Assembly (NCBI RefSeq): GCF_000379125.1
Contig: NZ_KB900627.1
Location: forward strand, 715,748 to 771,625
Direction of reading: 5' to 3'
Length of the DNA stretch: 55,878 nucleotides
From: Methylosinus sp. LW4
Lineage (GTDB): Bacteria > Pseudomonadota > Alphaproteobacteria > Rhizobiales > Beijerinckiaceae
Every line of letters begins with the position of its first letter. Position 1 is the first letter of the stretch. A model generated the notes under the pieces. The model did not search any database and had not been told where the DNA came from. It saw only the letters and a list, made by a program, of their open reading frames with translations. A program made the translations under genes and the position numbers. This document shows positions 1 to 55,878 of the stretch, in pieces.

Positions 1-899
1 TACGACGCGCTGCGCAAAGGTCGGGAGGCGCGCCATGCGTCATAATCCTGCCGCCGGCGCCATCGTCATCATGCTGCGCAGTCTCAAAATGCACGGCATG
101 GCGCAAGCCGTCAGCGAGCTGACCGAGCAAGGCTCCCCGGCCTTCGAGGCGGCGCTGCCGATCCTGTCGCAACTCTTGAAGGCGGAAACCGCCGACCGGG
201 AGGTGAGATCGATCGCCTACCAGCTCAAATCCGCGCGGTTCCCGAACTATCGCGATCTCGCCGGCTTCGACTTCGCCAGCAGTGAGGTCAACGAGGCGCT
301 CGCGCGCCAGCTTCATCGCTGCGAGTTCCTCGAAGATGCGCATAACGCCGTCCTGGTCGGGGGACCTGGCACGGGCAAGACGCATCTGGCGACAGCAATC
401 GGCGTCCAGGCGATCCAGCATCACAGAAAGCGCGTGCGGTTCTTCTCCACCGTCGAGCTCGTCAACGCGCTCGAAACTGAAAAGCACCAAGGCAAGTCGG
501 GCCAAGTCGCGGCGCGGCTCGTTCATTCCGATCTCGTCATCCTCGATGAGCTCGGCTACCTGCCGTTCAGCGGCTCCGGCGGGGCGCTGCTGTTCCATCT
601 GCTGAGCAAGCTCTACGAGCGGACCAGCGTCATCATCACGACGAATCTGAGCTTCGGCGAATGGGCCGCCGTCTTCGGGGACGCCAAGATGACGACGGCT
701 CTGCTCGATCGCCTCACTCACCGCTGCCACATCCTCGAAACCGGGAACGACAGCTTCCGGTTCAAGGACAGCTCGGCGACGGCGGACAAACCTGCAAAGG
801 AGAAGACCAAAACTTGACGACCGACTGACCCGCAAGCCATCTTCAACCCGGGTCAATTCTCAATGGAAATCCTGGGTCAAATCTCGACGGAAATCGACA
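1..899 (+). mobile_element. IS21-family element, istB-side end (partial)
   Basis: Bases 1-899 are the exact reverse complement of 54980-55878; I compared both ends and the break point by eye. Identity stops at 899/54980, where the element terminates in a TGTCGATTT-type end (read inward). Two similar 20-bp units, ggtcaattctcaatggaaat (851-870) and ggtcaaatctcgacggaaat (875-894), sit just inside the tip, the usual layout of repeated transposase-binding sites at IS21 ends. Only istB and one terminus are present; istA would lie to the left, outside the window. Confidence 0.9.
35..817 (+). CDS. istB: IS21-family helper ATPase IstB
   Basis: 260-aa AAA+ ATPase that assists the IstA transposase in target selection during IS21 transposition. 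The Walker A motif GGPGTGKTH lies near residue 110 and a Walker B-like [11 protein letters not shown] near residue 170; the length is typical for IstB. An identical copy is at 55062-55844 on the other strand. The partner istA is not in the window on this side. It differs clearly in sequence from the IstB of the complete IS21 element at 22.2-24.5 kb, so two IS21 subgroups are present. Confidence 0.95.
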
Positions 900-2301
900 T
901 GCGCAGGTCTTCCTCGACGCGGATCTGCGCGGAATTGGTGACGCGCAGCACCTGCCGCGGCTCGTCCTCGGCATTCTCGCGCTTCGCCCAGGCGGAGACG
1001 AGATCGACATGCTCGCCGTGAAGCTCGATCCCCTTGCGCTCGATCTGCTCGACGACGCGGTCTATGTCCTTGACCCCGCCGGCGACGCCGGCGCCGATCA
1101 GTCCGCGCGCCGCGTGGACGCGGAGTCGATCATGGTCGATCACGGCGGCCGTGTGGAATTCTTCGGCGAGGTGTCTCGCGGCGAAAGCGTAGGCCCGCTC
1201 GATCCGCGCCTCGACCGGCAGCGCGTCGATCTTCGCGCCCTCCATGACGGTGGCGTGTTTCCAGCCCATCGCCTCGGCCTGATCGCGCCAGATTTTGTGG
1301 TCGGTCTTCTCGCCATGCTTGGCCAGGCGAGCGGCCGCCGCCGCCTCGCGGAGGATTTCGGCTTTCTTTTCGGCGGAGATGTCGTCCCAGTCGAGGCCTT
1401 GGCCTGCGGCGAAGGCCTTGGCGTTGCGCAGGACCTGATGGGTGCTCTTGCTGAAGGCCTCATTGGCGAATTGCGGGATGGCGAGGATGACGGCGGCCTG
1501 CTCCTTCTCGTCATAGGCGACGCGAATGCCGAGCGCGCGCAGCTCGTCGGCGAGGACCGCCTGAGCGAAGGCGCCGAACTCGTGGACGCGGGCATGGAGC
1601 CGCTGGGTGTCGAGCGATCCGATATGGCCCTCGCCGGTGACGACGAGATTGAACAGCGCATTATGGATGTGATCGTGCGGATCGCCGGCGATCGGCGCTT
1701 CGAGGAGATAGGTCGCGCCCTCGCGGCCGTCCTGAACCGGCAGGGTCGGACGGGCGATATAATGCTTGAAGCTCACCCAGCCGACCGCGCCGGGATCGGC
1801 GCCGTTCTCCCCCGCGCGCCCGCGCCGCGCCCAGCCGATTTCCCGAGCGACATAGCGCATCGCTGCATCATTGGCGCGATGGATGGCGTTGCGGATGGCG
1901 GCCGCCTCTGCCGGATCGGCCGCGAATTCGGCGGCGAGCGTCACGGATTTGTGGGGCGAGAAGGTGAAGTCGTAGCCGCTGATCTCGCGCTTATGGTTCG
2001 ACCAGGCCTCGCCATTATCGGCGCGCTTGCCTTCGAACAGGCGGTCCAGCTCCTCGTTCTTGGGCGCATGATGAGAATTGACGCCGAGCGCTCGGGCGAC
2101 GGAAAGAGGCATGTCCGGCCGCCACGCCGGCCCCGCGTCGCGACCTGTGTAATAGTTGGTGAGGCGGGAACCGGGCTCCAGCTGTTGGCCGAGCGCCTCG
2201 GACGTCTGCTCGGCCGGCTGCGGGCCGAGTCTCGCCTCGGTGAAATACATGCGGACGAGCTTGCCGTCGGAGGCCGCCGCGAATTTGCGGAAAGTAATCA
2301 T
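877..2301 (-). CDS. MobF/TrwC-type conjugative relaxase, C-terminally truncated
   Basis: N-terminal relaxase domain of the MobF (TrwC/TraI) family, which nicks oriT through an active-site tyrosine and pilots the strand in conjugation. The metal-binding three-histidine motif is visible as GDPHDHIHNALF near residue 208, and a candidate catalytic tyrosine pair is in LTNYYTGR near residue 50. Full MobF relaxases are usually 900 residues or more because a helicase follows; this frame stops after 474 residues, with its last codons (SISVEI) coming from the IS21 tip at 899. The IS therefore removed the helicase half. It follows a small gene at 2305-2622 with a 3-bp gap, as in a mobilisation operon. 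It is probably non-functional for transfer as it stands. Confidence 0.85.
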   Translation of the reverse strand: MITFRKFAAASDGKLVRMYFTEARLGPQPAEQTSEALGQQLEPGSRLTNYYTGRDAGPAWRPDMPLSVARALGVNSHHAPKNEELDRLFEGKRADNGEAWSNHKREISGYDFTFSPHKSVTLAAEFAADPAEAAAIRNAIHRANDAAMRYVAREIGWARRGRAGENGADPGAVGWVSFKHYIARPTLPVQDGREGATYLLEAPIAGDPHDHIHNALFNLVVTGEGHIGSLDTQRLHARVHEFGAFAQAVLADELRALGIRVAYDEKEQAAVILAIPQFANEAFSKSTHQVLRNAKAFAAGQGLDWDDISAEKKAEILREAAAAARLAKHGEKTDHKIWRDQAEAMGWKHATVMEGAKIDALPVEARIERAYAFAARHLAEEFHTAAVIDHDRLRVHAARGLIGAGVAGGVKDIDRVVEQIERKGIELHGEHVDLVSAWAKRENAEDEPRQVLRVTNSAQIRVEEDLRMSISVEI

Positions 2302-2304
2302 CGC

Positions 2305-2622
2305 TCAGGCCTTCGCGAGGGAGGCGAAACGCTTTTCCAGCGCCTCGACAGTCTGGTCCGGCAGGCCTTTCTGCATGTCGACGAGAAGGTCGACCGTCCT
2401 GCGCGAGAGGATGAGCTGCTCGCGGTTCTGCGCGATCAGATGCGCGAGCAAGTCGCTCAGCGTCGGCTCGCCGGCGTCGTCCTTGGGAGCGAGCAGGGCG
2501 ATGATCTCGTCGAGACGGGCGATGGCGATGCGGATCTGCTCGTTCTGAAGGCCCACGGCTTCGACGATCTGGTAGGCTTCGTGCTCGACCCGGCCGAGCC
2601 CTTCTTTCAATTCCTTGGTCAT
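2305..2622 (-). CDS. Small protein upstream of relaxase, possible mobilisation accessory factor
   Basis: 105-aa protein, mainly predicted helical, rich in Glu, Leu and Ala, with no signal peptide. I chose the ATG at 2622 because AGGAGG stands seven bases upstream; an in-frame ATG 11 codons earlier lacks such a site. It ends three bases before the relaxase start and so is very likely cotranscribed with it. Small DNA-binding or relaxosome proteins often occupy this place in MobF systems, but I do not recognise the family, so the role is inferred from position only. Confidence 0.6.
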   Translation of the reverse strand: MTKELKEGLGRVEHEAYQIVEAVGLQNEQIRIAIARLDEIIALLAPKDDAGEPTLSDLLAHLIAQNREQLILSRRTVDLLVDMQKGLPDQTVEALEKRFASLAKA

Positions 2623-2769
2623 GAATGCGCCTCCTGCATGGAGGCCGAGCGTCACCGGACTCTGCGCGAATGAAAACGACCTGACGAAACGCCTGCGTGG
2701 CGGGGCGACCTCGCCGAGCGCGCCGCTGCATCGCGCTCCGAAAGCCCCGTCGCGAACGAAGGCGCGCCG

Positions 2770-3108
2770 CTATGGAACGTCGTCGCCGGGCTGGATCGCT
2801 CCCGCGGCCGCGACTGCCGATCTGAGATGGGGCGCAGCTTTGAACACAACGACCCGACGCGACGAGATGAGAGCCGCGGCGCCGGTTTTCGGATTGCGGC
2901 CAGGCCGGGCGTTTTTGGAACGAATTCGGAAAGTGCCGAAGCCGCGTAGACTTAGGTCTTCTCCGCGGGCCAAGGCCGAGAGCATTTCCTCGAGCGCGCA
3001 ATCGAGCAGGGCTTTGGCGTCGACGCGCGAGAAACCGGGGATGCGGGCATAAATGGCGGCGGCGAGATCCTCGCGCGTCACCGTGCTTCGAGAAACAGCT
3101 TCGTCCAA
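2770..3108 (-). CDS. Integration host factor/HU-family DNA-binding protein
   Basis: 112-aa member of the bacterial histone-like family that bends DNA. The C-terminal half carries the family signature (RGFGTFRIRSK, then GRNPKTG followed by a beta arm and VVFKAAP). The N-terminal part, TREDLAAAIYARIPGFSRVDAK, matches the helical dimerisation region of IHF alpha. The start is uncertain: the frame opens with TTG at 3108, and a GTG nine codons in is an alternative. About 20 extra C-terminal residues, rich in Ala, follow the usual end. Next to a relaxase gene it may act in relaxosome assembly, since IHF bends oriT in several systems; it could equally be a general plasmid-borne nucleoid protein. Confidence 0.85.
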   Translation of the reverse strand: MDEAVSRSTVTREDLAAAIYARIPGFSRVDAKALLDCALEEMLSALARGEDLSLRGFGTFRIRSKNARPGRNPKTGAAALISSRRVVVFKAAPHLRSAVAAAGAIQPGDDVP

Positions 3109-3562
3109 ATTCCTGTCCGGCTTATCGCCGTTCCCTCGAAATCGCCGCGCCGTCTGCGGCGGAAAAAACGAATCACAATGCGGCGGAGAGCTCTCTAAAG
3201 CCTATGTATGGACGAGGCCAGCTCCGCCTCCGCTGACTATTCGCGCTCGGTGTGGTTTTTCGTTGACGATCCGATTGATGGGTCGGAACGAATGGAGACC
3301 GCGCCATAGAAGGATGCGAAACACCACAGGTTCCGGTCTGCGATGGCGAGGATGCGCCATAAGGAGACGATCGTCGTGGATAGCCGGAGGGTCGGCTTTC
3401 CCTGGATTTCGCGGACATTCCTGGTAGCGGAACAGGAGGAAATTCACCTCACGTTCGAGGCGAAGGCTTTGTGACGACGTCCCGTCCCCGACACTCTGGG
3501 CTTTGCGATGCGCCTACTACGACTGTGCGCGACCAGATACCGGCGCCGACCAGCGAAAATGA
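3109..3562. other. Intergenic region between IHF-like gene and efflux operon
   Basis: 454 bp with only short overlapping frames that look like noise. It lies next to mobilisation genes, so an oriT could be here or downstream, but I see no convincing inverted repeat plus nick-site pattern. No promoter or terminator is evident by eye. Confidence 0.4.
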
Positions 3563-4969
3563 CTATCCTCCGGTCGCCGTGAACAGCGCCGCAACGTCGG
3601 AGAGGCGGCTCACCTCCGCGCGGACGCGGGCCATAGAGGCGTTGAGATAAGACTGTTGCGCGGTCAAGACGGCGAGCTGCGAGACGCCGCCATATTTGCG
3701 TTGCGCGCGCGTCTGGTCGAGGAAGCGCCGCGCGGCGGCTTCCGCGAGGCGCGCGGCGCGCACCGAGCGCGCGTCGGCTTGAAGCGCCCGCAGGCTGTCG
3801 GCGACATTCTGGAACGCGCCGATCACCGTCTCGCGATAGCGCGCTTTCGCCTCCTCGAGCCGCGCTTCGGCGGCGCGCTGGCGATTCAGCAGCGTCATTC
3901 CCTGAAAAATCGGCTGCGAGACCGTTCCCGCGAGCGTATAGAAGCCCGTTCCCGGCGCGAATAATTGTGCGAGCTTCAGCGCGCTGGCTCCTGTGTCGGC
4001 GGTGAGCGTCACATTGGGGAGGCGGGCGGCGACCGCCACGCCGACATCCGCGCTCGCTCCATGCACATCCGTCGCCGCCTGCAATATGTCTGGCCGTTTT
4101 TCGACGACCTGCGCCGGCAGACGCAGCGGAAGCTCCTTGGGAAGCGCCAATTCGGAGAGCGCGAAGGTCTCGTCGATCTCCTGTGACGGATAGCGGCCGG
4201 CGAGCGCGGTCAGGCGATTGCGCTGCGCCGCGAGCCGCCCATCGAGTCCGGGGAGCGACTGGCGCGTCTGCGCCAGCGCAGCTTCCTGAGACGCGAGATC
4301 GAGCCCCGAGGCGGCGCCGAGAGAATGCTGCAGGGTGAGCAGCGCGAGGTTTTCCTGCTGGATCGCCACCAGCTTCTGCGTCGTGGCGATCTGGCTGCGC
4401 AGCGAGGCCTCCTCGATCGCCGCGACGACGACGTCATGGGCGAGCGTCAGTCGGGCCGCCGCCAATTGCAGGCGCGCGCGCTCGGCCTGCGCCTCGAGCG
4501 ATTCGACGGCCCTCGCGTTGGCGCCCCAAATGTCCGGCGTGAAGGAGGCGTTCAATTGCTTGGTGAACAGATTGGTCGGCGCGCCGCCGCCGGCGCTCGA
4601 CCGGGTCGAGCTCGACATTCCCGAAACCTGCGGAAAAAACGCCCCCTCCTGCGCGCTCGCCGTCGCATCCGCCGCGCGTATCGCCGCCTCCGCCGCCTCG
4701 AGCGTCGGGCTTTTCGCGAGCGCCTCCTCGACGAGCGCGTCCAGCGCCTCGGAGCGATAAGCCTTCCACCATCGCGGCGGCGCCTCCGCCCCTTGCGCGA
4801 AGATCTGTCCATTGCCGGGCGAGACGGTCGGCTCGCGCGTGAATCGCGTCGCGTCGGGCGCGGGAGCGGGCGTGTAATCCGGGCCGACGGCGCAGGCGGA
4901 GAGCGTCATGCTCGCGAGCGCCGCTCCGAGGACGCAGCCGCGGCGAATGAGGAGATTCGCGTCAGTCAC
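3563..4969 (-). CDS. NodT-family outer membrane efflux lipoprotein
   Basis: 468-aa TolC-like outer membrane factor that forms the exit duct of a tripartite pump. Read from GTG at 4969, which overlaps the macB stop by eight bases, the protein opens with a lipoprotein signal peptide (LTLSAC-type lipobox, Cys26) followed by VGPDYTPAP, the hallmark start of NodT proteins. Two OEP repeats follow, with long helical stretches and the RPDILQAA segment. A longer frame starting at 5020 would bury the signal peptide, so I reject it. Immediate overlap with macB and macA makes it the cognate outer membrane partner of that ABC pump. Confidence 0.9.
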   Translation of the reverse strand: MTDANLLIRRGCVLGAALASMTLSACAVGPDYTPAPAPDATRFTREPTVSPGNGQIFAQGAEAPPRWWKAYRSEALDALVEEALAKSPTLEAAEAAIRAADATASAQEGAFFPQVSGMSSSTRSSAGGGAPTNLFTKQLNASFTPDIWGANARAVESLEAQAERARLQLAAARLTLAHDVVVAAIEEASLRSQIATTQKLVAIQQENLALLTLQHSLGAASGLDLASQEAALAQTRQSLPGLDGRLAAQRNRLTALAGRYPSQEIDETFALSELALPKELPLRLPAQVVEKRPDILQAATDVHGASADVGVAVAARLPNVTLTADTGASALKLAQLFAPGTGFYTLAGTVSQPIFQGMTLLNRQRAAEARLEEAKARYRETVIGAFQNVADSLRALQADARSVRAARLAEAAARRFLDQTRAQRKYGGVSQLAVLTAQQSYLNASMARVRAEVSRLSDVAALFTATGG

Positions 4970-6911
4970 GGGCGAGCGCCTCCACGGGATCGAGCCGCGC
5001 GGCCTTGCGCGCCGGCGCATAGCCGGCGACGACGCCGGTCAGCGCCGCGCAACCGACGGCGATGGCGACGGCGCGGCCGGACAGTGCGAATTCGAACCCC
5101 TTCGGCGACAGCCATGCGAGGACGAATCCGATGGCCACAGAGATCGCGACGCCTCCCGCGGCGCCGAGCAGGCATGCAGCGATCGCTTCGGTGAGAAATT
5201 GATCGCGGATATCGGCTCGCCGCGCGCCGACGGCGATGCGTATGCCGATCTCCTTGGCGCGTTCCGCCGCCGACACCAGCATGATGTTCATCACCCCGAC
5301 GCCGCCGACGACGAGCGAGATCGCGCCGATCGTGGCGAATACGAGCGACATGACCAGGACGAGATTTTCACTCGTCTTGCTCACCTCGTCGAGGTTCCAC
5401 ACGACAAAGTCCTTTGTCCGATGCCGCTCCGAGAGCAGGTCGGTCATTCTGCGCTCGGCGATCTCCGTCGATTGATCGGCGCGCAATCGCAGGAAAATGT
5501 TCTGGAGATGCTGGCGGCCGGTCAGCCTGGTCGAGACGACCGTGAACGGGACCCAGACATTGAGCTTGCTATCCGAGCTTTGCTGAAGCCGTCCCTCGAC
5601 ATGGCCGACAACGCCGATGATCATGCATGGCAGATTGCCGATATAGACCGTCTTGCCGAGCGGAGACTCCGAGCCGAAAAACTGTCGCTGGACATTCTCG
5701 TCGATGACGATGACTTGCGCCTGTCGGGCGACGTCTTCCGCATCGAAGGCCACGCCTGCGACGATGGCGAGAGATTTGACGTCGAAATAGCTCTCGCCGA
5801 CGCCCCAGATCGTCGCGAGCCCGCTCGACGAGCCATATCGCAACAAAGACGATGTCGTTTGTCTCGGACTGGCGCTGCGGACGTAATATTGTCGGCGGAG
5901 CGCGTCGAGGTCCTGAACGGTCAGAGTTTGCAGCCGTTCGGCGCGGGGGTCGCCATATTGCTGTCCCGGCTCGATTTCGAATTGCTTCGCGCCCACCGCT
6001 TCGAGGGATTTCTCCAGGAAGCGCTGCGCATTGTCGCCGAGGGCGACGGTCATGACGACGGCGAAGACGCCGATGATGACGCCGAGCGCGGTCAAGGCGG
6101 TGCGCAACCGATGCGCCCGCAACGACAAGAAAGCCATTCGCGCCGCGTCGAGGTAGCGGATCCATGGCGAGGGACGGATCGTCGAGATCGCGGGCTTCGG
6201 CGACGCCGGCCCGGCCTCATGTGCGATGGCGCGATCGCCGACAATGACGCCGTCCGCCATTTCGATAATTCGCTTCGCATGTGCGGCGACCCGATGATCA
6301 TGCGTCGCGATGATCAGCGTATGCCCTCGAGCATTGAGCTCGAGCAGGATTTTCATCATCTCCTCGCCGGTCGCGCTGTCGAGCGCACCGGTCGGCTCGT
6401 CCGCGAGAATGACGGCGCCGCCATTCATCAGCGCGCGCGCGATGCTGACGCGCTGCTGCTGGCCGCCGGACAGCTCGTTGGGCAGATGATCGAGCCTTTC
6501 GCCGAGGCCGAGACGCGTCAGCAGCTCGGTGGCGCGGGCATGTCGTTCGGCGGCGCCCGCGCCGGCGTAGACTGCCGGAATCTCCACATTGTCCCTGGCG
6601 GTCAGCTGCGACAGCAAATGATAGCGCTGGAAGACGAAGCCGAAATAAGCGCAGCGCAAGGCGGCGGTCTCATCGGGATCGAGCTTCGACGTATCTCGTC
6701 CGGCGACGCTGTAGATTCCTGAATTGGGTCGATCGAGGCAGCCGAGAATATTCATCAAGGTCGATTTGCCGGAGCCGGAGGCGCCGACGAGCGCGATCAT
6801 CTCGCCCGAGGCGATGTCGAGATCTATGGCGCGGAGCGCATTCACATCCTGGCCGCCGACGCGATAGCGGCGGGATACGGCGCGCAATCGCAGAAAAGGC
6901 GCGTCGCTCAT
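4962..6911 (-). CDS. macB: MacB-type ABC transporter, fused ATPase and permease
   Basis: 649-aa inner membrane protein of the MacB class, which uses ATP hydrolysis to drive periplasmic substrates through an outer membrane channel. The ATPase comes first: Walker [10 protein letters not shown] at residues 43-51, signature LSGGQQQ, Walker [11 protein letters not shown] MacB periplasmic core follows the first membrane helix, and the C-terminal FtsX-like permease region ends near [11 protein letters not shown]. Length and order match MacB. The start overlaps the macA stop by four bases (ATGA), showing translational coupling. The family exports macrolides, toxins or siderophores (PvdT in Pseudomonas); the ferric-uptake neighbours favour a siderophore. 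Confidence 0.92.
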
Positions 6912-8107
6912 GGCTCGTCCTTTGCTCCGCGCACCGACGAGCCGAGCCGCTCGCCGACGACGACCTCCTCGCCCTCGGCGAGACCGTCGATCACCTCGAC
7001 TCGAATGTGATTATTGACCCCGGTCCGAATGCTGCGCGTCGCGACTCCAGAGCGGTCGATGACGCGCACGCGATAGCGTCCGTCGGCGATCTTCTCGCGC
7101 AAGGCGCCGACAGGAACGGCCAGAACATTGCGCGCGTCGCCGAGCCGGATCGAGACTTGCGCGGTCATGCCGATGCGCAACAGACGGTCGGAATTCGCGA
7201 CATCGAACAGCGCATTGTAGAACACCGCGCTCGACGGGCCGGTGCTCGAGGAGGAGGATGCGGAGGCCATCGAAGCCGGCTCGGAATAGCTCTGCGGTGC
7301 CGGCTCGACCGCGCGTAGCACGCCGGAAAAGCTCCTGTCCGGCTCGCTCATGATCGAGAAGGAGACGGCTTGGCCGACGCGCACGCGCGTCACATCGCCT
7401 TCGGAGATTTGCGTCTTGACGGTCATCGCGTCGAGATCGGCGAGCTTCAATATGACCGGCACGGTCTGGGAGGCGACGACAGTCTGGCCTTCGCGCGTCA
7501 GAATGGCGACGACGTCGCCGTCGATCGGCGCGGTGATCTTCGTGTAGGCGAGGTTGGTCGCGGCGATCTCGATCTGCGCGCGGGCCTGCGCGATCTGCGC
7601 GTCGAGCGAGGCGATCGATTCTTCATCGGCGATCAATTGCTGCTCGGCCGCCTCGAGATCGCGGCGCGAGGTCGCGTCGCCTCGGATCATGCCCTTCTGC
7701 CGATCGAATTCGAGCTTCGACTTTTTCTGGCGCGCGATCGCCGCCCGGCGGTCGGCCTCGAGCCGCGCCAGATTGGCCTGCTGGGAACGCAGATCATTCT
7801 CCGGCAGAACCGGATCGATGATCGCGAGCAGATCGCCCGCGTGGACATGATCGCCCAGGGCGACCCTCAGCGACTTCAGCTGCCCGGTGACGCGCGTGCC
7901 GACATCGACCTGACGCGTCGCCTGCAAGGCGCCCGTCGCGAGCACGCTCGTCTCGAGATCGACGCGGGCGGCTTTTTCAGTGACATAGCCGATCGACGCG
8001 GGGGCGAAGAGGAATCTCACGGCGAGATAGGCCGCGAGGCCGAACGCGGCCAAAATCGCATATCGATTTTTTTTGTCGAAACCCCGCAAGGAAAAGAACG
8101 CCGCCAT
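6908..8107 (-). CDS. macA: MacA-type periplasmic adaptor (HlyD family)
   Basis: 399-aa membrane-fusion protein linking MacB to the outer membrane duct. It has one N-terminal membrane anchor (residues about 15-35), a lipoyl-like half motif around GDHVHAGDLLAIID, a long coiled-coil hairpin (residues about 110-190) and the second lipoyl half with ITAPIDGDVVAI. The C-terminal beta-barrel and proximal domains follow. A Ser-rich insert (SASSSSSTGPSS) in the membrane-proximal region is unusual. The gene is first in the macA-macB-nodT operon and lies 32 bases downstream of a 121-aa orphan gene on the same strand. Confidence 0.92.
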   Translation of the reverse strand: MAAFFSLRGFDKKNRYAILAAFGLAAYLAVRFLFAPASIGYVTEKAARVDLETSVLATGALQATRQVDVGTRVTGQLKSLRVALGDHVHAGDLLAIIDPVLPENDLRSQQANLARLEADRRAAIARQKKSKLEFDRQKGMIRGDATSRRDLEAAEQQLIADEESIASLDAQIAQARAQIEIAATNLAYTKITAPIDGDVVAILTREGQTVVASQTVPVILKLADLDAMTVKTQISEGDVTRVRVGQAVSFSIMSEPDRSFSGVLRAVEPAPQSYSEPASMASASSSSSTGPSSAVFYNALFDVANSDRLLRIGMTAQVSIRLGDARNVLAVPVGALREKIADGRYRVRVIDRSGVATRSIRTGVNNHIRVEVIDGLAEGEEVVVGERLGSSVRGAKDEP

Positions 8108-8139
8108 GACCCGCTTTCACTACCGATTTGACTGACACG

Positions 8140-8505
8140 CTATGCCGTTTGCATACAGCGGCGACGATAGTCTGCGACATCGTGCGCGATCGGATGCGTT
8201 CGATCGAAGGAGAGTTCCGTGAGCGGTGTCACCAGCAGCAAGGGATCGCTCTCGCCGACCTCCACCTGGCACATGAGGCCGAATGCCCCGCCGGCGTCGA
8301 ACACATTGGTCACCTTGCATCTTCTGTCCGAACCTCTTTTTCCGAAGCGCATCAACGAAGCGCGCAACCGTCCTCTCGGATGCGCCATGAGAGGCAGGCA
8401 TCGACGAAATGCTTCGAGCAGGCGTCGCGTGTCCCGATAGCTCGCGGCGCGGAGGCGCTCTATGTCGGAAGAAGTCGTGCGATGAAACATGTCGTTCATT
8501 TCCAA
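8140..8505 (-). CDS. Uncharacterised 121-aa protein with FGLMCQVEV motif
   Basis: Small protein of unknown function, without signal peptide or membrane helix. The C-terminal half holds NVFDAGGAFGLMCQVEV followed by a hydrophobic strand and FDRTHPIAHDVADYRRR. A decayed relative with the same landmarks (NVCDAFGLVCQVEV, then a frame-shifted FHRGLPITRAVANL) lies at about 45240-45475, so this looks like a genuine, mobile or lineage-specific family rather than a chance frame. It sits between the PepSY gene and macA on the same strand, so it may belong to the metallophore locus. Whether residues 1-60, which are Arg-rich, are truly translated is uncertain. Confidence 0.5.
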   Translation of the reverse strand: MEMNDMFHRTTSSDIERLRAASYRDTRRLLEAFRRCLPLMAHPRGRLRASLMRFGKRGSDRRCKVTNVFDAGGAFGLMCQVEVGESDPLLLVTPLTELSFDRTHPIAHDVADYRRRCMQTA

Positions 8506-8595
8506 CGCAATTTATATCCATCAATGCTGACATGGTCATTTCAACGAGAGGGTTGGTCGGATCATTTCGCGTCGCATACGGACGAGCGAGCGCGG

Positions 8596-9837
8596 TCAGT
8601 CGGCCGCCAGCGACTCTCGAGGCGCGCGGGCGGACGAGCCGCGCCGCTTGCGGAAGCGTCGGGCCTCGAGCTTCTTCCACCAGAGGTAGACGCCGGTCGC
8701 CGACAGCAGGGTGATGACGAGGCCGAGGACGCAGACGAAGATTTTGTATGGCAGGCCGAACACGCCCGCCACATGCAGCGCGACGAGCCAGCGGTCGACG
8801 AGTTCCTGCTTCTCCGTCAGACGTAGAAAAGGAACATCGGCTGGCGCTCCAGTGTCGCCGTCGATCGTGATGAGGCTCGGTCGCTCTTCGAGGAAGCCGT
8901 CTCGGGGAGCGCTGCTGCGCGCGGCGTACATATAGACGCCGAACGGCTCCATATAGAGAAATTGCGTGGGCTCCGGCGCGCCGTGACCCTGCGTCTTCGC
9001 CTGCTCGGCCGCGAGGCGCTGGGCCGCCTCCAGAGCGGCGCGCGGCTCGAGCGCGGGGACGGGCTTCGCCGCGCGCATCGGTATGTCCTTCAGCTTCATG
9101 ACTTCATCGAGAATGGAGTAGTGATGCATGAATCTCGACATCGTCCAATCATAGAGCGGCCGCAGATTGAACATCACGCTCGACCAAGCGAAGATGAACA
9201 GCATGGGCCAAAGCCAGAGGCCGCTCGCCCGGTGTAGATCGAGATTGAGCCGATAGGCGCCGGCGCCGCGCTTGATAACCCAAGCGGCCTTCCATTTCCG
9301 CCAGAAGCCGGAAAAGGAGACGGGAAGCGTCAGGTAGAATCCGTTGAAGCAGTCGAGCGTCCAGAGCACGGCGACGATACCGAGGATCAGCGTGCCCGGA
9401 CCGGAGACGAGCAGCGCGACGTGCAATTTGTAGATGAAGCGCATGAAGTTGCTGCTTTTGGAATAGTCGCCGATCATGCGACGTCCGAGCTCGTCGCCGG
9501 TCCAGGGATCGACGCAGAGCTGGTTGAATCCGAGATCATAGGGCTTGCCTGTGGCCGGATCTTTTTCGGGCCTGTAGTTGATCTGCGCCTGATCGATTCC
9601 GTTCCATTGCGCGCCGATGATCCGCGCATGGGGAATGGGCGGCGCGCGCTCCATCAGCGTCGCGAAATCGAGGGGCGGGACGCCGGGCCGTGGCGTCGCG
9701 TAGAACTCGGGCGCGAAGACATGTTCCAACTCGTGGTGGAAGGCGAGCAGGCTGCCGGTAAGGCCGACGATGATAAGAAACACCGCCATCAACAGGCCGA
9801 CCCAGCGATGCAGGAAGACGAAGGTGCCGCGGATCAT
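8596..9837 (-). CDS. PepSY-associated membrane protein, probable siderophore-iron reductase
   Basis: 413-aa inner membrane protein with four clear hydrophobic segments: residues about 10-35, 140-165, 205-225 and 360-390. Between them lie periplasmic PepSY-type domains (YMEPFGVYMY..., DGDTGA). Conserved His residues flank the helices (HRWVGL, HHELEH, KLHVALLV, LHRASGLW, LHVAGVFG), consistent with haem ligands. Such proteins (PiuB and FpvG-like) reduce Fe(III)-siderophores in the periplasm so that iron is released. The gene follows the TonB-dependent receptor on the same strand with about 300 bp between, and precedes the MacAB pump, which supports a role in metallophore handling. Confidence 0.85.
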   Translation of the reverse strand: MIRGTFVFLHRWVGLLMAVFLIIVGLTGSLLAFHHELEHVFAPEFYATPRPGVPPLDFATLMERAPPIPHARIIGAQWNGIDQAQINYRPEKDPATGKPYDLGFNQLCVDPWTGDELGRRMIGDYSKSSNFMRFIYKLHVALLVSGPGTLILGIVAVLWTLDCFNGFYLTLPVSFSGFWRKWKAAWVIKRGAGAYRLNLDLHRASGLWLWPMLFIFAWSSVMFNLRPLYDWTMSRFMHHYSILDEVMKLKDIPMRAAKPVPALEPRAALEAAQRLAAEQAKTQGHGAPEPTQFLYMEPFGVYMYAARSSAPRDGFLEERPSLITIDGDTGAPADVPFLRLTEKQELVDRWLVALHVAGVFGLPYKIFVCVLGLVITLLSATGVYLWWKKLEARRFRKRRGSSARAPRESLAAD

Positions 9838-9865
9838 GTTCGTGAATCCTTTTTAATACAGCAAA

Positions 9866-10015
9866 GCCCCTTTCAAGGGCGCGTCCCTCTCCCATTGGGA
9901 GACGGACGCGGAGCGGCCGCCGGGTGAGAGGGTTCCCTCTCGCCGATCATCGTGCGGCGAGCCCCTCATCCGACCTCGCTTCGCGAGGCCACCTTCTCCC
10001 TGTGGGAAAAGGGTC
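9866..10015. repeat. Dispersed GC-rich palindromic extragenic repeat
   Basis: The gap between receptor and PepSY gene holds palindromic stretches, notably ctcgcttcgcgag (about 9977-9989) and a ccctctcccattgggag unit. The phrase cccctcatccgacctcgc with a following ccttctccc is a common alphaproteobacterial intergenic repeat pattern. It probably lies in the transcribed spacer and may affect mRNA stability. Confidence 0.55.
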
Positions 10016-10135
10016 GCGCGCGATCGACACGGGTATGTTTGCGGCTCCACGCGGTCCCCCCATGTCGGTGGGAAGATGGGACCATCTGGACGAGATCGAC
10101 AATGAAGAACGACGCCTCATGGCAAAGCCTGCCCG

Positions 10136-12760
10136 TCAGAATTCGAACTTCAGTGACCCGACGATGTTGAAGGGCGCGCCCCAGGTCCTACCATTGATGA
10201 CATTGTAGTTCGACGACGGCAGGGTCTGCACGCGGGCGAATGTGTAATAAGAGCGATCGAAGATATTCGTGGCGTTGATCTGCGCCGTTGTCTTCACCCC
10301 GTCGAGATCGAAGCTGTAGGCCGCCATCAGATCGACGAGCCCGTAGGACCAGAGCAGAGGGACCGCGCCGACTCTCCCGGCGGTGACGTCAAACGGCGGC
10401 TGCGAGCCGTGATAGGTGTAGCCGGCGCCGACCTTCAGCCCCTTTAGCTCTGGCACCTGAAATTCATAGGTCGTCCAGAGCCGCGCGAGATTGCGCGGCA
10501 CATTGGGGTAGCGCTGGCCGGGCTTCAAACCGCTTTGTTGAGTGCCCTCGGCGACGCGAACGTCCTGGTTCGTATAATTGAGGATCACGTTCCAGCCCGG
10601 CAGCAGCTCGCCTTGAATGTCGATCTCTGGACCAGAGCTTCGCGCCTTGCCAACGAGAGAGATACAGGACGGCGTGCCGTTGCAGAGATGAGTCGCGTCC
10701 GGATCGGATATCGGAACATTGGTCTTGACTAGATTGTAATAGTCGATATTGGCGCGCAGCCTTCCGTCGAAGAACTCGAACTTCGCGCCTGCCTCCCAGC
10801 TCTCGGCGTCCGTGGGCGGCGCAGGCGTGCCGGGATAGATCGTGCCGGAATTCGCGGCGAACCCTTCCGTGTAGTTGCCATAGAGGCTCACCCAAGATTG
10901 CGGACGCCAGAGCAAGCCGAAACGCGGCGTGACGCGGGCCATGTGGGCCGGTATGCCGGAGTTCGACACGGGCCCCGACACGAACGACGCCGATCTACTC
11001 GCAAGCGTGTTCCACTGAAAAACGTACTGATAGCGGGCCCCGGCCATCACATGGAAACCGTATGGCAGCTCGATTTGGTCCTGCACATAGACGCCGGCCG
11101 TGTCCTGCCGATTGTACGATTCCTGGTGATTGGTTGAAGTCAGCGGTGAGGCAGGAACCCCAGGAAAGATGGGATTCAGCAGGCTGATGGCCGACCAGCC
11201 CCAAGGAACGAAGCCTTGACTGATCGATGCGGAAGTGAATCGAGAGTAGTCGCCGCCGAGCAGCAGAGTGTTCTTGGCTCCGAGCAGATCGAAATGGCCG
11301 ACGAGATCCTGATTGGTCTGCCAAGACGACATTTGTGTCGTCGAATATGAAGTACCCAGCGTGATCAACGGGTTGGAGCCCGCGCTTGTCGATAACGCCG
11401 GGTCGGTTATCGCGTTGCTGTTCGTGCTGTAAAACGTGACCCGCGATCTGAGTGACCAGTCATCATTGAAATTATGCGCTCCTGTCAGCGCCGCATAGAC
11501 TGTCGGCTGAAATGCTTGGCCAAATCCATAGAGGCTCGTGTTGCGTGGCGTGTCTAAGAACGTTCCGTTGATCGACGCAGCACGGAATTCATAAAGGCTC
11601 GACAGGTCGTTGCTGTAATTTACCTCCGCCTTTATCCAGGTGTCGTTGTCGATCTGCCATTTGACGACCGGCGCGACAAAAAAATTCCGGCTGTGCGTTC
11701 GGTCGATGACGGAGCCGAAGGGTGCGCCGTTGTTCTCATAGGACATGTCGACCCTGTACAGCACCGACTTGTCGCTGGTGACCGGGCCCGTGGCGCTGAG
11801 GCTCGTGCGGTAGAATGCCAACGCCCCGATCTGCTGCTGGATGGCGTAATGAGGCGTGTCCAGGGGGGCCCGAGTCGTGATGTTGACGATGCCTCCGGGC
11901 TCGGAAAGTCCGTAGAGAATAGCGGCGGGGCCTTTCAGCAGCTCGATTCCGCCGATGTTGGCGAATTGTTTCGTGCCGGCGATATCTATTGTGCCGGCGC
12001 CATTCGTAGTGACGCCGGTGACCCGAACCCCGTCCTGGTAGAACTCCTGCGTCGCGAAGCCGCGAACAAAAAAGCCAGCAGTTCTCTGTGACGTTTGCCC
12101 GAGAGCTTCGACGATGGTGACGCCGCTGACATTCTGCAAGGCGTCCCTCAATGTCGTCGCCTGCTGGTCCTCGAGCGCTTTCTGCGTGATCGTCTGCACG
12201 TTGATCGGAGTATTCATGACCGGCGTGTCGGTCTTGGTCGCCGTGGAGGCGTTCGGCACGACATAGCTGTTCTGCGAGGTGAGGCCCTCGCCCTTTCCGC
12301 TGCCCGGCCCACCCGCCCGCGGCCGTTCCGCCCCTATGTCGATCGCCGGCAGCGCCTCCGCCCCGGCGTCGCTGCGCACGCCCGTGTCGTTCTGCGCCAG
12401 CACGATGAACACGTCACGCTGATTGTCGGCGAGGCGGTAGCCGAGACCCGTCCCCGCCAGCAGCCGATCGAGCGCGCCGCCGAGCGTGTAGTCTCCGGCT
12501 AACCCACTCGTCTTCACATTGCGTGTGAGCCCGGCCAGGAACACCAATTGCAGGCCATTCTGTTCAGCGATGCGGGCCAGCGCCATGCCGACCGATCCGG
12601 CTGGAATGCGATAGGATTTCACTTCGGCGGCGATCTCCGCGGCCGGCATGCGGGCGTGGGCGGACGCCGGCGCATCGCCGCCGAATGCGAGAACCCCCAT
12701 CGCCGCCGCCAGAACCGCGCTCATACGCTCGTCCTTTCGACCGAAATCCTTGCGCCTCAT
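10136..12760 (-). CDS. TonB-dependent siderophore receptor with STN signalling domain
   Basis: 874-aa outer membrane receptor of the FecA/FpvA/FhuE group. After the signal peptide comes an STN domain (residues about 45-120, YRIPAGSVGMALARIAEQ...), which contacts FecR in the periplasm. A plug follows (INVQTITQKALEDQQATTLRDALQNV cut at about residue 190-260, RGF and YQDGVR landmarks), then a 22-strand barrel ending in KFEF with the terminal Phe typical of Omp proteins. A TonB-box-like LPAIDI lies before the plug. The start at 12760 gives a positively charged n-region; an ATG 12 codons later also has an SD (AAAGGA). It is preceded by fecR and fecI genes, so its expression is probably ligand-induced. 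Confidence 0.92.
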   Translation of the reverse strand: MRRKDFGRKDERMSAVLAAAMGVLAFGGDAPASAHARMPAAEIAAEVKSYRIPAGSVGMALARIAEQNGLQLVFLAGLTRNVKTSGLAGDYTLGGALDRLLAGTGLGYRLADNQRDVFIVLAQNDTGVRSDAGAEALPAIDIGAERPRAGGPGSGKGEGLTSQNSYVVPNASTATKTDTPVMNTPINVQTITQKALEDQQATTLRDALQNVSGVTIVEALGQTSQRTAGFFVRGFATQEFYQDGVRVTGVTTNGAGTIDIAGTKQFANIGGIELLKGPAAILYGLSEPGGIVNITTRAPLDTPHYAIQQQIGALAFYRTSLSATGPVTSDKSVLYRVDMSYENNGAPFGSVIDRTHSRNFFVAPVVKWQIDNDTWIKAEVNYSNDLSSLYEFRAASINGTFLDTPRNTSLYGFGQAFQPTVYAALTGAHNFNDDWSLRSRVTFYSTNSNAITDPALSTSAGSNPLITLGTSYSTTQMSSWQTNQDLVGHFDLLGAKNTLLLGGDYSRFTSASISQGFVPWGWSAISLLNPIFPGVPASPLTSTNHQESYNRQDTAGVYVQDQIELPYGFHVMAGARYQYVFQWNTLASRSASFVSGPVSNSGIPAHMARVTPRFGLLWRPQSWVSLYGNYTEGFAANSGTIYPGTPAPPTDAESWEAGAKFEFFDGRLRANIDYYNLVKTNVPISDPDATHLCNGTPSCISLVGKARSSGPEIDIQGELLPGWNVILNYTNQDVRVAEGTQQSGLKPGQRYPNVPRNLARLWTTYEFQVPELKGLKVGAGYTYHGSQPPFDVTAGRVGAVPLLWSYGLVDLMAAYSFDLDGVKTTAQINATNIFDRSYYTFARVQTLPSSNYNVINGRTWGAPFNIVGSLKFEF

Positions 12761-12902
12761 CCGCCGCCCCCTCGCTCGATTGCCGGGGGACGAATGCGCC
12801 CCCTATTAAGGAGGACGGCCGGTGGAGACGTTTGGAAGGGTCGGGTAAGCGAAATATTTTCACTTTTTCGACGCAACCGACGGCGCCGCGCCGCGCCATT
12901 TC

Positions 12903-13838
12903 TCAGTTATATATATAAATCAGATAGCTACTGAGAGAGAGCGTCTTCACGCCCAGCGCGGCTTCGAGAGCGCTCGCGGCGCCGATCGGATTTGCAGCGT
13001 CGAAGGAGCCCGTCACGCGCAGGCCCCGCAGGGAGGGCGCTGCGAACAGGAAGCCCCTGTGATAGCGGCCGAGCGTCGCCAGCACGTCGGCGAGCGGCGC
13101 ATCCTCGAAGACCAGGCGTCCGCGCCGCCAGCCGCCGACGCGAAAGAGATCGACCGGCGACGGCTCGGTGGTCCGCGCGTCGGCGCCGAAGCGGCTCTGC
13201 CGGCCCTCCTCCACAATGGTGCGGGCGTCGCCGCTCGTCACGGCCACTCTGTGCTCGGCGACGGCGACCTCGGCATGGGTCTTGTCCTCGAGCGCGATGT
13301 CGAAGGCCGTGCCGAGCGCGGTCACGGTCGCACCCGCCGCCTCCACAACAAAGGGGCGCGCCGCGTTCGGCGCCGCCTCGAAATAGGCTTCGCCGGCGAG
13401 CAGAGCGATGCGCCGCTCGCCGGCGCTGTAATGTATAGTGAGGGCGGATCGCGCCGAGAGATGGGCGTGCGAGCCGTCCGCCAGTTCGACCACGCGGGTC
13501 TCGCCGACGCCGGTGAGGACGTCGGCGCGAAAGCGCAGAGCGATCTCGTCGAAGAACAGAAACGCCGCCAGCGAGGCGGCGAGCAGCGCCGCGAATGGCG
13601 TGATCCGCGCCGGCCTTTTCGCAAGACCGGGCCGGCCTCCGGTCCAGAGCTCCTGCACGTCGTCGAAGAGACGCGAGGCCTCGTCGAAAGCGGCACGATG
13701 CGACGGATCGGCGGCGAGCCAGGCGTCGAGAGCCGCGCGATCGGCTGCCGAGAGCGGCCCGGCGTCGCATTTGACCCACCAGGCAAGCGCCGCCGCGGAA
13801 GGATCGCCGTCACGGTTCGGCTCGTCGTCACGGCTCAT
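12903..13838 (-). CDS. fecR: FecR-family anti-sigma/signal transducer
   Basis: 311-aa transmembrane regulator that relays receptor occupancy to the ECF sigma factor. The N-terminal cytoplasmic part carries the DUF4880-type motif AAALAWWVKCDAGPLSAADRAALDAWL and PSHRAAFDEASRLF. One membrane helix (about residues 90-110) is followed by the FecR domain (GETRVVELADGSHAHLSARSAL, LLAGEAYFEA, VTALGTAFDI) and a C-terminal STN-like tail. I chose ATG 13838, where the domain begins and a GGAGGC lies upstream, instead of a frame opening at 13925. It stands between sigma and receptor genes in the canonical order. Confidence 0.9.
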   Translation of the reverse strand: MSRDDEPNRDGDPSAAALAWWVKCDAGPLSAADRAALDAWLAADPSHRAAFDEASRLFDDVQELWTGGRPGLAKRPARITPFAALLAASLAAFLFFDEIALRFRADVLTGVGETRVVELADGSHAHLSARSALTIHYSAGERRIALLAGEAYFEAAPNAARPFVVEAAGATVTALGTAFDIALEDKTHAEVAVAEHRVAVTSGDARTIVEEGRQSRFGADARTTEPSPVDLFRVGGWRRGRLVFEDAPLADVLATLGRYHRGFLFAAPSLRGLRVTGSFDAANPIGAASALEAALGVKTLSLSSYLIYIYN

Positions 13839-13970
13839 CGGAAAATCATCGCCTCCGGCGCTGGATTTCGGCGGGACAGCCTCGGGCCGCGCATGCGAGC
13901 GGTCGCTGGCGCGTCGCCCCCTCACTTTCTTAGACGCCCGAGACGCGAGAATGGAAGGGTCGGCGCCCGC

Positions 13971-14474
13971 CTATTTTATCGCCGCGCGGCACCGCTCCAT
14001 GGCGAGATGAAAGTGCTGCTCGACCGTCTTGCGCGAAATTCCCAGTTTGATGGCGATGTCGCGCTGCGACATGTTCTGGCTGACCCGCATCTCGAAAATC
14101 TCCCGGCAGCGAGGCGGCAGCGAGGCGACTGTTTCGGCCAGTCGCGCCGAACGTTGCGCGTGCTCGATGAGATTGTCGGCGCCGGGCTCGTCCGAAGCGG
14201 CGTCGATCGACTCCGCGCTCGCGGGGTCGACGAGCTTTTGCTCGCGGTCACGATGGCGCGCGAAATCATTCGCGAGATTTCCAGCGGTACGGCGCAGATA
14301 GGCGGGCGGGTCGACGATCTCCGCCGTCGTCTCGCGGCTCAAGAGGCGCACGAAGGTCTCCTGAAGGAGGTCGGGCGCGTTCTCGCGGCCCACGCGCCGA
14401 TTCAAATATCGCAAGAGCGCACGCCGGTTGCTCAGGAAGAGCTCACGGAAAGAAGCTGATGTCTTGTCCACCAT
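13971..14474 (-). CDS. fecI: FecI-type ECF sigma-70 factor
   Basis: 167-aa extracytoplasmic-function sigma factor. Region 2 is visible as LLRYLNRRVGRENAPDLLQETFVRLL and region 4 as SLPPRCREIFEMRVSQNMSQ followed by a helix-turn-helix (IAIKLGISRKTVEQHF). I start it at ATG 14474 (MVDKTSASF), because the upstream 116 codons of the open frame are Arg-rich and unlike any sigma factor. It is expected to direct transcription of the receptor gene two positions downstream when FecR is activated. No Fur box was evident by eye upstream. Confidence 0.9.
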   Translation of the reverse strand: MVDKTSASFRELFLSNRRALLRYLNRRVGRENAPDLLQETFVRLLSRETTAEIVDPPAYLRRTAGNLANDFARHRDREQKLVDPASAESIDAASDEPGADNLIEHAQRSARLAETVASLPPRCREIFEMRVSQNMSQRDIAIKLGISRKTVEQHFHLAMERCRAAIK

Positions 14475-14626
14475 ATGGGGCTTCCGATGGCAGATCGGGG
14501 GGGCGACGCCGATGTCAGGGATTTCCCGTTCATTCAGCGCCCAGAAATGGGCGGATCGCGAAGATGAGGAATCGTCCCGTTCGCCGGGGAAGCGGCTCGA
14601 GCGCAGACGCGCATAGTATCGAGCGA

Positions 14627-15025
14627 TCAGCCGACCGGCGGCGCGCGCGACGACCAGGAACTGATCCACCCGGCCGGCGACGATTGCTCGACGATCGGAA
14701 AAACATCGCCTCGAGCGAACGACGCGGCCAGGATGGAGAGGCCTAGGGCGATTGGAATGGCCGAGAGCGTTTCCTGGGGGCCATCCAGCTGACCGGACCG
14801 GCATGGAACGCAGCAAGAGCAAGAAAAATGAGGCCCTGGGGAATGGCGGTGGTCATGGACGTCGTCGAGGCCGCCGCAATCGCCGACGTCCAGAGGGGCG
14901 ACCCCGCGGTCCATTCCATGGGACCGAGCGGCGGCGGTCATGCCGGACAAGACGAGAGCCCAAGCCATGAGGCCCGCAATCAATAGGCGGGTGATTCCCA
15001 TCGGCCGGAGCGTGAGCTTTTCCAT
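14627..15025 (-). CDS. Small Cys/His-rich exported or membrane protein (DUF2946-like)
   Basis: 132-aa protein with an N-terminal hydrophobic segment (LLIAGLMAWALVLSGMTAAA) that reads as a signal peptide or anchor. The middle has His and Cys clusters (DDVHDHRHSPGPHFSCSCCVPC), a second hydrophobic stretch (AIPIALGLSILAASF) follows, and it ends in SSRAPPVG. This layout resembles DUF2946-type proteins often found beside TonB-dependent metal receptors, but I am not certain of the family. The clustered Cys and His suggest metal binding, possibly copper. It lies 150 bp upstream of fecI on the same strand and could head the metallophore operon. Confidence 0.6.
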   Translation of the reverse strand: MEKLTLRPMGITRLLIAGLMAWALVLSGMTAAARSHGMDRGVAPLDVGDCGGLDDVHDHRHSPGPHFSCSCCVPCRSGQLDGPQETLSAIPIALGLSILAASFARGDVFPIVEQSSPAGWISSWSSRAPPVG

Positions 15026-15572
15026 CCTGCCTACGGAACCCCCCGACGCTTCGCAGAGTCAAGGCCGGGGGCTGGCGGACCAGCGAAAGCCCTTTCTCTG
15101 TTGCAGAAACGCAACACAGCATGAAGAGCGGTTTTTTGCGGCAGTTGTAATTCTCGGCCGCCCCCGAGACGGAGCGTATTTTTCACCGAAGCACGACGCA
15201 TTCCATTCCCGGCGGCCATGACGCGACAGCAGATCCGGGAATGTCGGCTATCGGCGAAACCGGACGTCGGCCCCGAGGGCTGGACGCGGCCGTTTAGGGT
15301 CATAGTTCCTCCTTCGCCCTCGGGAACGGCCAAGGGGCGCCAGGAGCGGACCTACGCCAGATCCCGCGTTCGATCATCTTTTTTCGCTTCACCATCCCGC
15401 GGGGAGCTACACTCTTTCTCCTCATCGGCCCCGTGGCGCCACGAATAGGCACCCTGGCAATCACCCGCCCACACGTCGTCTTTGCAGCTTCCCGTTGAGA
15501 TTCGCCGCTCTGGCAATAAACGAGAGAAAGGGCGATCGCGGTCATTCATCTATTGGACGACGTTAGGGAAGT
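15026..15572. other. Intergenic region with dispersed repeat copy 1
   Basis: 547 bp at the edge of the GC-rich metallophore locus and the AT-richer island. A minus-strand frame of 100 codons (15031-15333) starts inside the dispersed repeat at 15298-15342, but nothing in it is recognisable. No other gene is supported. Confidence 0.5.
15298..15342 (-). repeat. Dispersed short repeat, copy 1
   Basis: Plus-strand ggtcatagttcctccttcgc followed by cctcgggaacggccaagggg and cgcca. It is nearly identical to 45109-45153. Read on the minus strand it ends with aaggaggaactatgacc, a strong Shine-Dalgarno plus ATG. Confidence 0.75.
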
Positions 15573-17054
15573 TTATTCCACGCTTAAACCAAATTGCCTT
15601 TCGAGTATATCAACTAAACATTCCACCTTCCGATCAGGAAGCTTCCACACACACAAGTGATTAGGGTCAGAGGCTGCGGTAGGACAAAAGAATGGCGTTC
15701 CAAATTTTAGCGGGCACCGAATCGCGGGCGCAAATATAGCTTGCATAAGTATTGAGTGGACTGTAATACAATCTATTGCTCTTGGAACAAAAATATCAGG
15801 CTGTTTAGTATGTAAGTTGTAAAATACAATAGACTGTCGCGCTCTAGATACAATCCTATTTAATCCTCCTGTTGTAATTAGCTCTATTGGGAATATGCTT
15901 GCTCCAATATCGCGCCGTATTTTTAGCGCGTCTCGGTGAGCCTTTAGCGCGCCCCCCATGAGAGCTCGTTCCCAAGGGAGCTGTTTCAGAATATTGTCTG
16001 CAACAGCAAATGCCTTGTCCGCCATCCAAGTGGGGGACGGCAGCCCAACGCATGCGCACAGCTCCTTGGAGAACCTCTCAATCTCCGCCGGTTCCGCGCT
16101 TTCGATAGGCCTCAATTTTGGTAGAGCATTGCAGACGGTGACAAACGTTTCACCTGGGTAGCAATCTCCTCGGCCCTGCTCATCTACAATATCCCATGGA
16201 ACATCATAAAGAATAAAAGGGTCATACATGAGCGCAATGTCGATGCACACCGAAAGGGTCGGGAGCAGGGTGTCGAGACGACAAAAGCCAGACTGCAAAA
16301 CATACAAGATGACAGCCCAATATTCATTGCCTTCTGGGAGGTAATTAAGTGCCTCGGCGAGATCGCATCTCAGGGCATTTTGCAAATGACTTAACTCGCA
16401 TACTACAGCATAAGCCTCCATAAGCGACGCTGCGTTTAATGCGATCTGAGCTAACCCATCCTCTGTTGCAACCTCGATTATTGGAATTTTTTTGATGTGT
16501 GCCCCTATCGAAACAAGGAACTTTATGAACTCATCCTTCTCGATAGACTCTCTATCCGCTGGTGTGATTGAAAAGTGAGGAGACCAAGGCTCCATTCTCA
16601 CCGATACGGTCAGCCCAGAGAGACATTTCTTCAGGGGATCAAAATTTTGGCTTATCGATAGCTGATCCATTGCATCAGCCAACATAAAACAGTGACCGTA
16701 CATAGTTTTTTCATCTTCTGATAGAGACTCTAGCCGGCTGTGAAGATTTTGAAAAATCGGCAGCGGCCATCCTCGCTTTGTAGACAAATTGCGCAGGCAA
16801 ATGAGCGTATAGCGAAGAGTTCTCAGCCCAAAAGAAGAGCTAATGAATTGACTGAAGTGGGCGCACTCATGAAAAAATGTCAATGATGTAGAAAACTTAT
16901 TCCTCACTTCTATTGATATTGGCTGAGTGATTGGATAAGGTTGCATGGATGCCTCTGCTTCCAGCACAGAGGACTCTATGCCTATTGCATACGCAAAAGG
17001 GGAATACGCTCCCGCCTCAATTCGGCTATTTCCTAGTATGTTTTTTAGATGCAT
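15573..17054 (-). CDS. Uncharacterised protein with HExxH metallopeptidase-like motif
   Basis: 493-aa protein of unknown function. FFHECAHFSQF places an HExxH motif at residues 62-66, and SLMEAYAVVCEL supplies a glutamate at residue 213 that could be the third zinc ligand, a pattern seen in several poorly described gluzincin-like families. There is no signal peptide or membrane helix, so it is probably cytosolic. Base composition is visibly more AT-rich than the flanking loci, suggesting separate acquisition. It begins 19 bases after the stop of the 242-aa gene at 17074-17802 on the same strand, so the two form a tight pair. I cannot name its substrate; the partner is an obvious candidate. 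Confidence 0.75.
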   Translation of the reverse strand: MHLKNILGNSRIEAGAYSPFAYAIGIESSVLEAEASMQPYPITQPISIEVRNKFSTSLTFFHECAHFSQFISSSFGLRTLRYTLICLRNLSTKRGWPLPIFQNLHSRLESLSEDEKTMYGHCFMLADAMDQLSISQNFDPLKKCLSGLTVSVRMEPWSPHFSITPADRESIEKDEFIKFLVSIGAHIKKIPIIEVATEDGLAQIALNAASLMEAYAVVCELSHLQNALRCDLAEALNYLPEGNEYWAVILYVLQSGFCRLDTLLPTLSVCIDIALMYDPFILYDVPWDIVDEQGRGDCYPGETFVTVCNALPKLRPIESAEPAEIERFSKELCACVGLPSPTWMADKAFAVADNILKQLPWERALMGGALKAHRDALKIRRDIGASIFPIELITTGGLNRIVSRARQSIVFYNLHTKQPDIFVPRAIDCITVHSILMQAIFAPAIRCPLKFGTPFFCPTAASDPNHLCVWKLPDRKVECLVDILERQFGLSVE

Positions 17055-17073
17055 GTCCTAAGAAGTCCTGAAT

Positions 17074-17802
17074 TTAGTACAGTTGACCAAAGAATAAACT
17101 ATCCTGGTCTGTAGCATTCTCTGCATCGGCACTGCGTCCGAGTGTAATCGGCTTGAAATCTTTTGGAAAACCTGGAAAGGGACTTTGGATCTTGCAAACC
17201 CCGATGAGCGGGACAAGTCCTTCCTCGGCCACGAGTTGAAACCCGATATTGCTTTGAGACAGCAATTGGACCTTTGCTGACGCGTCTGCAAGATCAATCA
17301 AAGGCTGTTCCGCTGAGCCCTCAAGGATCAATGACGAATTGTCGCCGCCAGAAATAGCAACAGTTGTCGAGCCCGCGCGAACCAAATCCGTCACAACTAC
17401 CCACGACAACTTCCAAGAAGTCGCGCGATACATTTGCATAATCTGGCGACCGAGGGCCGGCTTATCAGTAACTTGCCTGTGCCGGCAGCCAGCCGCATTG
17501 AAAAATACTGCATCATTGCCGCGAAAAGTTACTTCCATCCTGGCTTTTGCGTAAGCGGTGCCTTTTGCGTGAAGCTTGATATCGGTGCTTCCTTCGGACG
17601 AAAACGTCATACGATCCGATCGGGTATCCTCCCGCTGCTCAAAATTCACACCCTGATCACGAACATTTCCAAGATGTAGAAAGGTGACCCCGTGCATGAG
17701 CCCGTAATCGCCGATTTCAACGGGTCGCCCAGGTTCCCAGTTTGCGAAAAAGGGCCGGAAGTTCTCATGAATTACTTTCGTATATGCATCTACGATGGTC
17801 AT
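17074..17802 (-). CDS. Uncharacterised protein, partner of HExxH protein
   Basis: 242-aa protein, not recognised. The start is ATG 17802 with GGAG six bases upstream; a GTG directly before it is the alternative. The N-terminal part has FFANWEPGRPVEIGDYGLMHGVTFLHLGN cut by a conserved-looking GDYG turn. The middle alternates short hydrophobic strands (ARMEVTFRGNDAVFF, WVVVTDLVRAGSTTVAIS), suggesting a beta-rich fold. No signal peptide, transmembrane helix or catalytic motif is obvious. Being first in the two-gene cassette, it could be a sensor, inhibitor or protease-activated effector for the HExxH protein; this is inference from position only. Confidence 0.7.
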   Translation of the reverse strand: MTIVDAYTKVIHENFRPFFANWEPGRPVEIGDYGLMHGVTFLHLGNVRDQGVNFEQREDTRSDRMTFSSEGSTDIKLHAKGTAYAKARMEVTFRGNDAVFFNAAGCRHRQVTDKPALGRQIMQMYRATSWKLSWVVVTDLVRAGSTTVAISGGDNSSLILEGSAEQPLIDLADASAKVQLLSQSNIGFQLVAEEGLVPLIGVCKIQSPFPGFPKDFKPITLGRSADAENATDQDSLFFGQLY

Positions 17803-18257
17803 CACCAGCTCCGCTGGAGTGAGTTTGTTCCGCCCAAAGCGACCCGTTGGCCGAGGCTTGCAGGAACTGCATTCGACGCGTAACAGAATGCGTCAACCAG
17901 TGCCAGCAGCAGTTCGCCAACTGGCTCCCCCGAGCTTAATGGCAGCTTGCGCTCCGCACAAGGCGGAGGGGTGCCGGAAAGCGTCACCGGGACGCATGGT
18001 TGTAGGGCAGAGATGGGTCAGAGTTCCTCGTTCGCCGCCTCGAAAGGAGGTTGTGCCAGAAGCCGCCATTCGATCTGATACGACGCGTGCAGCAAAGGCC
18101 GGACAGAGAGAAAATCCGCTTTGTATAATCAGGCGACAAATGCCGCCCTTGGTTTTAGACCAAGCAACCGTTTTTCGTACGCTACGACTTGTAGCAGTAG
18201 GACGACGGGCCACCTTTCGACTTGACTACTGCTGCATCTTAGAACACAGCATAAAGG
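17803..18257. other. Intergenic region with dispersed repeat copy 4
   Basis: 455 bp between divergent genes. It contains a diverged repeat copy at 18016-18073. Several overlapping frames exist on both strands but none shows convincing protein character. The promoter of the two-gene cassette should lie here. Confidence 0.5.
18016..18073 (-). repeat. Dispersed short repeat, diverged copy 4
   Basis: ggtcagagttcctcgttcgc then cgcctcgaaaggaggttgtg and ccagaagccgccattcga, following the same order of landmarks as the other copies with several substitutions. Confidence 0.6.
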
Positions 18258-19001
18258 GTGCGCCGAGCATCTCTCATCTCCTTAGTCCTTCTACTCACCA
18301 GTTGCGGTCCGGGCGACAAGACGGTGTTTAGCTCGCGCGCGTCCCCAGACGGATCTCTGGTCGCGGAGAACGTGATGTTAGGCGACGGCGAGACGGGGGG
18401 CCAGCTTGTGATCCGTGCGAGAGATGGGACCGAGCGGCACTTCGATTTCGCCGATACCGCGCCGAACCTCTTTCTGAGATGGATTGACGACCAGCAACTG
18501 GAAGTCTGGAGCGAAAGGCAGAAGCTGGACTTCGGAAAGAATCCGAGCCTAGGCGATGTTCGAATTGTTCCGAAATCATATGAATTCCCGCAAGATGGCG
18601 CGAACGCATATAGTCGTCTTGGTCTCAACACGCGAAGTGTAGCCGTACCCAGCGGGAAAGTCGTCGTAACATTTGCTAACCAGACAAAGGTGGCGGCGCG
18701 CCTCTGCGTCCTCACGATCGGCACGGCTCCAGACCCCGCCTACGACACAGCAAACGTTGAGATAACCGCTTTCGTCAACCCGGTCTGCAACCGCGCCCGG
18801 CCCTGCGCCGCCATCTCTACACGTTTCACCCTTGAGGACGAGCATCGCACGACCCCTCAGGTGACGTTGACTTCGGCGACAGTCTCGGAAATACCGTCCT
18901 ACAACCGTCTCCCGACTGGTGCCGACGGGACCTCGATTAGGGGCAATTTCTCGAGACGGCGGCGGCGACCCTGGTCGACAATCTCATGGGCGACTTCGTA
19001 A
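18258..19001 (+). CDS. Putative lipoprotein of unknown function
   Basis: 247-aa protein starting at GTG 18258, with a lipoprotein signal (LVLLLTSC, Cys16) and a mature part that opens SRASPDGSLVAENVMLGDG, a pattern seen in DUF5412-like periplasmic proteins. Up to about residue 200 it reads as a plausible protein. The last 30 residues (RRRRRPWSTISW) do not: in another frame, 18950-19138 reads ETAAATLVDNLMGDFVTL..., which looks more natural and ends in a stop at 19138. A frameshift near 18850-18950 is possible but I could not place it. No function can be assigned. Confidence 0.6.
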   Translation: MRRASLISLVLLLTSCGPGDKTVFSSRASPDGSLVAENVMLGDGETGGQLVIRARDGTERHFDFADTAPNLFLRWIDDQQLEVWSERQKLDFGKNPSLGDVRIVPKSYEFPQDGANAYSRLGLNTRSVAVPSGKVVVTFANQTKVAARLCVLTIGTAPDPAYDTANVEITAFVNPVCNRARPCAAISTRFTLEDEHRTTPQVTLTSATVSEIPSYNRLPTGADGTSIRGNFSRRRRRPWSTISWATS

Positions 19002-19403
19002 CGCTCGACTTCTCGCGGAATTTTTTTGACGAAGTGATCAGGTACACTCTACCGCTCTCTACCGCCGTAGAGCCGATAGGCCAATTTCAGGTCTGCTTGG
19101 GCAACGCCGACATACTCTGGATTCGGCACGGGCCCTGACGCTCATAGACATGTCCGAAACGGGATGGAGGTGCTGCGTCCTTGTCGCGATCAAAGCTTGG
19201 TACGAAAGGTGGAGTCTGTCGCGGCTCGACCCGACCCATCGAAACGGCACTAATGGGTCAAAATGTCCGCTCGCCCACAGCCTTTTGCACGAGATGAAGC
19301 GATCAGGCTGAACATTTTAACGTGCCCAACGCGACATCTGGCTTGAGCTTTTATGACGGGAAGTTACACTCCGCTAGTGACATTCGAAGCAGAATGAGCC
19401 CCC
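19002..19403. other. Intergenic, may include frameshifted tail of lipoprotein
   Basis: 402 bp. The part up to 19138 is open in an alternative frame with protein-like composition (see the lipoprotein gene). Beyond that I see nothing recognisable. Confidence 0.4.
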
Positions 19404-19799
19404 ATGGCATATGTGCACGCCCCCAACAGTCTAGTGAGAGTGTTTGACCCGGATACCGGTCATTGCCTCCGACAGGAAATAAGGGACATTCCCTTTCCTG
19501 CGAGACAATACGAGCTTCGACTGGATTCTGACAACCACCGATCCCCGACGTTTGTTCTGCGAGGATATTGGCGAGGGATACCAGAAAAGCAATTATTTGA
19601 GATCTATTTTCCTTTCCAAAATATTGAAAAATCTTACAAAACAGCCTTGTATCTCAGATCTGACCACAGACCATCTTTCGAGTGGTTTAAAGAAGTGATA
19701 ATCCCCGAGTTTCGCGAAGCGATTCTCTGTATCCTAAGTTATCTTGACGCAGAAAGAGAGAAAAGGCGCATACCGACAATCCTTACCTTCGAAGTTTGA
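19404..19799 (+). CDS. Uncharacterised 131-aa protein
   Basis: Soluble, charged protein with no signal peptide and no family I recognise. It has a beta-like N-terminal half (LVRVFDPDTGHCLRQEIRDI) and a helical C-terminus (WFKEVIIPEFREAILCILSYLDAEREKRR). Composition is AT-richer than the surroundings, like the HExxH cassette. It stands alone between the lipoprotein and LprI-like genes. Length, composition and sensible residue use make it likely to be a real gene. Confidence 0.6.
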   Translation: MAYVHAPNSLVRVFDPDTGHCLRQEIRDIPFPARQYELRLDSDNHRSPTFVLRGYWRGIPEKQLFEIYFPFQNIEKSYKTALYLRSDHRPSFEWFKEVIIPEFREAILCILSYLDAEREKRRIPTILTFEV

Positions 19800-19828
19800 G
19801 TTTTGATATCACCCTGATATAACATGGC

Positions 19829-19906
19829 CCGACATGGCGGAGCATAGAGTTGCGACACGTTAAGGACTAATATCCATCCTACTTCCGCGAAATGTCGCCA
19901 TGTCGG
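19829..19906. repeat. Inverted repeat upstream of LprI-like gene
   Basis: ccgacatggcg (19829-19839) and cgccatgtcgg (19896-19906) form a perfect 11-bp inverted repeat with a 56-bp spacer. It lies 40-120 bp before the next start codon and could be a paired operator. Confidence 0.5.
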
Positions 19907-19947
19907 CTTAACACAGACTCACTCGTCTTCCGTGGCAAAGGACGACC

Positions 19948-21002
19948 ATGGACCGGGCCATATTATCAGGTCTTTTATCGACGCTCTTTTTCGTGGTGGC
20001 CTTTCCCTCCTGCGCCATGGCCGCCAGCTTCGATTGCGCCCAGGCGACGACGATGCGCGAGAAGCTGATCTGCCGCGACCGAAGCTTATCTGATCTCGAT
20101 ACACGCCTCGCCCGGCTCTACAGGGAGCGGCGTGGCTTGCTCAGTCGCAACGGAGCCGAACAGCTTCGACTTTCGCAGGCGAGCTGGATTGGATTCATCG
20201 ATATCATCTGTCCATCGAACCCTCCTGAGCATGCATTCAGATCACGACCGCAAGTACAATGCCTGGACGCTCGATATCGTGAGCGTCTCGACCAGCTCTC
20301 GGAAGTGGGACGGAAGCTCGGCCCTTTCGTTATCAATCGCATCGATCATTATGCTGCCTATCTGCGCCTGCCACGGATGATACCGGGGGTATGCCCGGAT
20401 TTTACATTCGGCATATCGCCTACCCACAGATTGACAATCTTGAGACTTCCTTAGCTGTCTCCTGGAACAAGAGGGTAAAGGAGACGATCGAACTGAGGGA
20501 GGACGATTTATGCAATGACGGCGGGGCTGACTGTAACATAGACTATCGGATCGACTATGCTAGCGACGAACTGATCAGCACCGCTTGGCTCTATGATAGA
20601 TATGAGCACGGCGCGGCCCACGGAACATTCTGGAGCAATGTCGATAATATCTTATTTCGTGCAGAGCTGCGTGAGTTAAGAACTTCCGATCTTTTCGGAC
20701 CGGACGAACGGTGGTTCACCGAATTTCAGCGGCTCGTGTGGAACGAACTGCGTAAGCAGCGATGGAGCCCACCCGACGATGCCAATGGCGAGGCCAAGGC
20801 GGACCTCCTCGCGGCGAGCCTTCAACCTACAAAATGGGCCTTGAGCGCGAACGGAATTCGCATCGATTTCAATGCGTATGAAGGCGGCTGCTACGCTTGT
20901 ACCCCTCGTGAACCTGTTGAATTATCTTGGGCAGAACTCGAACAACTTCGCTCGCCGGATTCTATTTTGCGCGAACTCCGCAAGGAGCGTGATAACCGAT
21001 AG
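19948..21002 (+). pseudogene. LprI-like (DUF1311)/DUF3298 protein, broken by frameshift
   Basis: Two adjoining frames appear to be one gene. The first (19948-20454) has a signal peptide ending in CAMAAS and an LprI/DUF1311 region (SFDCAQATTMREKLICRDRSLSDLD), known from lysozyme-inhibitor lipoproteins. The second (20391-21002) carries a DUF3298/RsiV-like domain (IDYASDELISTAWLYDRYEHGAAHGTF). The switch falls at about 20384-20391, where a run of five G (accgggggtatg) invites slippage or a one-base indel. The start ATG 19948 has AAAGGA upstream. The second half could also be translated from its own ATG, so two separate proteins cannot be excluded. A sequencing error is a third option. Confidence 0.65.
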
Positions 21003-21099
21003 AAACATTGTAGCGCCCGCCACTTTGCAGAAAGGAGTACTTTGAAGGCCGCGCTCGAACAAACGACGACGCCAACGTCGCCGTCGGAGCTCTCTTCGT

Positions 21100-21164
21100 A
21101 GGGGTTCTGCTTTACCGGCCCCAACGGCCAAGGGGCGCCAAAAGCTGTCATCGGCACTGGCCGG
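21100..21164 (-). repeat. Dispersed short repeat, diverged copy 6
   Basis: Shares aacggccaaggggcgcca and a following gctgtcat with copies 1 and 2; the upstream half is diverged. Confidence 0.5.
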
Positions 21165-21192
21165 TGAGGTCGACCTCTAATATCGTCAGGGC

Positions 21193-21747
21193 ATGGGAAC
21201 TGATCCATTTCGACCGTTAGAGACGACCCGCCTCCTTTTGCGCTGCGTCGTTGCCGACGACGCCGTAGCGACGGCCATGATGATGACGCCGGAAGTCAGC
21301 CGATGGGTGGCTTATTGGCCCGTCCCTTTCACCTACGAAATGGCGGTTGCTCGTATCGAGGCCGCCCGCGAATGGGCTCGCAGGGGCGACGCGCTGCCGT
21401 TCGCCGTGACCGACAAAGCAGCCAACGGCGACCTAATCGGGTGGGTGATGATCTACCGAGACGAAGAGAATCGTCGGCGCGGATCTCTCGGCTATTGGTT
21501 TGGCGAGAAGCACCATGGCAAGGGCTACATGAGGGAACTTGCACCTATAGCGTTGGCGGCAGGTTTCGACCTGCTCGATCTCGACGTGATCGAGGCCGCC
21601 GCGCAACCGGAAAATGCAGCGTCGATTGCCGTCATGAAGGCTTGTGGAATGAAGCCGACTGGGGAAGGGATGGTCTACGCACCCGCCCGGGAGCGCCATG
21701 AACTTTGCCACTTCTATGAGGTTCAGCGTCCTCGCGCCCTGGCTTGA
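21193..21747 (+). CDS. GNAT-family N-acetyltransferase, RimJ/RimL type
   Basis: 184-aa acetyltransferase likely to acetylate the N-terminus of a protein or a small amine using acetyl-CoA. The fold is visible as TTRLLLRCVVADDA, IGWVMIYRDEENRRRGSLGYWFGEKHHGKGYMRE (acetyl-CoA-binding motif A region) and VIEAAAQPENAASIAVMKACGM, the usual C-terminal motif. Length matches the RimJ/RimL subgroup. It stands alone with a repeat on each side, so neighbours do not indicate a substrate. Confidence 0.9.
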   Translation: MGTDPFRPLETTRLLLRCVVADDAVATAMMMTPEVSRWVAYWPVPFTYEMAVARIEAAREWARRGDALPFAVTDKAANGDLIGWVMIYRDEENRRRGSLGYWFGEKHHGKGYMRELAPIALAAGFDLLDLDVIEAAAQPENAASIAVMKACGMKPTGEGMVYAPARERHELCHFYEVQRPRALA

Positions 21748-21831
21748 AAGTCCGCCAGCCTTTTTTCCCTGAAATTCGGGCCTCGTGCTCCGAACAACGT
21801 CTACGGGTCATCAAAGAGCAATGTCCCTTCG

Positions 21832-21891
21832 GGTCATAGTTCGCCGCTCGCCGTCTCGAAACGGCGAGGTCGCGCCATAAGCCGTCATTCG
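21832..21891 (-). repeat. Dispersed short repeat, copy 3
   Basis: Contains a near-perfect palindrome, cgccgtctcgaaacggcg, at 21849-21866, followed by gcgccataagccgtcattcg, matching copy 2 at its end. This copy shows the hairpin potential of the family best. Confidence 0.65.
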
Positions 21892-21962
21892 GTGCCCCTT
21901 GCTCTTTACAGAACCTCGAGAAGTCGCGCGATCGCTCTGGCGTGGTTGGGCCATGGGGGCTT

Positions 21963-22202
21963 TCAAAGAACCAATGCCTCGACGCCCTTGTTCGCCTTCG
22001 GCACGGCATCGGCCGCCAACGCCGGGATGTTCATGCCCTCGACGCGAATCACCTGCACATCCGTGATGCCGATGAAGCCGAGGATTAGCCGCAGGTAAGG
22101 CTCGACGAAATCCCATGAACGCCAGCGCCCGTCCGTGAAGACGCCGCCTGAGGCCAGGATCAGAATGGCCTTTTTGTTCTTCGCCAGACCGAGCGCTCCG
22201 CC
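21963..22202 (-). pseudogene. azoR: FMN-dependent azoreductase, C-terminal part (split by IS21)
   Basis: C-terminal 79 codons of an AcpD/AzoR-type flavodoxin-fold quinone/azo reductase: GGALGLAKNKKAILILASGGVF, then FVEPYLRLILGFIGITDVQVIRVEGM, a family hallmark. The N-terminal part is at 24546-24917. Removing the IS21 element at 22203-24545 and one copy of the flanking GCC restores the frame TFQYAEG-GALGLAK. The gene is therefore inactivated by the insertion. Confidence 0.85.
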
Positions 22203-22348
22203 TGTGAGTGCCGGGCGTAAACTCCCCAAATGTGCCGATTGAAAATTCCCCAGTTTTCGTGACGCCGGGCCTTCCAGGGCATGCCCTGGAAGGCCCGGCG
22301 ACGCGCCAATTCGCCGATGCTGCTCCCCTCGGCGGGAGGGAGGGCGCG

Positions 22349-23614
22349 GTGATCAAACTCGGGGAAATTGTCATGATCCTGGAACTACATCGTCAGGGCG
22401 TCTCGGTGTCCGCCATTGCGCGCCAGCTCGGAATCGACCGGAAGACCGTCCGCAAGCACATCGCCGCGGGGCTGGCGGCGCCCAGCTACAAAGCCAGACC
22501 GCCGCGCGAGCGCGCGATCGCGTCCTTCGAGGCCTATCTGCGGGAGCGCCTCGCCGCCTATCCGGCCTTGAGCGGCCGTCGGCTGTGGCGGGAGATTAAG
22601 GGGCATGGATATGCCGGCGGCTATACCGCTGTCACCGACCTGCTGCGTGAGCTTCGCCCGCCGCGTCCCAAAGGCTTCGAGGTCCGCTTCGAAACCCCGC
22701 CTGGAGAGCAGGCGCAGGTCGACTTCGCCCGCTTCGACCTCGAGTTCCTCGACGCGCCCGGCGTCAAGCGCATCGTCTGGCTCTTTTCCATGGTCCTCGG
22801 CCATTCCCGCTTCATCTGGGCGCGCTTCGTCCTGCATCAGGACATGCAGAGCGTCCTGCGCTGCCACATGGCCGCCTTCGAGGCGCTCGGCGGCGTTCCC
22901 CGCGAAATCCTCTACGACCGCATGAAGACCGCTGTCATCGGCGAAGACCCGGACGGTCTCGTCGTCTACAATCGCACGCTACTCGATCTCGCCCGCCATT
23001 ACGGTTTCCGGCCGCGCGCCTGCAAAGCCTATCGCGCGAAAACGAAGGGGAAGGTCGAGCGGCCGTTCCGCTATATCCGCGAGGATTTTTTCCTCGGCGG
23101 CTCCTTCCGCGATCTCGACGATCTGAATGCTCAGCTCCGGAACTGGCTCGATACGATCGCCAATCCGCGCGTCCATGCCACGACGAAGCGCGTCGTCGAC
23201 GAGGCCTTCGCCGAAGAGAAGGCGGCGCTCGAAGCTTTGCCTGCCATGGCTTATCAGGCGGTGCTGCGGCTCGAACGACGCGCCTCGCATGAAGGCATGG
23301 TCAGCGTCGGCGGCAATCTCTACAGCGTGCCGGACACCACGCGGCGGCGCGTCCTCGACGTCCATGTCTTCGCCGACGCGATCCGCATCTTCGAGGACGG
23401 CGAGCTGATCGCCACACATGCGCCGCTCGAAAGCCGCGGCGAGAAGTGTCTCGATCCGGCGCATCGCCGAACGCCGTCGCCAGCGCCGGGCCGACGCCCG
23501 CCCGAAGAGCCGCAGCCCGTGTTGCGGCGTGCCGGCGATCATGCCGCGCGGCGCCCTCTGGCCTTCTATGACGCGGTGGGCCGCCGCCTGGCCGCGCAGG
23601 GAGGCTCACGATGA
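22349..23614 (+). CDS. istA: IS21-family transposase IstA
   Basis: 421-aa DDE transposase. An N-terminal helix-turn-helix ([27 protein letters not shown]) is followed by the integrase core: [13 protein letters not shown] gives the first Asp, [11 protein letters not shown] the second, [15 protein letters not shown] the Glu. A C-terminal beta domain ([14 protein letters not shown]) is typical. I start it at GTG 22349 with a GGGAGGGAGGG upstream, rather than at an ATG near the IS tip. It overlaps istB by four bases (ATGA). Confidence 0.92.
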
Positions 23615-24477
23615 ACGCCGCTCCCTCCGCGATCATCGACCGCGTCAAACGCAATCTCGTCGGCCTGAGGATGCCGCGCGCCCTCGAGATCCTCGACGTC
23701 ACCCTGCGCGCCGTCGAGCGCGGCGAAGCCACGGCGCTCGATGTCGTCGACATTCTCCTCGCCGAGGAACTCACCCTGCGTGAGAACCGCCGCGTCCGGA
23801 TGGCTCTTCAGATGGCGCGCCTCTCCGCCGTCAAAACGCTTGCCGGCTTCGACTTCTCCTTCCAGCCCTCGCTCGACAAGAGCCGCGTCATGGCGCTCGC
23901 CGAGTTGCAGTTCATCGACCGCGCCGAAGCCGTCCATCTCATCGGCCCGCCCGGCACGGGGAAAACCCATCTCGGCCTGGCGCTCGGCGTCGAAGCGGTC
24001 AAAGCCGGCCGCAGCGTCTACTTCGCCTCCCTCGCCGACATCATCGCGGTGCTCGCCAGAGCCGAGCGCGAGGGAACGCTGCGGGAGAAGATCCGCTACT
24101 TCTGCCGGTTCGCGCTGCTGATCGTCGACGAGATCGGCTATCTGCCGGTCACGCCGGGCGGCGGCAATCTGTTCTTCCAGCTCGTCAACGCCCGCTATGA
24201 GAAAGGCGCGATGATCCTCACCTCGAACCGCGGCTTCGCGGAATGGGGCGACATCTTCGGCGACGCCGTCGTCGCCACGGCGCTTCTCGACCGCCTCCTA
24301 CATCATGCCGTCGTCTTCCAAATCGAAGGCTCCAGCTATCGCCTGCGCGAGCACGCTGACCTCTTGCCCGAACATGTTCGGACAAAAGCCAGCATTCAGC
24401 CGGCGCCGATCCCGCCGACGCTCAGGCGCCGCGGACGACCGCCCAAAAACGGAGGAGCAGATCACATCGACGGCTGA
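23611..24477 (+). CDS. istB: IS21-family helper ATPase IstB
   Basis: 288-aa AAA+ ATPase, partner of the IstA encoded directly upstream. Walker [10 protein letters not shown] lies near residue 115 and the Walker B region [16 protein letters not shown] near residue 172. Translational coupling through the ATGA overlap is the standard istAB arrangement. It shares fold but not close sequence with the window-end IstB copies. A basic tail ([11 protein letters not shown]) ends the protein. Confidence 0.93.
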
Positions 24478-24545
24478 TCGCCACGCCCGCCAGACTGGGG
24501 AATTTTACTTCGGCGCTTCTGGGGAAATTAAAATCGGCATTTACA

Positions 24546-24917
24546 GCCTTCGGCATATTGGAACGTCCGGCCCGGCCGCACGACGAGGTCGATCCAGGCC
24601 TTCAGCGCGGATGGAATTCCAAAATTCCACATCGGCGTTGCGATAACCAGAAGGTCGGAGGCCAGAACCTCGTCGGTCAGTTCGTCCGATAGATGGGCAG
24701 CGTCCTTCAGCCTCTCCGCTTCGAGCGGGTCCCTCGTAGAGATGGCTCGGAGCGTGGTCCCGTCGAGATGCGGCAGGTGCTCGGCGGCGAGGTCCCGGCG
24801 GAGCAGTCCTACCGATGGATAGAGGCTGGTGAGCCGCGTGGCGAGCGCTTCGGCGACCGCCCGGCTCGCCGAATCCGTTTCTCTTGGGCTCACTTCGATC
24901 ATCAGAATTTGCTTCAT
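24546..24917 (-). pseudogene. azoR: FMN-dependent azoreductase, N-terminal part (split by IS21)
   Basis: First 124 codons of the AcpD/AzoR-type reductase whose end is at 21963-22202. It opens MKQILMIEVSPRETDSASR, the FMN-binding N-terminus, and includes LLVIATPMWNFGIPSALKAWIDLVVRPGRTFQYAEG cut at the IS boundary. In the interrupted frame a few IS-derived residues (CKCRF) precede a stop. It is four bases downstream of the SnoaL-like gene, so it was second in a two-gene operon divergent from hxlR. Confidence 0.88.
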
Positions 24918-24921
24918 GGCC

Positions 24922-25359
24922 TTACCTCCTTGCCTGCGCCGTCAAAGCGTTCCAGGCTGCGAGCGAGTCCATGTAGTCACGCCAGTGTGCGATCTTGTGG
25001 TTTTCGATCCTGATGATCGAGCAAAACCGGTTGTCGTATCGCGCGTCGGTCGCGAGGATCGTTCCGTGGACTTCGTATTCGATGACGATGACGCGGCCAT
25101 CATCGGTTTTGTGGACGATCAACTCGTTGGCGGACTGAAGCACGATGCTTTCGACATAACCGCGGAAGGCGGCCATCAGATCCGCCCGCCCTTTGATGAT
25201 GCGGGGCCAGCCCGGAACGTCGTAGCGCACCTCGTAGATGGTGTCGTTGGTGACGACGTCGAAAAAGTGCTTGCCCTCGACGAGGTCGCCAACTGCCCCC
25301 CGAACGAGGTCGAAATACGGGGCCGCGGGCTCGTAAGCGGCATATTTCAGGTCGGGCAT
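24922..25359 (-). CDS. SnoaL/NTF2-like protein
   Basis: 145-aa small alpha+beta-barrel protein of the NTF2/SnoaL superfamily, whose members act as isomerases, hydrolases or ligand-binding proteins. Typical segments are LVEGKHFFDVVTNDTIYEVRYDVPGWPRIIKGRADLMAAF and NRFCSIIRIENHKIAHWRDYMDSLAAW. I start it at ATG 25359 with AAGGAGA seven bases upstream; a longer frame from 25410 is unlikely. It heads an operon with the now broken azoreductase and is divergent from an HxlR regulator, a common arrangement for quinone or electrophile stress genes. The actual substrate is unknown. Confidence 0.87.
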   Translation of the reverse strand: MPDLKYAAYEPAAPYFDLVRGAVGDLVEGKHFFDVVTNDTIYEVRYDVPGWPRIIKGRADLMAAFRGYVESIVLQSANELIVHKTDDGRVIVIEYEVHGTILATDARYDNRFCSIIRIENHKIAHWRDYMDSLAAWNALTAQARR

Positions 25360-25414
25360 CTGGGTCTCTCCTTGCGCTTCGGAAAGTTGCTTATGGAATG
25401 AGAGCCACATATAA

Positions 25415-25427
25415 ATCAGAACCTGAT
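25415..25427. promoter_or_regulatory. Candidate HxlR operator
   Basis: ATCAG-aac-CTGAT is a perfect 5-3-5 palindrome in the 117-bp space between the divergent SnoaL-like and hxlR genes. Position and symmetry suit a dimeric winged-helix repressor; binding is inferred. Confidence 0.5.
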
Positions 25428-25476
25428 ATCGAAGAAGAAGGCACTTTTGTTTCAGCCACTAACACCGAGGTAACCC

Positions 25477-25872
25477 ATGAGGGAGCGGGGCAAGACCGTC
25501 CCATTGGACCCTGCCGCGATCTGCCGAAGCTCGGACCCCATGGCGGTGCGCGAGCTGCTGACGAAGATCGGTGACAAGTGGACGATCTTCGTCGTGCTAT
25601 CGCTCGACCTACTCGGTGGGCGGGCGCGGTTTTCCGAACTCGAACGCGCGATTCCGGGAATTTCGCAGCGGATGCTCTCCGCGACCCTGAAGAATCTCGA
25701 ACGCGACGGATTGGCGATCCGTGAGGTGTTTCCCGAGGTCCCTCCTCGGGTCGAGTATGAGATGACGGACCTCGGAAAGAGCCTGTTGCGGCCCACGCAA
25801 GGGCTGGTCGATTGGGCCAAGGAAAACTGGGAGCAAGTCAGGCAAGCGCAGTCAAAATACGACCAGCGATAG
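25477..25872 (+). CDS. HxlR-family transcriptional regulator
   Basis: 131-aa winged-helix regulator. The family core is clear: IGDKWTIFVVLSLDLLGGRARFSELERAIPGISQRMLSATLKNLERDGL followed by PPRVEYEMTDLG. A single cysteine before the core (AAICRSSDP) corresponds to the redox-sensing cysteine of HypR/YodB-type members, so it may sense quinones or disulfide stress. It is divergent from the SnoaL-azoreductase operon and probably represses it. The second HxlR gene at 34733-35110 has the same kind of target beside it. Confidence 0.92.
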   Translation: MRERGKTVPLDPAAICRSSDPMAVRELLTKIGDKWTIFVVLSLDLLGGRARFSELERAIPGISQRMLSATLKNLERDGLAIREVFPEVPPRVEYEMTDLGKSLLRPTQGLVDWAKENWEQVRQAQSKYDQR

Positions 25873-26125
25873 CATCTCGCGTCTCTGTGAAAGGGCGTCC
25901 GATGGACGAGTTTCGAACCGCGGTCGCTCGAGTGACCGCTTTTCTTGTTTTCGGGTTCGGATGTATTCGGAAGTGACAGGTTGGTTTAGCAGCCCGTTGA
26001 CGAAGTCGCGTCTGCCTGATTCCGTTTTGCGGCGAGATTCGGCCGGGGTGTATCGATGTCGATGCGGCGTGAGACGGGGATGCAGGGCGAGTTGATGGCC
26101 CCGTATGGGTGCCGCCGTGCTCTGC

Positions 26126-26509
26126 ATGAAGCCGCGTGGTCAGTTGACGCCGGCTCAGGCGGCGAAGGTAGCGGCTCTGAAAGACGCTTAACCGGACTTC
26201 GTGATTATGCGCGGACTCGCCATGCGCCTTCGCGGCATTCCTCGCAGCAAGAACGTCGAGGGGCTCGAAACCTGGCTGAACGATGTGCAGCACTCCGGGC
26301 CATTCGCCATCCAGCGTTTCGTCCGCACGTTGCGACGCGACATCGAAACCGTCAAGAATGGAGTGACGGAAGCTTGGAGCAACGGACAAACAGAAGGACA
26401 AATCAAACGGCTGAAAACTCTCAAGCGCTCGATGTATGGCCGCGCAGGAGCCGAACTCCTGCGCGCGCGGATGTTACCGCTTTCGTCAATGGTCGAGCAC
26501 GGAAAGTGA
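26126..26509 (+). pseudogene. ISL3-family transposase remnant (C-terminal)
   Basis: The frame reads KPRGQLTPAQAAKVAALKDA, an in-frame TAA at 26189, then FVIMRGLAMRLRGIPR and the signature WSNGQTEGQIKRLKTLKRSMYGRAG near the end. These are the last third of ISL3-type transposases. The rest of the gene and both termini are missing. It is a degraded insertion scar between hxlR and the TadG-like gene. Confidence 0.8.
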
Positions 26510-26573
26510 TGATGACCCGAATAGGGATCAAAGCTACGCTTACGCTTCACAAGCCGGAAGCGCTGACCTCTCC

Positions 26574-28298
26574 TCACTGCGTCAGCCGCAGCGAGCCGAG
26601 CCCCGTCCCGATCGTCGAGAAGGCGAGATTGAGGCTCGCCGCGTCGGTCGCCGCGAAATAATGCGAGGCGTTGGTGGCGCAGTTCTTCAACAGCGTCAGT
26701 CCCTGGGCGTCGATCGGATCGTTCGGGATCGAGAAGCCAATGGTGAATATCTCGATTCCCGCCGCCTTGGCGTTTGCGCAGGCTTCGAGCGTCAGATCGT
26801 CCTCGGCGCTGCGCGACGTCGACAGATAGCTCGAATAGCTTCCCGCAGAGGCCGTCAGCGCCGAACGGTAATTGACGCCGTCGCCCGACGAGCCGTCCGG
26901 AAGGCGCGTGTTCGCGGCGCCATTGTAGGTGTAGTAGCCGAGCGACTCATAGTCCGAGCCGACCACAGTGCCCGTCTGTGTTCCCCAATTGTTGAATCCA
27001 TCAGTCATGAACACGATGACCTTGTGATTGCCGGAGGCGCTATAGACCCTGCCCTGAGCGAAGGGCCCGACCGGCGAGATCGTCCGCCAGCCCCACATGA
27101 ATCCGGCATGGAGATTGGTGTTGCCGTTCGCGGAAAGTTGAGCGATCTTGCTGTTGACCGTGGTCTGCGTCGAGGTGAGCTGCAGAACCGTCTGCGTCGA
27201 ATTGTCGGGACAAAACTGGTTCGGCCCGAAAAACGCCGACGGGCCGAAGCTCCCGCCGAGCGAGCTGGTCGCCTTATATTTGCAGACATGGGTCAGCTTT
27301 GCCCAATCGCCGCTCGCCGTGTCGCTGCAGTTCGAGCCCGAGCCATTGTCGCCGAGATAATCGTTCCCGTAATTGCTATAATAGCTGTAGCCAGACGGAT
27401 CCGGCTCGTCCGGCGCGAGATAGGGGACGAAGAGCGTCTCCGGGTCAGTCGAAGAGATCGTCAGATCGCGCACATTATAGGGATAGGCGGACTCCTCGAA
27501 GCATCCGCGCCAATCCAGCGCGGAGTTGCGCTTCTTCAGCTTGCTGAAAATGTCGAAACGACTCGTGAAGCCGGCGGCCCTCGCAGCGGTCTCGCCGCCG
27601 AAGACGACCCAATGCTGCGAATTGGCTCCATCCAGATCGATCCAGGAGAGCGCTCGATTGGCCGAGACGTTCGGATCGACGGCGACGACGCCGCCCGCAA
27701 AGGGAGTTATCGCGAATTTGACTCGCCCCGGCGCCTTCGTGAACATGGTGTTCACGAAGCTCGTCGCGGCGCTTTGCAACGCCTGGATCTTGGTTGTGCC
27801 GCTCGTGCTCTCGCTCATGGAGCCGGAATTGTCGAGCACCAGCGCGATCTCATAAGTGTCGGTCGGGCTGATACCACCCTGCAGCGCCGCGCAGGACGTC
27901 ACCTGCGTCGACATCGCGCTCGTTCCGGCGATCTTCATGACCGATGTCACGACCTGAGCCTGCGCTGTGACGCACAAGGACAGCCGATCCGTGGCGATCG
28001 TCGTCGAGGTCACGGTCGCCGTGGGGTTGCGATAATTTGTCGTGAGATAGACCTGCGCCTGGCTGCGCGCCAGCTGATCCGTGGTCGAGCTGACGATGCC
28101 TTTGGCCACCGCGAGCACGGCGGCGTCCGCCGCCCGCTGCAGCGAGCCGCGCGCCGCCGCGAGGCGGCCGTAGTCGATTCCTGCGCCGACCATCATGACG
28201 ACCGGCACGAAGCTCAATCCGAATATGATCCCGACATTGCCGCCGCGATCCCGCATGAAGGAGCGAGCCGATCGCCCCGGTTCCGATATAGGCCGCAT
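26574..28298 (-). CDS. TadG-like protein with von Willebrand A domain
   Basis: 574-aa membrane-anchored protein. The N-terminus carries the TadE/TadG-type (Flp pilus) hydrophobic segment (RDRGGNVGIIFGLSFVPVVMMVGAGIDYGRL). The main part is a vWA domain with a MIDAS motif DNSGSMS near residue 155 and VIVFMTDGFNNWG near residue 455. A long Ser/Tyr/Asn-rich insert lies between the two. TadG-like vWA proteins are linked to tight-adherence pili or the cell envelope, but no other tad gene is in the window, so this one is solitary. The start at 28298 was chosen because the 28 codons before it lack character. Flanked by ISL3 and chrA remnants. Confidence 0.85.
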   Translation of the reverse strand: MRPISEPGRSARSFMRDRGGNVGIIFGLSFVPVVMMVGAGIDYGRLAAARGSLQRAADAAVLAVAKGIVSSTTDQLARSQAQVYLTTNYRNPTATVTSTTIATDRLSLCVTAQAQVVTSVMKIAGTSAMSTQVTSCAALQGGISPTDTYEIALVLDNSGSMSESTSGTTKIQALQSAATSFVNTMFTKAPGRVKFAITPFAGGVVAVDPNVSANRALSWIDLDGANSQHWVVFGGETAARAAGFTSRFDIFSKLKKRNSALDWRGCFEESAYPYNVRDLTISSTDPETLFVPYLAPDEPDPSGYSYYSNYGNDYLGDNGSGSNCSDTASGDWAKLTHVCKYKATSSLGGSFGPSAFFGPNQFCPDNSTQTVLQLTSTQTTVNSKIAQLSANGNTNLHAGFMWGWRTISPVGPFAQGRVYSASGNHKVIVFMTDGFNNWGTQTGTVVGSDYESLGYYTYNGAANTRLPDGSSGDGVNYRSALTASAGSYSSYLSTSRSAEDDLTLEACANAKAAGIEIFTIGFSIPNDPIDAQGLTLLKNCATNASHYFAATDAASLNLAFSTIGTGLGSLRLTQ

Positions 28299-28751
28299 GA
28301 AGGAACTCTCAAGTTTTTTGTAACTCCGCCTGCTTGTGCTTACGGCGAATTCCTCATCACAGTGCTGAATCGATCCCGGCAATTTCGATTGATTGTCGTT
28401 AACCTCGACAAAGCGTCAACCGAGCAAGACTGGCCGCGAGGCTTCGGGCGCCGCGCTTCGTGTATATTGGTTCCTGAGATCTGCGGGCTGGACGATTCCG
28501 CGGCTTCGACACCGACTTGACCAAAGAAAACGCGCGAGCCCGGCTCGCCTCCTTCCGCGCGGGTCTTCGTCACTTTCTGGGGAGATGGATTTATTGGATT
28601 GGCAGCATTCGCTTCCGCAACAATTCAATGCCCGCGCGGCCGAACATGAACGACCTTCTTCCAATCTTCGAGCGTCATCAGTCCGCCTCGACGGGGGAAG
28701 TCTCGAGCGCCCGGAGCGGTCATTCGCCAGGAGCGACGGCTCGGTTCCATA
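28299..28751. other. Intergenic region, no gene recognised
   Basis: 453 bp upstream of the TadG-like gene. Several overlapping short frames are present, none with recognisable protein content. The promoter of the TadG-like gene should lie near 28300-28400. Confidence 0.4.
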
Positions 28752-29095
28752 TCAATAAGGCCTTATGCGACCGCTGCGAGCACGGTTGCGCTCGACCACC
28801 AACCAAGCGAGCGTCCGCCAAGACACCAGCAGGAGGAAGGCGAGAAGGCCGAGCCCGAAATCTGCGGGCGTGACAATTGCGCTCGTCCAAACCGCGTGTA
28901 GAGCGCCGCCAGAAGAATCCCGACCACCGTCGCGTTGACGCCACTGAGCGCCGCTCGCAACCCCGAGCGATGACGCAAAGCATCCCAAAATGGCAAAGCG
29001 CCGAGGAGGAGAAGGTAGGATGGCAAATAAATCGCCGCAAGGCAGATGAGACCGCCCGCGCAGCCGTTCGACGACGACGCGCGCGACCATTCCAC
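28752..29095 (-). pseudogene. chrA: Chromate transporter ChrA remnant
   Basis: Only the C-terminal end of a ChrA-type transporter remains. One frame gives GGLICLAAIYLPSYLLLLGALPFWDALRHRSGLRAALSGVNATVVGILLAALY cut after the alanine-leucine stretch; after a frameshift near 28890 another frame gives VWTSAIVTPADFGLGLLAFLLLVSWRT. The order and motifs match the last two or three membrane helices of ChrA. The upstream nine-tenths of the gene is gone. It lies just past the end of the efflux operon. Confidence 0.75.
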
Positions 29096-29103
29096 GACGA
29101 ATC

Positions 29104-30651
29104 TTACGGTCGCGCTGTTGTCGTGCCTGCGACGAAGGGCGGCGCAAAGTGGGCGACCGATTGCGGCTCCGTCTGATCAACGACGGGAAAATCGCCTTCC
29201 CATCCGCCGCCGAGCGCCTTGTAGAGCTTGACAAAATTGGTCGCGACAATCGTGCGGCTCTGAGCCTCCAGCAGTTCGGCCTGCAACGCCTGGCGCTGCG
29301 CGTCGAGCACGTTGATGAAATCGGAAACCCCGCTGTTGTAACGCGCGCGCGCAAGCGCAAGCGCCTCGCGCTGATGCGCCGCTTGCGCATTGAGCCGCAG
29401 AAAGCGCGTTTGCTCCGTGCGCAACGCGACGAGCGCGTCGACCACCTCCGTCCAGGCTGTGAGCACAGTCTTGTGATAGACCAGCGCCGCCTCGCGCGAT
29501 TGCGCGTCGCGCAGCTCGAGTTGCGACTTGAGGCGGCCGGCGTCGAAGATCGGCACGGACACCGTCGGGCCGAATTGATACTGCAACGACGCACCGTGAA
29601 AGAGCTTCTTTGCGTCGAGGGCGTTGAAGTCGACCGCCCCGTTGAACTTGAAGGACGGATAAAATTCAGCGATCGTCACGCCGATGTTCGCCGTCGCCGC
29701 ATGCAGCTCGGCTTCTGCGCGGCGGATGTCGGGACGCCGGCGCGCAAGTTCGGAGGGCAGGCCGACCGGCGGGCGCGGTGGCGACAACAGCTGCGGTCCG
29801 CGGCGCGCGAGCGTCGCGCGCAGGGCCTGCGGGGGCTCGTCGAGCAGCAGACCGATCGCATCAATATAGGCCGACTCCTGGTTGGCGAGCGCGGGCAACT
29901 GCGCCTGCGCGCTCTCAACCTGTGCGGCGGCGTTCTCGACGTCGAGATAAGTCGCGGCGCCTCGATCGGCGCGCTGCTTTGTCCAATGCGCAATTTCTTT
30001 GGCGCTGGCGAGATTGGACTTGGTGATCGCGATCTGCGCCTCCACGCCGCGCAGTTCGACGTAATCGCGCACGAGTTCGGCGACCGTAGAAACCAGCATG
30101 TCCCGGCGCTGATATTCCAGCGACTCGGCCTGCGCTTCGGCCGCCTCGACCTGGCGACGCACATGCCCCCAAAGGTCGATTTCCCAGGAGGCGTCGAAGC
30201 CCGTCTGCCAGATGTTGATCGGCGGAATTTTCAGGGGAACGCCATTGTTGAAGGCGCTGCCGAGACTCACAATGCCATTATTGCTCAACAGCTCGCGCGT
30301 ATATTGTCCCGACGCGTTGACGAGGGGCAGTTGCGCCGCGGCCGCAGCGTCGCGTTGCGCGCGGCTTTGCCAGAGTCGTTCGGTCGCGATGCGCACGTCA
30401 AGATTAGCGCCGCTGACGCGTTCGACCAGCGCCGCGAGAGTCGCATCCTTGAACTGCCGCCACCAGGCAGGATGGAGGCCTGACGCCCGCTCGGCGCTTG
30501 GGCCGGCGATCTCGGAGCTCCCGAGATAGGACTTCTGCGGCAGTTTTGGATCCGGAGGGACGAAATCAGGACCGACGCTGCAACGGACAAGGGACGCGGC
30601 GAGGACGAGGGTCGCACAAAATCGCGCGGACAGACCATTGAACATTCTCAT
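29104..30651 (-). CDS. NodT-family outer membrane factor of EmrAB-type pump
   Basis: 515-aa outer membrane duct protein. From ATG 30651 it starts with a lipoprotein-like signal (LVLAASLVRC, Cys24) and VGPDFVPPDPKLPQKSY, then two OEP repeats with PAWWRQFKDATLAALVERV, ELARRRPDIRRAEAEL and the C-terminal TNFVKLYKALGGGW typical of NodT proteins. The lipobox LVRC is slightly atypical. It starts two bases after the emrB stop, completing an emrA-emrB-OMF operon. A 730-codon open frame extends further upstream but its first 215 codons overlap emrB and are a shadow. Confidence 0.9.
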   Translation of the reverse strand: MRMFNGLSARFCATLVLAASLVRCSVGPDFVPPDPKLPQKSYLGSSEIAGPSAERASGLHPAWWRQFKDATLAALVERVSGANLDVRIATERLWQSRAQRDAAAAAQLPLVNASGQYTRELLSNNGIVSLGSAFNNGVPLKIPPINIWQTGFDASWEIDLWGHVRRQVEAAEAQAESLEYQRRDMLVSTVAELVRDYVELRGVEAQIAITKSNLASAKEIAHWTKQRADRGAATYLDVENAAAQVESAQAQLPALANQESAYIDAIGLLLDEPPQALRATLARRGPQLLSPPRPPVGLPSELARRRPDIRRAEAELHAATANIGVTIAEFYPSFKFNGAVDFNALDAKKLFHGASLQYQFGPTVSVPIFDAGRLKSQLELRDAQSREAALVYHKTVLTAWTEVVDALVALRTEQTRFLRLNAQAAHQREALALARARYNSGVSDFINVLDAQRQALQAELLEAQSRTIVATNFVKLYKALGGGWEGDFPVVDQTEPQSVAHFAPPFVAGTTTARP

Positions 30652-30653
30652 CG

Positions 30654-32234
30654 TCAATGCGCAGCGGCGCCGCCGCCTCCCTTCCGAGATGACAGCAGAA
30701 AGCAAAGCGGCGCGACAGCGAAGGAGACGAGTCCCGCCACAAGGAAGACGTCCGCGTAGGCGAGCGTCGCGGATTGCTCTTGATAAACCTGATAGACCTT
30801 GCCGAGCGCAGCGTCGTGCGCGGCCTGCCCGACATAACCCAAGGCGGAGAGCGCGCGCCGGTAGGTCTCGACCAGCGCGTTGAAAGGCTCGTGCAGCGGC
30901 GTCGCCCATTGCGACAGATAGGCCTGATGCGTCTGCGAACGACGCAAGATCAGCGCGCTTGCGACCGAAATGCCGATCGATCCGCAGACGTTGCGCAGCA
31001 TTACGAACAGCGCCGTCGCGTCGCCGTTGAGCTCCCGGGGGACCTGGGCGAATGCTATGGTGCTGATGGGCACGAACAAAAAAGCCAGCCCCGCAGTTTG
31101 CGTCGCGCGGAGGAAAACGAGGGAGGAGAAATCCATCTGGGTCGTGAGCCGCGTCGAATAGAAGAAGGACGCCCCCATGGTGAGAAAGCCGATCAGGATG
31201 AGGGCGCGCGTCTGAACCAGCGGCATGATGCGCCCGATGACCGGGATCATGAGAATGATCATCAGCGCGCCGGGCGACAGCACAAGGCCCGACCACGTGG
31301 CGTCATAGCCGATAATCGTTTGCGTGAATTGCGGGATGACCACGGCGCCTGCGTAGAGAATACCGCCTGTAGCGCCGATCAGCGCGCAGGAGGTGGCGAA
31401 ATTTCGGTCCCTCAACACAGAGAGATCGACGACCGGCTTGCGCGCGCGAAGAAGCCAGACGACCGCGCCGATTATGCCTACGACAGCGAGCGCCGCCATT
31501 AGTTTGATGAAGGGAGAGGCGAACCAATCGTCGTCCTGGCCACGGTCGAGCGTGACCTGCAACGCGCCAAGGCCGAGCATGATCAGCGCGAGGCCGGCAT
31601 AATCGATGTCCGCGAGCGAACTTCGCTTGAGCCACGGCGGATCTTGGATAAGCGCGGAGATGAGGAAGATCGCGCCGACGCCGACGGGGACATTGATGAA
31701 GAACACCCAGCGCCAGCTATACGTGTCCGTGATATAGCCTCCGAGCGTCGGTCCAAGCACCGGTGCGACGATGGTGGCGATAGCAGTCACGCCGAACGCC
31801 GCTGCGCGCTTCTCCGGCGGAAACGTGTCGAGGATGATCGACTGCTGGCAGGGCTGCATGCCGCCGCCAAAAAACCCCTGCAGCAGACGAAAGAACACGA
31901 GCTGCGCGAGACTCGTCGCGGAGCCGCAGAGGAAAGAGCAGACTGTGAACATCGCGACGCAAATGATGAAATAGCGCTTCCGTCCCAAAAGCGAAGACAG
32001 CCAACCCGAAATCATGAGCACAACGCCATTCGCGAGGAGGTAGGACGTCAGCGCCCAAGTCGATTCGTCGTAACTTGCTGAGAGGCTTCCGGCGATATGC
32101 GGCAGCGACACATTGACGATGGTCGTGTCGAGAATCTCCATAAACGCCGCTAGCGTCACCACGACGACGATCGCCCAACGGTTCGCCTTGGGCTTCCATT
32201 CGGAATGCGCGTCCGCGCCATCGGTCGCGCTCAT
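30654..32234 (-). CDS. emrB: EmrB/QacA-type MFS drug transporter (DHA2, 14 TM)
   Basis: 526-aa proton-driven exporter. Typical DHA2 features are LAAFMEILDTTIVNVSLPHIAGSL in helix 1 (motif D1), GRKRYF after helix 2 (motif A), and LQGFFGGGMQPCQQSIILDTFPPEKR with VLGPTLGGYI in helices 4-5 (motif C). Fourteen hydrophobic segments are plausible from length and pattern. It overlaps the emrA stop by four bases and is followed by its outer membrane factor. The set would expel hydrophobic compounds such as uncouplers or aromatic acids; the divergent MarR gene is the likely regulator. Confidence 0.93.
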   Translation of the reverse strand: MSATDGADAHSEWKPKANRWAIVVVVTLAAFMEILDTTIVNVSLPHIAGSLSASYDESTWALTSYLLANGVVLMISGWLSSLLGRKRYFIICVAMFTVCSFLCGSATSLAQLVFFRLLQGFFGGGMQPCQQSIILDTFPPEKRAAAFGVTAIATIVAPVLGPTLGGYITDTYSWRWVFFINVPVGVGAIFLISALIQDPPWLKRSSLADIDYAGLALIMLGLGALQVTLDRGQDDDWFASPFIKLMAALAVVGIIGAVVWLLRARKPVVDLSVLRDRNFATSCALIGATGGILYAGAVVIPQFTQTIIGYDATWSGLVLSPGALMIILMIPVIGRIMPLVQTRALILIGFLTMGASFFYSTRLTTQMDFSSLVFLRATQTAGLAFLFVPISTIAFAQVPRELNGDATALFVMLRNVCGSIGISVASALILRRSQTHQAYLSQWATPLHEPFNALVETYRRALSALGYVGQAAHDAALGKVYQVYQEQSATLAYADVFLVAGLVSFAVAPLCFLLSSRKGGGGAAAH

Positions 32235-33325
32235 TTGAGATAGACTCGCGGCGTGACCGAGACGCCGAGCGGCAGCGGGATCGCGGGATCAAGGCCGGAG
32301 TCGATGACGATCTTAACCGGCACCCGCTGCACGATCTTGACGAAATTTCCGGTGGCATTCTCGGGCGGGAAGGCGGTGAATTTTGCGCCTGCGCCGCGTT
32401 GAATGCTGTCGACATGGCCTTTGAGCGCGAGTTGCGGATAGGCGTCGACCTCTATGTCGACATTTTGGCCGGAACGCATATGTGCAAGCTGATTTTCTTT
32501 GAAATTCGCCGTCACCCAGACTTCGGTCGCGACGAGCGACATTATCTGCTGACCGACCGCAACGAAATTTCCGGCCTCGACGTTGCGCTTCGTTACCCAG
32601 CCGTCCTGCGGCGCGGTCACGTTCGTCCAGGATAGATTCAGATTTGATTGATCAAGTCTTGCTTGCGCGGTCTCGACCTGACCCTCGAATTGGCCGACCT
32701 GCGTGTCCGCTTCGCCGATGCGTTGGGGCGCAGGTTCGGACTGAAGCACTTGCGCTTGCGCGAGCGCCACTTGCGCTTTCGCCTGTTTCAGAGCGGCGGC
32801 AGCTGCATCAATTTCCTGCTGGGTCGTCGCTTTTGGCGGCAGGCTTCGTTGGCGCTGGTAGTCGGCGAATGCGCGCGTCTCAACGGCCTGCGCGTTTGCA
32901 AGCTGCGCCTGAGCTTGCGCGAGCTGGGCAGGGAAATTTTTGCGCGCGATTTCCGCGCCGAGGCGCAGGCCCTCGAGTTGCGCTTTCGCCGTATCCAGAG
33001 CGCCCTGTGCGGACCCGCGGTCGATCAGGAACGGGCGCTGAGAGATGTGAATCAGAGCATCGCCCTTATGAACGAATTGATTGTCGTTCACATCGACCGA
33101 GGCGACGAGGCCGGCGACCTGTGGGGCGATCATTATTGCGTGGCCATCAGTGAACGCGTCGTCTGTCGATTCCACATTTTGTGACGACAGCCAAAAATAA
33201 AGCACGCCGGTCAGCGTCGCAGCGGCTACGAGCCCGCCCGCAATTTTTGTCGTTTGCGGACGAGACGCCACCGAGGTCGCGGCTTTCGGTTGAGACGTCT
33301 TTGCCTCAGGCTCGATGTCGATCAT
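32231..33325 (-). CDS. emrA: EmrA-type periplasmic adaptor (HlyD family)
   Basis: 364-aa membrane-fusion protein for the EmrB pump. A single N-terminal membrane helix (AGGLVAAATLTGVLYFWLSS) precedes STDDAFTDGHAIMIAPQVAGLVASVDVNDNQFV, the canonical EmrA lipoyl start. A long coiled coil follows (residues about 95-200), then NLSWTNVTAPQDGWVTKRNVEAGNFV and the beta barrel. It is first in the operon, and its upstream region is shared with the divergent marR gene and contains an inverted repeat. Confidence 0.93.
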   Translation of the reverse strand: MIDIEPEAKTSQPKAATSVASRPQTTKIAGGLVAAATLTGVLYFWLSSQNVESTDDAFTDGHAIMIAPQVAGLVASVDVNDNQFVHKGDALIHISQRPFLIDRGSAQGALDTAKAQLEGLRLGAEIARKNFPAQLAQAQAQLANAQAVETRAFADYQRQRSLPPKATTQQEIDAAAAALKQAKAQVALAQAQVLQSEPAPQRIGEADTQVGQFEGQVETAQARLDQSNLNLSWTNVTAPQDGWVTKRNVEAGNFVAVGQQIMSLVATEVWVTANFKENQLAHMRSGQNVDIEVDAYPQLALKGHVDSIQRGAGAKFTAFPPENATGNFVKIVQRVPVKIVIDSGLDPAIPLPLGVSVTPRVYLK

Positions 33326-33498
33326 AAACTTTCGCTCATGGAATTCGAGATATTCACGACCCGCTCGCGGGCCGCGCCGCTCTGTCCCCGAGTGTCCGGA
33401 AGCATCTGTTTCTTTCAGCAGATTTGACGGTGCCGCATAAAACCAGTCGCCTTCTTGCGCCGCTGTCCGGAAATGCCGAGGGATTTACGAGCGGTTCG

Positions 33499-33544
33499 AG
33501 ATATGACAGGACAGAAGCATAATGACAGAATGCTGTCAATATCT
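33499..33544. promoter_or_regulatory. Candidate MarR operator
   Basis: agatatgacagg (33499-33510) and gctgtcaatatct (33532-33544) are inverted copies with one base gap. A further atgacag lies between them at 33522-33528. They sit directly before the favoured marR start and some 170 bp from the emrA start, fitting autoregulation. Confidence 0.5.
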
Positions 33545-33556
33545 GGAGAACAAAAC

Positions 33557-34015
33557 TTGACCTCGCCCGCGCATACGCCAGACGGCGCTGCCCTCGTTGA
33601 GCTCTTCCTTGCGGTGTGCCAATTTCACGGCGTGCTCGTCACCGCCGGGGACAAATTCTCCGCCGTCGTCGGTCTGACGATGGCCCGCTGGCAGGTTCTC
33701 GGTGCGCTCTATCGCGTGGGACGCCCAGAAACCGTGTCGAACATCGCGCGCACAATGGGCCTGGCTCGGCAATCCGTGCAGCGCACTGCAGACGATCTCG
33801 AGAAACTCGGCCTCGTTGTTTACGAGACGAACCCCCATCACAAGCGCGCGCTTCTCATGCGGCTGACGCCGGAAGGCGCCGAAGCGTTTCGCCATATCGT
33901 CGAAATGCGGGCGCCTTGGGTCAATGCGCTCGCCGCCGAACTCGACGCGGGAGACATCGCCGTCGCGACACGCATACTGAAATCGCTGCGTCAGAAATTC
34001 GAGGAAAAGATGTGA
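33557..34015 (+). CDS. MarR-family transcriptional regulator
   Basis: About 152-aa winged-helix regulator. The core reads LTMARWQVLGALYRVGRPETVSNIARTMGLARQSVQRTADDLEKLGLV followed by the wing ETNPHHKRALLMRLTPEG. I favour TTG 33557, which has GGAG eight bases upstream and leaves the inverted repeat outside the gene; ATG 33530 or 33503 in the same frame would extend it by 9 or 18 codons. It is divergent from emrA-emrB-OMF and most likely represses that operon, relieved by an aromatic ligand as in other MarR systems. Confidence 0.9.
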   Translation: MTSPAHTPDGAALVELFLAVCQFHGVLVTAGDKFSAVVGLTMARWQVLGALYRVGRPETVSNIARTMGLARQSVQRTADDLEKLGLVVYETNPHHKRALLMRLTPEGAEAFRHIVEMRAPWVNALAAELDAGDIAVATRILKSLRQKFEEKM

Positions 34016-34035
34016 CGCGCGCCGCCGCCGGGGGG

Positions 34036-34422
34036 ACGCCCCACCGTTTGTAAAGCCCGATCATGGGCGGGAATTGGCGATTTTTGCGGGGGAGACTTGG
34101 ATTGAAGAGAGTCAGGGTCTGGAGCATGGCGCAGGCGACAGCGAGCAGGCGGTCGGCGACCGAGCGGAGGGCTCGTCCGTGACCACGGCCTCTGGCGCGC
34201 AGGGCGGCGTATTTGGCCCGGCTTCGTGGGTCGTGTTGCACGGCTGTGCGCGGCCCAGTGATAGATGGCGTTGCGCAGTCGAACGTGCCCGGCTTGGCGC
34301 ATCAGCACGATCTTGCTCTTTCCCGACCGTTTCGTGATCGGCGCGACGCCCGATAGGCAGCGCAGCGCATGGTCGTCTCGGAGTTGCAGAGCGTGCTGAG
34401 CTTCTGTGAGCAGCGTGGCGAG
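34036..34422 (-). mobile_element. IS110-family 3' remnant
   Basis: Nearly identical to the 3' third of the IS110 copy at 39.2-40.5 kb: translated minus-strand segments LRCLSGVAPITKRSGKSKIVLMRQAGHVRLRNA match, after which a frameshift (around 34255) scrambles the rest. The common boundary is ccccaccgtttgtaaagccc. The 5' two thirds and the start are absent. Confidence 0.8.
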
Positions 34423-34580
34423 AACCTGCTCGACATAGGCCAGGAACGAGCGGCCATCGAGCGCGCCGTCGATCATCATCGGCGCGTCGATGCGATCGAC
34501 GCGCAGCGCCGCGATCAGCGTCGTCGTCTCCCGGTCTCCAAATGGGACCGACGCACGGCCGGGCGCACCGTCGACAATGA
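34420..34580 (-). mobile_element. IS630-family transposase fragment
   Basis: Minus-strand translation gives APGRASVPFGDRETTTLIAAL then RIDAPMMIDGALDGRSFLAYVEQVL, the middle of an IS630-type ORF2 transposase. It is fused in frame to the IS110 remnant at about 34420, a junction of two broken elements. Confidence 0.75.
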
Positions 34581-34593
34581 CCTGCTCCGGCGT

Positions 34594-34723
34594 CTGTTGT
34601 GACAACCTCTTCGCCAAGCTCAAAGACTGGCGGCGTATCGCCACCCGTTACGATCGATGCGCGCACGCCTTCTTCTCGAACATATGCATCGCCGCCGCTG
34701 TCGCCTTCTATCTCAATCAATGA
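34594..34723 (+). mobile_element. IS5-family transposase C-terminal fragment
   Basis: Plus-strand DNLFAKLKDWRRIATRYDRCAH followed by FFSNICIAAAVAFYLNQ and a stop at 34723 is the end of an IS5-type transposase. It abuts the IS630 fragment in opposite orientation. Confidence 0.75.
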
Positions 34724-34732
34724 GTCCTGAGC

Positions 34733-35110
34733 TTAGCTTGCATCGTATCGAACGCGAGCGTTTTGGATGTTCTCCCGATTGCAGTTCGCCCACGTAACGA
34801 GAGCCATTACGGGCGCAAGAAGGGTCCGTCCCACAATCGTCAACTCATAATCCACGCGCGGCGGAATAGTCGGAAACAATGTCCGCTTCACCAACCCATC
34901 ACGTTCCAGTCCGCGCAAGGTAATCGTCAGCATCCGTTGTGAGATGCCGTCGATCTGACGCCGCAGCTCATTGAACCGAATTGGTCCATCTTTGAGCGTT
35001 GCAATGATGTACAGGGTCCATTTGTCGCCGACGAGATCAAGGATTTCCCGAACCATCCGGCAGTCGTCACCTTTGCCGGGGGTAGGAAAATCAATGTCAC
35101 TAAGTGTCAT
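34733..35110 (-). CDS. HxlR-family transcriptional regulator
   Basis: 125-aa winged-helix regulator: [55 protein letters not shown] cut by the wing [16 protein letters not shown] cysteine (DDCRMV, residue 17) is placed like the redox-sensing cysteine of this family. It is divergent from an intact azoreductase with 86 bp between, duplicating the logic of the broken module at 21.9-25.9 kb. It probably represses the azoreductase and NAD(P)-binding genes on the plus strand. The IS5 scar lies nine bases past its stop. Confidence 0.92.
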
Positions 35111-35135
35111 TGGAGTGCCTTCTTGCGAGGGACGC

Positions 35136-35176
35136 GGTAGTCACCTTAATAGTGTTGGTAACAAGTATTTACTACC
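35136..35176. promoter_or_regulatory. Candidate HxlR operator region
   Basis: GGTAGT (35136-35141) and ACTACC (35171-35176) are inverted around an AT-rich core (cttaatagtgttggtaacaa) between hxlR and azoR. A second, imperfect half-site pair is ggtaa (35157) with ttactacc. Binding is inferred from position. Confidence 0.4.
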
Positions 35177-35196
35177 CTGTTCACGTCGGAGCAACC

Positions 35197-35817
35197 ATGA
35201 CCAACATCCTCCTCGTTACATCGAGCCCTCGTGGCCCCGAAGGCCTGTCCACCCGCTTCGCGACCGAGATCGCCGAAGGCTTAAAGGCTCGCTTGGGCGG
35301 CGCCCTTTTGACTCGCGATCTCTCGTTCAACCCACCGCCGCATATCACGCAGGCCTATATTCACGGCCGCGTCGCGGCCCCCGAGGCGCGCACGCCCGAG
35401 CAGGTCAAAGCGGTCGGCCTTGCCCAGGAGTTCGTCGATGAGGTGAAGGCTGCTGACGTGATCGTCTTGGGTTCGGGCATGATCAATTTCGGCCCGTCGT
35501 CGCAGCTCAAGGCCTGGTTCGATCACATCACTTGGCCGGGCGTGACCTTTGGTTATAGCGCAGCCGGCAGGCCGCAGGGATTGCTGATCGGCAAGAAGGT
35601 CTATCTCGTCACCGCCGCGGGCGGCGTCTTCTCGGAAGGCGACTGGGCCCCCTTTGATTTCCAGACCGGCTATCTGCGCCACCTCTTGGGCTTCATCGGC
35701 CTGACCGACGTTGAAATCGTCCGCGTGGAAGGCACCGTCTTCGGGCCTGAGGCGGCCAAGGCCGCCATCGCCGCCACCGAAGCCCAGGTTCGCTCGGTCT
35801 TGGAAAAGGTCGCCTGA
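35197..35817 (+). CDS. azoR: FMN-dependent NADH-azoreductase
   Basis: 206-aa flavodoxin-fold quinone/azo reductase that transfers two electrons from NAD(P)H through FMN, protecting against quinones. [13 protein letters not shown] opens the FMN-binding loop, [26 protein letters not shown] is the family core and [13 protein letters not shown] with [16 protein letters not shown] the C-terminal signature. ATG 35197 has GGAG six bases upstream. It is intact, unlike the copy split by IS21, and is followed 93 bp later by an NAD(P)-binding gene. The HxlR gene upstream on the other strand is the likely regulator. Confidence 0.92.
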
Positions 35818-35910
35818 AGGCGGCCGGTCGGCTGCTCAAGCTGTGAGCGCGACATGCACGTCAGCAGCCAGAGCAGTTGATCCAAGCCAAAAGACTGCAA
35901 GGAAGATAAG

Positions 35911-36555
35911 ATGAAGATTGCTCTCTTTGGAGGGACCGGACCAACCGGCAGACACATCATCGAAGAGGCGCTCCGGCAGGGATATCAGCTCTCCGTCTAC
36001 ACGCGGGATGCCAGAAAGCTTTCTGCCTTCGGCGGCAAGATCGAGGTCATCGTTGGTGACCTGAGCAATCGGGAAGCGATCGAGGCGTGCGTCGCCGGCG
36101 CCGACGCGGTGATCAGCGCGCTGGGGCCAAACAGTCTGAAAGCGCGCGAGAAGCGGCCGATTATGCGCGGCGTCAGCACGATCATCTCTGTCATGGAAGA
36201 GCTGAACGTTCGTCGCCTCATTCAGATTTCGACGGCCATATATCGTGATCCGAAGGACGGTTTCGACTTCAAGTCGCAAGCATTCGTCATGCTGTTCAAG
36301 CTGATCGTTCGCAACGCCCAGGATGACATCAAGGCGACCGCTGAACTGGTGAGCAACTCACGCCTCGATTGGACCCTGGTTCGGATTCCCAACCTCGAGG
36401 ATGGGCCCGCAACAGGTCAAGTGGACGTCGGCTGGTACGGCAAGACGAAGCTCGGCATGAAGCTGTCCCGCGGGAATCTCGCCAAATTCCTGGTCGATCA
36501 GGTCGCAGCCAAGGAGTTCGTGCGTGCTGCGCCGGGGATGGCCGATCACATCTGA
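35911..36555 (+). CDS. NAD(P)-binding atypical SDR (NmrA-like)
   Basis: 214-aa Rossmann-fold protein of the NAD(P)H-binding/NmrA-like group. The nucleotide loop GGTGPTGRHI lies at residues 7-16, then VEVIVGDLSN-like VIVGDL and GADAVISALGPN. It lacks the YxxxK catalytic motif of classical SDRs, as expected for this group, which often acts as an NADPH sensor or quinone reductase. AGATAAG before ATG 35911 is a weak SD. It follows azoR on the same strand and probably shares its transcript. Confidence 0.88.
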   Translation: MKIALFGGTGPTGRHIIEEALRQGYQLSVYTRDARKLSAFGGKIEVIVGDLSNREAIEACVAGADAVISALGPNSLKAREKRPIMRGVSTIISVMEELNVRRLIQISTAIYRDPKDGFDFKSQAFVMLFKLIVRNAQDDIKATAELVSNSRLDWTLVRIPNLEDGPATGQVDVGWYGKTKLGMKLSRGNLAKFLVDQVAAKEFVRAAPGMADHI

Positions 36556-36559
36556 GGGC

Positions 36560-36690
36560 GGATGGACCTCGATCCCGCGGATCAGCGCACGGAGAAAGGC
36601 GTGCGCGAGCGAAATGACTTGCGCACCCCAGCCGCACCCCAAATCGTAGATGATCGCGCCATCTGGAAGCCCGAGACGGCCCCTCGTTGC
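36560..36690 (-). pseudogene. SAM-dependent methyltransferase remnant
   Basis: Between two oxidoreductase genes the minus strand reads LGLPDGAIIYDLGCGWGAQVISLAHAFLRALIRGIEVHP when joined in pieces; the DLGCGWG loop is the SAM-binding motif I of class I methyltransferases. Nothing upstream or downstream continues the domain, so it is only a scrap of about 40 codons. Confidence 0.55.
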
Positions 36691-36716
36691 AGGTTGTTTC
36701 GCGGCGCCTCCATTCC

Positions 36717-37517
36717 TCAATTCGTGTGGTAACGCGTCGCGAGCTGGGGCGACTGCGCGGTAAATGCTGCAAGGTCGGCCTGAAAGATGGCGCCGAGCAG
36801 ATCAGCCCTCTCGACGCCAGGGGCACAGACGACTTCGCCGAGGGCGAGCGCTTGCAGGCTGGCGGTCACGACATCCTCCGCCGACATGCGCGGCGCCGCA
36901 CTGAGATCCAGGCCCTGACGTTCGTGGAACTCCGTCGCGACCAGGCCGGGACACAGCGCCTGTATCCGCAGGCCTCGAGATTTCAGTTCTTCGTGCAGCG
37001 CTTGCGACAGCGCCACGATATGGGCGAGGGTTCCGACATAGACGGCCCTGCCGGGCGCCTGGCCGAGCGGCGCCGGACCGCCGAATGCGAGCATGCCGGA
37101 CACATTGATGATCGTGCCTTCGCCGCGCGCGACCATGCCGGAGACCGCGGCGCGGGCAAGCATCGTCGGCGCGACGACCTTCACGTGCAGAAGCTCGCTC
37201 GCCTTGGCGGCGGGCAGCTCGGCGAACGGCATGTAATGGCCGACGCCGGCGTTGTTGACGAGCATGGAGAGCTGCTCGCGAGCGCACACATCGGCGACGG
37301 CCTCGACACCGGCGTCGGCGCCGAGGTCGGCGACGAGAGGCTGGACTTTGACGTTCGGAAGGGCCGCGACGAGTTCATCGAGCCGATCAAGGCGACGCCC
37401 CACGACCACGAGGTCGTATCCTTCCGCGCCGAGCCGGCGGGCAAACGCGCGGCCGATGCCCGAAGATGCGCCGGTGACGAGCGCCAACCGTGGGGGATTG
37501 TTGCGAGCGATCGACAT
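36717..37517 (-). CDS. Short-chain dehydrogenase/reductase with altered active site
   Basis: 266-aa classical-length SDR. The cofactor loop TGASSGIG, the NNAG motif and INVSGMLAF (active-site Ser) are present. At the YxxxK position the sequence is YVGTLAHI, so the catalytic lysine is Leu. Either the family uses another residue or the protein is not a classical oxidoreductase. The start is ATG 37517, six bases after GGAG; another ATG is adjacent. Its first 40 bases including the SD are duplicated at 40799-40850 in front of a broken SDR. It is last in the minus-strand operon. Confidence 0.88.
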   Translation of the reverse strand: MSIARNNPPRLALVTGASSGIGRAFARRLGAEGYDLVVVGRRLDRLDELVAALPNVKVQPLVADLGADAGVEAVADVCAREQLSMLVNNAGVGHYMPFAELPAAKASELLHVKVVAPTMLARAAVSGMVARGEGTIINVSGMLAFGGPAPLGQAPGRAVYVGTLAHIVALSQALHEELKSRGLRIQALCPGLVATEFHERQGLDLSAAPRMSAEDVVTASLQALALGEVVCAPGVERADLLGAIFQADLAAFTAQSPQLATRYHTN

Positions 37518-37701
37518 CATGATCTCCTTCATGCCGGAATGGTGCGCTTTGGTTCGGCCGAAGCCTTCCTTTACGCCGCCTCGGTCATGCTGCTTACACG
37601 CCGGTTGGCCAGATCAGCATGAGTTTCGAGTCGGACTCTCAGCGCGACCGACCGACAGGCAGTGCAATGTCCTGGGGCCGGGCCCAAGACCAGCTCAAAG
37701 C

Positions 37702-38118
37702 CTACCCTGCATCCCCCGCTCGCTTCGAGAACATATACATGTAGAGGCTGTCGGCATATTCCTTCGCGACGACGACCAGGCCGTCGCGGACCTCGAAGAG
37801 GAAATGATACCGATTGTGGAAGGGCCCCGCCGGTGTGTCGGCGTCGCCCTCGACCTCGGCAGCCACGCGGGCGCCTTCGGCCGTCATTCCGGTGATGGTA
37901 TATGTGACGTCGGTTTTAACGCGCGCCTTGAATCCCCGGTACAGCTCCGCCCACTGAGCCTTGCTCCGGGTTCCGGCCAGAGGAGTCAATGTAGGGTCCT
38001 GCGGCACCACCCACTGCAGGTCATCAGCCAACAGGCGCAGCAGGTCGGCTATGTCGTCGCTGCCAAGCAAGCCGATAAACTTGCGCACGACGTTCTTGTT
38101 GTCCTCAATGTTCGACAT
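37702..38118 (-). CDS. NTF2-like/SnoaL-type protein
   Basis: 138-aa small barrel protein: NKNVVRKFIGLLGSDDIADLLRLLADDLQWVVPQ, then KAQWAELYRGFKARVKTDVTYTITGMTAEGARVAAEVEGDAD and NRYHFLFEVRDGLVVVAKEY are standard NTF2-like segments. It stands 14 bases downstream of one SDR gene and upstream of another, in the same operon. Its partner genes suggest that it handles the same small substrate, which I cannot name. Confidence 0.85.
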   Translation of the reverse strand: MSNIEDNKNVVRKFIGLLGSDDIADLLRLLADDLQWVVPQDPTLTPLAGTRSKAQWAELYRGFKARVKTDVTYTITGMTAEGARVAAEVEGDADTPAGPFHNRYHFLFEVRDGLVVVAKEYADSLYMYMFSKRAGDAG

Positions 38119-38132
38119 GCTGTGACCTCCTG

Positions 38133-38912
38133 CTAATGCGCTGCGCCGCCGTCGAGAATGAGAGTGCCGCCGGTGAAATAGGAGGCGTCGTCGCTTACAA
38201 GGAACGCGATCAAGCCTCCCGCGTCATGCTCTGGATCGCCGAGATGGCCCATCGGCAACTTCTTCATGAACGCTTCTCGCTGGCTCGGATCCTTGAGATT
38301 GTCGGCGAGCGCGTCGGTCAGAATGCCGGGAAGGATGCAGTTGACGGTGATTCCGTACGCCCCGAGTTCGTGCGCCGCCGTCAGCGACAGGCTACGAATG
38401 GCTTCTTTCGTCGCATTGTAAGGAGCCATGTAGGGTTTCCCCGCCAAGGCCATGGGTGATCCGAAGTTGACGATCCGGCCATGGCGCTGGCTTTTCATGA
38501 ATGGCAGCACGGCGCGCATGCCGTGAAGCGTGCCTTTGAATCCAGTGGCGAAGGTGTAATCCCATTCTTCGTCCGAGATGTCTTCGAATGGCGTCTCCGG
38601 CGGCGACAGCGCATGGCGTCCGGGGGAGCCCCAGGACTGAGCGACGTTGATCAGGATGTCGACGGCGCCGAATGTGGCCACGGTCTGCGCGACCATCGAC
38701 TTGACCTGCGCGTCACTGCCGACATCGACGGTCGATCCGATCGCGGACATGCCAGCGGTCTTGATCTCTTCGACGACCTTATTCACGGTTGCCGCACTGC
38801 GCGAGGCGACGACGACGTGCGCGCCGTCTTTGGCAAGCCGGAGAGCGATGCCGCGCCCAATCCCGCGCCCGGCGCCTGTCACGATGGCGACCTTGTCTGC
38901 AAGCTTTGCCAT
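38133..38912 (-). CDS. Short-chain dehydrogenase/reductase
   Basis: 259-aa SDR. TGAGRGIGRGIAL binds the cofactor, NFGSPMAL gives the active-site Ser, and YNATK is the catalytic Tyr-Lys pair, so this copy is likely active. The usual NNAG is replaced by NVAQ, seen in some subfamilies. The C-terminus FTGGTLILDGGAAH is typical of 3-ketoacyl reductase-like SDRs. It is followed at 14 bases by the NTF2-like gene and preceded by the broken SDR interrupted by IS110. Confidence 0.92.
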   Translation of the reverse strand: MAKLADKVAIVTGAGRGIGRGIALRLAKDGAHVVVASRSAATVNKVVEEIKTAGMSAIGSTVDVGSDAQVKSMVAQTVATFGAVDILINVAQSWGSPGRHALSPPETPFEDISDEEWDYTFATGFKGTLHGMRAVLPFMKSQRHGRIVNFGSPMALAGKPYMAPYNATKEAIRSLSLTAAHELGAYGITVNCILPGILTDALADNLKDPSQREAFMKKLPMGHLGDPEHDAGGLIAFLVSDDASYFTGGTLILDGGAAH

Positions 38913-38976
38913 TTTTTACTCCCGTCAGTGCAGTTGGACACGCCGATGTCGCCTGAAATGCCGAGGACCGGGGTCA

Positions 38977-39207
38977 CGGCAGCGTCACGCCGCCGTTGAG
39001 CGCGATCCGTTCGGTGACCGCCAAGAGCTTGACTGCATTGGCAGGACCGAGCGCCAGCGGCTCGGATTCTGCACCGCCGCGACGGTCGTCTGACCGGCCG
39101 CGGCGCTCCGCCCGGCGATCAGGACATTGGCCTTGCGACGGCCGAGTTCGATGGCCGCCGCGCGACCGATGCCGGAAGATGCGCCGGTGACAGGCGCCAA
39201 CGGGGGG
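38977..39207 (-). pseudogene. SDR gene, 3' part of IS110-split gene
   Basis: The minus strand reads LAPVTGASSGIGRAAAIELGRRKANVLIAGRSAAAGQTTVAAVQ, the start of an SDR cofactor domain without a start codon. Its 5' end (MSIARNNSP) lies beyond the IS110 element at about 40798-40830. Closing the gap gives ...ARNNSP-LAPVTGASSGIG, parallel to ARNNPPRLALVTGASSGIG in the intact paralogue at 36717-37517. After about 45 codons the frame degenerates, so the gene also lost its remaining three quarters. Confidence 0.75.
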
Positions 39208-39235
39208 GGGACTCCCCACCGTTTGTAAAGCCCGA

Positions 39236-40513
39236 TCATGGGCGGGGATTGGCGATTTTCTCGGGGAGACTTGGATTGAAGAGAGTCCGGGTCTGGAGCA
39301 TGGCGCAGGCGACGGCGAGCAGGCGGTCGGCGACCGAGCGAAGGGCTCGTCCGTGACCATGGCCTCTGGCGCGCAGGGCGGCGTATTTGGCCCGGCTTCG
39401 TGGGTCGTGTTGCACGGCTGTGCGCGCCCAGTGATAGACGGCGTTGCGCAGTCGAACGTGCGCGGCTTGGCGCATCAGCACGATCTTGCTCTTCCCCGAT
39501 CGTTTCGTGATCGGCGCGACGCCCGACAGGCAGCGCAGCGCATGGTAGTCTCGGCGTTGCAGAGCGTGCTGAGCTTCTGTGAGCAGCGTGGCGAGGACGA
39601 TCCTTCCGACGCCGGGCAAGGATCGCAGGATCGTCACGTCGCGCGGCTCTTGTGTCTGCCCCTCGGCTGTGTCCTCGCCGCCGGCGAGCTTTTCGGTCAG
39701 GCGATCGAGGCGCTTGTCGGCCTCGCGGATCTGGCGATTGACGAGCGCGAGGCGCTGGGCGGCTCCTTCGATATGCCCGGTCACGGCGCTGACCGTGCCG
39801 GCCGCGACGGAGATGGCGGGCGCCCTCAGCCGCTCCAACGCCGCGGCGGCGGTAAGGCGACGGATACGGTGACGTTTGAGCAGACGCTCGACCGTCGCCT
39901 CGCGCACGCGCCTGGCCTTGTCGGGCGTCGGAACGAGACGCCACAGCTCGAGAACCCAATCGGCGGCGACGTCGTCGCAGAGTTCGAGAAGCTGCGGATA
40001 ATAACGCCAGAGCAGCTCGCGGACTTGATTGGACAGACGGGTGCGTTCGACACGCAGCTCGTCGGCGATGCGCGACCATTCCCGCAGCTCGACGACCGTT
40101 GGATCGAGCGGCGCCAACAACCGGAAGCAGCGCCGATCGGTGCGCAACGCATCGGCGAGCGCCTCGGCGTCACGGCTGTCGTCCTTGGCGCCGGCGGGCG
40201 AGAAGCGGTCGCGGAAGCGATCGAGCTGCTTGGGATTGATGGCGTGAACGCGGAAGCCTCGCTCCATCAAGCTTTCCACGACGGGGCCATGCGGAACCTC
40301 GATGGCGATCATCACGGCCTCGGGCGGCGCGCCGGTGGACTCGAGAATCCAGTCGGCCATCTCCTTCAACCCTTCGCCGCCATGCTCGAAGGCGCGCTCG
40401 CCGATTTTGGCGCCTCTGGCGTCCGACAGGCGCACGTGGTGCGTTTGCGAAGCCCAGTCCACGCCGACGAACCAGTTATTCTCATCCTCCATGTCGAAGC
40501 CCCCCGTTGCCAC
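39236..40513 (-). CDS. IS110-family transposase (DEDD recombinase)
   Basis: 425-aa site-specific recombinase. The N-terminal RuvC-like DEDD domain shows FVGVDWASQTHHV (first Asp), VMIAIEVPHG (Glu) and AKDDSRDAEALADALR (Asp). A coiled-coil linker around residues 220-280 precedes the C-terminal Transposase_20 domain with LRSLPGVGRIVLATLLTEA and the region LRCLSGVAPITKRSGKSK, whose Ser is the expected nucleophile. Length and both domains are complete. The copy appears intact, while a 3' remnant of the same element sits at 34.0-34.4 kb. Confidence 0.93.
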   Translation of the reverse strand: MATGGFDMEDENNWFVGVDWASQTHHVRLSDARGAKIGERAFEHGGEGLKEMADWILESTGAPPEAVMIAIEVPHGPVVESLMERGFRVHAINPKQLDRFRDRFSPAGAKDDSRDAEALADALRTDRRCFRLLAPLDPTVVELREWSRIADELRVERTRLSNQVRELLWRYYPQLLELCDDVAADWVLELWRLVPTPDKARRVREATVERLLKRHRIRRLTAAAALERLRAPAISVAAGTVSAVTGHIEGAAQRLALVNRQIREADKRLDRLTEKLAGGEDTAEGQTQEPRDVTILRSLPGVGRIVLATLLTEAQHALQRRDYHALRCLSGVAPITKRSGKSKIVLMRQAAHVRLRNAVYHWARTAVQHDPRSRAKYAALRARGHGHGRALRSVADRLLAVACAMLQTRTLFNPSLPEKIANPRP

Positions 40514-40796
40514 GGAGCCGCCGCGATGTCAGCCGTTCCCTGTACTGGCGCTCGAAGGCGCGGACTCCCCACGGGGCATCCATCGCGGCCGCCCGCCGGG
40601 GCACAGGTCCCCCCCAGGTGTTCAGGACACAGGGGGCGATTGGTCGCTCCCGGCGGGTCGGCTCGATCCAGGAGAGTAGCTCGAACTCGGTCTTTCGGGC
40701 GCGCGCGGTCGGAAGCGCTTTGCTGCGCTACGCTCCGCGTCGCGCTCCCGACCGCGCGCTATTCGTCATGAACCTTGGAAACGGTACAGGGGGAGT
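40514..40796 (-). ncRNA. Candidate IS110 bridge-RNA region
   Basis: IS110 elements encode a non-coding bridge RNA in the segment upstream of the transposase, which pairs with donor and target DNA. Here that segment is 283 bp without a gene. It contains a strong stem: gcgcgcggtcggaagcg (40701-40717) pairs with cgctcccgaccgcgcgc (40743-40759), 16 of 17 positions, with a 25-base loop. The call rests on family knowledge and position; RNA ends and guide loops were not identified. Confidence 0.45.
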
Positions 40797-40797
40797 T

Positions 40798-40830
40798 GTT
40801 GCGAGCGATCGACATCATGATCTCCTTCAT
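40798..40830 (-). pseudogene. SDR gene, 5' end of IS110-split gene
   Basis: The minus strand reads MKEIMMSIARNNSP before the IS110 boundary. The SD and first codons (gaaggagatcatgatgtcg) are the same as those of the SDR at 36717-37517. The continuation lies at 38977-39207. It follows the ferredoxin gene by 28 bases, so it was next in that operon. Confidence 0.65.
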
Positions 40831-40858
40831 GCCGGAATGGCGCGCTTCGGATCGAGCG

Positions 40859-41242
40859 CTACGCCTCGGCCGCTCGAGGGGCGATCTCGACGAGTTGGAT
40901 CGCCTTTTCCGGGCAGGCGACGACGCACAGGCCGCAGGCGAGACAGCGGTCGGCGTGCGGCGTGTAGGCGGTGCGCATGCCGTGCACGCGCACGCGCACG
41001 CGACCGAGCCAGCCAAGAGCGCGATAGTCCTTCTCGTCGATCGGCCCCACTTCGAAGACACCGTAGGGACAGACCTCGACGCAATCGCCTTTGGCCTCAC
41101 ATTTCCCATGATTGACGATCGGCACGAATGCGCCGGGCGGAGCCTTGCATTCGGCGCCGGGGCGTCGTGGGTCGGCTGCCGCCCGCCGCACCTTGGCGGC
41201 GTTGGTCCTCTTGCTCGGGGCGCCGTCCGTCAAATCGGTCAT
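40859..41242 (-). CDS. Ferredoxin-type 4Fe-4S protein
   Basis: 127-aa electron carrier with two cluster motifs: CEAKGDCVEVCP (first) and CLACGLCVVACP (second), separated by about 45 residues. The N-terminal 35 residues are basic and Pro-rich. The first motif has an enlarged Cys spacing (CX5CX3CP), which may bind a different cluster. It overlaps the SDR gene upstream by four bases (ATGA), so it is translated with it, and it was followed by another SDR before IS110 arrived. It probably supplies electrons to one of the operon's oxidoreductases. Confidence 0.9.
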   Translation of the reverse strand: MTDLTDGAPSKRTNAAKVRRAAADPRRPGAECKAPPGAFVPIVNHGKCEAKGDCVEVCPYGVFEVGPIDEKDYRALGWLGRVRVRVHGMRTAYTPHADRCLACGLCVVACPEKAIQLVEIAPRAAEA

Positions 41243-42159
41243 GTCGATTGCCTTTCCTCATCATTTGCAGGAGCCGTCAGACCGACCATCCGGGCGCTGT
41301 CACTCCAAAGCCTACTCATGATTTCGTCGCGCTGCGCGAGGTCCGATGTGCGGGGCCAAGTGAAGCGCCGCTTGACGAGTGATGCGTAGAGCCGTCCGGG
41401 GGGCGGCGCGATGCGGCCGAGAGCCAGATCGGCAAGCATCTGTCCGGCTTGAGCGGGCTTGTTGATCCGGAACAGCGGCACGACGATGGGCCGCAACGTC
41501 CTGGTGAGCAGCCTTATGCCGAGGGGGGCCCTGCGTTGCAGGCCGGTTCCCAGAGTGAAGCCCGGATTGTAGGCGATGACGCTGAGGCGCTTGGCCTCGG
41601 CCGCCTTCGAAAGGCCGAGGGCGCGTGCGGTCAAAAGGTTGCACAGCTTGGAGGCGGAATAGGCCCGGAAGCCGTCCCGAAACGGCCTGGATCGGACGCC
41701 AGCTTCTCGCACCGGATGCGCGAGCCGTTCAGCATCGGCGTGGTCGGGTGGCGCGATTGGATTGAGCGCCGGATCATGCGTGTCACTGGTCGTGATCAGG
41801 ACCGTCGCGGCTTCGGCCAACCGCGGCAAGAGAAGCCGCAGCAACAGATAGTGCGCCAGATGATTTACGGCGAAGGTCGTCTCGAAGCCGTCTTCGGTGC
41901 GCTCCGTGTCGTTTGGAAATTGCGTTGCGGCGTTGAGCACAAGGGCATCGATCGGGGTCTCGCCGAGGCGTTCGCTGACCGTTTGAGCGAACGCGCGAAC
42001 GCTCGCCAGCCGCGCCAGATCCAAGGGCAGCGCATGCGCACCCGGAGGAGGCACGCCGCGCGCGCCGAGCCATAGCTGAACGTCGGGCATCCGGAGCATG
42101 TGCTCCGCGGCGACCCTGCCGATGCCCGACGTTGCTCCCGTCATGACGACTGTCGTCAT
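41239..42159 (-). CDS. SDR-family oxidoreductase
   Basis: 306-aa extended-length SDR resembling retinol dehydrogenase/protochlorophyllide reductase-like members. TGATSGIGR at residues 7-15, LVLNAATQF in place of NNAG, TTSDTHD near the Ser position and YSASKL as the catalytic Tyr-Lys are visible. It overlaps the tetR stop and the ferredoxin start by four bases each, the tightest operon in the window. The substrate is unknown. Confidence 0.9.
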   Translation of the reverse strand: MTTVVMTGATSGIGRVAAEHMLRMPDVQLWLGARGVPPPGAHALPLDLARLASVRAFAQTVSERLGETPIDALVLNAATQFPNDTERTEDGFETTFAVNHLAHYLLLRLLLPRLAEAATVLITTSDTHDPALNPIAPPDHADAERLAHPVREAGVRSRPFRDGFRAYSASKLCNLLTARALGLSKAAEAKRLSVIAYNPGFTLGTGLQRRAPLGIRLLTRTLRPIVVPLFRINKPAQAGQMLADLALGRIAPPPGRLYASLVKRRFTWPRTSDLAQRDEIMSRLWSDSARMVGLTAPANDEERQST

Positions 42160-42770
42160 GACGACCTCCGCGAGCGTGATGCTGCTTCGGGGGCGGCGCC
42201 CCAGCAGACGATCTTGACAGCGATGCGCATGCGGTCGAGATATTCGGCCGGCGTCGTCACCGAGCGCTTGAGCCCGCCCGACGTCGCCGAAAGGTTGGCG
42301 GCAAGGTCCCTGGCGGAGACCCCTGCCTCATTCCAGCGCGCGGCAATGCCCGCAGCGTCCAGCGCATCCGCCACCTCGGAGACCACCGCCTTCTCGACCT
42401 CGTCAAAAACAGGACCGACAAGCTCGATCATCGCCGCCATCAGTTCGCCGAGGTACGCGGCGCCGATCGCTTTGCCGTGCATTGCCGCAAAGGCTCCGAG
42501 CAGGCGCTCCTCGATATCGCGATCGTCGCGAGTGAGCGCTGCAGTGGCCTCCGTGCGCATCGCCTCGAGGGTGCGCGAGACCATGGCCTTGAACACGGCC
42601 TCCTTGGTCGGAAAGTAAAGATAAAGGGCCTGGCGCGAGATCCCGACGGTCCGCGCGATATCTTCCATCGTCGTCTTCTTGAAGCCGTACCGCAGGAAGA
42701 TGCCAGTTGCCGCATCGATGATCGCGACCTGTCGTGCCGTTTCGGCGTCATTGCCCATGCTCATGCCCAT
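42156..42770 (-). CDS. TetR-family transcriptional regulator
   Basis: 204-aa repressor with an N-terminal helix-turn-helix: IIDAATGIFLRYGFKKTTMEDIARTVGISRQALYLYFPTKEAVF. The C-terminal ligand domain resembles the TetR_C_7/AefR-like type. Three ATG codons lie close together at the start, so the first residues are uncertain. It heads the minus-strand operon with the SDR and ferredoxin genes, and is divergent from the SDR gene at 43081 with an inverted repeat between. It probably controls both directions. Confidence 0.9.
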   Translation of the reverse strand: MGMSMGNDAETARQVAIIDAATGIFLRYGFKKTTMEDIARTVGISRQALYLYFPTKEAVFKAMVSRTLEAMRTEATAALTRDDRDIEERLLGAFAAMHGKAIGAAYLGELMAAMIELVGPVFDEVEKAVVSEVADALDAAGIAARWNEAGVSARDLAANLSATSGGLKRSVTTPAEYLDRMRIAVKIVCWGAAPEAASRSRRSS

Positions 42771-42943
42771 CTTTCGGCTCGCGCATCGTCAGGTTCTTCA
42801 GCAGGTTCATCAGCGCCGGCTCGATTGCACGCCGCTCCATTAATCCCGCTCAATTCGGGATCGTCCGGCGTCACGGCCGAGCTGATAGGCGGATGTCCAA
42901 GCGTTCATGTCGTTTCAGCGTTGCCATCGATGCACAGAATGTG

Positions 42944-42978
42944 CTTGACAACATGACATAATATCGAAGATTGTCAAG
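42944..42978. promoter_or_regulatory. Candidate TetR operator
   Basis: CTTGACAA (42944-42951) and TTGTCAAG (42971-42978) are perfect inverted copies, 19 bases apart. A second pair, gacata (42955-42960) and tatgtc (42979-42984), is interleaved. The site is in the 310-bp gap between tetR and a divergent SDR gene, and a TTGACA -35-like hexamer is part of it. No other feature is evident in that gap. Confidence 0.5.
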
Positions 42979-43080
42979 TATGTCGTCGATCCGGCATGGT
43001 GGCCCGTAACTTCGCGTGCGGTTCGGCGCGGCTTTCAGGGCCGGTAGACCAAAACGCGCTTCGAGAGCGAGGAGGAATCT

Positions 43081-44007
43081 GTGCCATCCGAGGGATTTAC
43101 GGTGGCCGATGTGCCCGATCAGTCAGGCAAATGCTTCATCGTCACAGGGGCCAATACGGGCATAGGCTTCGAAGTGGCGAGCGCGCTGGCGGCGCGGCGT
43201 GCGCGGGTGCTGCTCGCTTGCCGCGACGAAGCGAAGGCGAGAGCCGCGATGAGCCGGATTCGTCAAAAGACTTCGGGAGCCGAGCTCGCGCTCCTGCCGC
43301 TTGACCTAGCGGATCTGGCGAGTGTGCGACGGGCGGCCGAACTGGCCGCCAAGGAGCCACGTGTTGACGTGCTGATCAACAATGCCGGCGTGCAGGGGCC
43401 GATGCTGAAGCACACAGCGCAGGGCTTCGAGCAGACGTTCGGCGTCAATCACCTTGGCTGCTTCGCATTCACCGCGCTGGTGCTGCCCAAGCTCATGGAA
43501 ACGCCAGGATCGCGCATCGTCGTCACGAGCAGCGGGCAGCACAAGGGCGCGAACATCGACTGGGAAGACCTTAACGCGCAGAAGAACTACAAATGGCTCC
43601 CGCGCTATGGCGCGAGCAAGCTCGCGAACCTGCTCTTCGTCTTCGAACTGGACCGACGGCTGAGGGCGGCAGGAGCGCCGGTCACGGCGGTGGCCTGCCA
43701 TCCGGGTCTTGTCGGAACGAACCTCGCCCGCGACAGCTGGTGGGGCAACATGGCGATGTCCCTGATCGGCTTGCTATTCGCCAAGCCCGCCATGGGCGCC
43801 TGGGGCGCGCTGCACGCAGCGACCGGGCGAATAAAGCCCGGCGGTTACTACGGGCCGACGGGATTATCTGGGCTGCGAGGGCCTTCCGGTGAAGGTGTTT
43901 CCTCTGAGGAGGCGAGGAATCCGCAGCTCGCCAGGCGACTGTGGGATGTGTCCGTCAAGATGACCGGGATCGATCCTGGCTTGCCCTCCGTCGATGGCGC
44001 GTCCTGA
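43081..44007 (+). CDS. SDR-family oxidoreductase
   Basis: 308-aa SDR of the retinol dehydrogenase-like group. TGANTGIGFEVA binds NAD(P), VDVLINNAGVQG holds the NNAG motif, VVTSSGQ the Ser and YGASKLAN the catalytic Tyr-Lys pair, so it looks active. It starts at GTG 43081 with AGGAGG five bases upstream. It is divergent from tetR and followed 85 bp later by a FrnE/DsbA-like gene on the same strand. It is distantly similar to the SDR at 41239-42159. Confidence 0.92.
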   Translation: MPSEGFTVADVPDQSGKCFIVTGANTGIGFEVASALAARRARVLLACRDEAKARAAMSRIRQKTSGAELALLPLDLADLASVRRAAELAAKEPRVDVLINNAGVQGPMLKHTAQGFEQTFGVNHLGCFAFTALVLPKLMETPGSRIVVTSSGQHKGANIDWEDLNAQKNYKWLPRYGASKLANLLFVFELDRRLRAAGAPVTAVACHPGLVGTNLARDSWWGNMAMSLIGLLFAKPAMGAWGALHAATGRIKPGGYYGPTGLSGLRGPSGEGVSSEEARNPQLARRLWDVSVKMTGIDPGLPSVDGAS

Positions 44008-44092
44008 CTTAGGGATGGAAGGCGCCGCCGTCGACGCGAGACGGGTCAGATTAATCCAAGATTGTCGGTTCAATGACCAGAAGGATGAGATA

Positions 44093-44734
44093 ATGCTGCA
44101 AATCGATCTTTACACCGAGATCACCTGTCCCTGGTGCATCATCGGGTATCATCGTCTCGATAAGGTCCTGGCGGAACGTTTCCCTGAGGTCGACGTGGAT
44201 ATCCGTCAGCACCCGGTCCTTTTGCTCCCCGATGCGCCAGCGGAGGGCCTCTACATTCCCGATCTTCTCCGCTCGCGCTATGGCGTGACAGATCCGAAGG
44301 CGTCGTTCGCCCGGCCTGAGGCGGAGGCGCGGGCGTCCGGCCTTGATCTCGACCTGAGCCGCCAACCCTGGACTTACAGGACGCAGGCGGCGCACGGGTT
44401 GATCCTTGCGGCGCGAGCGCGAGGTACGCAGCATCAGCTCGCTGTCGCGATCACCGATGCCCATTTTCTGAAAGCAAAGAACATCTCAGACGCCGATATC
44501 CTCGCAGACATCGCCGTGGCCTATGGGTTCGAACGCGAAGAAGCCCGCGCGATAGCGCTCGATCCAGAGCAACACCGACGTGTCGAGCGGGAGGCGACCC
44601 AATCGACGGCGGCCGGGGTCAGGTCAGTTCCTCACTTCGTCTTCGGCGGACGCATCGCCATCAACGGTGGACGCAGCGAAGACGAGATTGCATCGGCCAT
44701 CCGTGAGGCTGCTGGAGTCGCCGCGTCTGGCTAG
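44093..44734 (+). CDS. DsbA/FrnE-family thiol oxidoreductase
   Basis: 213-aa thioredoxin-fold protein of the FrnE/DsbA-like group. The redox motif CPWC is at residues 12-15 (EITCPWCIIGYHRL), and the C-terminal VRSVPHFVFGGRIAINGG carries the cis-proline loop. No signal peptide, so it is cytosolic, as for FrnE proteins, which resist oxidative or disulfide stress. ATG 44093 has AAGGA seven bases upstream; a longer frame from 43994 overlaps the SDR gene and is rejected. Probably cotranscribed with that SDR. Confidence 0.92.
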   Translation: MLQIDLYTEITCPWCIIGYHRLDKVLAERFPEVDVDIRQHPVLLLPDAPAEGLYIPDLLRSRYGVTDPKASFARPEAEARASGLDLDLSRQPWTYRTQAAHGLILAARARGTQHQLAVAITDAHFLKAKNISDADILADIAVAYGFEREEARAIALDPEQHRRVEREATQSTAAGVRSVPHFVFGGRIAINGGRSEDEIASAIREAAGVAASG

Positions 44735-45108
44735 CAGGGATCGGGGCACCATCGCAGCAAAACGCCTAACGCAGCCGCGTCAGCGACGAGACGCTCGCCG
44801 ATCGTCTGCTCGTTCCGGCCAGCGCGCTCCATGTGACGAGCGCGGCAGAGCTCCGCAAGCCGTTCAGCGCTTCGAGCGTCTGCGCATGCGGAACCGGCGT
44901 CAGGAAATTCGCTCGCGAGAACTTCACCGGACCCTCGACCTTGCCCTTACCCTTCCCCTTGCCGGGGCGGCCGAAACGGTCGGAAAACAGAAAATGGCTG
45001 ACGAGCTAAAGCCGCTCATGCAGGCCATCGCCGGCTGAAGTATCGTGTCTCGTGCCGGCCCGTGGCCAATAGCCGGCAAATCGAAAAATCGCGTTTTCAC
45101 ACGGCCTC
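44735..45108. other. Intergenic region, possible gene debris
   Basis: 374 bp. A plus-strand frame ending at 45038 closes with GKQKMADELKPLMQAIAG, which looks protein-like, but I do not recognise it and upstream the frame is Arg-rich noise. It may be the end of a decayed gene. Confidence 0.35.
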
Positions 45109-45167
45109 GGTCACAGTTCCTCCTTCGCCTTCGGGAACGGCCAAGGGGCGCCATAATCGGTCATTCG
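45109..45167 (-). repeat. Dispersed short repeat, copy 2
   Basis: ggtcacagttcctccttcgc, then cttcgggaacggccaagggg and cgccataatcggtcattcg. It differs from copy 1 at only two or three positions over the first 45 bases. It lies just past the end of the decayed 121-aa-family gene. Confidence 0.75.
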
Positions 45168-45239
45168 ACCCCCTCCAAGCGAAGGTCCTCTTTCCTTGGA
45201 GTTTGTGGACGTTCGCGGCGGCGGGGCCTGGTCGGGACG

Positions 45240-45475
45240 CGCACTATCGATAAGTTGGCGACCGCGCGCGTAATCGGAAGCCCTCGGTGGAAGGCGAGTT
45301 ATGGGCCCGATGAAGATCGCCAGGTCGACGCCGTCGCAGACTTCGACTTGGCAAACGAGTCCGAAGGCGTCGCACACATTGCCGCTCGGCATCGGCGGTC
45401 CGAGTCCAGGTGGCGAACCCGCGCGTCCGATCGACGTCTCGGGAACGCATGTCTCGAACATGTCGGTCACGTCGA
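45240..45475 (-). pseudogene. Decayed homologue of the 121-aa FGLxCQVEV protein
   Basis: The minus strand reads NVCDAFGLVCQVEV and then AIFIGPITRL; after a one-base shift another frame continues FHRGLPITRAVANL. These match NVFDAGGAFGLMCQVEV, a hydrophobic strand and FDRTHPIAHDVADY of the 8140-8505 protein in order and spacing. The start and any intact frame are gone. Confidence 0.6.
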
Positions 45476-45529
45476 AATCTGCTTCTGTAAACGCAATTTC
45501 GACGTCTGGATTGCTTTCTTTGGCAGTCG

Positions 45530-45702
45530 GCGGAATCGCTTTCATTGCATCGAAAGCCGCTGGCGAGAGCGGCGTGGTCGAGCGCCTCGTCGCCGGCGGA
45601 TTCGACGATCTTGCGCTCGATCATACGGCCGTCGGCGCCGACGGTGAAAGTCAGGATCCCGGCGCCTTGACGCCGCTGCGACGTACCTGCCGCGGATAGC
45701 AC
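45530..45702 (-). pseudogene. TonB C-terminal domain-like remnant
   Basis: The minus strand reads GAGILTFTVGADGRMIERKIVESAGDEALDHAALA, matching the TonB energy-transducer C-terminal fold (…DGR…IVxSSG…ALDxAAL). A one-base change at about 45560 shifts the continuation into a frame reading AAFDAMKAIPP, the place where TonB proteins show a Pro-rich stretch. The N-terminal membrane anchor and Pro-rich linker are missing. Confidence 0.6.
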
Positions 45703-45827
45703 ATGTGCTTTTGAATTTCCGCGGGGCCGGCGGCTTCACCCTACCGACACTAAACTGTCACGAGATATGGGTAGTCGCAGGCGTCTCGCATCGGCTCGCT
45801 ACGCGCGAGCCTATATTTCGGATATCC

Positions 45828-46991
45828 ATGAGCTATCGAAGCCTCCTGCTGCGAACCGCGGCCCACCGCAAGGTCGTGCTCGCATCGGTCGCGCTGACGT
45901 TCATCGTCGCGCTTTTCGGCCGATACGCCGCGACGCCGTCGCATTCGGCAGCCGGCGTGAAGCAAGCGCCCGTCGTGCCGGTAAGCGTCGACAAAGTGTC
46001 GAGAGCCGACGTTCAATCGTTTCTCACGGCGCCCGGAACCGTGAAGCCCCTGAACTCGGCGACAATCCGCAGTCGGGTCGACGGCTTGTTGAAGAAGGTT
46101 CTGTTCGTCGAAGGCCAATTGGTCCACGCCGGCGACCTGCTGGCCGAAGTCGATCCCGACCCTTATGAGGCCGCCGTCGATCTCGCCGAAGCCGCGAAGG
46201 CGCGCGACGAGGCGCAGCTCGTGAATGCGAGGCGCGATCTCGGTCGCTATTCCCGTCTGACCGAGAGCGGCGCGATCAGCGCGCAGCAAAAGGACGCGAC
46301 GAAGTCGCTCGTCGCGCAATATGAAGCCGCTGTGAAGGCCGATCAGGCCCAGATCGAGCTCGCGCAGATTCAGTTCCAGTATTGCAAGATCGTCGCGCCT
46401 TTCGACGGCCGGGTGGGGACGAAGATCGTCGATCCGGGCAATGTCGTTCGCGCCGGAGAAGCGACCGGCATCGTGACGATCAATCAGATCAAGCCGATCG
46501 CGATCGAATTCACCGTGCCCGCGGACGCGCTCCCGCAGCTGCGCGAGGCGCTCGGTCGAGGGGTTGTGCCGGTCATCGCCGAAGACACTGCGGGCAAGCT
46601 TCTCGCCCGTGGCGAGCTTGTGATGATCGACAATCAGATCAATCCGACGAGCGCGACTATTCGCCTCAAGGCCAATTTCGAAAACGCCGACGAATCGCTC
46701 TGGCCCGGTCTCTTCGTGAATGTGCGGCTTCCCCTTTCGACCTACAAATCTGCGCTGACGACAGCGGCGGGCGCGATACAGCTCGGCGCCGCCGGACATT
46801 TCGCCTATGTGGTCGGAACTGACAATATCGTCGAGAAGCGCGCGATCGCCGTCGGCTATTCCGACAGGTCGCTCGCCGTCGTCACGACGGGGCTGAACGA
46901 GCATGAAACGGTGGTGACCGAGGGGCACTATCGCATTCAGTCGGGAAGCCGCGTCCAATTCCTCGTGACAAAGCCGGAAGCAGGCGGCTGA
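45828..46991 (+). CDS. RND-pump periplasmic adaptor (MdtA-like)
   Basis: 387-aa membrane-fusion protein. It has an N-terminal membrane segment (VVLASVALTFIVALFGRYAA), a lipoyl start (FLTAPGTVKPLNSATIRSRVDGLLKKVLFVEGQLVHAGDLLAEVD), a coiled-coil hairpin and FQYCKIVAPFDGRVGTKIVDPGN, then the beta-barrel and membrane-proximal domains. ATG 45828 was chosen because 41 codons of open frame before it do not resemble any adaptor. The RND permease starts two bases after its stop. MdtA/MuxA-like adaptors serve drug and metal-chelator efflux. Confidence 0.92.
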   Translation: MSYRSLLLRTAAHRKVVLASVALTFIVALFGRYAATPSHSAAGVKQAPVVPVSVDKVSRADVQSFLTAPGTVKPLNSATIRSRVDGLLKKVLFVEGQLVHAGDLLAEVDPDPYEAAVDLAEAAKARDEAQLVNARRDLGRYSRLTESGAISAQQKDATKSLVAQYEAAVKADQAQIELAQIQFQYCKIVAPFDGRVGTKIVDPGNVVRAGEATGIVTINQIKPIAIEFTVPADALPQLREALGRGVVPVIAEDTAGKLLARGELVMIDNQINPTSATIRLKANFENADESLWPGLFVNVRLPLSTYKSALTTAAGAIQLGAAGHFAYVVGTDNIVEKRAIAVGYSDRSLAVVTTGLNEHETVVTEGHYRIQSGSRVQFLVTKPEAGG

Positions 46992-46993
46992 CG

Positions 46994-49900
46994 ATGGCGT
47001 TCTCTACGGTTTTCATCACACGTCCGATCGCGACCACTCTGCTCATGCTCGGCCTGTCATTGATGGGGGTCGTGTCCTATGCGCTCCTTCCCATCGCCGG
47101 CGTTCCGCAAGTCGATATTCCGACGATAAAAGTCTCCGCGCAGCTCGCAGGCGCGAGCGCCGAGACGATGGCCACGGCCGTCACGGCGCCGCTCGAACGT
47201 CAGCTCAGCGTCGTGCCCGGGATGACGACGATGAGCTCGAGCTCCTCTCTCGGCCATACGGCGATCCAGGTCGAGTTTGATCTGTCGCGCAGTGTCGACG
47301 CGGCTGCGCAGGATGTGCAATCGGCGATCAATGCGGCGCTCGGCGATCTGCCGAAAAGCATGACGAACCCGCCCATCTATGAAAAGACCAATCCCGCGGA
47401 CGCCTTGCTGATGTCCATCGCCGTCACCTCCGACGATCTTCCGATCATCAAGGTGGACGAATTCGCCGAGAATTATATCGCGCCCGCCGTATCCAGGATC
47501 ATCGGCGTCGGCTTTGTCGATTACCATGGACAGCAAAAGCGCGCGATACGCATACAGCTCGATCCCAGAAAGCTCGCCGCCATCGGTCTCACGACGCAAG
47601 ACGTGCGCGTCGCCGTCGGATCCGCTACCGTCAATACGCCAAAAGGCACGCTGGACGGGCCCAAGCGCTCCGTCACGCTCGATGCGACCGATCAGCTATT
47701 CTCGCCGGACGCCGTAGACGAGACGATAATCGCGTATCGAAGCGGCGCCCCCGTGCGCATCATTGATGTGGGACGCGCCGTCGATGGGGTCGAGGACGTT
47801 CGCGGCGCCGCCTGGCTTGGCGAAAGGCAGACGGTAATCATCGACGTCCACAAGCAGCCCGGTTTCAACGTCAACGAGACCGTGGAGCAGATCAGGCGCG
47901 CGCTGCCCGATATCGAAAGGCGACTGCCGCCATCTGTCCATCTTCAGATTTTGGGCGATCGGACTCGCACCATCCGAGCGTCGGTCGCTGATGTCCAGCT
48001 CACATTGTCAATCAGCGTCGCGCTCGTCGTACTCGTCGTGTTTCTGTTCCTGCGTCACGCCGCGGCGACGCTGATTCCGAGCGTCGCTATTCCCGTATCC
48101 TTATTGTGCACCTTCACCGCGATGTCCCTTTTCGGCTACACGCTCGACAATGTCTCGCTGATGGCCATGACCGTGACGATCGGCTTTATCATCGACGACG
48201 CCATCGTGATGGTCGAGAATATCATCCGGCACGTCGAGAGCGGAGAGTCTCCTCTCGACGCGGCGATCCGCGGAGCCTCGGAAATCGGCTTCACCATCGT
48301 ATCGATGACTTTATCGTTGGTCGCGGTGTTCATTCCATTGCTGCTCATGGGTGGGCTGATCGGGCGGCTGTTCCGAGAATTCGCGATGACGGCCAGCATC
48401 GCGATCATTATGTCCGGCGTCGTATCGCTGACGCTGACGCCGACTATGTGTGCGATCGTGCTGCGCAGGAAGCCCATCGGGGGCACGCATCGACATTCAT
48501 TTCTCGATCAGCTGGAGCGCGGATTTTCGAGAATGCAGAACGCCTATGCCGCCAGTCTCCGCTGGTCCTTGCGGGAACGCTCTCTCGTTATGGCGGCCTT
48601 CGCAGTGTCCATCATTCTCACCGCCTATCTCTACGCGATCGTTCCGAAGGGCTTTTTCCCGCAGCAGGACAATGGACTCATTTCCGCGAGCGCCGAAGCC
48701 GCGCAGGATATTTCCTACCCGAGCATGGTGGAGCACACTCAGTCGCTCGTAAAGCTCATCCTCGAAGACAAGGATGTTCGCAACGTCAGCTATTGGCTCG
48801 ACAATACCAATAGCGCGCGCATCAATATCGACCTCGCGCCGCTCGAGGAGCGCGACAGCTCGACGACGGAGGTGATCGCCAGATTGCGCAAGAAGGCGCA
48901 AGCCGTTCCCGGCGTCGCGCTTTTCGGGCAGGCCCGACAAGACGTCCAAATCGGCGCGCGCGTATCGAAGACGCAATATCAATACACGCTCCAGGATCCG
49001 AATATCGGCGAGCTCTTTGAATGGGCGCCGAAAATTCTCGAAAAGCTGTCGGCTCTGCCTGAGCTTCAGGACGTGACCGGCGATTTACAGGCGAATGCGC
49101 CGCGAATGGTCCTCAAGATCGATCGTGACATATTGGGACGTCTCGGGATCACGCCGCAATCTCTGGACGACGCGCTCTATGACGCTTTCGGCCAGAGGCA
49201 GATCGCGACGATTTTCAGCCAGCTCGATCAACATCATGTCGTGATGGAGGTGGAGCCGCGCTTTCAGGAGGACGTAAGCGCGCTCAGAGAACTCTACCTG
49301 CGTTCGCCGGTCTCCGGACAAATGATTCCTCTTTCTGTGCTCACAAAATTCGAGCCGTCCGTGTCGCCGCTGACGATCAATCATCAGGATCAGTTTCCCT
49401 CGGTTACGCTTTCTTTCAATCTCGCGCCGGGACATTCGCTCGGCGAGGCGCTCGACGCGATTCACGCGATGGAGCTTTCGACGCCGAAGCCCGCCGCGCT
49501 CACCGCGAGGTTTCAGGGTTCTGCGCAGGTGTTCCAGTCGTCGCTCGCGAGCCAGCCCTATCTGATCGCAGCCGCGATCATTTGCGTTTATCTCATTCTC
49601 GGGATGCTCTACGAGAGCTTTGTTCATCCGATTACGATCATTTCCACTCTTCCCTCGGCGGGAGCCGGCGCATTGGCGGCGCTGCTCATGCTCGGCTACG
49701 ACTTTTCCCTGATCGCGTTGATCGGGGTCATTCTGCTGGTCGGGATCGTCAAGAAAAATGCGATCATGATGATCGATTTCGCGCTTCACGCCCAACGCAT
49801 CGAGCATATGGCGCCGCGCGAGGCGATTTATGAAGCGAGCGTGAGACGCTTTCGGCCGATCATGATGACCACGCTGGCGGCTCTGCTTGGCGCTCTGCCA

Positions 49901-50113
49901 TTGGCGCTCGGCTCGGGCGCCGGTTCGGAACTGCGTCGTCCTCTCGGCATCGCCATCGTGGGCGGATTGCTCATCTCCCAATTCTTGACTCTATACACGA
50001 CGCCGATCATCTACCTCTATCTCGGCAACCTCTCGGAGCGGCTGTCTCCGCTTGTTGCACGCCTCCGTAACGTCGCTCGAACAGCTGCAGCCGAAAGGCC
50101 GGCGGCGGAATAG
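46994..50113 (+). CDS. RND-family efflux permease (MdtB/MdtC-like, HAE1)
   Basis: 1039-aa proton-driven inner membrane pump. The start STVFITRPIATTLLMLGLSLMGVVSYALLPIAGVPQVD is typical of HAE1 permeases, two large periplasmic loops separate the TM1-2 and TM7-8 regions, and TM4 carries GFIIDDAIVMVENI with the paired Asp of the proton relay. The C-terminal half repeats this with GIVKKNAIMMIDFALHAQR. Length is normal. It is coupled to the upstream adaptor. MdtBC-type members export drugs, bile-like compounds and some siderophores. No intact outer membrane factor follows, so it may borrow one of the two NodT proteins in this window. Confidence 0.94.
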   Translation: MAFSTVFITRPIATTLLMLGLSLMGVVSYALLPIAGVPQVDIPTIKVSAQLAGASAETMATAVTAPLERQLSVVPGMTTMSSSSSLGHTAIQVEFDLSRSVDAAAQDVQSAINAALGDLPKSMTNPPIYEKTNPADALLMSIAVTSDDLPIIKVDEFAENYIAPAVSRIIGVGFVDYHGQQKRAIRIQLDPRKLAAIGLTTQDVRVAVGSATVNTPKGTLDGPKRSVTLDATDQLFSPDAVDETIIAYRSGAPVRIIDVGRAVDGVEDVRGAAWLGERQTVIIDVHKQPGFNVNETVEQIRRALPDIERRLPPSVHLQILGDRTRTIRASVADVQLTLSISVALVVLVVFLFLRHAAATLIPSVAIPVSLLCTFTAMSLFGYTLDNVSLMAMTVTIGFIIDDAIVMVENIIRHVESGESPLDAAIRGASEIGFTIVSMTLSLVAVFIPLLLMGGLIGRLFREFAMTASIAIIMSGVVSLTLTPTMCAIVLRRKPIGGTHRHSFLDQLERGFSRMQNAYAASLRWSLRERSLVMAAFAVSIILTAYLYAIVPKGFFPQQDNGLISASAEAAQDISYPSMVEHTQSLVKLILEDKDVRNVSYWLDNTNSARINIDLAPLEERDSSTTEVIARLRKKAQAVPGVALFGQARQDVQIGARVSKTQYQYTLQDPNIGELFEWAPKILEKLSALPELQDVTGDLQANAPRMVLKIDRDILGRLGITPQSLDDALYDAFGQRQIATIFSQLDQHHVVMEVEPRFQEDVSALRELYLRSPVSGQMIPLSVLTKFEPSVSPLTINHQDQFPSVTLSFNLAPGHSLGEALDAIHAMELSTPKPAALTARFQGSAQVFQSSLASQPYLIAAAIICVYLILGMLYESFVHPITIISTLPSAGAGALAALLMLGYDFSLIALIGVILLVGIVKKNAIMMIDFALHAQRIEHMAPREAIYEASVRRFRPIMMTTLAALLGALPLALGSGAGSELRRPLGIAIVGGLLISQFLTLYTTPIIYLYLGNLSERLSPLVARLRNVARTAAAERPAAE

Positions 50114-50241
50114 GTCGGTCGCTCTATGTGTTTCATAATAGTGTTATTCTGTAGTCACGTTCGCGCTGTTAGAGATTTTCCGTCGAAGTTCGTAACGAGC
50201 CGTAATGAGGCGCGCATCGGGCTCTTCGCGGAGGACAGCAC

Positions 50242-51240
50242 TTGCGTCGCCTTTATGCATTCGCTCTGATATCGCTTCTCGGCACGGGCGCCATCGCCGA
50301 GGAGTCGAAATTTTTCGTTTCGGCGCATATCCCTGCCGGCGATGGCGGGTGGGACTTTGCTTCGGTCGATCAGCAGACGAATCGACTTTTCGTTGCGCGC
50401 TCCAACGGAGTGACTGCGATCGACCTCGCTACGAGAAACGTCACGGACCATCTGGTGGACGGCGCACGCGTGCATGGCGTTTTGCCTCTCGAAAGCTCCT
50501 CCTTCGCAATCAGCACGAACGGCAATAGCGCCAATGCGTTTCTGTTCGACAAGGCGAGCGGGAAGATCGAGTCCGTCTTTGCTACGGGACAAAATCCTGA
50601 CGCACTTCTCCTCGAACCAAAGACGGGCTTTGCCGTGATCTTCAACGGGAAGAGCCATGACGCGACACTCATCGACGTCGATAAGAAGGCGGTTGTCGGG
50701 ACGATCGTGCTGGATGGCAAGCCTGAAGTGGCTGCGGCGGACGGAACAGGTCGCGTCTTTGTCAATCTCGAGGACAAGAGCGTGATCGAGGTCGTCGATA
50801 TCGTCGAACGCAAAGTGGTGGCGAGCTATGCGTTGCCGAACTGCGAAGCGCCGACAGGACTGGCCTTCGACGCGCCGATGGGCGCACTGATTTCTGCCTG
50901 CGATAACAATGTCGCGAAAGTCCTCGACGCCAAAACTGGGCGGGATCTCGCAACATTGAAAATCGGCAAGGGACCGGACGGCGTTCTCCTCGACACCAAA
51001 CGACGTCGCGCATTCATTCCGGCAGGCGACGGAACTCTGACTGTTCTCTCGCTCGCTCCAACGATAACAGTCGTCGAAACCGTCCTGACGGCGAAGGGTG
51101 CGAAGACAGGCGCCGTGGATCCGGCGACCGGCGATGTCTATCTGCCGACCGCAAGTTTCGCGCCGCCGGAGAAGGAAGGGGCGCGTCCGCAGCCCGTTCC
51201 AGGAACCTTCAACATAGTAGTCGTCTCTTCCAGAAACTGA
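50242..51240 (+). CDS. Periplasmic YncE-like beta-propeller protein
   Basis: 332-aa exported protein with a signal peptide (LYAFALISLLGTGAIAEE). The mature part repeats short blade motifs (GVTAIDLATRNV, GKIESVFATGQNP, KKAVVGTIVLDGKP, RKVVASYALPN), as in seven-bladed YncE/surface-layer propellers. It starts at TTG 50242, with GGAGG seven bases upstream. It lies 128 bp after the RND permease on the same strand. Such proteins bind DNA, metal or other ligands in the periplasm; no specific role is indicated here. Confidence 0.88.
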   Translation: MRRLYAFALISLLGTGAIAEESKFFVSAHIPAGDGGWDFASVDQQTNRLFVARSNGVTAIDLATRNVTDHLVDGARVHGVLPLESSSFAISTNGNSANAFLFDKASGKIESVFATGQNPDALLLEPKTGFAVIFNGKSHDATLIDVDKKAVVGTIVLDGKPEVAAADGTGRVFVNLEDKSVIEVVDIVERKVVASYALPNCEAPTGLAFDAPMGALISACDNNVAKVLDAKTGRDLATLKIGKGPDGVLLDTKRRRAFIPAGDGTLTVLSLAPTITVVETVLTAKGAKTGAVDPATGDVYLPTASFAPPEKEGARPQPVPGTFNIVVVSSRN

Positions 51241-51345
51241 GGATCGCTTTCATGAAGCGCTCGTGCGAGCGATCAAGACGAGGGTAGAAGCCGGGGGCGC
51301 TACGACGCTCGGCTCGCGCAGCCAGGGTCGATTGTCGCAGCCCAA

Positions 51346-51420
51346 CGTGCTTTGCTTCCGCCATTCGAAGAAGCGGCGAGCCAAACGAAGAATGCACTCG
51401 CCGTTTTGCTTGGCCGGTTG
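51346..51420 (+). pseudogene. Outer membrane factor (NodT/OprM-type) scrap
   Basis: The plus strand reads LPPFEEAASQTKNALAVLLGRLPESL, which resembles the OMF motif around residue 260 (LEQ...Q..NALAVLLGxxP). Nothing on either side in the 51241-51852 gap continues it. It stands where the third gene of a tripartite RND operon would be. Confidence 0.45.
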
Positions 51421-51798
51421 CCCGAGAGTCTGTCTCTGAAAAGGACGACTCTGAATGAGTTGAAGCAATCCAAATCGAGGGCTTTCGTAGCTTCTCGCAT
51501 ACGGGGTGCGACGCGACAGGAACTATGTCTATAGGCTCGCGTGGGCATGCCTCCGCCGAGAGCCGCCTGGCATTGATCCCGGTTTATGAGATGGCTGTCT
51601 CGGGCGTGGCGCGATGATAGCGTCTTTTTCAGATGCAAGCGGACGCTATCGCTGATCGCTGGCAACAATGAATATCTGGCGGCTCTCCGCACGAGCGTCA
51701 ATCATAGGCTCTGGAAGCGAAGCGCCGGATCATCGGCGAGAGCCTCGAAGAGGGGTTTCGACGGCCAGATTGAGGTCGTGCTCGTCGAGGGTGGCCGA

Positions 51799-51824
51799 GG
51801 CGGCCGCCAGCAAAGGCGGCCGCC
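51799..51824 (-). terminator. Strong GC hairpin downstream of phosphoesterase gene
   Basis: ggcggccgcc (51799-51808), loop agcaaa, ggcggccgcc (51815-51824). It begins 28 bases after the stop of the minus-strand metallophosphoesterase gene. No U-tract follows on either strand, so it is a terminator only by position. Confidence 0.45.
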
Positions 51825-51852
51825 CATGCGCGATTCAGGCGCCTGTCGGTGG

Positions 51853-53367
51853 TTATTTGGTGATCGTGAACGCGTCGAGTTCGCGGCCCTCGGCGGTAAC
51901 CTGTTGCAAATGCAGCGACTGCGCCTTCACGTCCACGATGGTCAGCGAGTGGACGTTGGAGACAAAAGTCTTGGTGAAAGGCTGCCAGGAATCGGGCGCG
52001 TCGTTCTGGTCGACGTCGTAGAGTTCCTTGCCACCCGCGCCGGTGACGACGTAGATCACGCCCTGAGGCTTCGTCTGCGTCTCTCCGTCAAAGTTCTTGT
52101 CGAGCGTCCAGCGGCCGTTGACGACTCGGCCGCGCACGCGCGTGCCGTCCTTGCCGCCCATCAGCAGTGTGCCGGCGCCGTTCTTCTGCACCTTGAAGGT
52201 CATCGGGAAGGTGCGCTGGTAGTTGTGCAGGTGCCCGCTCAGGACTAGGTCGACCTTGCCGGCTTCGAAGATAGGCGCCAGCAGTCGCATGTGCTGCTGT
52301 TCCAGGTGCTCGTTGGACGAATTGAAGCCCGGGTGATGGAAGGTGACGATGCGCCACGTCGCCTGCGTGGCGCTGGCCAGGTCGTGCGCTACCCAGGCCT
52401 GAAGTTCCTTGTTCGTCCAGTCGACGTAAGGGTTGGAATCAAGCACCGTCCAGTGTGTGTTGCCGTAGTCGAACGAATAGTTCGCCATGCGCGGGTAGGC
52501 GTCACCCGCCGCGGCCAGGAACTGGCGGCGGTTGGTCTCGTTGGCTGTCAGTTTGGGCACGATGGGGCCGCCTTCGGTGCCCGTCGGACCGTTCAGCGGT
52601 TGGTCCCAGAAAAAGTAGTAGGCCAGGCCGTCGGGGAAACGGTCGAGGTCGCGGTTGTCGATGTCGTGGTTGCCGGGCACCGTGAACATCGGCACCCGGC
52701 GCATCAGCGGCACGCCGCTGCCGCTTGGCTCGTCGGCGTTGTAAGTGGGCCAGAAGTTCTTGTCGTATTCCGAGACTAGGCCGTATTCGTAGACTATGTC
52801 GCCCGGCACCACCACCAGGTCGGGCTTGGACAGCCAGGCGCGCAGCGCCATCGCCTTCTGCTCGGCCGTGCCCGCGCCAACGTCACCAAAGGCGACGAAA
52901 CGGTAGGTCTGCTCGGCGGCCTTGGGCGCCAGCGCTTTTGCGCTGAACACGGGGTGATCATTGCGCAGCAGGCGGTATTCGAACTCGCCGCCGGCCGGCA
53001 GGCCCGTGAGCGCGGCATTCAGCACCCAGCGCGGCGTCACGCCAGCCACGGCCACGCGCGTGCGCTGCGGTGCGCCGGCTCGCGTCCAAGCGGCGCTGGA
53101 CGTGGGGCGCGTCTCCACGGCCCAGTCGGCGCTTTCGTCCGGCGTGTGCCAAAGCAGGTGCAGGGTGGTGGGACTGAGGTTGCGGCCGATCTGCAGATAC
53201 GGCTTCACGACGAAGGCACTGGGCGCGAGAGGCTCGGCCTGTGCCCCGAGCGGCGGGGCGACGGCGGCGGCCAGCAGCAGCGGTAGTGCACGCAAGGACA
53301 GGTGCGCTTGTGCCGTAGCCGCGCACAGAGAAAGCGCGGCTAAGCGGCCGCGGACGAAGGGGGACAT
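51853..53367 (-). CDS. Purple-acid-phosphatase-like metallophosphoesterase
   Basis: 504-aa exported phosphoesterase. Residues 1-45 carry a signal peptide (LPLLLAAAVAPPLGAQA). An N-terminal fibronectin-like domain (HLLWHTPDESADWAVETR) is followed by the calcineurin-like phosphoesterase domain with all metal motifs: AFGDVG, VVPGDIVYEYG, VPGNHDI, VTFHHPGF and LSGHLHNYQR. This matches bacterial purple acid phosphatases, dinuclear-metal enzymes that release phosphate. The start at 53367 has AGGA eight bases upstream; an ATG six codons earlier is an alternative. Codon pattern and wording differ from neighbours, hinting at acquisition from another lineage. It is next to another acid phosphatase gene, as in a phosphate-scavenging pair. 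Confidence 0.92.
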   Translation of the reverse strand: MSPFVRGRLAALSLCAATAQAHLSLRALPLLLAAAVAPPLGAQAEPLAPSAFVVKPYLQIGRNLSPTTLHLLWHTPDESADWAVETRPTSSAAWTRAGAPQRTRVAVAGVTPRWVLNAALTGLPAGGEFEYRLLRNDHPVFSAKALAPKAAEQTYRFVAFGDVGAGTAEQKAMALRAWLSKPDLVVVPGDIVYEYGLVSEYDKNFWPTYNADEPSGSGVPLMRRVPMFTVPGNHDIDNRDLDRFPDGLAYYFFWDQPLNGPTGTEGGPIVPKLTANETNRRQFLAAAGDAYPRMANYSFDYGNTHWTVLDSNPYVDWTNKELQAWVAHDLASATQATWRIVTFHHPGFNSSNEHLEQQHMRLLAPIFEAGKVDLVLSGHLHNYQRTFPMTFKVQKNGAGTLLMGGKDGTRVRGRVVNGRWTLDKNFDGETQTKPQGVIYVVTGAGGKELYDVDQNDAPDSWQPFTKTFVSNVHSLTIVDVKAQSLHLQQVTAEGRELDAFTITK

Positions 53368-53879
53368 GCAAGGGATCCTGGCCATGGGGGGACGGACATC
53401 GGCCCCCGGGAGGTGTGCGGCCTTAGCAGGCGCGGGCGAAACTCTAGGACTTGACCGTGAAACCCGCGTGAACTTCGCGTGACGAGTTCGGTGGCATCCT
53501 GCCGAACTCCCGGACTCGTTGGCGTCGCTCACAAGCTAAGCGGCGCTTCGTCCAACGGCCGAGGCCTGAGCGAAACCAGGATCACGCTACGCGGCTCCAA
53601 GGACAGCGAGTGCAACGTCACCTTCGGCTGCATCCTCCGGGCGACACCAACGGCCGCTCGCCCCACTTCGCCTCCTTCTTCCCCCGGCCATCATCGGCGG
53701 CGCGGTCTTCGAGCCGAATACCGGGTGCGGCGCGAAGCGGACCGCGGTCAAAGGCTCGTGTGGCTCGGCTCGGGCCGAAAGGGACAAGTGCCTAGAGGAT
53801 CGTGGCGATTTGTTCGGGTTGAATTATGTGAAAAAGGACCGGAGCCGATGATGCCTCGCTCCGGTCCCCGCCACCGGAC
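53368..53879. other. Intergenic region between two phosphatase genes
   Basis: 512 bp. Short overlapping frames on both strands have no recognisable content. The promoter of the metallophosphoesterase gene should be near 53400-53500. I could not pick out a Pho box by eye. Confidence 0.4.
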
Positions 53880-54595
53880 TTATTTCGGCAAGTTTGAAAG
53901 GCCGAGCAAAGTGCGCGTTTCGGTTTTGGCTGCGGAGAGCTCTTTCAAATATTCCGGGTTCTGCTTCATGATCGCATGGACAGTATAAGCAATGAGTTTG
54001 CTCGCTTGCAGGTCGCTTTTGTAATGAAGGCCACATACCATTCGACTATGTCCGTAATCTTCGGCGCGGGCAATGATTTCGTCGCGCTTCTCGGGAACCA
54101 TTTCCACGAGAGTCAGCCCAAGAAGCCAGCCCAGCAGTGTATGCCCACTGGGATAGGAGTCGGCCTTCGTCTTGGTTTTACAAATGGTCTTCAGCGTTTT
54201 GTCGACGTTGTAAGGATGCTCGCGATGAAAGTGCGCCTTCGCTACGCTGCCGTTCACCGCTTCATCGTTTCATCGTTTTCGATTTTCTTGCTCAACGCAG
54301 CGGTCAGAGGGAGATTTTCTGCCGAAAAGTTCTCTCCCAGAACTGTTTTGAACAGAAAAATGTGTTCATTTTCGTCATCCCATTGGGCGTGCGCCGCTTC
54401 CGCGGCAGTACGTGCGGCTTCGATTTTGTGGAGTTCCGCAAGTTCCTTCTGCTGCTTTTCTGAACCGTCGGCCGCTGGTGTCGAGAGAACCTCGACCGGC
54501 CGGGACTGTTCCGGCGAAACGAAAATCGGATCTTTTGCGAACGCCGGAGTCATGTATAGCGTCGAGAGGAGAAAAGCGATGAGAGTTTTGTTCAA
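53880..54595 (-). pseudogene. phoN: Class A acid phosphatase (PhoN-like), broken by 8-bp duplication
   Basis: Non-specific acid phosphatase of the PAP2 superfamily, secreted to the periplasm. The first frame (54254-54595) has a signal peptide (LIAFLLSTLYMTPAFAK) and the N-terminal part to SKKIENDETMKR. The second (53880-54257) has the catalytic motifs KTKTKADSYPSGH and GHSRMVCGLHYKSD. They overlap as GTGA. The junction contains TCATCGTT twice in tandem (54262-54277). Removing one copy fuses the frames as IENDEAVNGSVAKAHF, matching the family's usual sequence there. So the gene is frameshifted, either dead or phase-variable. Confidence 0.8.
54262..54277. repeat. 8-bp tandem duplication in phoN-like gene
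   Basis: TCATCGTT at 54262-54269 is repeated at 54270-54277. Two units give a frameshift; one unit restores the frame. Confidence 0.85.
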
Positions 54596-54979
54596 CTGAA
54601 GACCCCTGTCGGTCGAGATGGATAGTGCGTTTTGAACGCCTCGAACCGTTGGCTCTTCGGTATGACGAGCTTATGAATTCGCTACTTAAAACTAGCGTTA
54701 GGCCGAGGCACTCGACGAGGGCGAGACGCCTTTCTGAGACGGCGATGCATGTAGTGATCGTCGACAGACGATCTTCAATGTCCATTCCCTCGAAGGCCTG
54801 ATCGCAGGCGCACCCAGAGGGCGAATGTCCACTGACGGCGTAACCGGTCGTTGGCCAATCTGGAGGACCGGGTCTTCGTTGGGTCATAGTTCCTCCTTCG
54901 CCGTCCCGAAAAGCTAAGTAGCGCCGGAAAATGGAACTTCGGCGCACGGGACCGTAGGTCCGGTTCCTGGACGCGCGGG
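54596..54979. other. Intergenic region before right IS21 copy
   Basis: 384 bp. It contains dispersed repeat copy 5 near 54882. A minus-strand frame starting at the ATG in that repeat reads MTQRRPGPPDWPTTGYAV and runs on into the phosphatase gene, with no recognisable family. The phosphatase promoter should be near 54600-54700. Confidence 0.45.
54882..54926 (-). repeat. Dispersed short repeat, copy 5
   Basis: ggtcatagttcctccttcgc followed by cgtcccgaaaagctaagtag and cgcc; the first 20 bases are identical to copy 1, the rest has diverged. Confidence 0.65.
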
Positions 54980-55878
54980 TGTCGATTTCCGTCGAGATTT
55001 GACCCAGGATTTCCATTGAGAATTGACCCGGGTTGAAGATGGCTTGCGGGTCAGTCGGTCGTCAAGTTTTGGTCTTCTCCTTTGCAGGTTTGTCCGCCGT
55101 CGCCGAGCTGTCCTTGAACCGGAAGCTGTCGTTCCCGGTTTCGAGGATGTGGCAGCGGTGAGTGAGGCGATCGAGCAGAGCCGTCGTCATCTTGGCGTCC
55201 CCGAAGACGGCGGCCCATTCGCCGAAGCTCAGATTCGTCGTGATGATGACGCTGGTCCGCTCGTAGAGCTTGCTCAGCAGATGGAACAGCAGCGCCCCGC
55301 CGGAGCCGCTGAACGGCAGGTAGCCGAGCTCATCGAGGATGACGAGATCGGAATGAACGAGCCGCGCCGCGACTTGGCCCGACTTGCCTTGGTGCTTTTC
55401 AGTTTCGAGCGCGTTGACGAGCTCGACGGTGGAGAAGAACCGCACGCGCTTTCTGTGATGCTGGATCGCCTGGACGCCGATTGCTGTCGCCAGATGCGTC
55501 TTGCCCGTGCCAGGTCCCCCGACCAGGACGGCGTTATGCGCATCTTCGAGGAACTCGCAGCGATGAAGCTGGCGCGCGAGCGCCTCGTTGACCTCACTGC
55601 TGGCGAAGTCGAAGCCGGCGAGATCGCGATAGTTCGGGAACCGCGCGGATTTGAGCTGGTAGGCGATCGATCTCACCTCCCGGTCGGCGGTTTCCGCCTT
55701 CAAGAGTTGCGACAGGATCGGCAGCGCCGCCTCGAAGGCCGGGGAGCCTTGCTCGGTCAGCTCGCTGACGGCTTGCGCCATGCCGTGCATTTTGAGACTG
55801 CGCAGCATGATGACGATGGCGCCGGCGGCAGGATTATGACGCATGGCGCGCCTCCCGACCTTTGCGCAGCGCGTCGTA
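54980..55878 (-). mobile_element. IS21-family element, istB-side end (partial)
   Basis: Exact reverse complement of 1-899. The tip is at 54980 (tgtcgatttccgtcgag...). The element continues out of the window on the right, where istA would be. Together the two copies face each other across the whole window. Confidence 0.9.
55062..55844 (-). CDS. istB: IS21-family helper ATPase IstB
   Basis: 260-aa AAA+ ATPase, identical in sequence to the copy at 35-817 on the plus strand. Walker [10 protein letters not shown] and Walker [12 protein letters not shown] are present. The start ATG lies at 55844, 82 bases separate its stop from the IS tip at 54980. The adjoining istA lies outside the window. Confidence 0.95.

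Follow-up and report, generated by a model that had tools for sequence, protein, structure and literature searches.

Gasdermins are known from humans as proteins that kill inflamed cells. In bacterial gasdermins (bGSDMs) a short C-terminal peptide keeps the protein inactive until a protease cuts before it and frees the pore former (PMC9079055); inhibition by the C-terminal peptide and release by cleavage are also described in the accessible part of PMC10989679. Their N-terminal cysteine is palmitoylated and is conserved in most bGSDMs (PMC9079055). According to the available text of PMC11249213 bacterial gasdermins are rare, being found in 0.5% of prokaryotic genomes, and the portion of PMC10584675 at hand reports un-annotated clusters of gasdermin-like structures, some of these domains being fused to proteases. 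A further type of system combines a nuclease, made as a zymogen, with a protease by which it is activated; trypsin-like and caspase proteases are described for such pairs in the accessible part of PMC12799240.

The window analysed here, a stretch of 55,878 nucleotides of Methylosinus sp. LW4, harbours two genes in head-to-tail orientation on the minus strand which probably represent a cell-suicide module of two genes, obtained by horizontal transfer, in which the HExxH protein P0001 activates the putative pore former P0002 by cleavage. The first gene of the pair, P0002 (17074..17805, minus strand), is predicted to encode a gasdermin-like protein of 243 amino acids when read from a GTG at 17805; an ATG at 17802, directly after this codon, represents an alternative start leading to 242 amino acids. 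The second gene, P0001 (15573..17054, minus strand), starts with ATG and encodes a protein of 493 amino acids which belongs to a new family and is a candidate activating metalloprotease. Both are regarded as real coding genes since both represent conserved protein families, with 18 relatives of P0001 (first search) and 75 relatives of P0002 beyond the window's own proteins. The GC content amounts to 45.8% in the P0001 gene and to 50.3% in the P0002 gene, compared to 61.7% in the whole window. The preliminary description had reported two genes 19 bp apart with an unusual composition. Both ORFs and the gap of 19 bp were recovered, and no other 2.2-kb section of the window turned out to have a lower GC content than the pair (47% versus 62%; 47.2% as the minimum of 2230-bp tiles placed every 50 bp).

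The zone of low GC content is wider than the gene pair and extends from approximately 15.3 to 21 kb. In a BLAST comparison of the window positions 12500-22500 with ten genomes of the genus, including its own, the congeners aligned to the left of about 15.12 kb and to the right of about 21.15 kb, and among the matches listed there were only short repeat-like pieces in between. Using the low-GC island as the query, short pieces were detected in four of the nine congeners, nearly all of them belonging to a dispersed repeat near the left end and none of them lying inside the P0001 or P0002 genes. The DNA of the two genes had no match in the nine congeneric genomes, nor did the profile of the P0002 family (A2) match any of these nine. 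Across the order both A2 (1/249 genomes) and the profile of the P0001 family (A1; 1/297 genomes) retrieved their own copy only. Two identical 18-bp repeats are located on the plus strand at the left (15325..15342) and the right edge (21123..21140) of the low-GC zone, and a third copy is present at 45136-45153. The pair was likely acquired by horizontal transfer.

Further features were observed in and around this zone. The dispersed repeat is located at 15230-15350 and occurs also at 18012 and 21828; incomplete copies of it are present in this genome as well as in four congeners. Beside the low-GC zone, at 22208-24477, an IstA/IstB-like pair of the IS21 type was recognised by reading, and the left end of this element is repeated in the own genome and in one congener. 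An ORF encoding a lipoprotein-like protein (18258-19001) adjoins the pair on the opposite strand and matches a T6SS immunity lipoprotein model below threshold (E 0.12). A gene with an LprI domain, overlapping a gene with a DUF3298 domain (19948-21002), is situated in the same low-GC zone as the pair.

P0002 very probably has a gasdermin fold, as judged from its predicted model, which displays the fold of the gasdermin pore-forming domain. The TM-scores obtained with Foldseek against gasdermins are low (at most 0.43 by query length, with an rmsd of 18.1 for 8sl0), and the VIA rmsd of the model was 10.7 for 8sl0 and 3.9 for 9a84. The MACPF/CDC fold was also considered for P0002 and was placed behind gasdermin in the structure comparison. 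At the sequence level P0002 itself matched neither the bGSDM model of PADLOC at E <= 1 nor any Pfam family, and this model detected nine of the 76 members of its family at E <= 1 (best 3.2e-4). The comparison of the A2 profile with 7n50 gave an E-value of 0.74, and hhalign between A2 and a single canonical bGSDM fell short of significance (E 0.34). A Pfam search with the 76 members yielded 16 scattered families with one member each (best 1.6e-4), which were ascribed to chance, and a match to phrog_25097 (E 0.23) was discarded. Searches of both P0001 and P0002 against Pfam, PADLOC, NCBIfam and PHROGs yielded no usable match, neither A1 nor A2 found relatives in viral contigs, and P0002 had none in phages. 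The bGSDM model matched 0 of 121 genomes of the order in a run without positive control, and 2 of 247 genomes in the phylum of Flavobacterium. The partner had been described earlier as beta-rich and devoid of any known motif, which holds at the sequence level, whereas its predicted model is recognisable as a gasdermin.

The predicted model of P0002 contains a low-confidence segment at residues 216-228 (17122..17160, minus strand; pLDDT < 50), which presumably represents a flexible linker and is a candidate cleavage region. Between residues 219 and 237 the sequence is variable, its length being 16-30 residues in 73 of the 76 members. The linker is followed by the C-terminal tail LFFGQLY (residues 237-243; 17077..17097, minus strand), a candidate autoinhibitory peptide with a conserved LxFGQL pattern (L237 in 72%, F239 in 96% and Q241 in 79% of the 76 members) and with a strand at 238-241 in the model. 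The N-terminal cysteine of most bGSDMs is missing here: a cysteine within the first 15 residues was detected in 1/76 members and is absent from P0002.

Gluzincin metallopeptidases possess an HExxH motif plus a glutamate ligand on a second helix. The preliminary description had assigned to the 493-residue protein an HECAH motif at residues 62-66 and Glu213 as a candidate third ligand; the motif was recovered at this position, and Glu213 is invariant in the family alignment. The motif (16857..16871, minus strand) lies in a predicted helix (48-71), as expected for a zincin or gluzincin, and Glu213 (16416..16418, minus strand) in a predicted helix spanning residues 208-228; H62, E63, H66 and E213 are identical in all 19 sequences of A1, as are Q69, E220 and N226. 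This arrangement fits a putative gluzincin-type site. Furthermore, four cysteines close to the C-terminus (C447, C457, C468 and C479; 15618..15716, minus strand) are invariant in the 18 A1 members reaching this region and in 19/19 sequences of A4, a second alignment of the P0001 family from which the fragment P0020 was left out; they may constitute a second zinc site. The search with A4 added one relative only, a Hymenobacter protein, whose match to TIGR01295 was sub-threshold (E 0.0013; 18.7 of 120 bits) and was discarded. The A1 profile matched 0/396 genomes in the phylum of Pyrinomonas and 0/395 in the phylum of Flavobacterium, figures which show little as they were obtained without a positive control.

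P0001 had no match among the families of Pfam, NCBIfam, PADLOC and PHROG, and the search of the PDB with the A1 profile found nothing. Structure searches with its model returned unrelated helical proteins only, so that no family is claimed, and viral structures gave no significant match. Since the model matches no known protease fold, the case for peptidase activity rests on the motif, and we infer this activity from the motif together with the genomic context. That P0001 resembled no peptidase family and no solved fold in these searches would also be expected if it were not a protease and instead had a metal-binding or structural role, for instance in sensing, the pore former being activated by a host protease. 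This alternative appears unlikely in view of the invariance of H62, E63, H66 and E213 and of the position of both the HExxH motif and E213 on predicted helices. A further point against it comes from the neighbourhood of another member of the P0002 family, the locus L018, which is adjoined by another HExxH protein lacking detectable similarity to P0001.

The genomic neighbourhood was read in 18 loci, comprising the window and 17 loci with a P0002 relative (three plasmids and 14 of 15 genome contigs; L022 was dropped as its match was an 87-base match at an edge). From the 197 neighbouring ORFs, 25 were selected by adjacency and size for a Pfam scan, in addition to two ORFs of L004 outside this list. 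An adjacent gene on the same strand with evidence for a protease, at a distance of 3-182 bp, was found in 8/18 loci including the window, which is a raw count without a background rate. Three of these loci encode an adjacent protease above the Pfam cut-off, namely TPR-CHAT proteases in L005 and L012 and a papain C1 protease in L017. The neighbour in L009 is C92/YaeF-like, below the cut-offs, and is followed by a subtilase. The neighbour in L006 is transglutaminase-like with a partial match to antiphage_ProA, both below the cut-offs. This gene (L006:6456-7958) lies directly upstream of the P0002 relative, and its C-terminal part matches a part of the NCBIfam model antiphage_ProA with an E-value of 4.1e-19, which is below the cut-off of that model; the N-terminal part of its product appears TIR-like by reading.

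In L013 the neighbour appears trypsin-like by reading of the motifs WHVL, DVA and DSGS; it matches Nal1_C (E 0.033), its MiiA motif match is below the cut-off, and in the PDB NS3-type serine proteases (E 0.25) were ranked behind a dehydratase (0.19). The gene directly downstream of the P0002 relative in L018 (10835-12847) encodes a protein of 670 amino acids with the motifs HETTH (191) and HEAIAD (217), which is gluzincin-like by motif and gave no significant match in Pfam, PADLOC, NCBIfam or the PDB (an irrelevant Pfam match had an E-value of 0.15, and the PDB match was likewise irrelevant). The putative protease status of the neighbours in L013 and L018 thus derives largely from our own reading of motifs, and the counted neighbour in the window is protease-like by its HExxH motif and Glu213 only. 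Kinship of the L018 protein with the P0001 family was considered and rejected, as hhalign against A1 gave no significant result (E 0.24); the HExxH partners in L018 and in the window are therefore treated as different, and the presence of a different HExxH partner in L018 makes an activation by metalloproteases more plausible.

No adjacent same-strand protease was seen in 10/18 loci, among them L011, L014, L019 and L020, in which the Pfam scan covered the adjacent same-strand ORFs only in part (it did not include the downstream ones of L011, L014 and L020 and the upstream one of L019). Farther off, a CHAT protein is encoded at a distance of 2.5 kb in L007; L010 has an A4 peptidase, and in L016 a gene for an M6 peptidase is located two genes upstream. 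In L014 (6327-10798) the P0002 relative is located downstream of a gene encoding a CRISPR RAMP protein (Pfam PF03787, 1e-14); Cas6-, Cas2- and reverse-transcriptase-like ORFs follow, recognised by reading only. Diverse classes of proteases beside one effector family are what the bacterial gasdermin systems would predict.

The preliminary description had proposed co-occurrence of homologues of the two genes as its own test, and on this point the result went against it: not one P0001 homologue was detected in the 17 genomes or plasmids that carry a P0002 relative. Conversely, a P0002 homologue is absent from the Hymenobacter plasmid which carries a P0001 homologue, and the longest contigs listed for the two families have the window's own contig alone in common. 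As this particular combination was encountered at no other locus, the partners appear to be swapped rather than fixed, and the recurring unit is a gasdermin-like gene beside some protease, not the exact P0001-P0002 pair. On the Hymenobacter plasmid (L004, 11435-13401) the gene of the P0001 relative overlaps a gene encoding an Mrr_cat nuclease by 4 bp; genes for FtsK/SpoIIIE, for an AAA-like protein (sub-threshold) and for a member of the PAPS reductase family are located upstream of these two, and the whole set looks like an undescribed defence operon. We read P0001 as a candidate for an activator that can be exchanged between modules, with a single locus behind the nuclease case. It is conceivable, albeit rather doubtful, that P0001 represents a new family of zinc metalloproteases with an HExxH/Glu213 site and a sensor of four C-terminal cysteines, an interchangeable activator adopted by different suicide modules (a gasdermin without N-terminal cysteine in the window, an Mrr-type nuclease in Hymenobacter).

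The missing co-occurrence of homologues where tested, as well as the dispersed repeat and the IS21-like element (by reading) in the vicinity, would agree with two unrelated passengers of the low-GC island which have become adjacent by accident. Such an accident seems very improbable considering the common strand, the gap of 19 bp and the similar composition of the two genes, the protease-like neighbours in eight of the 18 loci and the overlap of the HExxH relative with an effector-type gene in Hymenobacter.

For the pair in the window we retain the reading as a suicide module, a mechanism for which is supplied by the gasdermin fold of P0002. The earlier suggestion of a protease and its partner, of the type found in toxin and anti-phage systems, stands insofar as a protease-like gene lies beside an effector gene, whereas it had missed the gasdermin fold of the partner. 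In the resting state P0002, a divergent gasdermin, would be kept inactive by the short tail at its own C-terminus. A trigger, for instance infection by a phage, perhaps sensed by the C-terminal cysteine cluster, would activate P0001, which as a metalloprotease would cut the flexible linker of P0002 before the tail. The freed core may then oligomerise into membrane pores, so that the cell would die or stop growing. Zinc binding, proteolysis, the linker as the substrate, pore formation, the trigger and the anti-phage role are all presumed in this scheme. Activation of P0002 by the HExxH protein appears fairly probable, and the chances of an anti-phage role of the pair are about even.

A dedicated sensor gene was not seen in the two-gene pair. 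An activating protease out of control would kill the cell, and this, together with the tight pairing of the genes as in toxin-antitoxin systems, could suggest that P0001 restrains or clears a gasdermin-like pore former in the manner of an antidote, either as a protease or as a chaperone. This possibility is considered improbable, since the tail and linker architecture of P0002 and the CHAT proteases beside members of its family fit an activation, and since bacterial gasdermins were reported to be activated by caspase-like proteases (PMC9079055).

If the activation by a metalloprotease is true, the chemistry by which the releasing protease works would not matter to gasdermins, and the question would arise how a module of two genes senses infection without a separate sensor. 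To our knowledge there is no earlier case of a bacterial gasdermin triggered by a metalloprotease, so that the one in the window would be the first. Among the matches listed in a search of open-licence PMC titles and abstract starts none was found, which is not a proof of absence. Furthermore, the P0002 family is missed by Pfam and matched by PADLOC in 9/76 members, and pyroptosis-like modules are thus undercounted.

Compared to gluzincins, P0001 shares the HExxH motif and an invariant glutamate of the MEAYA type (Glu213), but it differs in matching no family or fold, in the 146 residues between His66 and Glu213 and in its invariant C-terminal cysteine cluster. With the bGSDMs of Runella, Bradyrhizobium, Vitiosangium and Lysobacter, P0002 has in common the predicted gasdermin fold, a size of about 240-260 residues, the lack of the large repressor domain of mammals and a short tail which ends the protein behind a predicted flexible linker; moreover, several members of its family are adjoined by protease-like genes. 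In contrast to them, P0002 itself is detected by neither Pfam nor PADLOC, the first 15 residues are free of cysteine in 75/76 members of its family, and the place of the caspase-like or trypsin-like protease (PMC9079055) is taken by an HExxH protein that belongs to a new family. The clusters of PMC10584675 are, like P0002, gasdermin-like by structure and without Pfam annotation, and the P0002 family could belong to them, although an HExxH partner is unmentioned in the available portion of that paper. The nuclease-protease pairs resemble the proposed module in combining a protease with an effector zymogen, and the HExxH relative in L004 overlaps a gene for an Mrr-type nuclease; according to the accessible part of PMC12799240 their protease is trypsin-like or a caspase, whereas the effector in the window is gasdermin-like.
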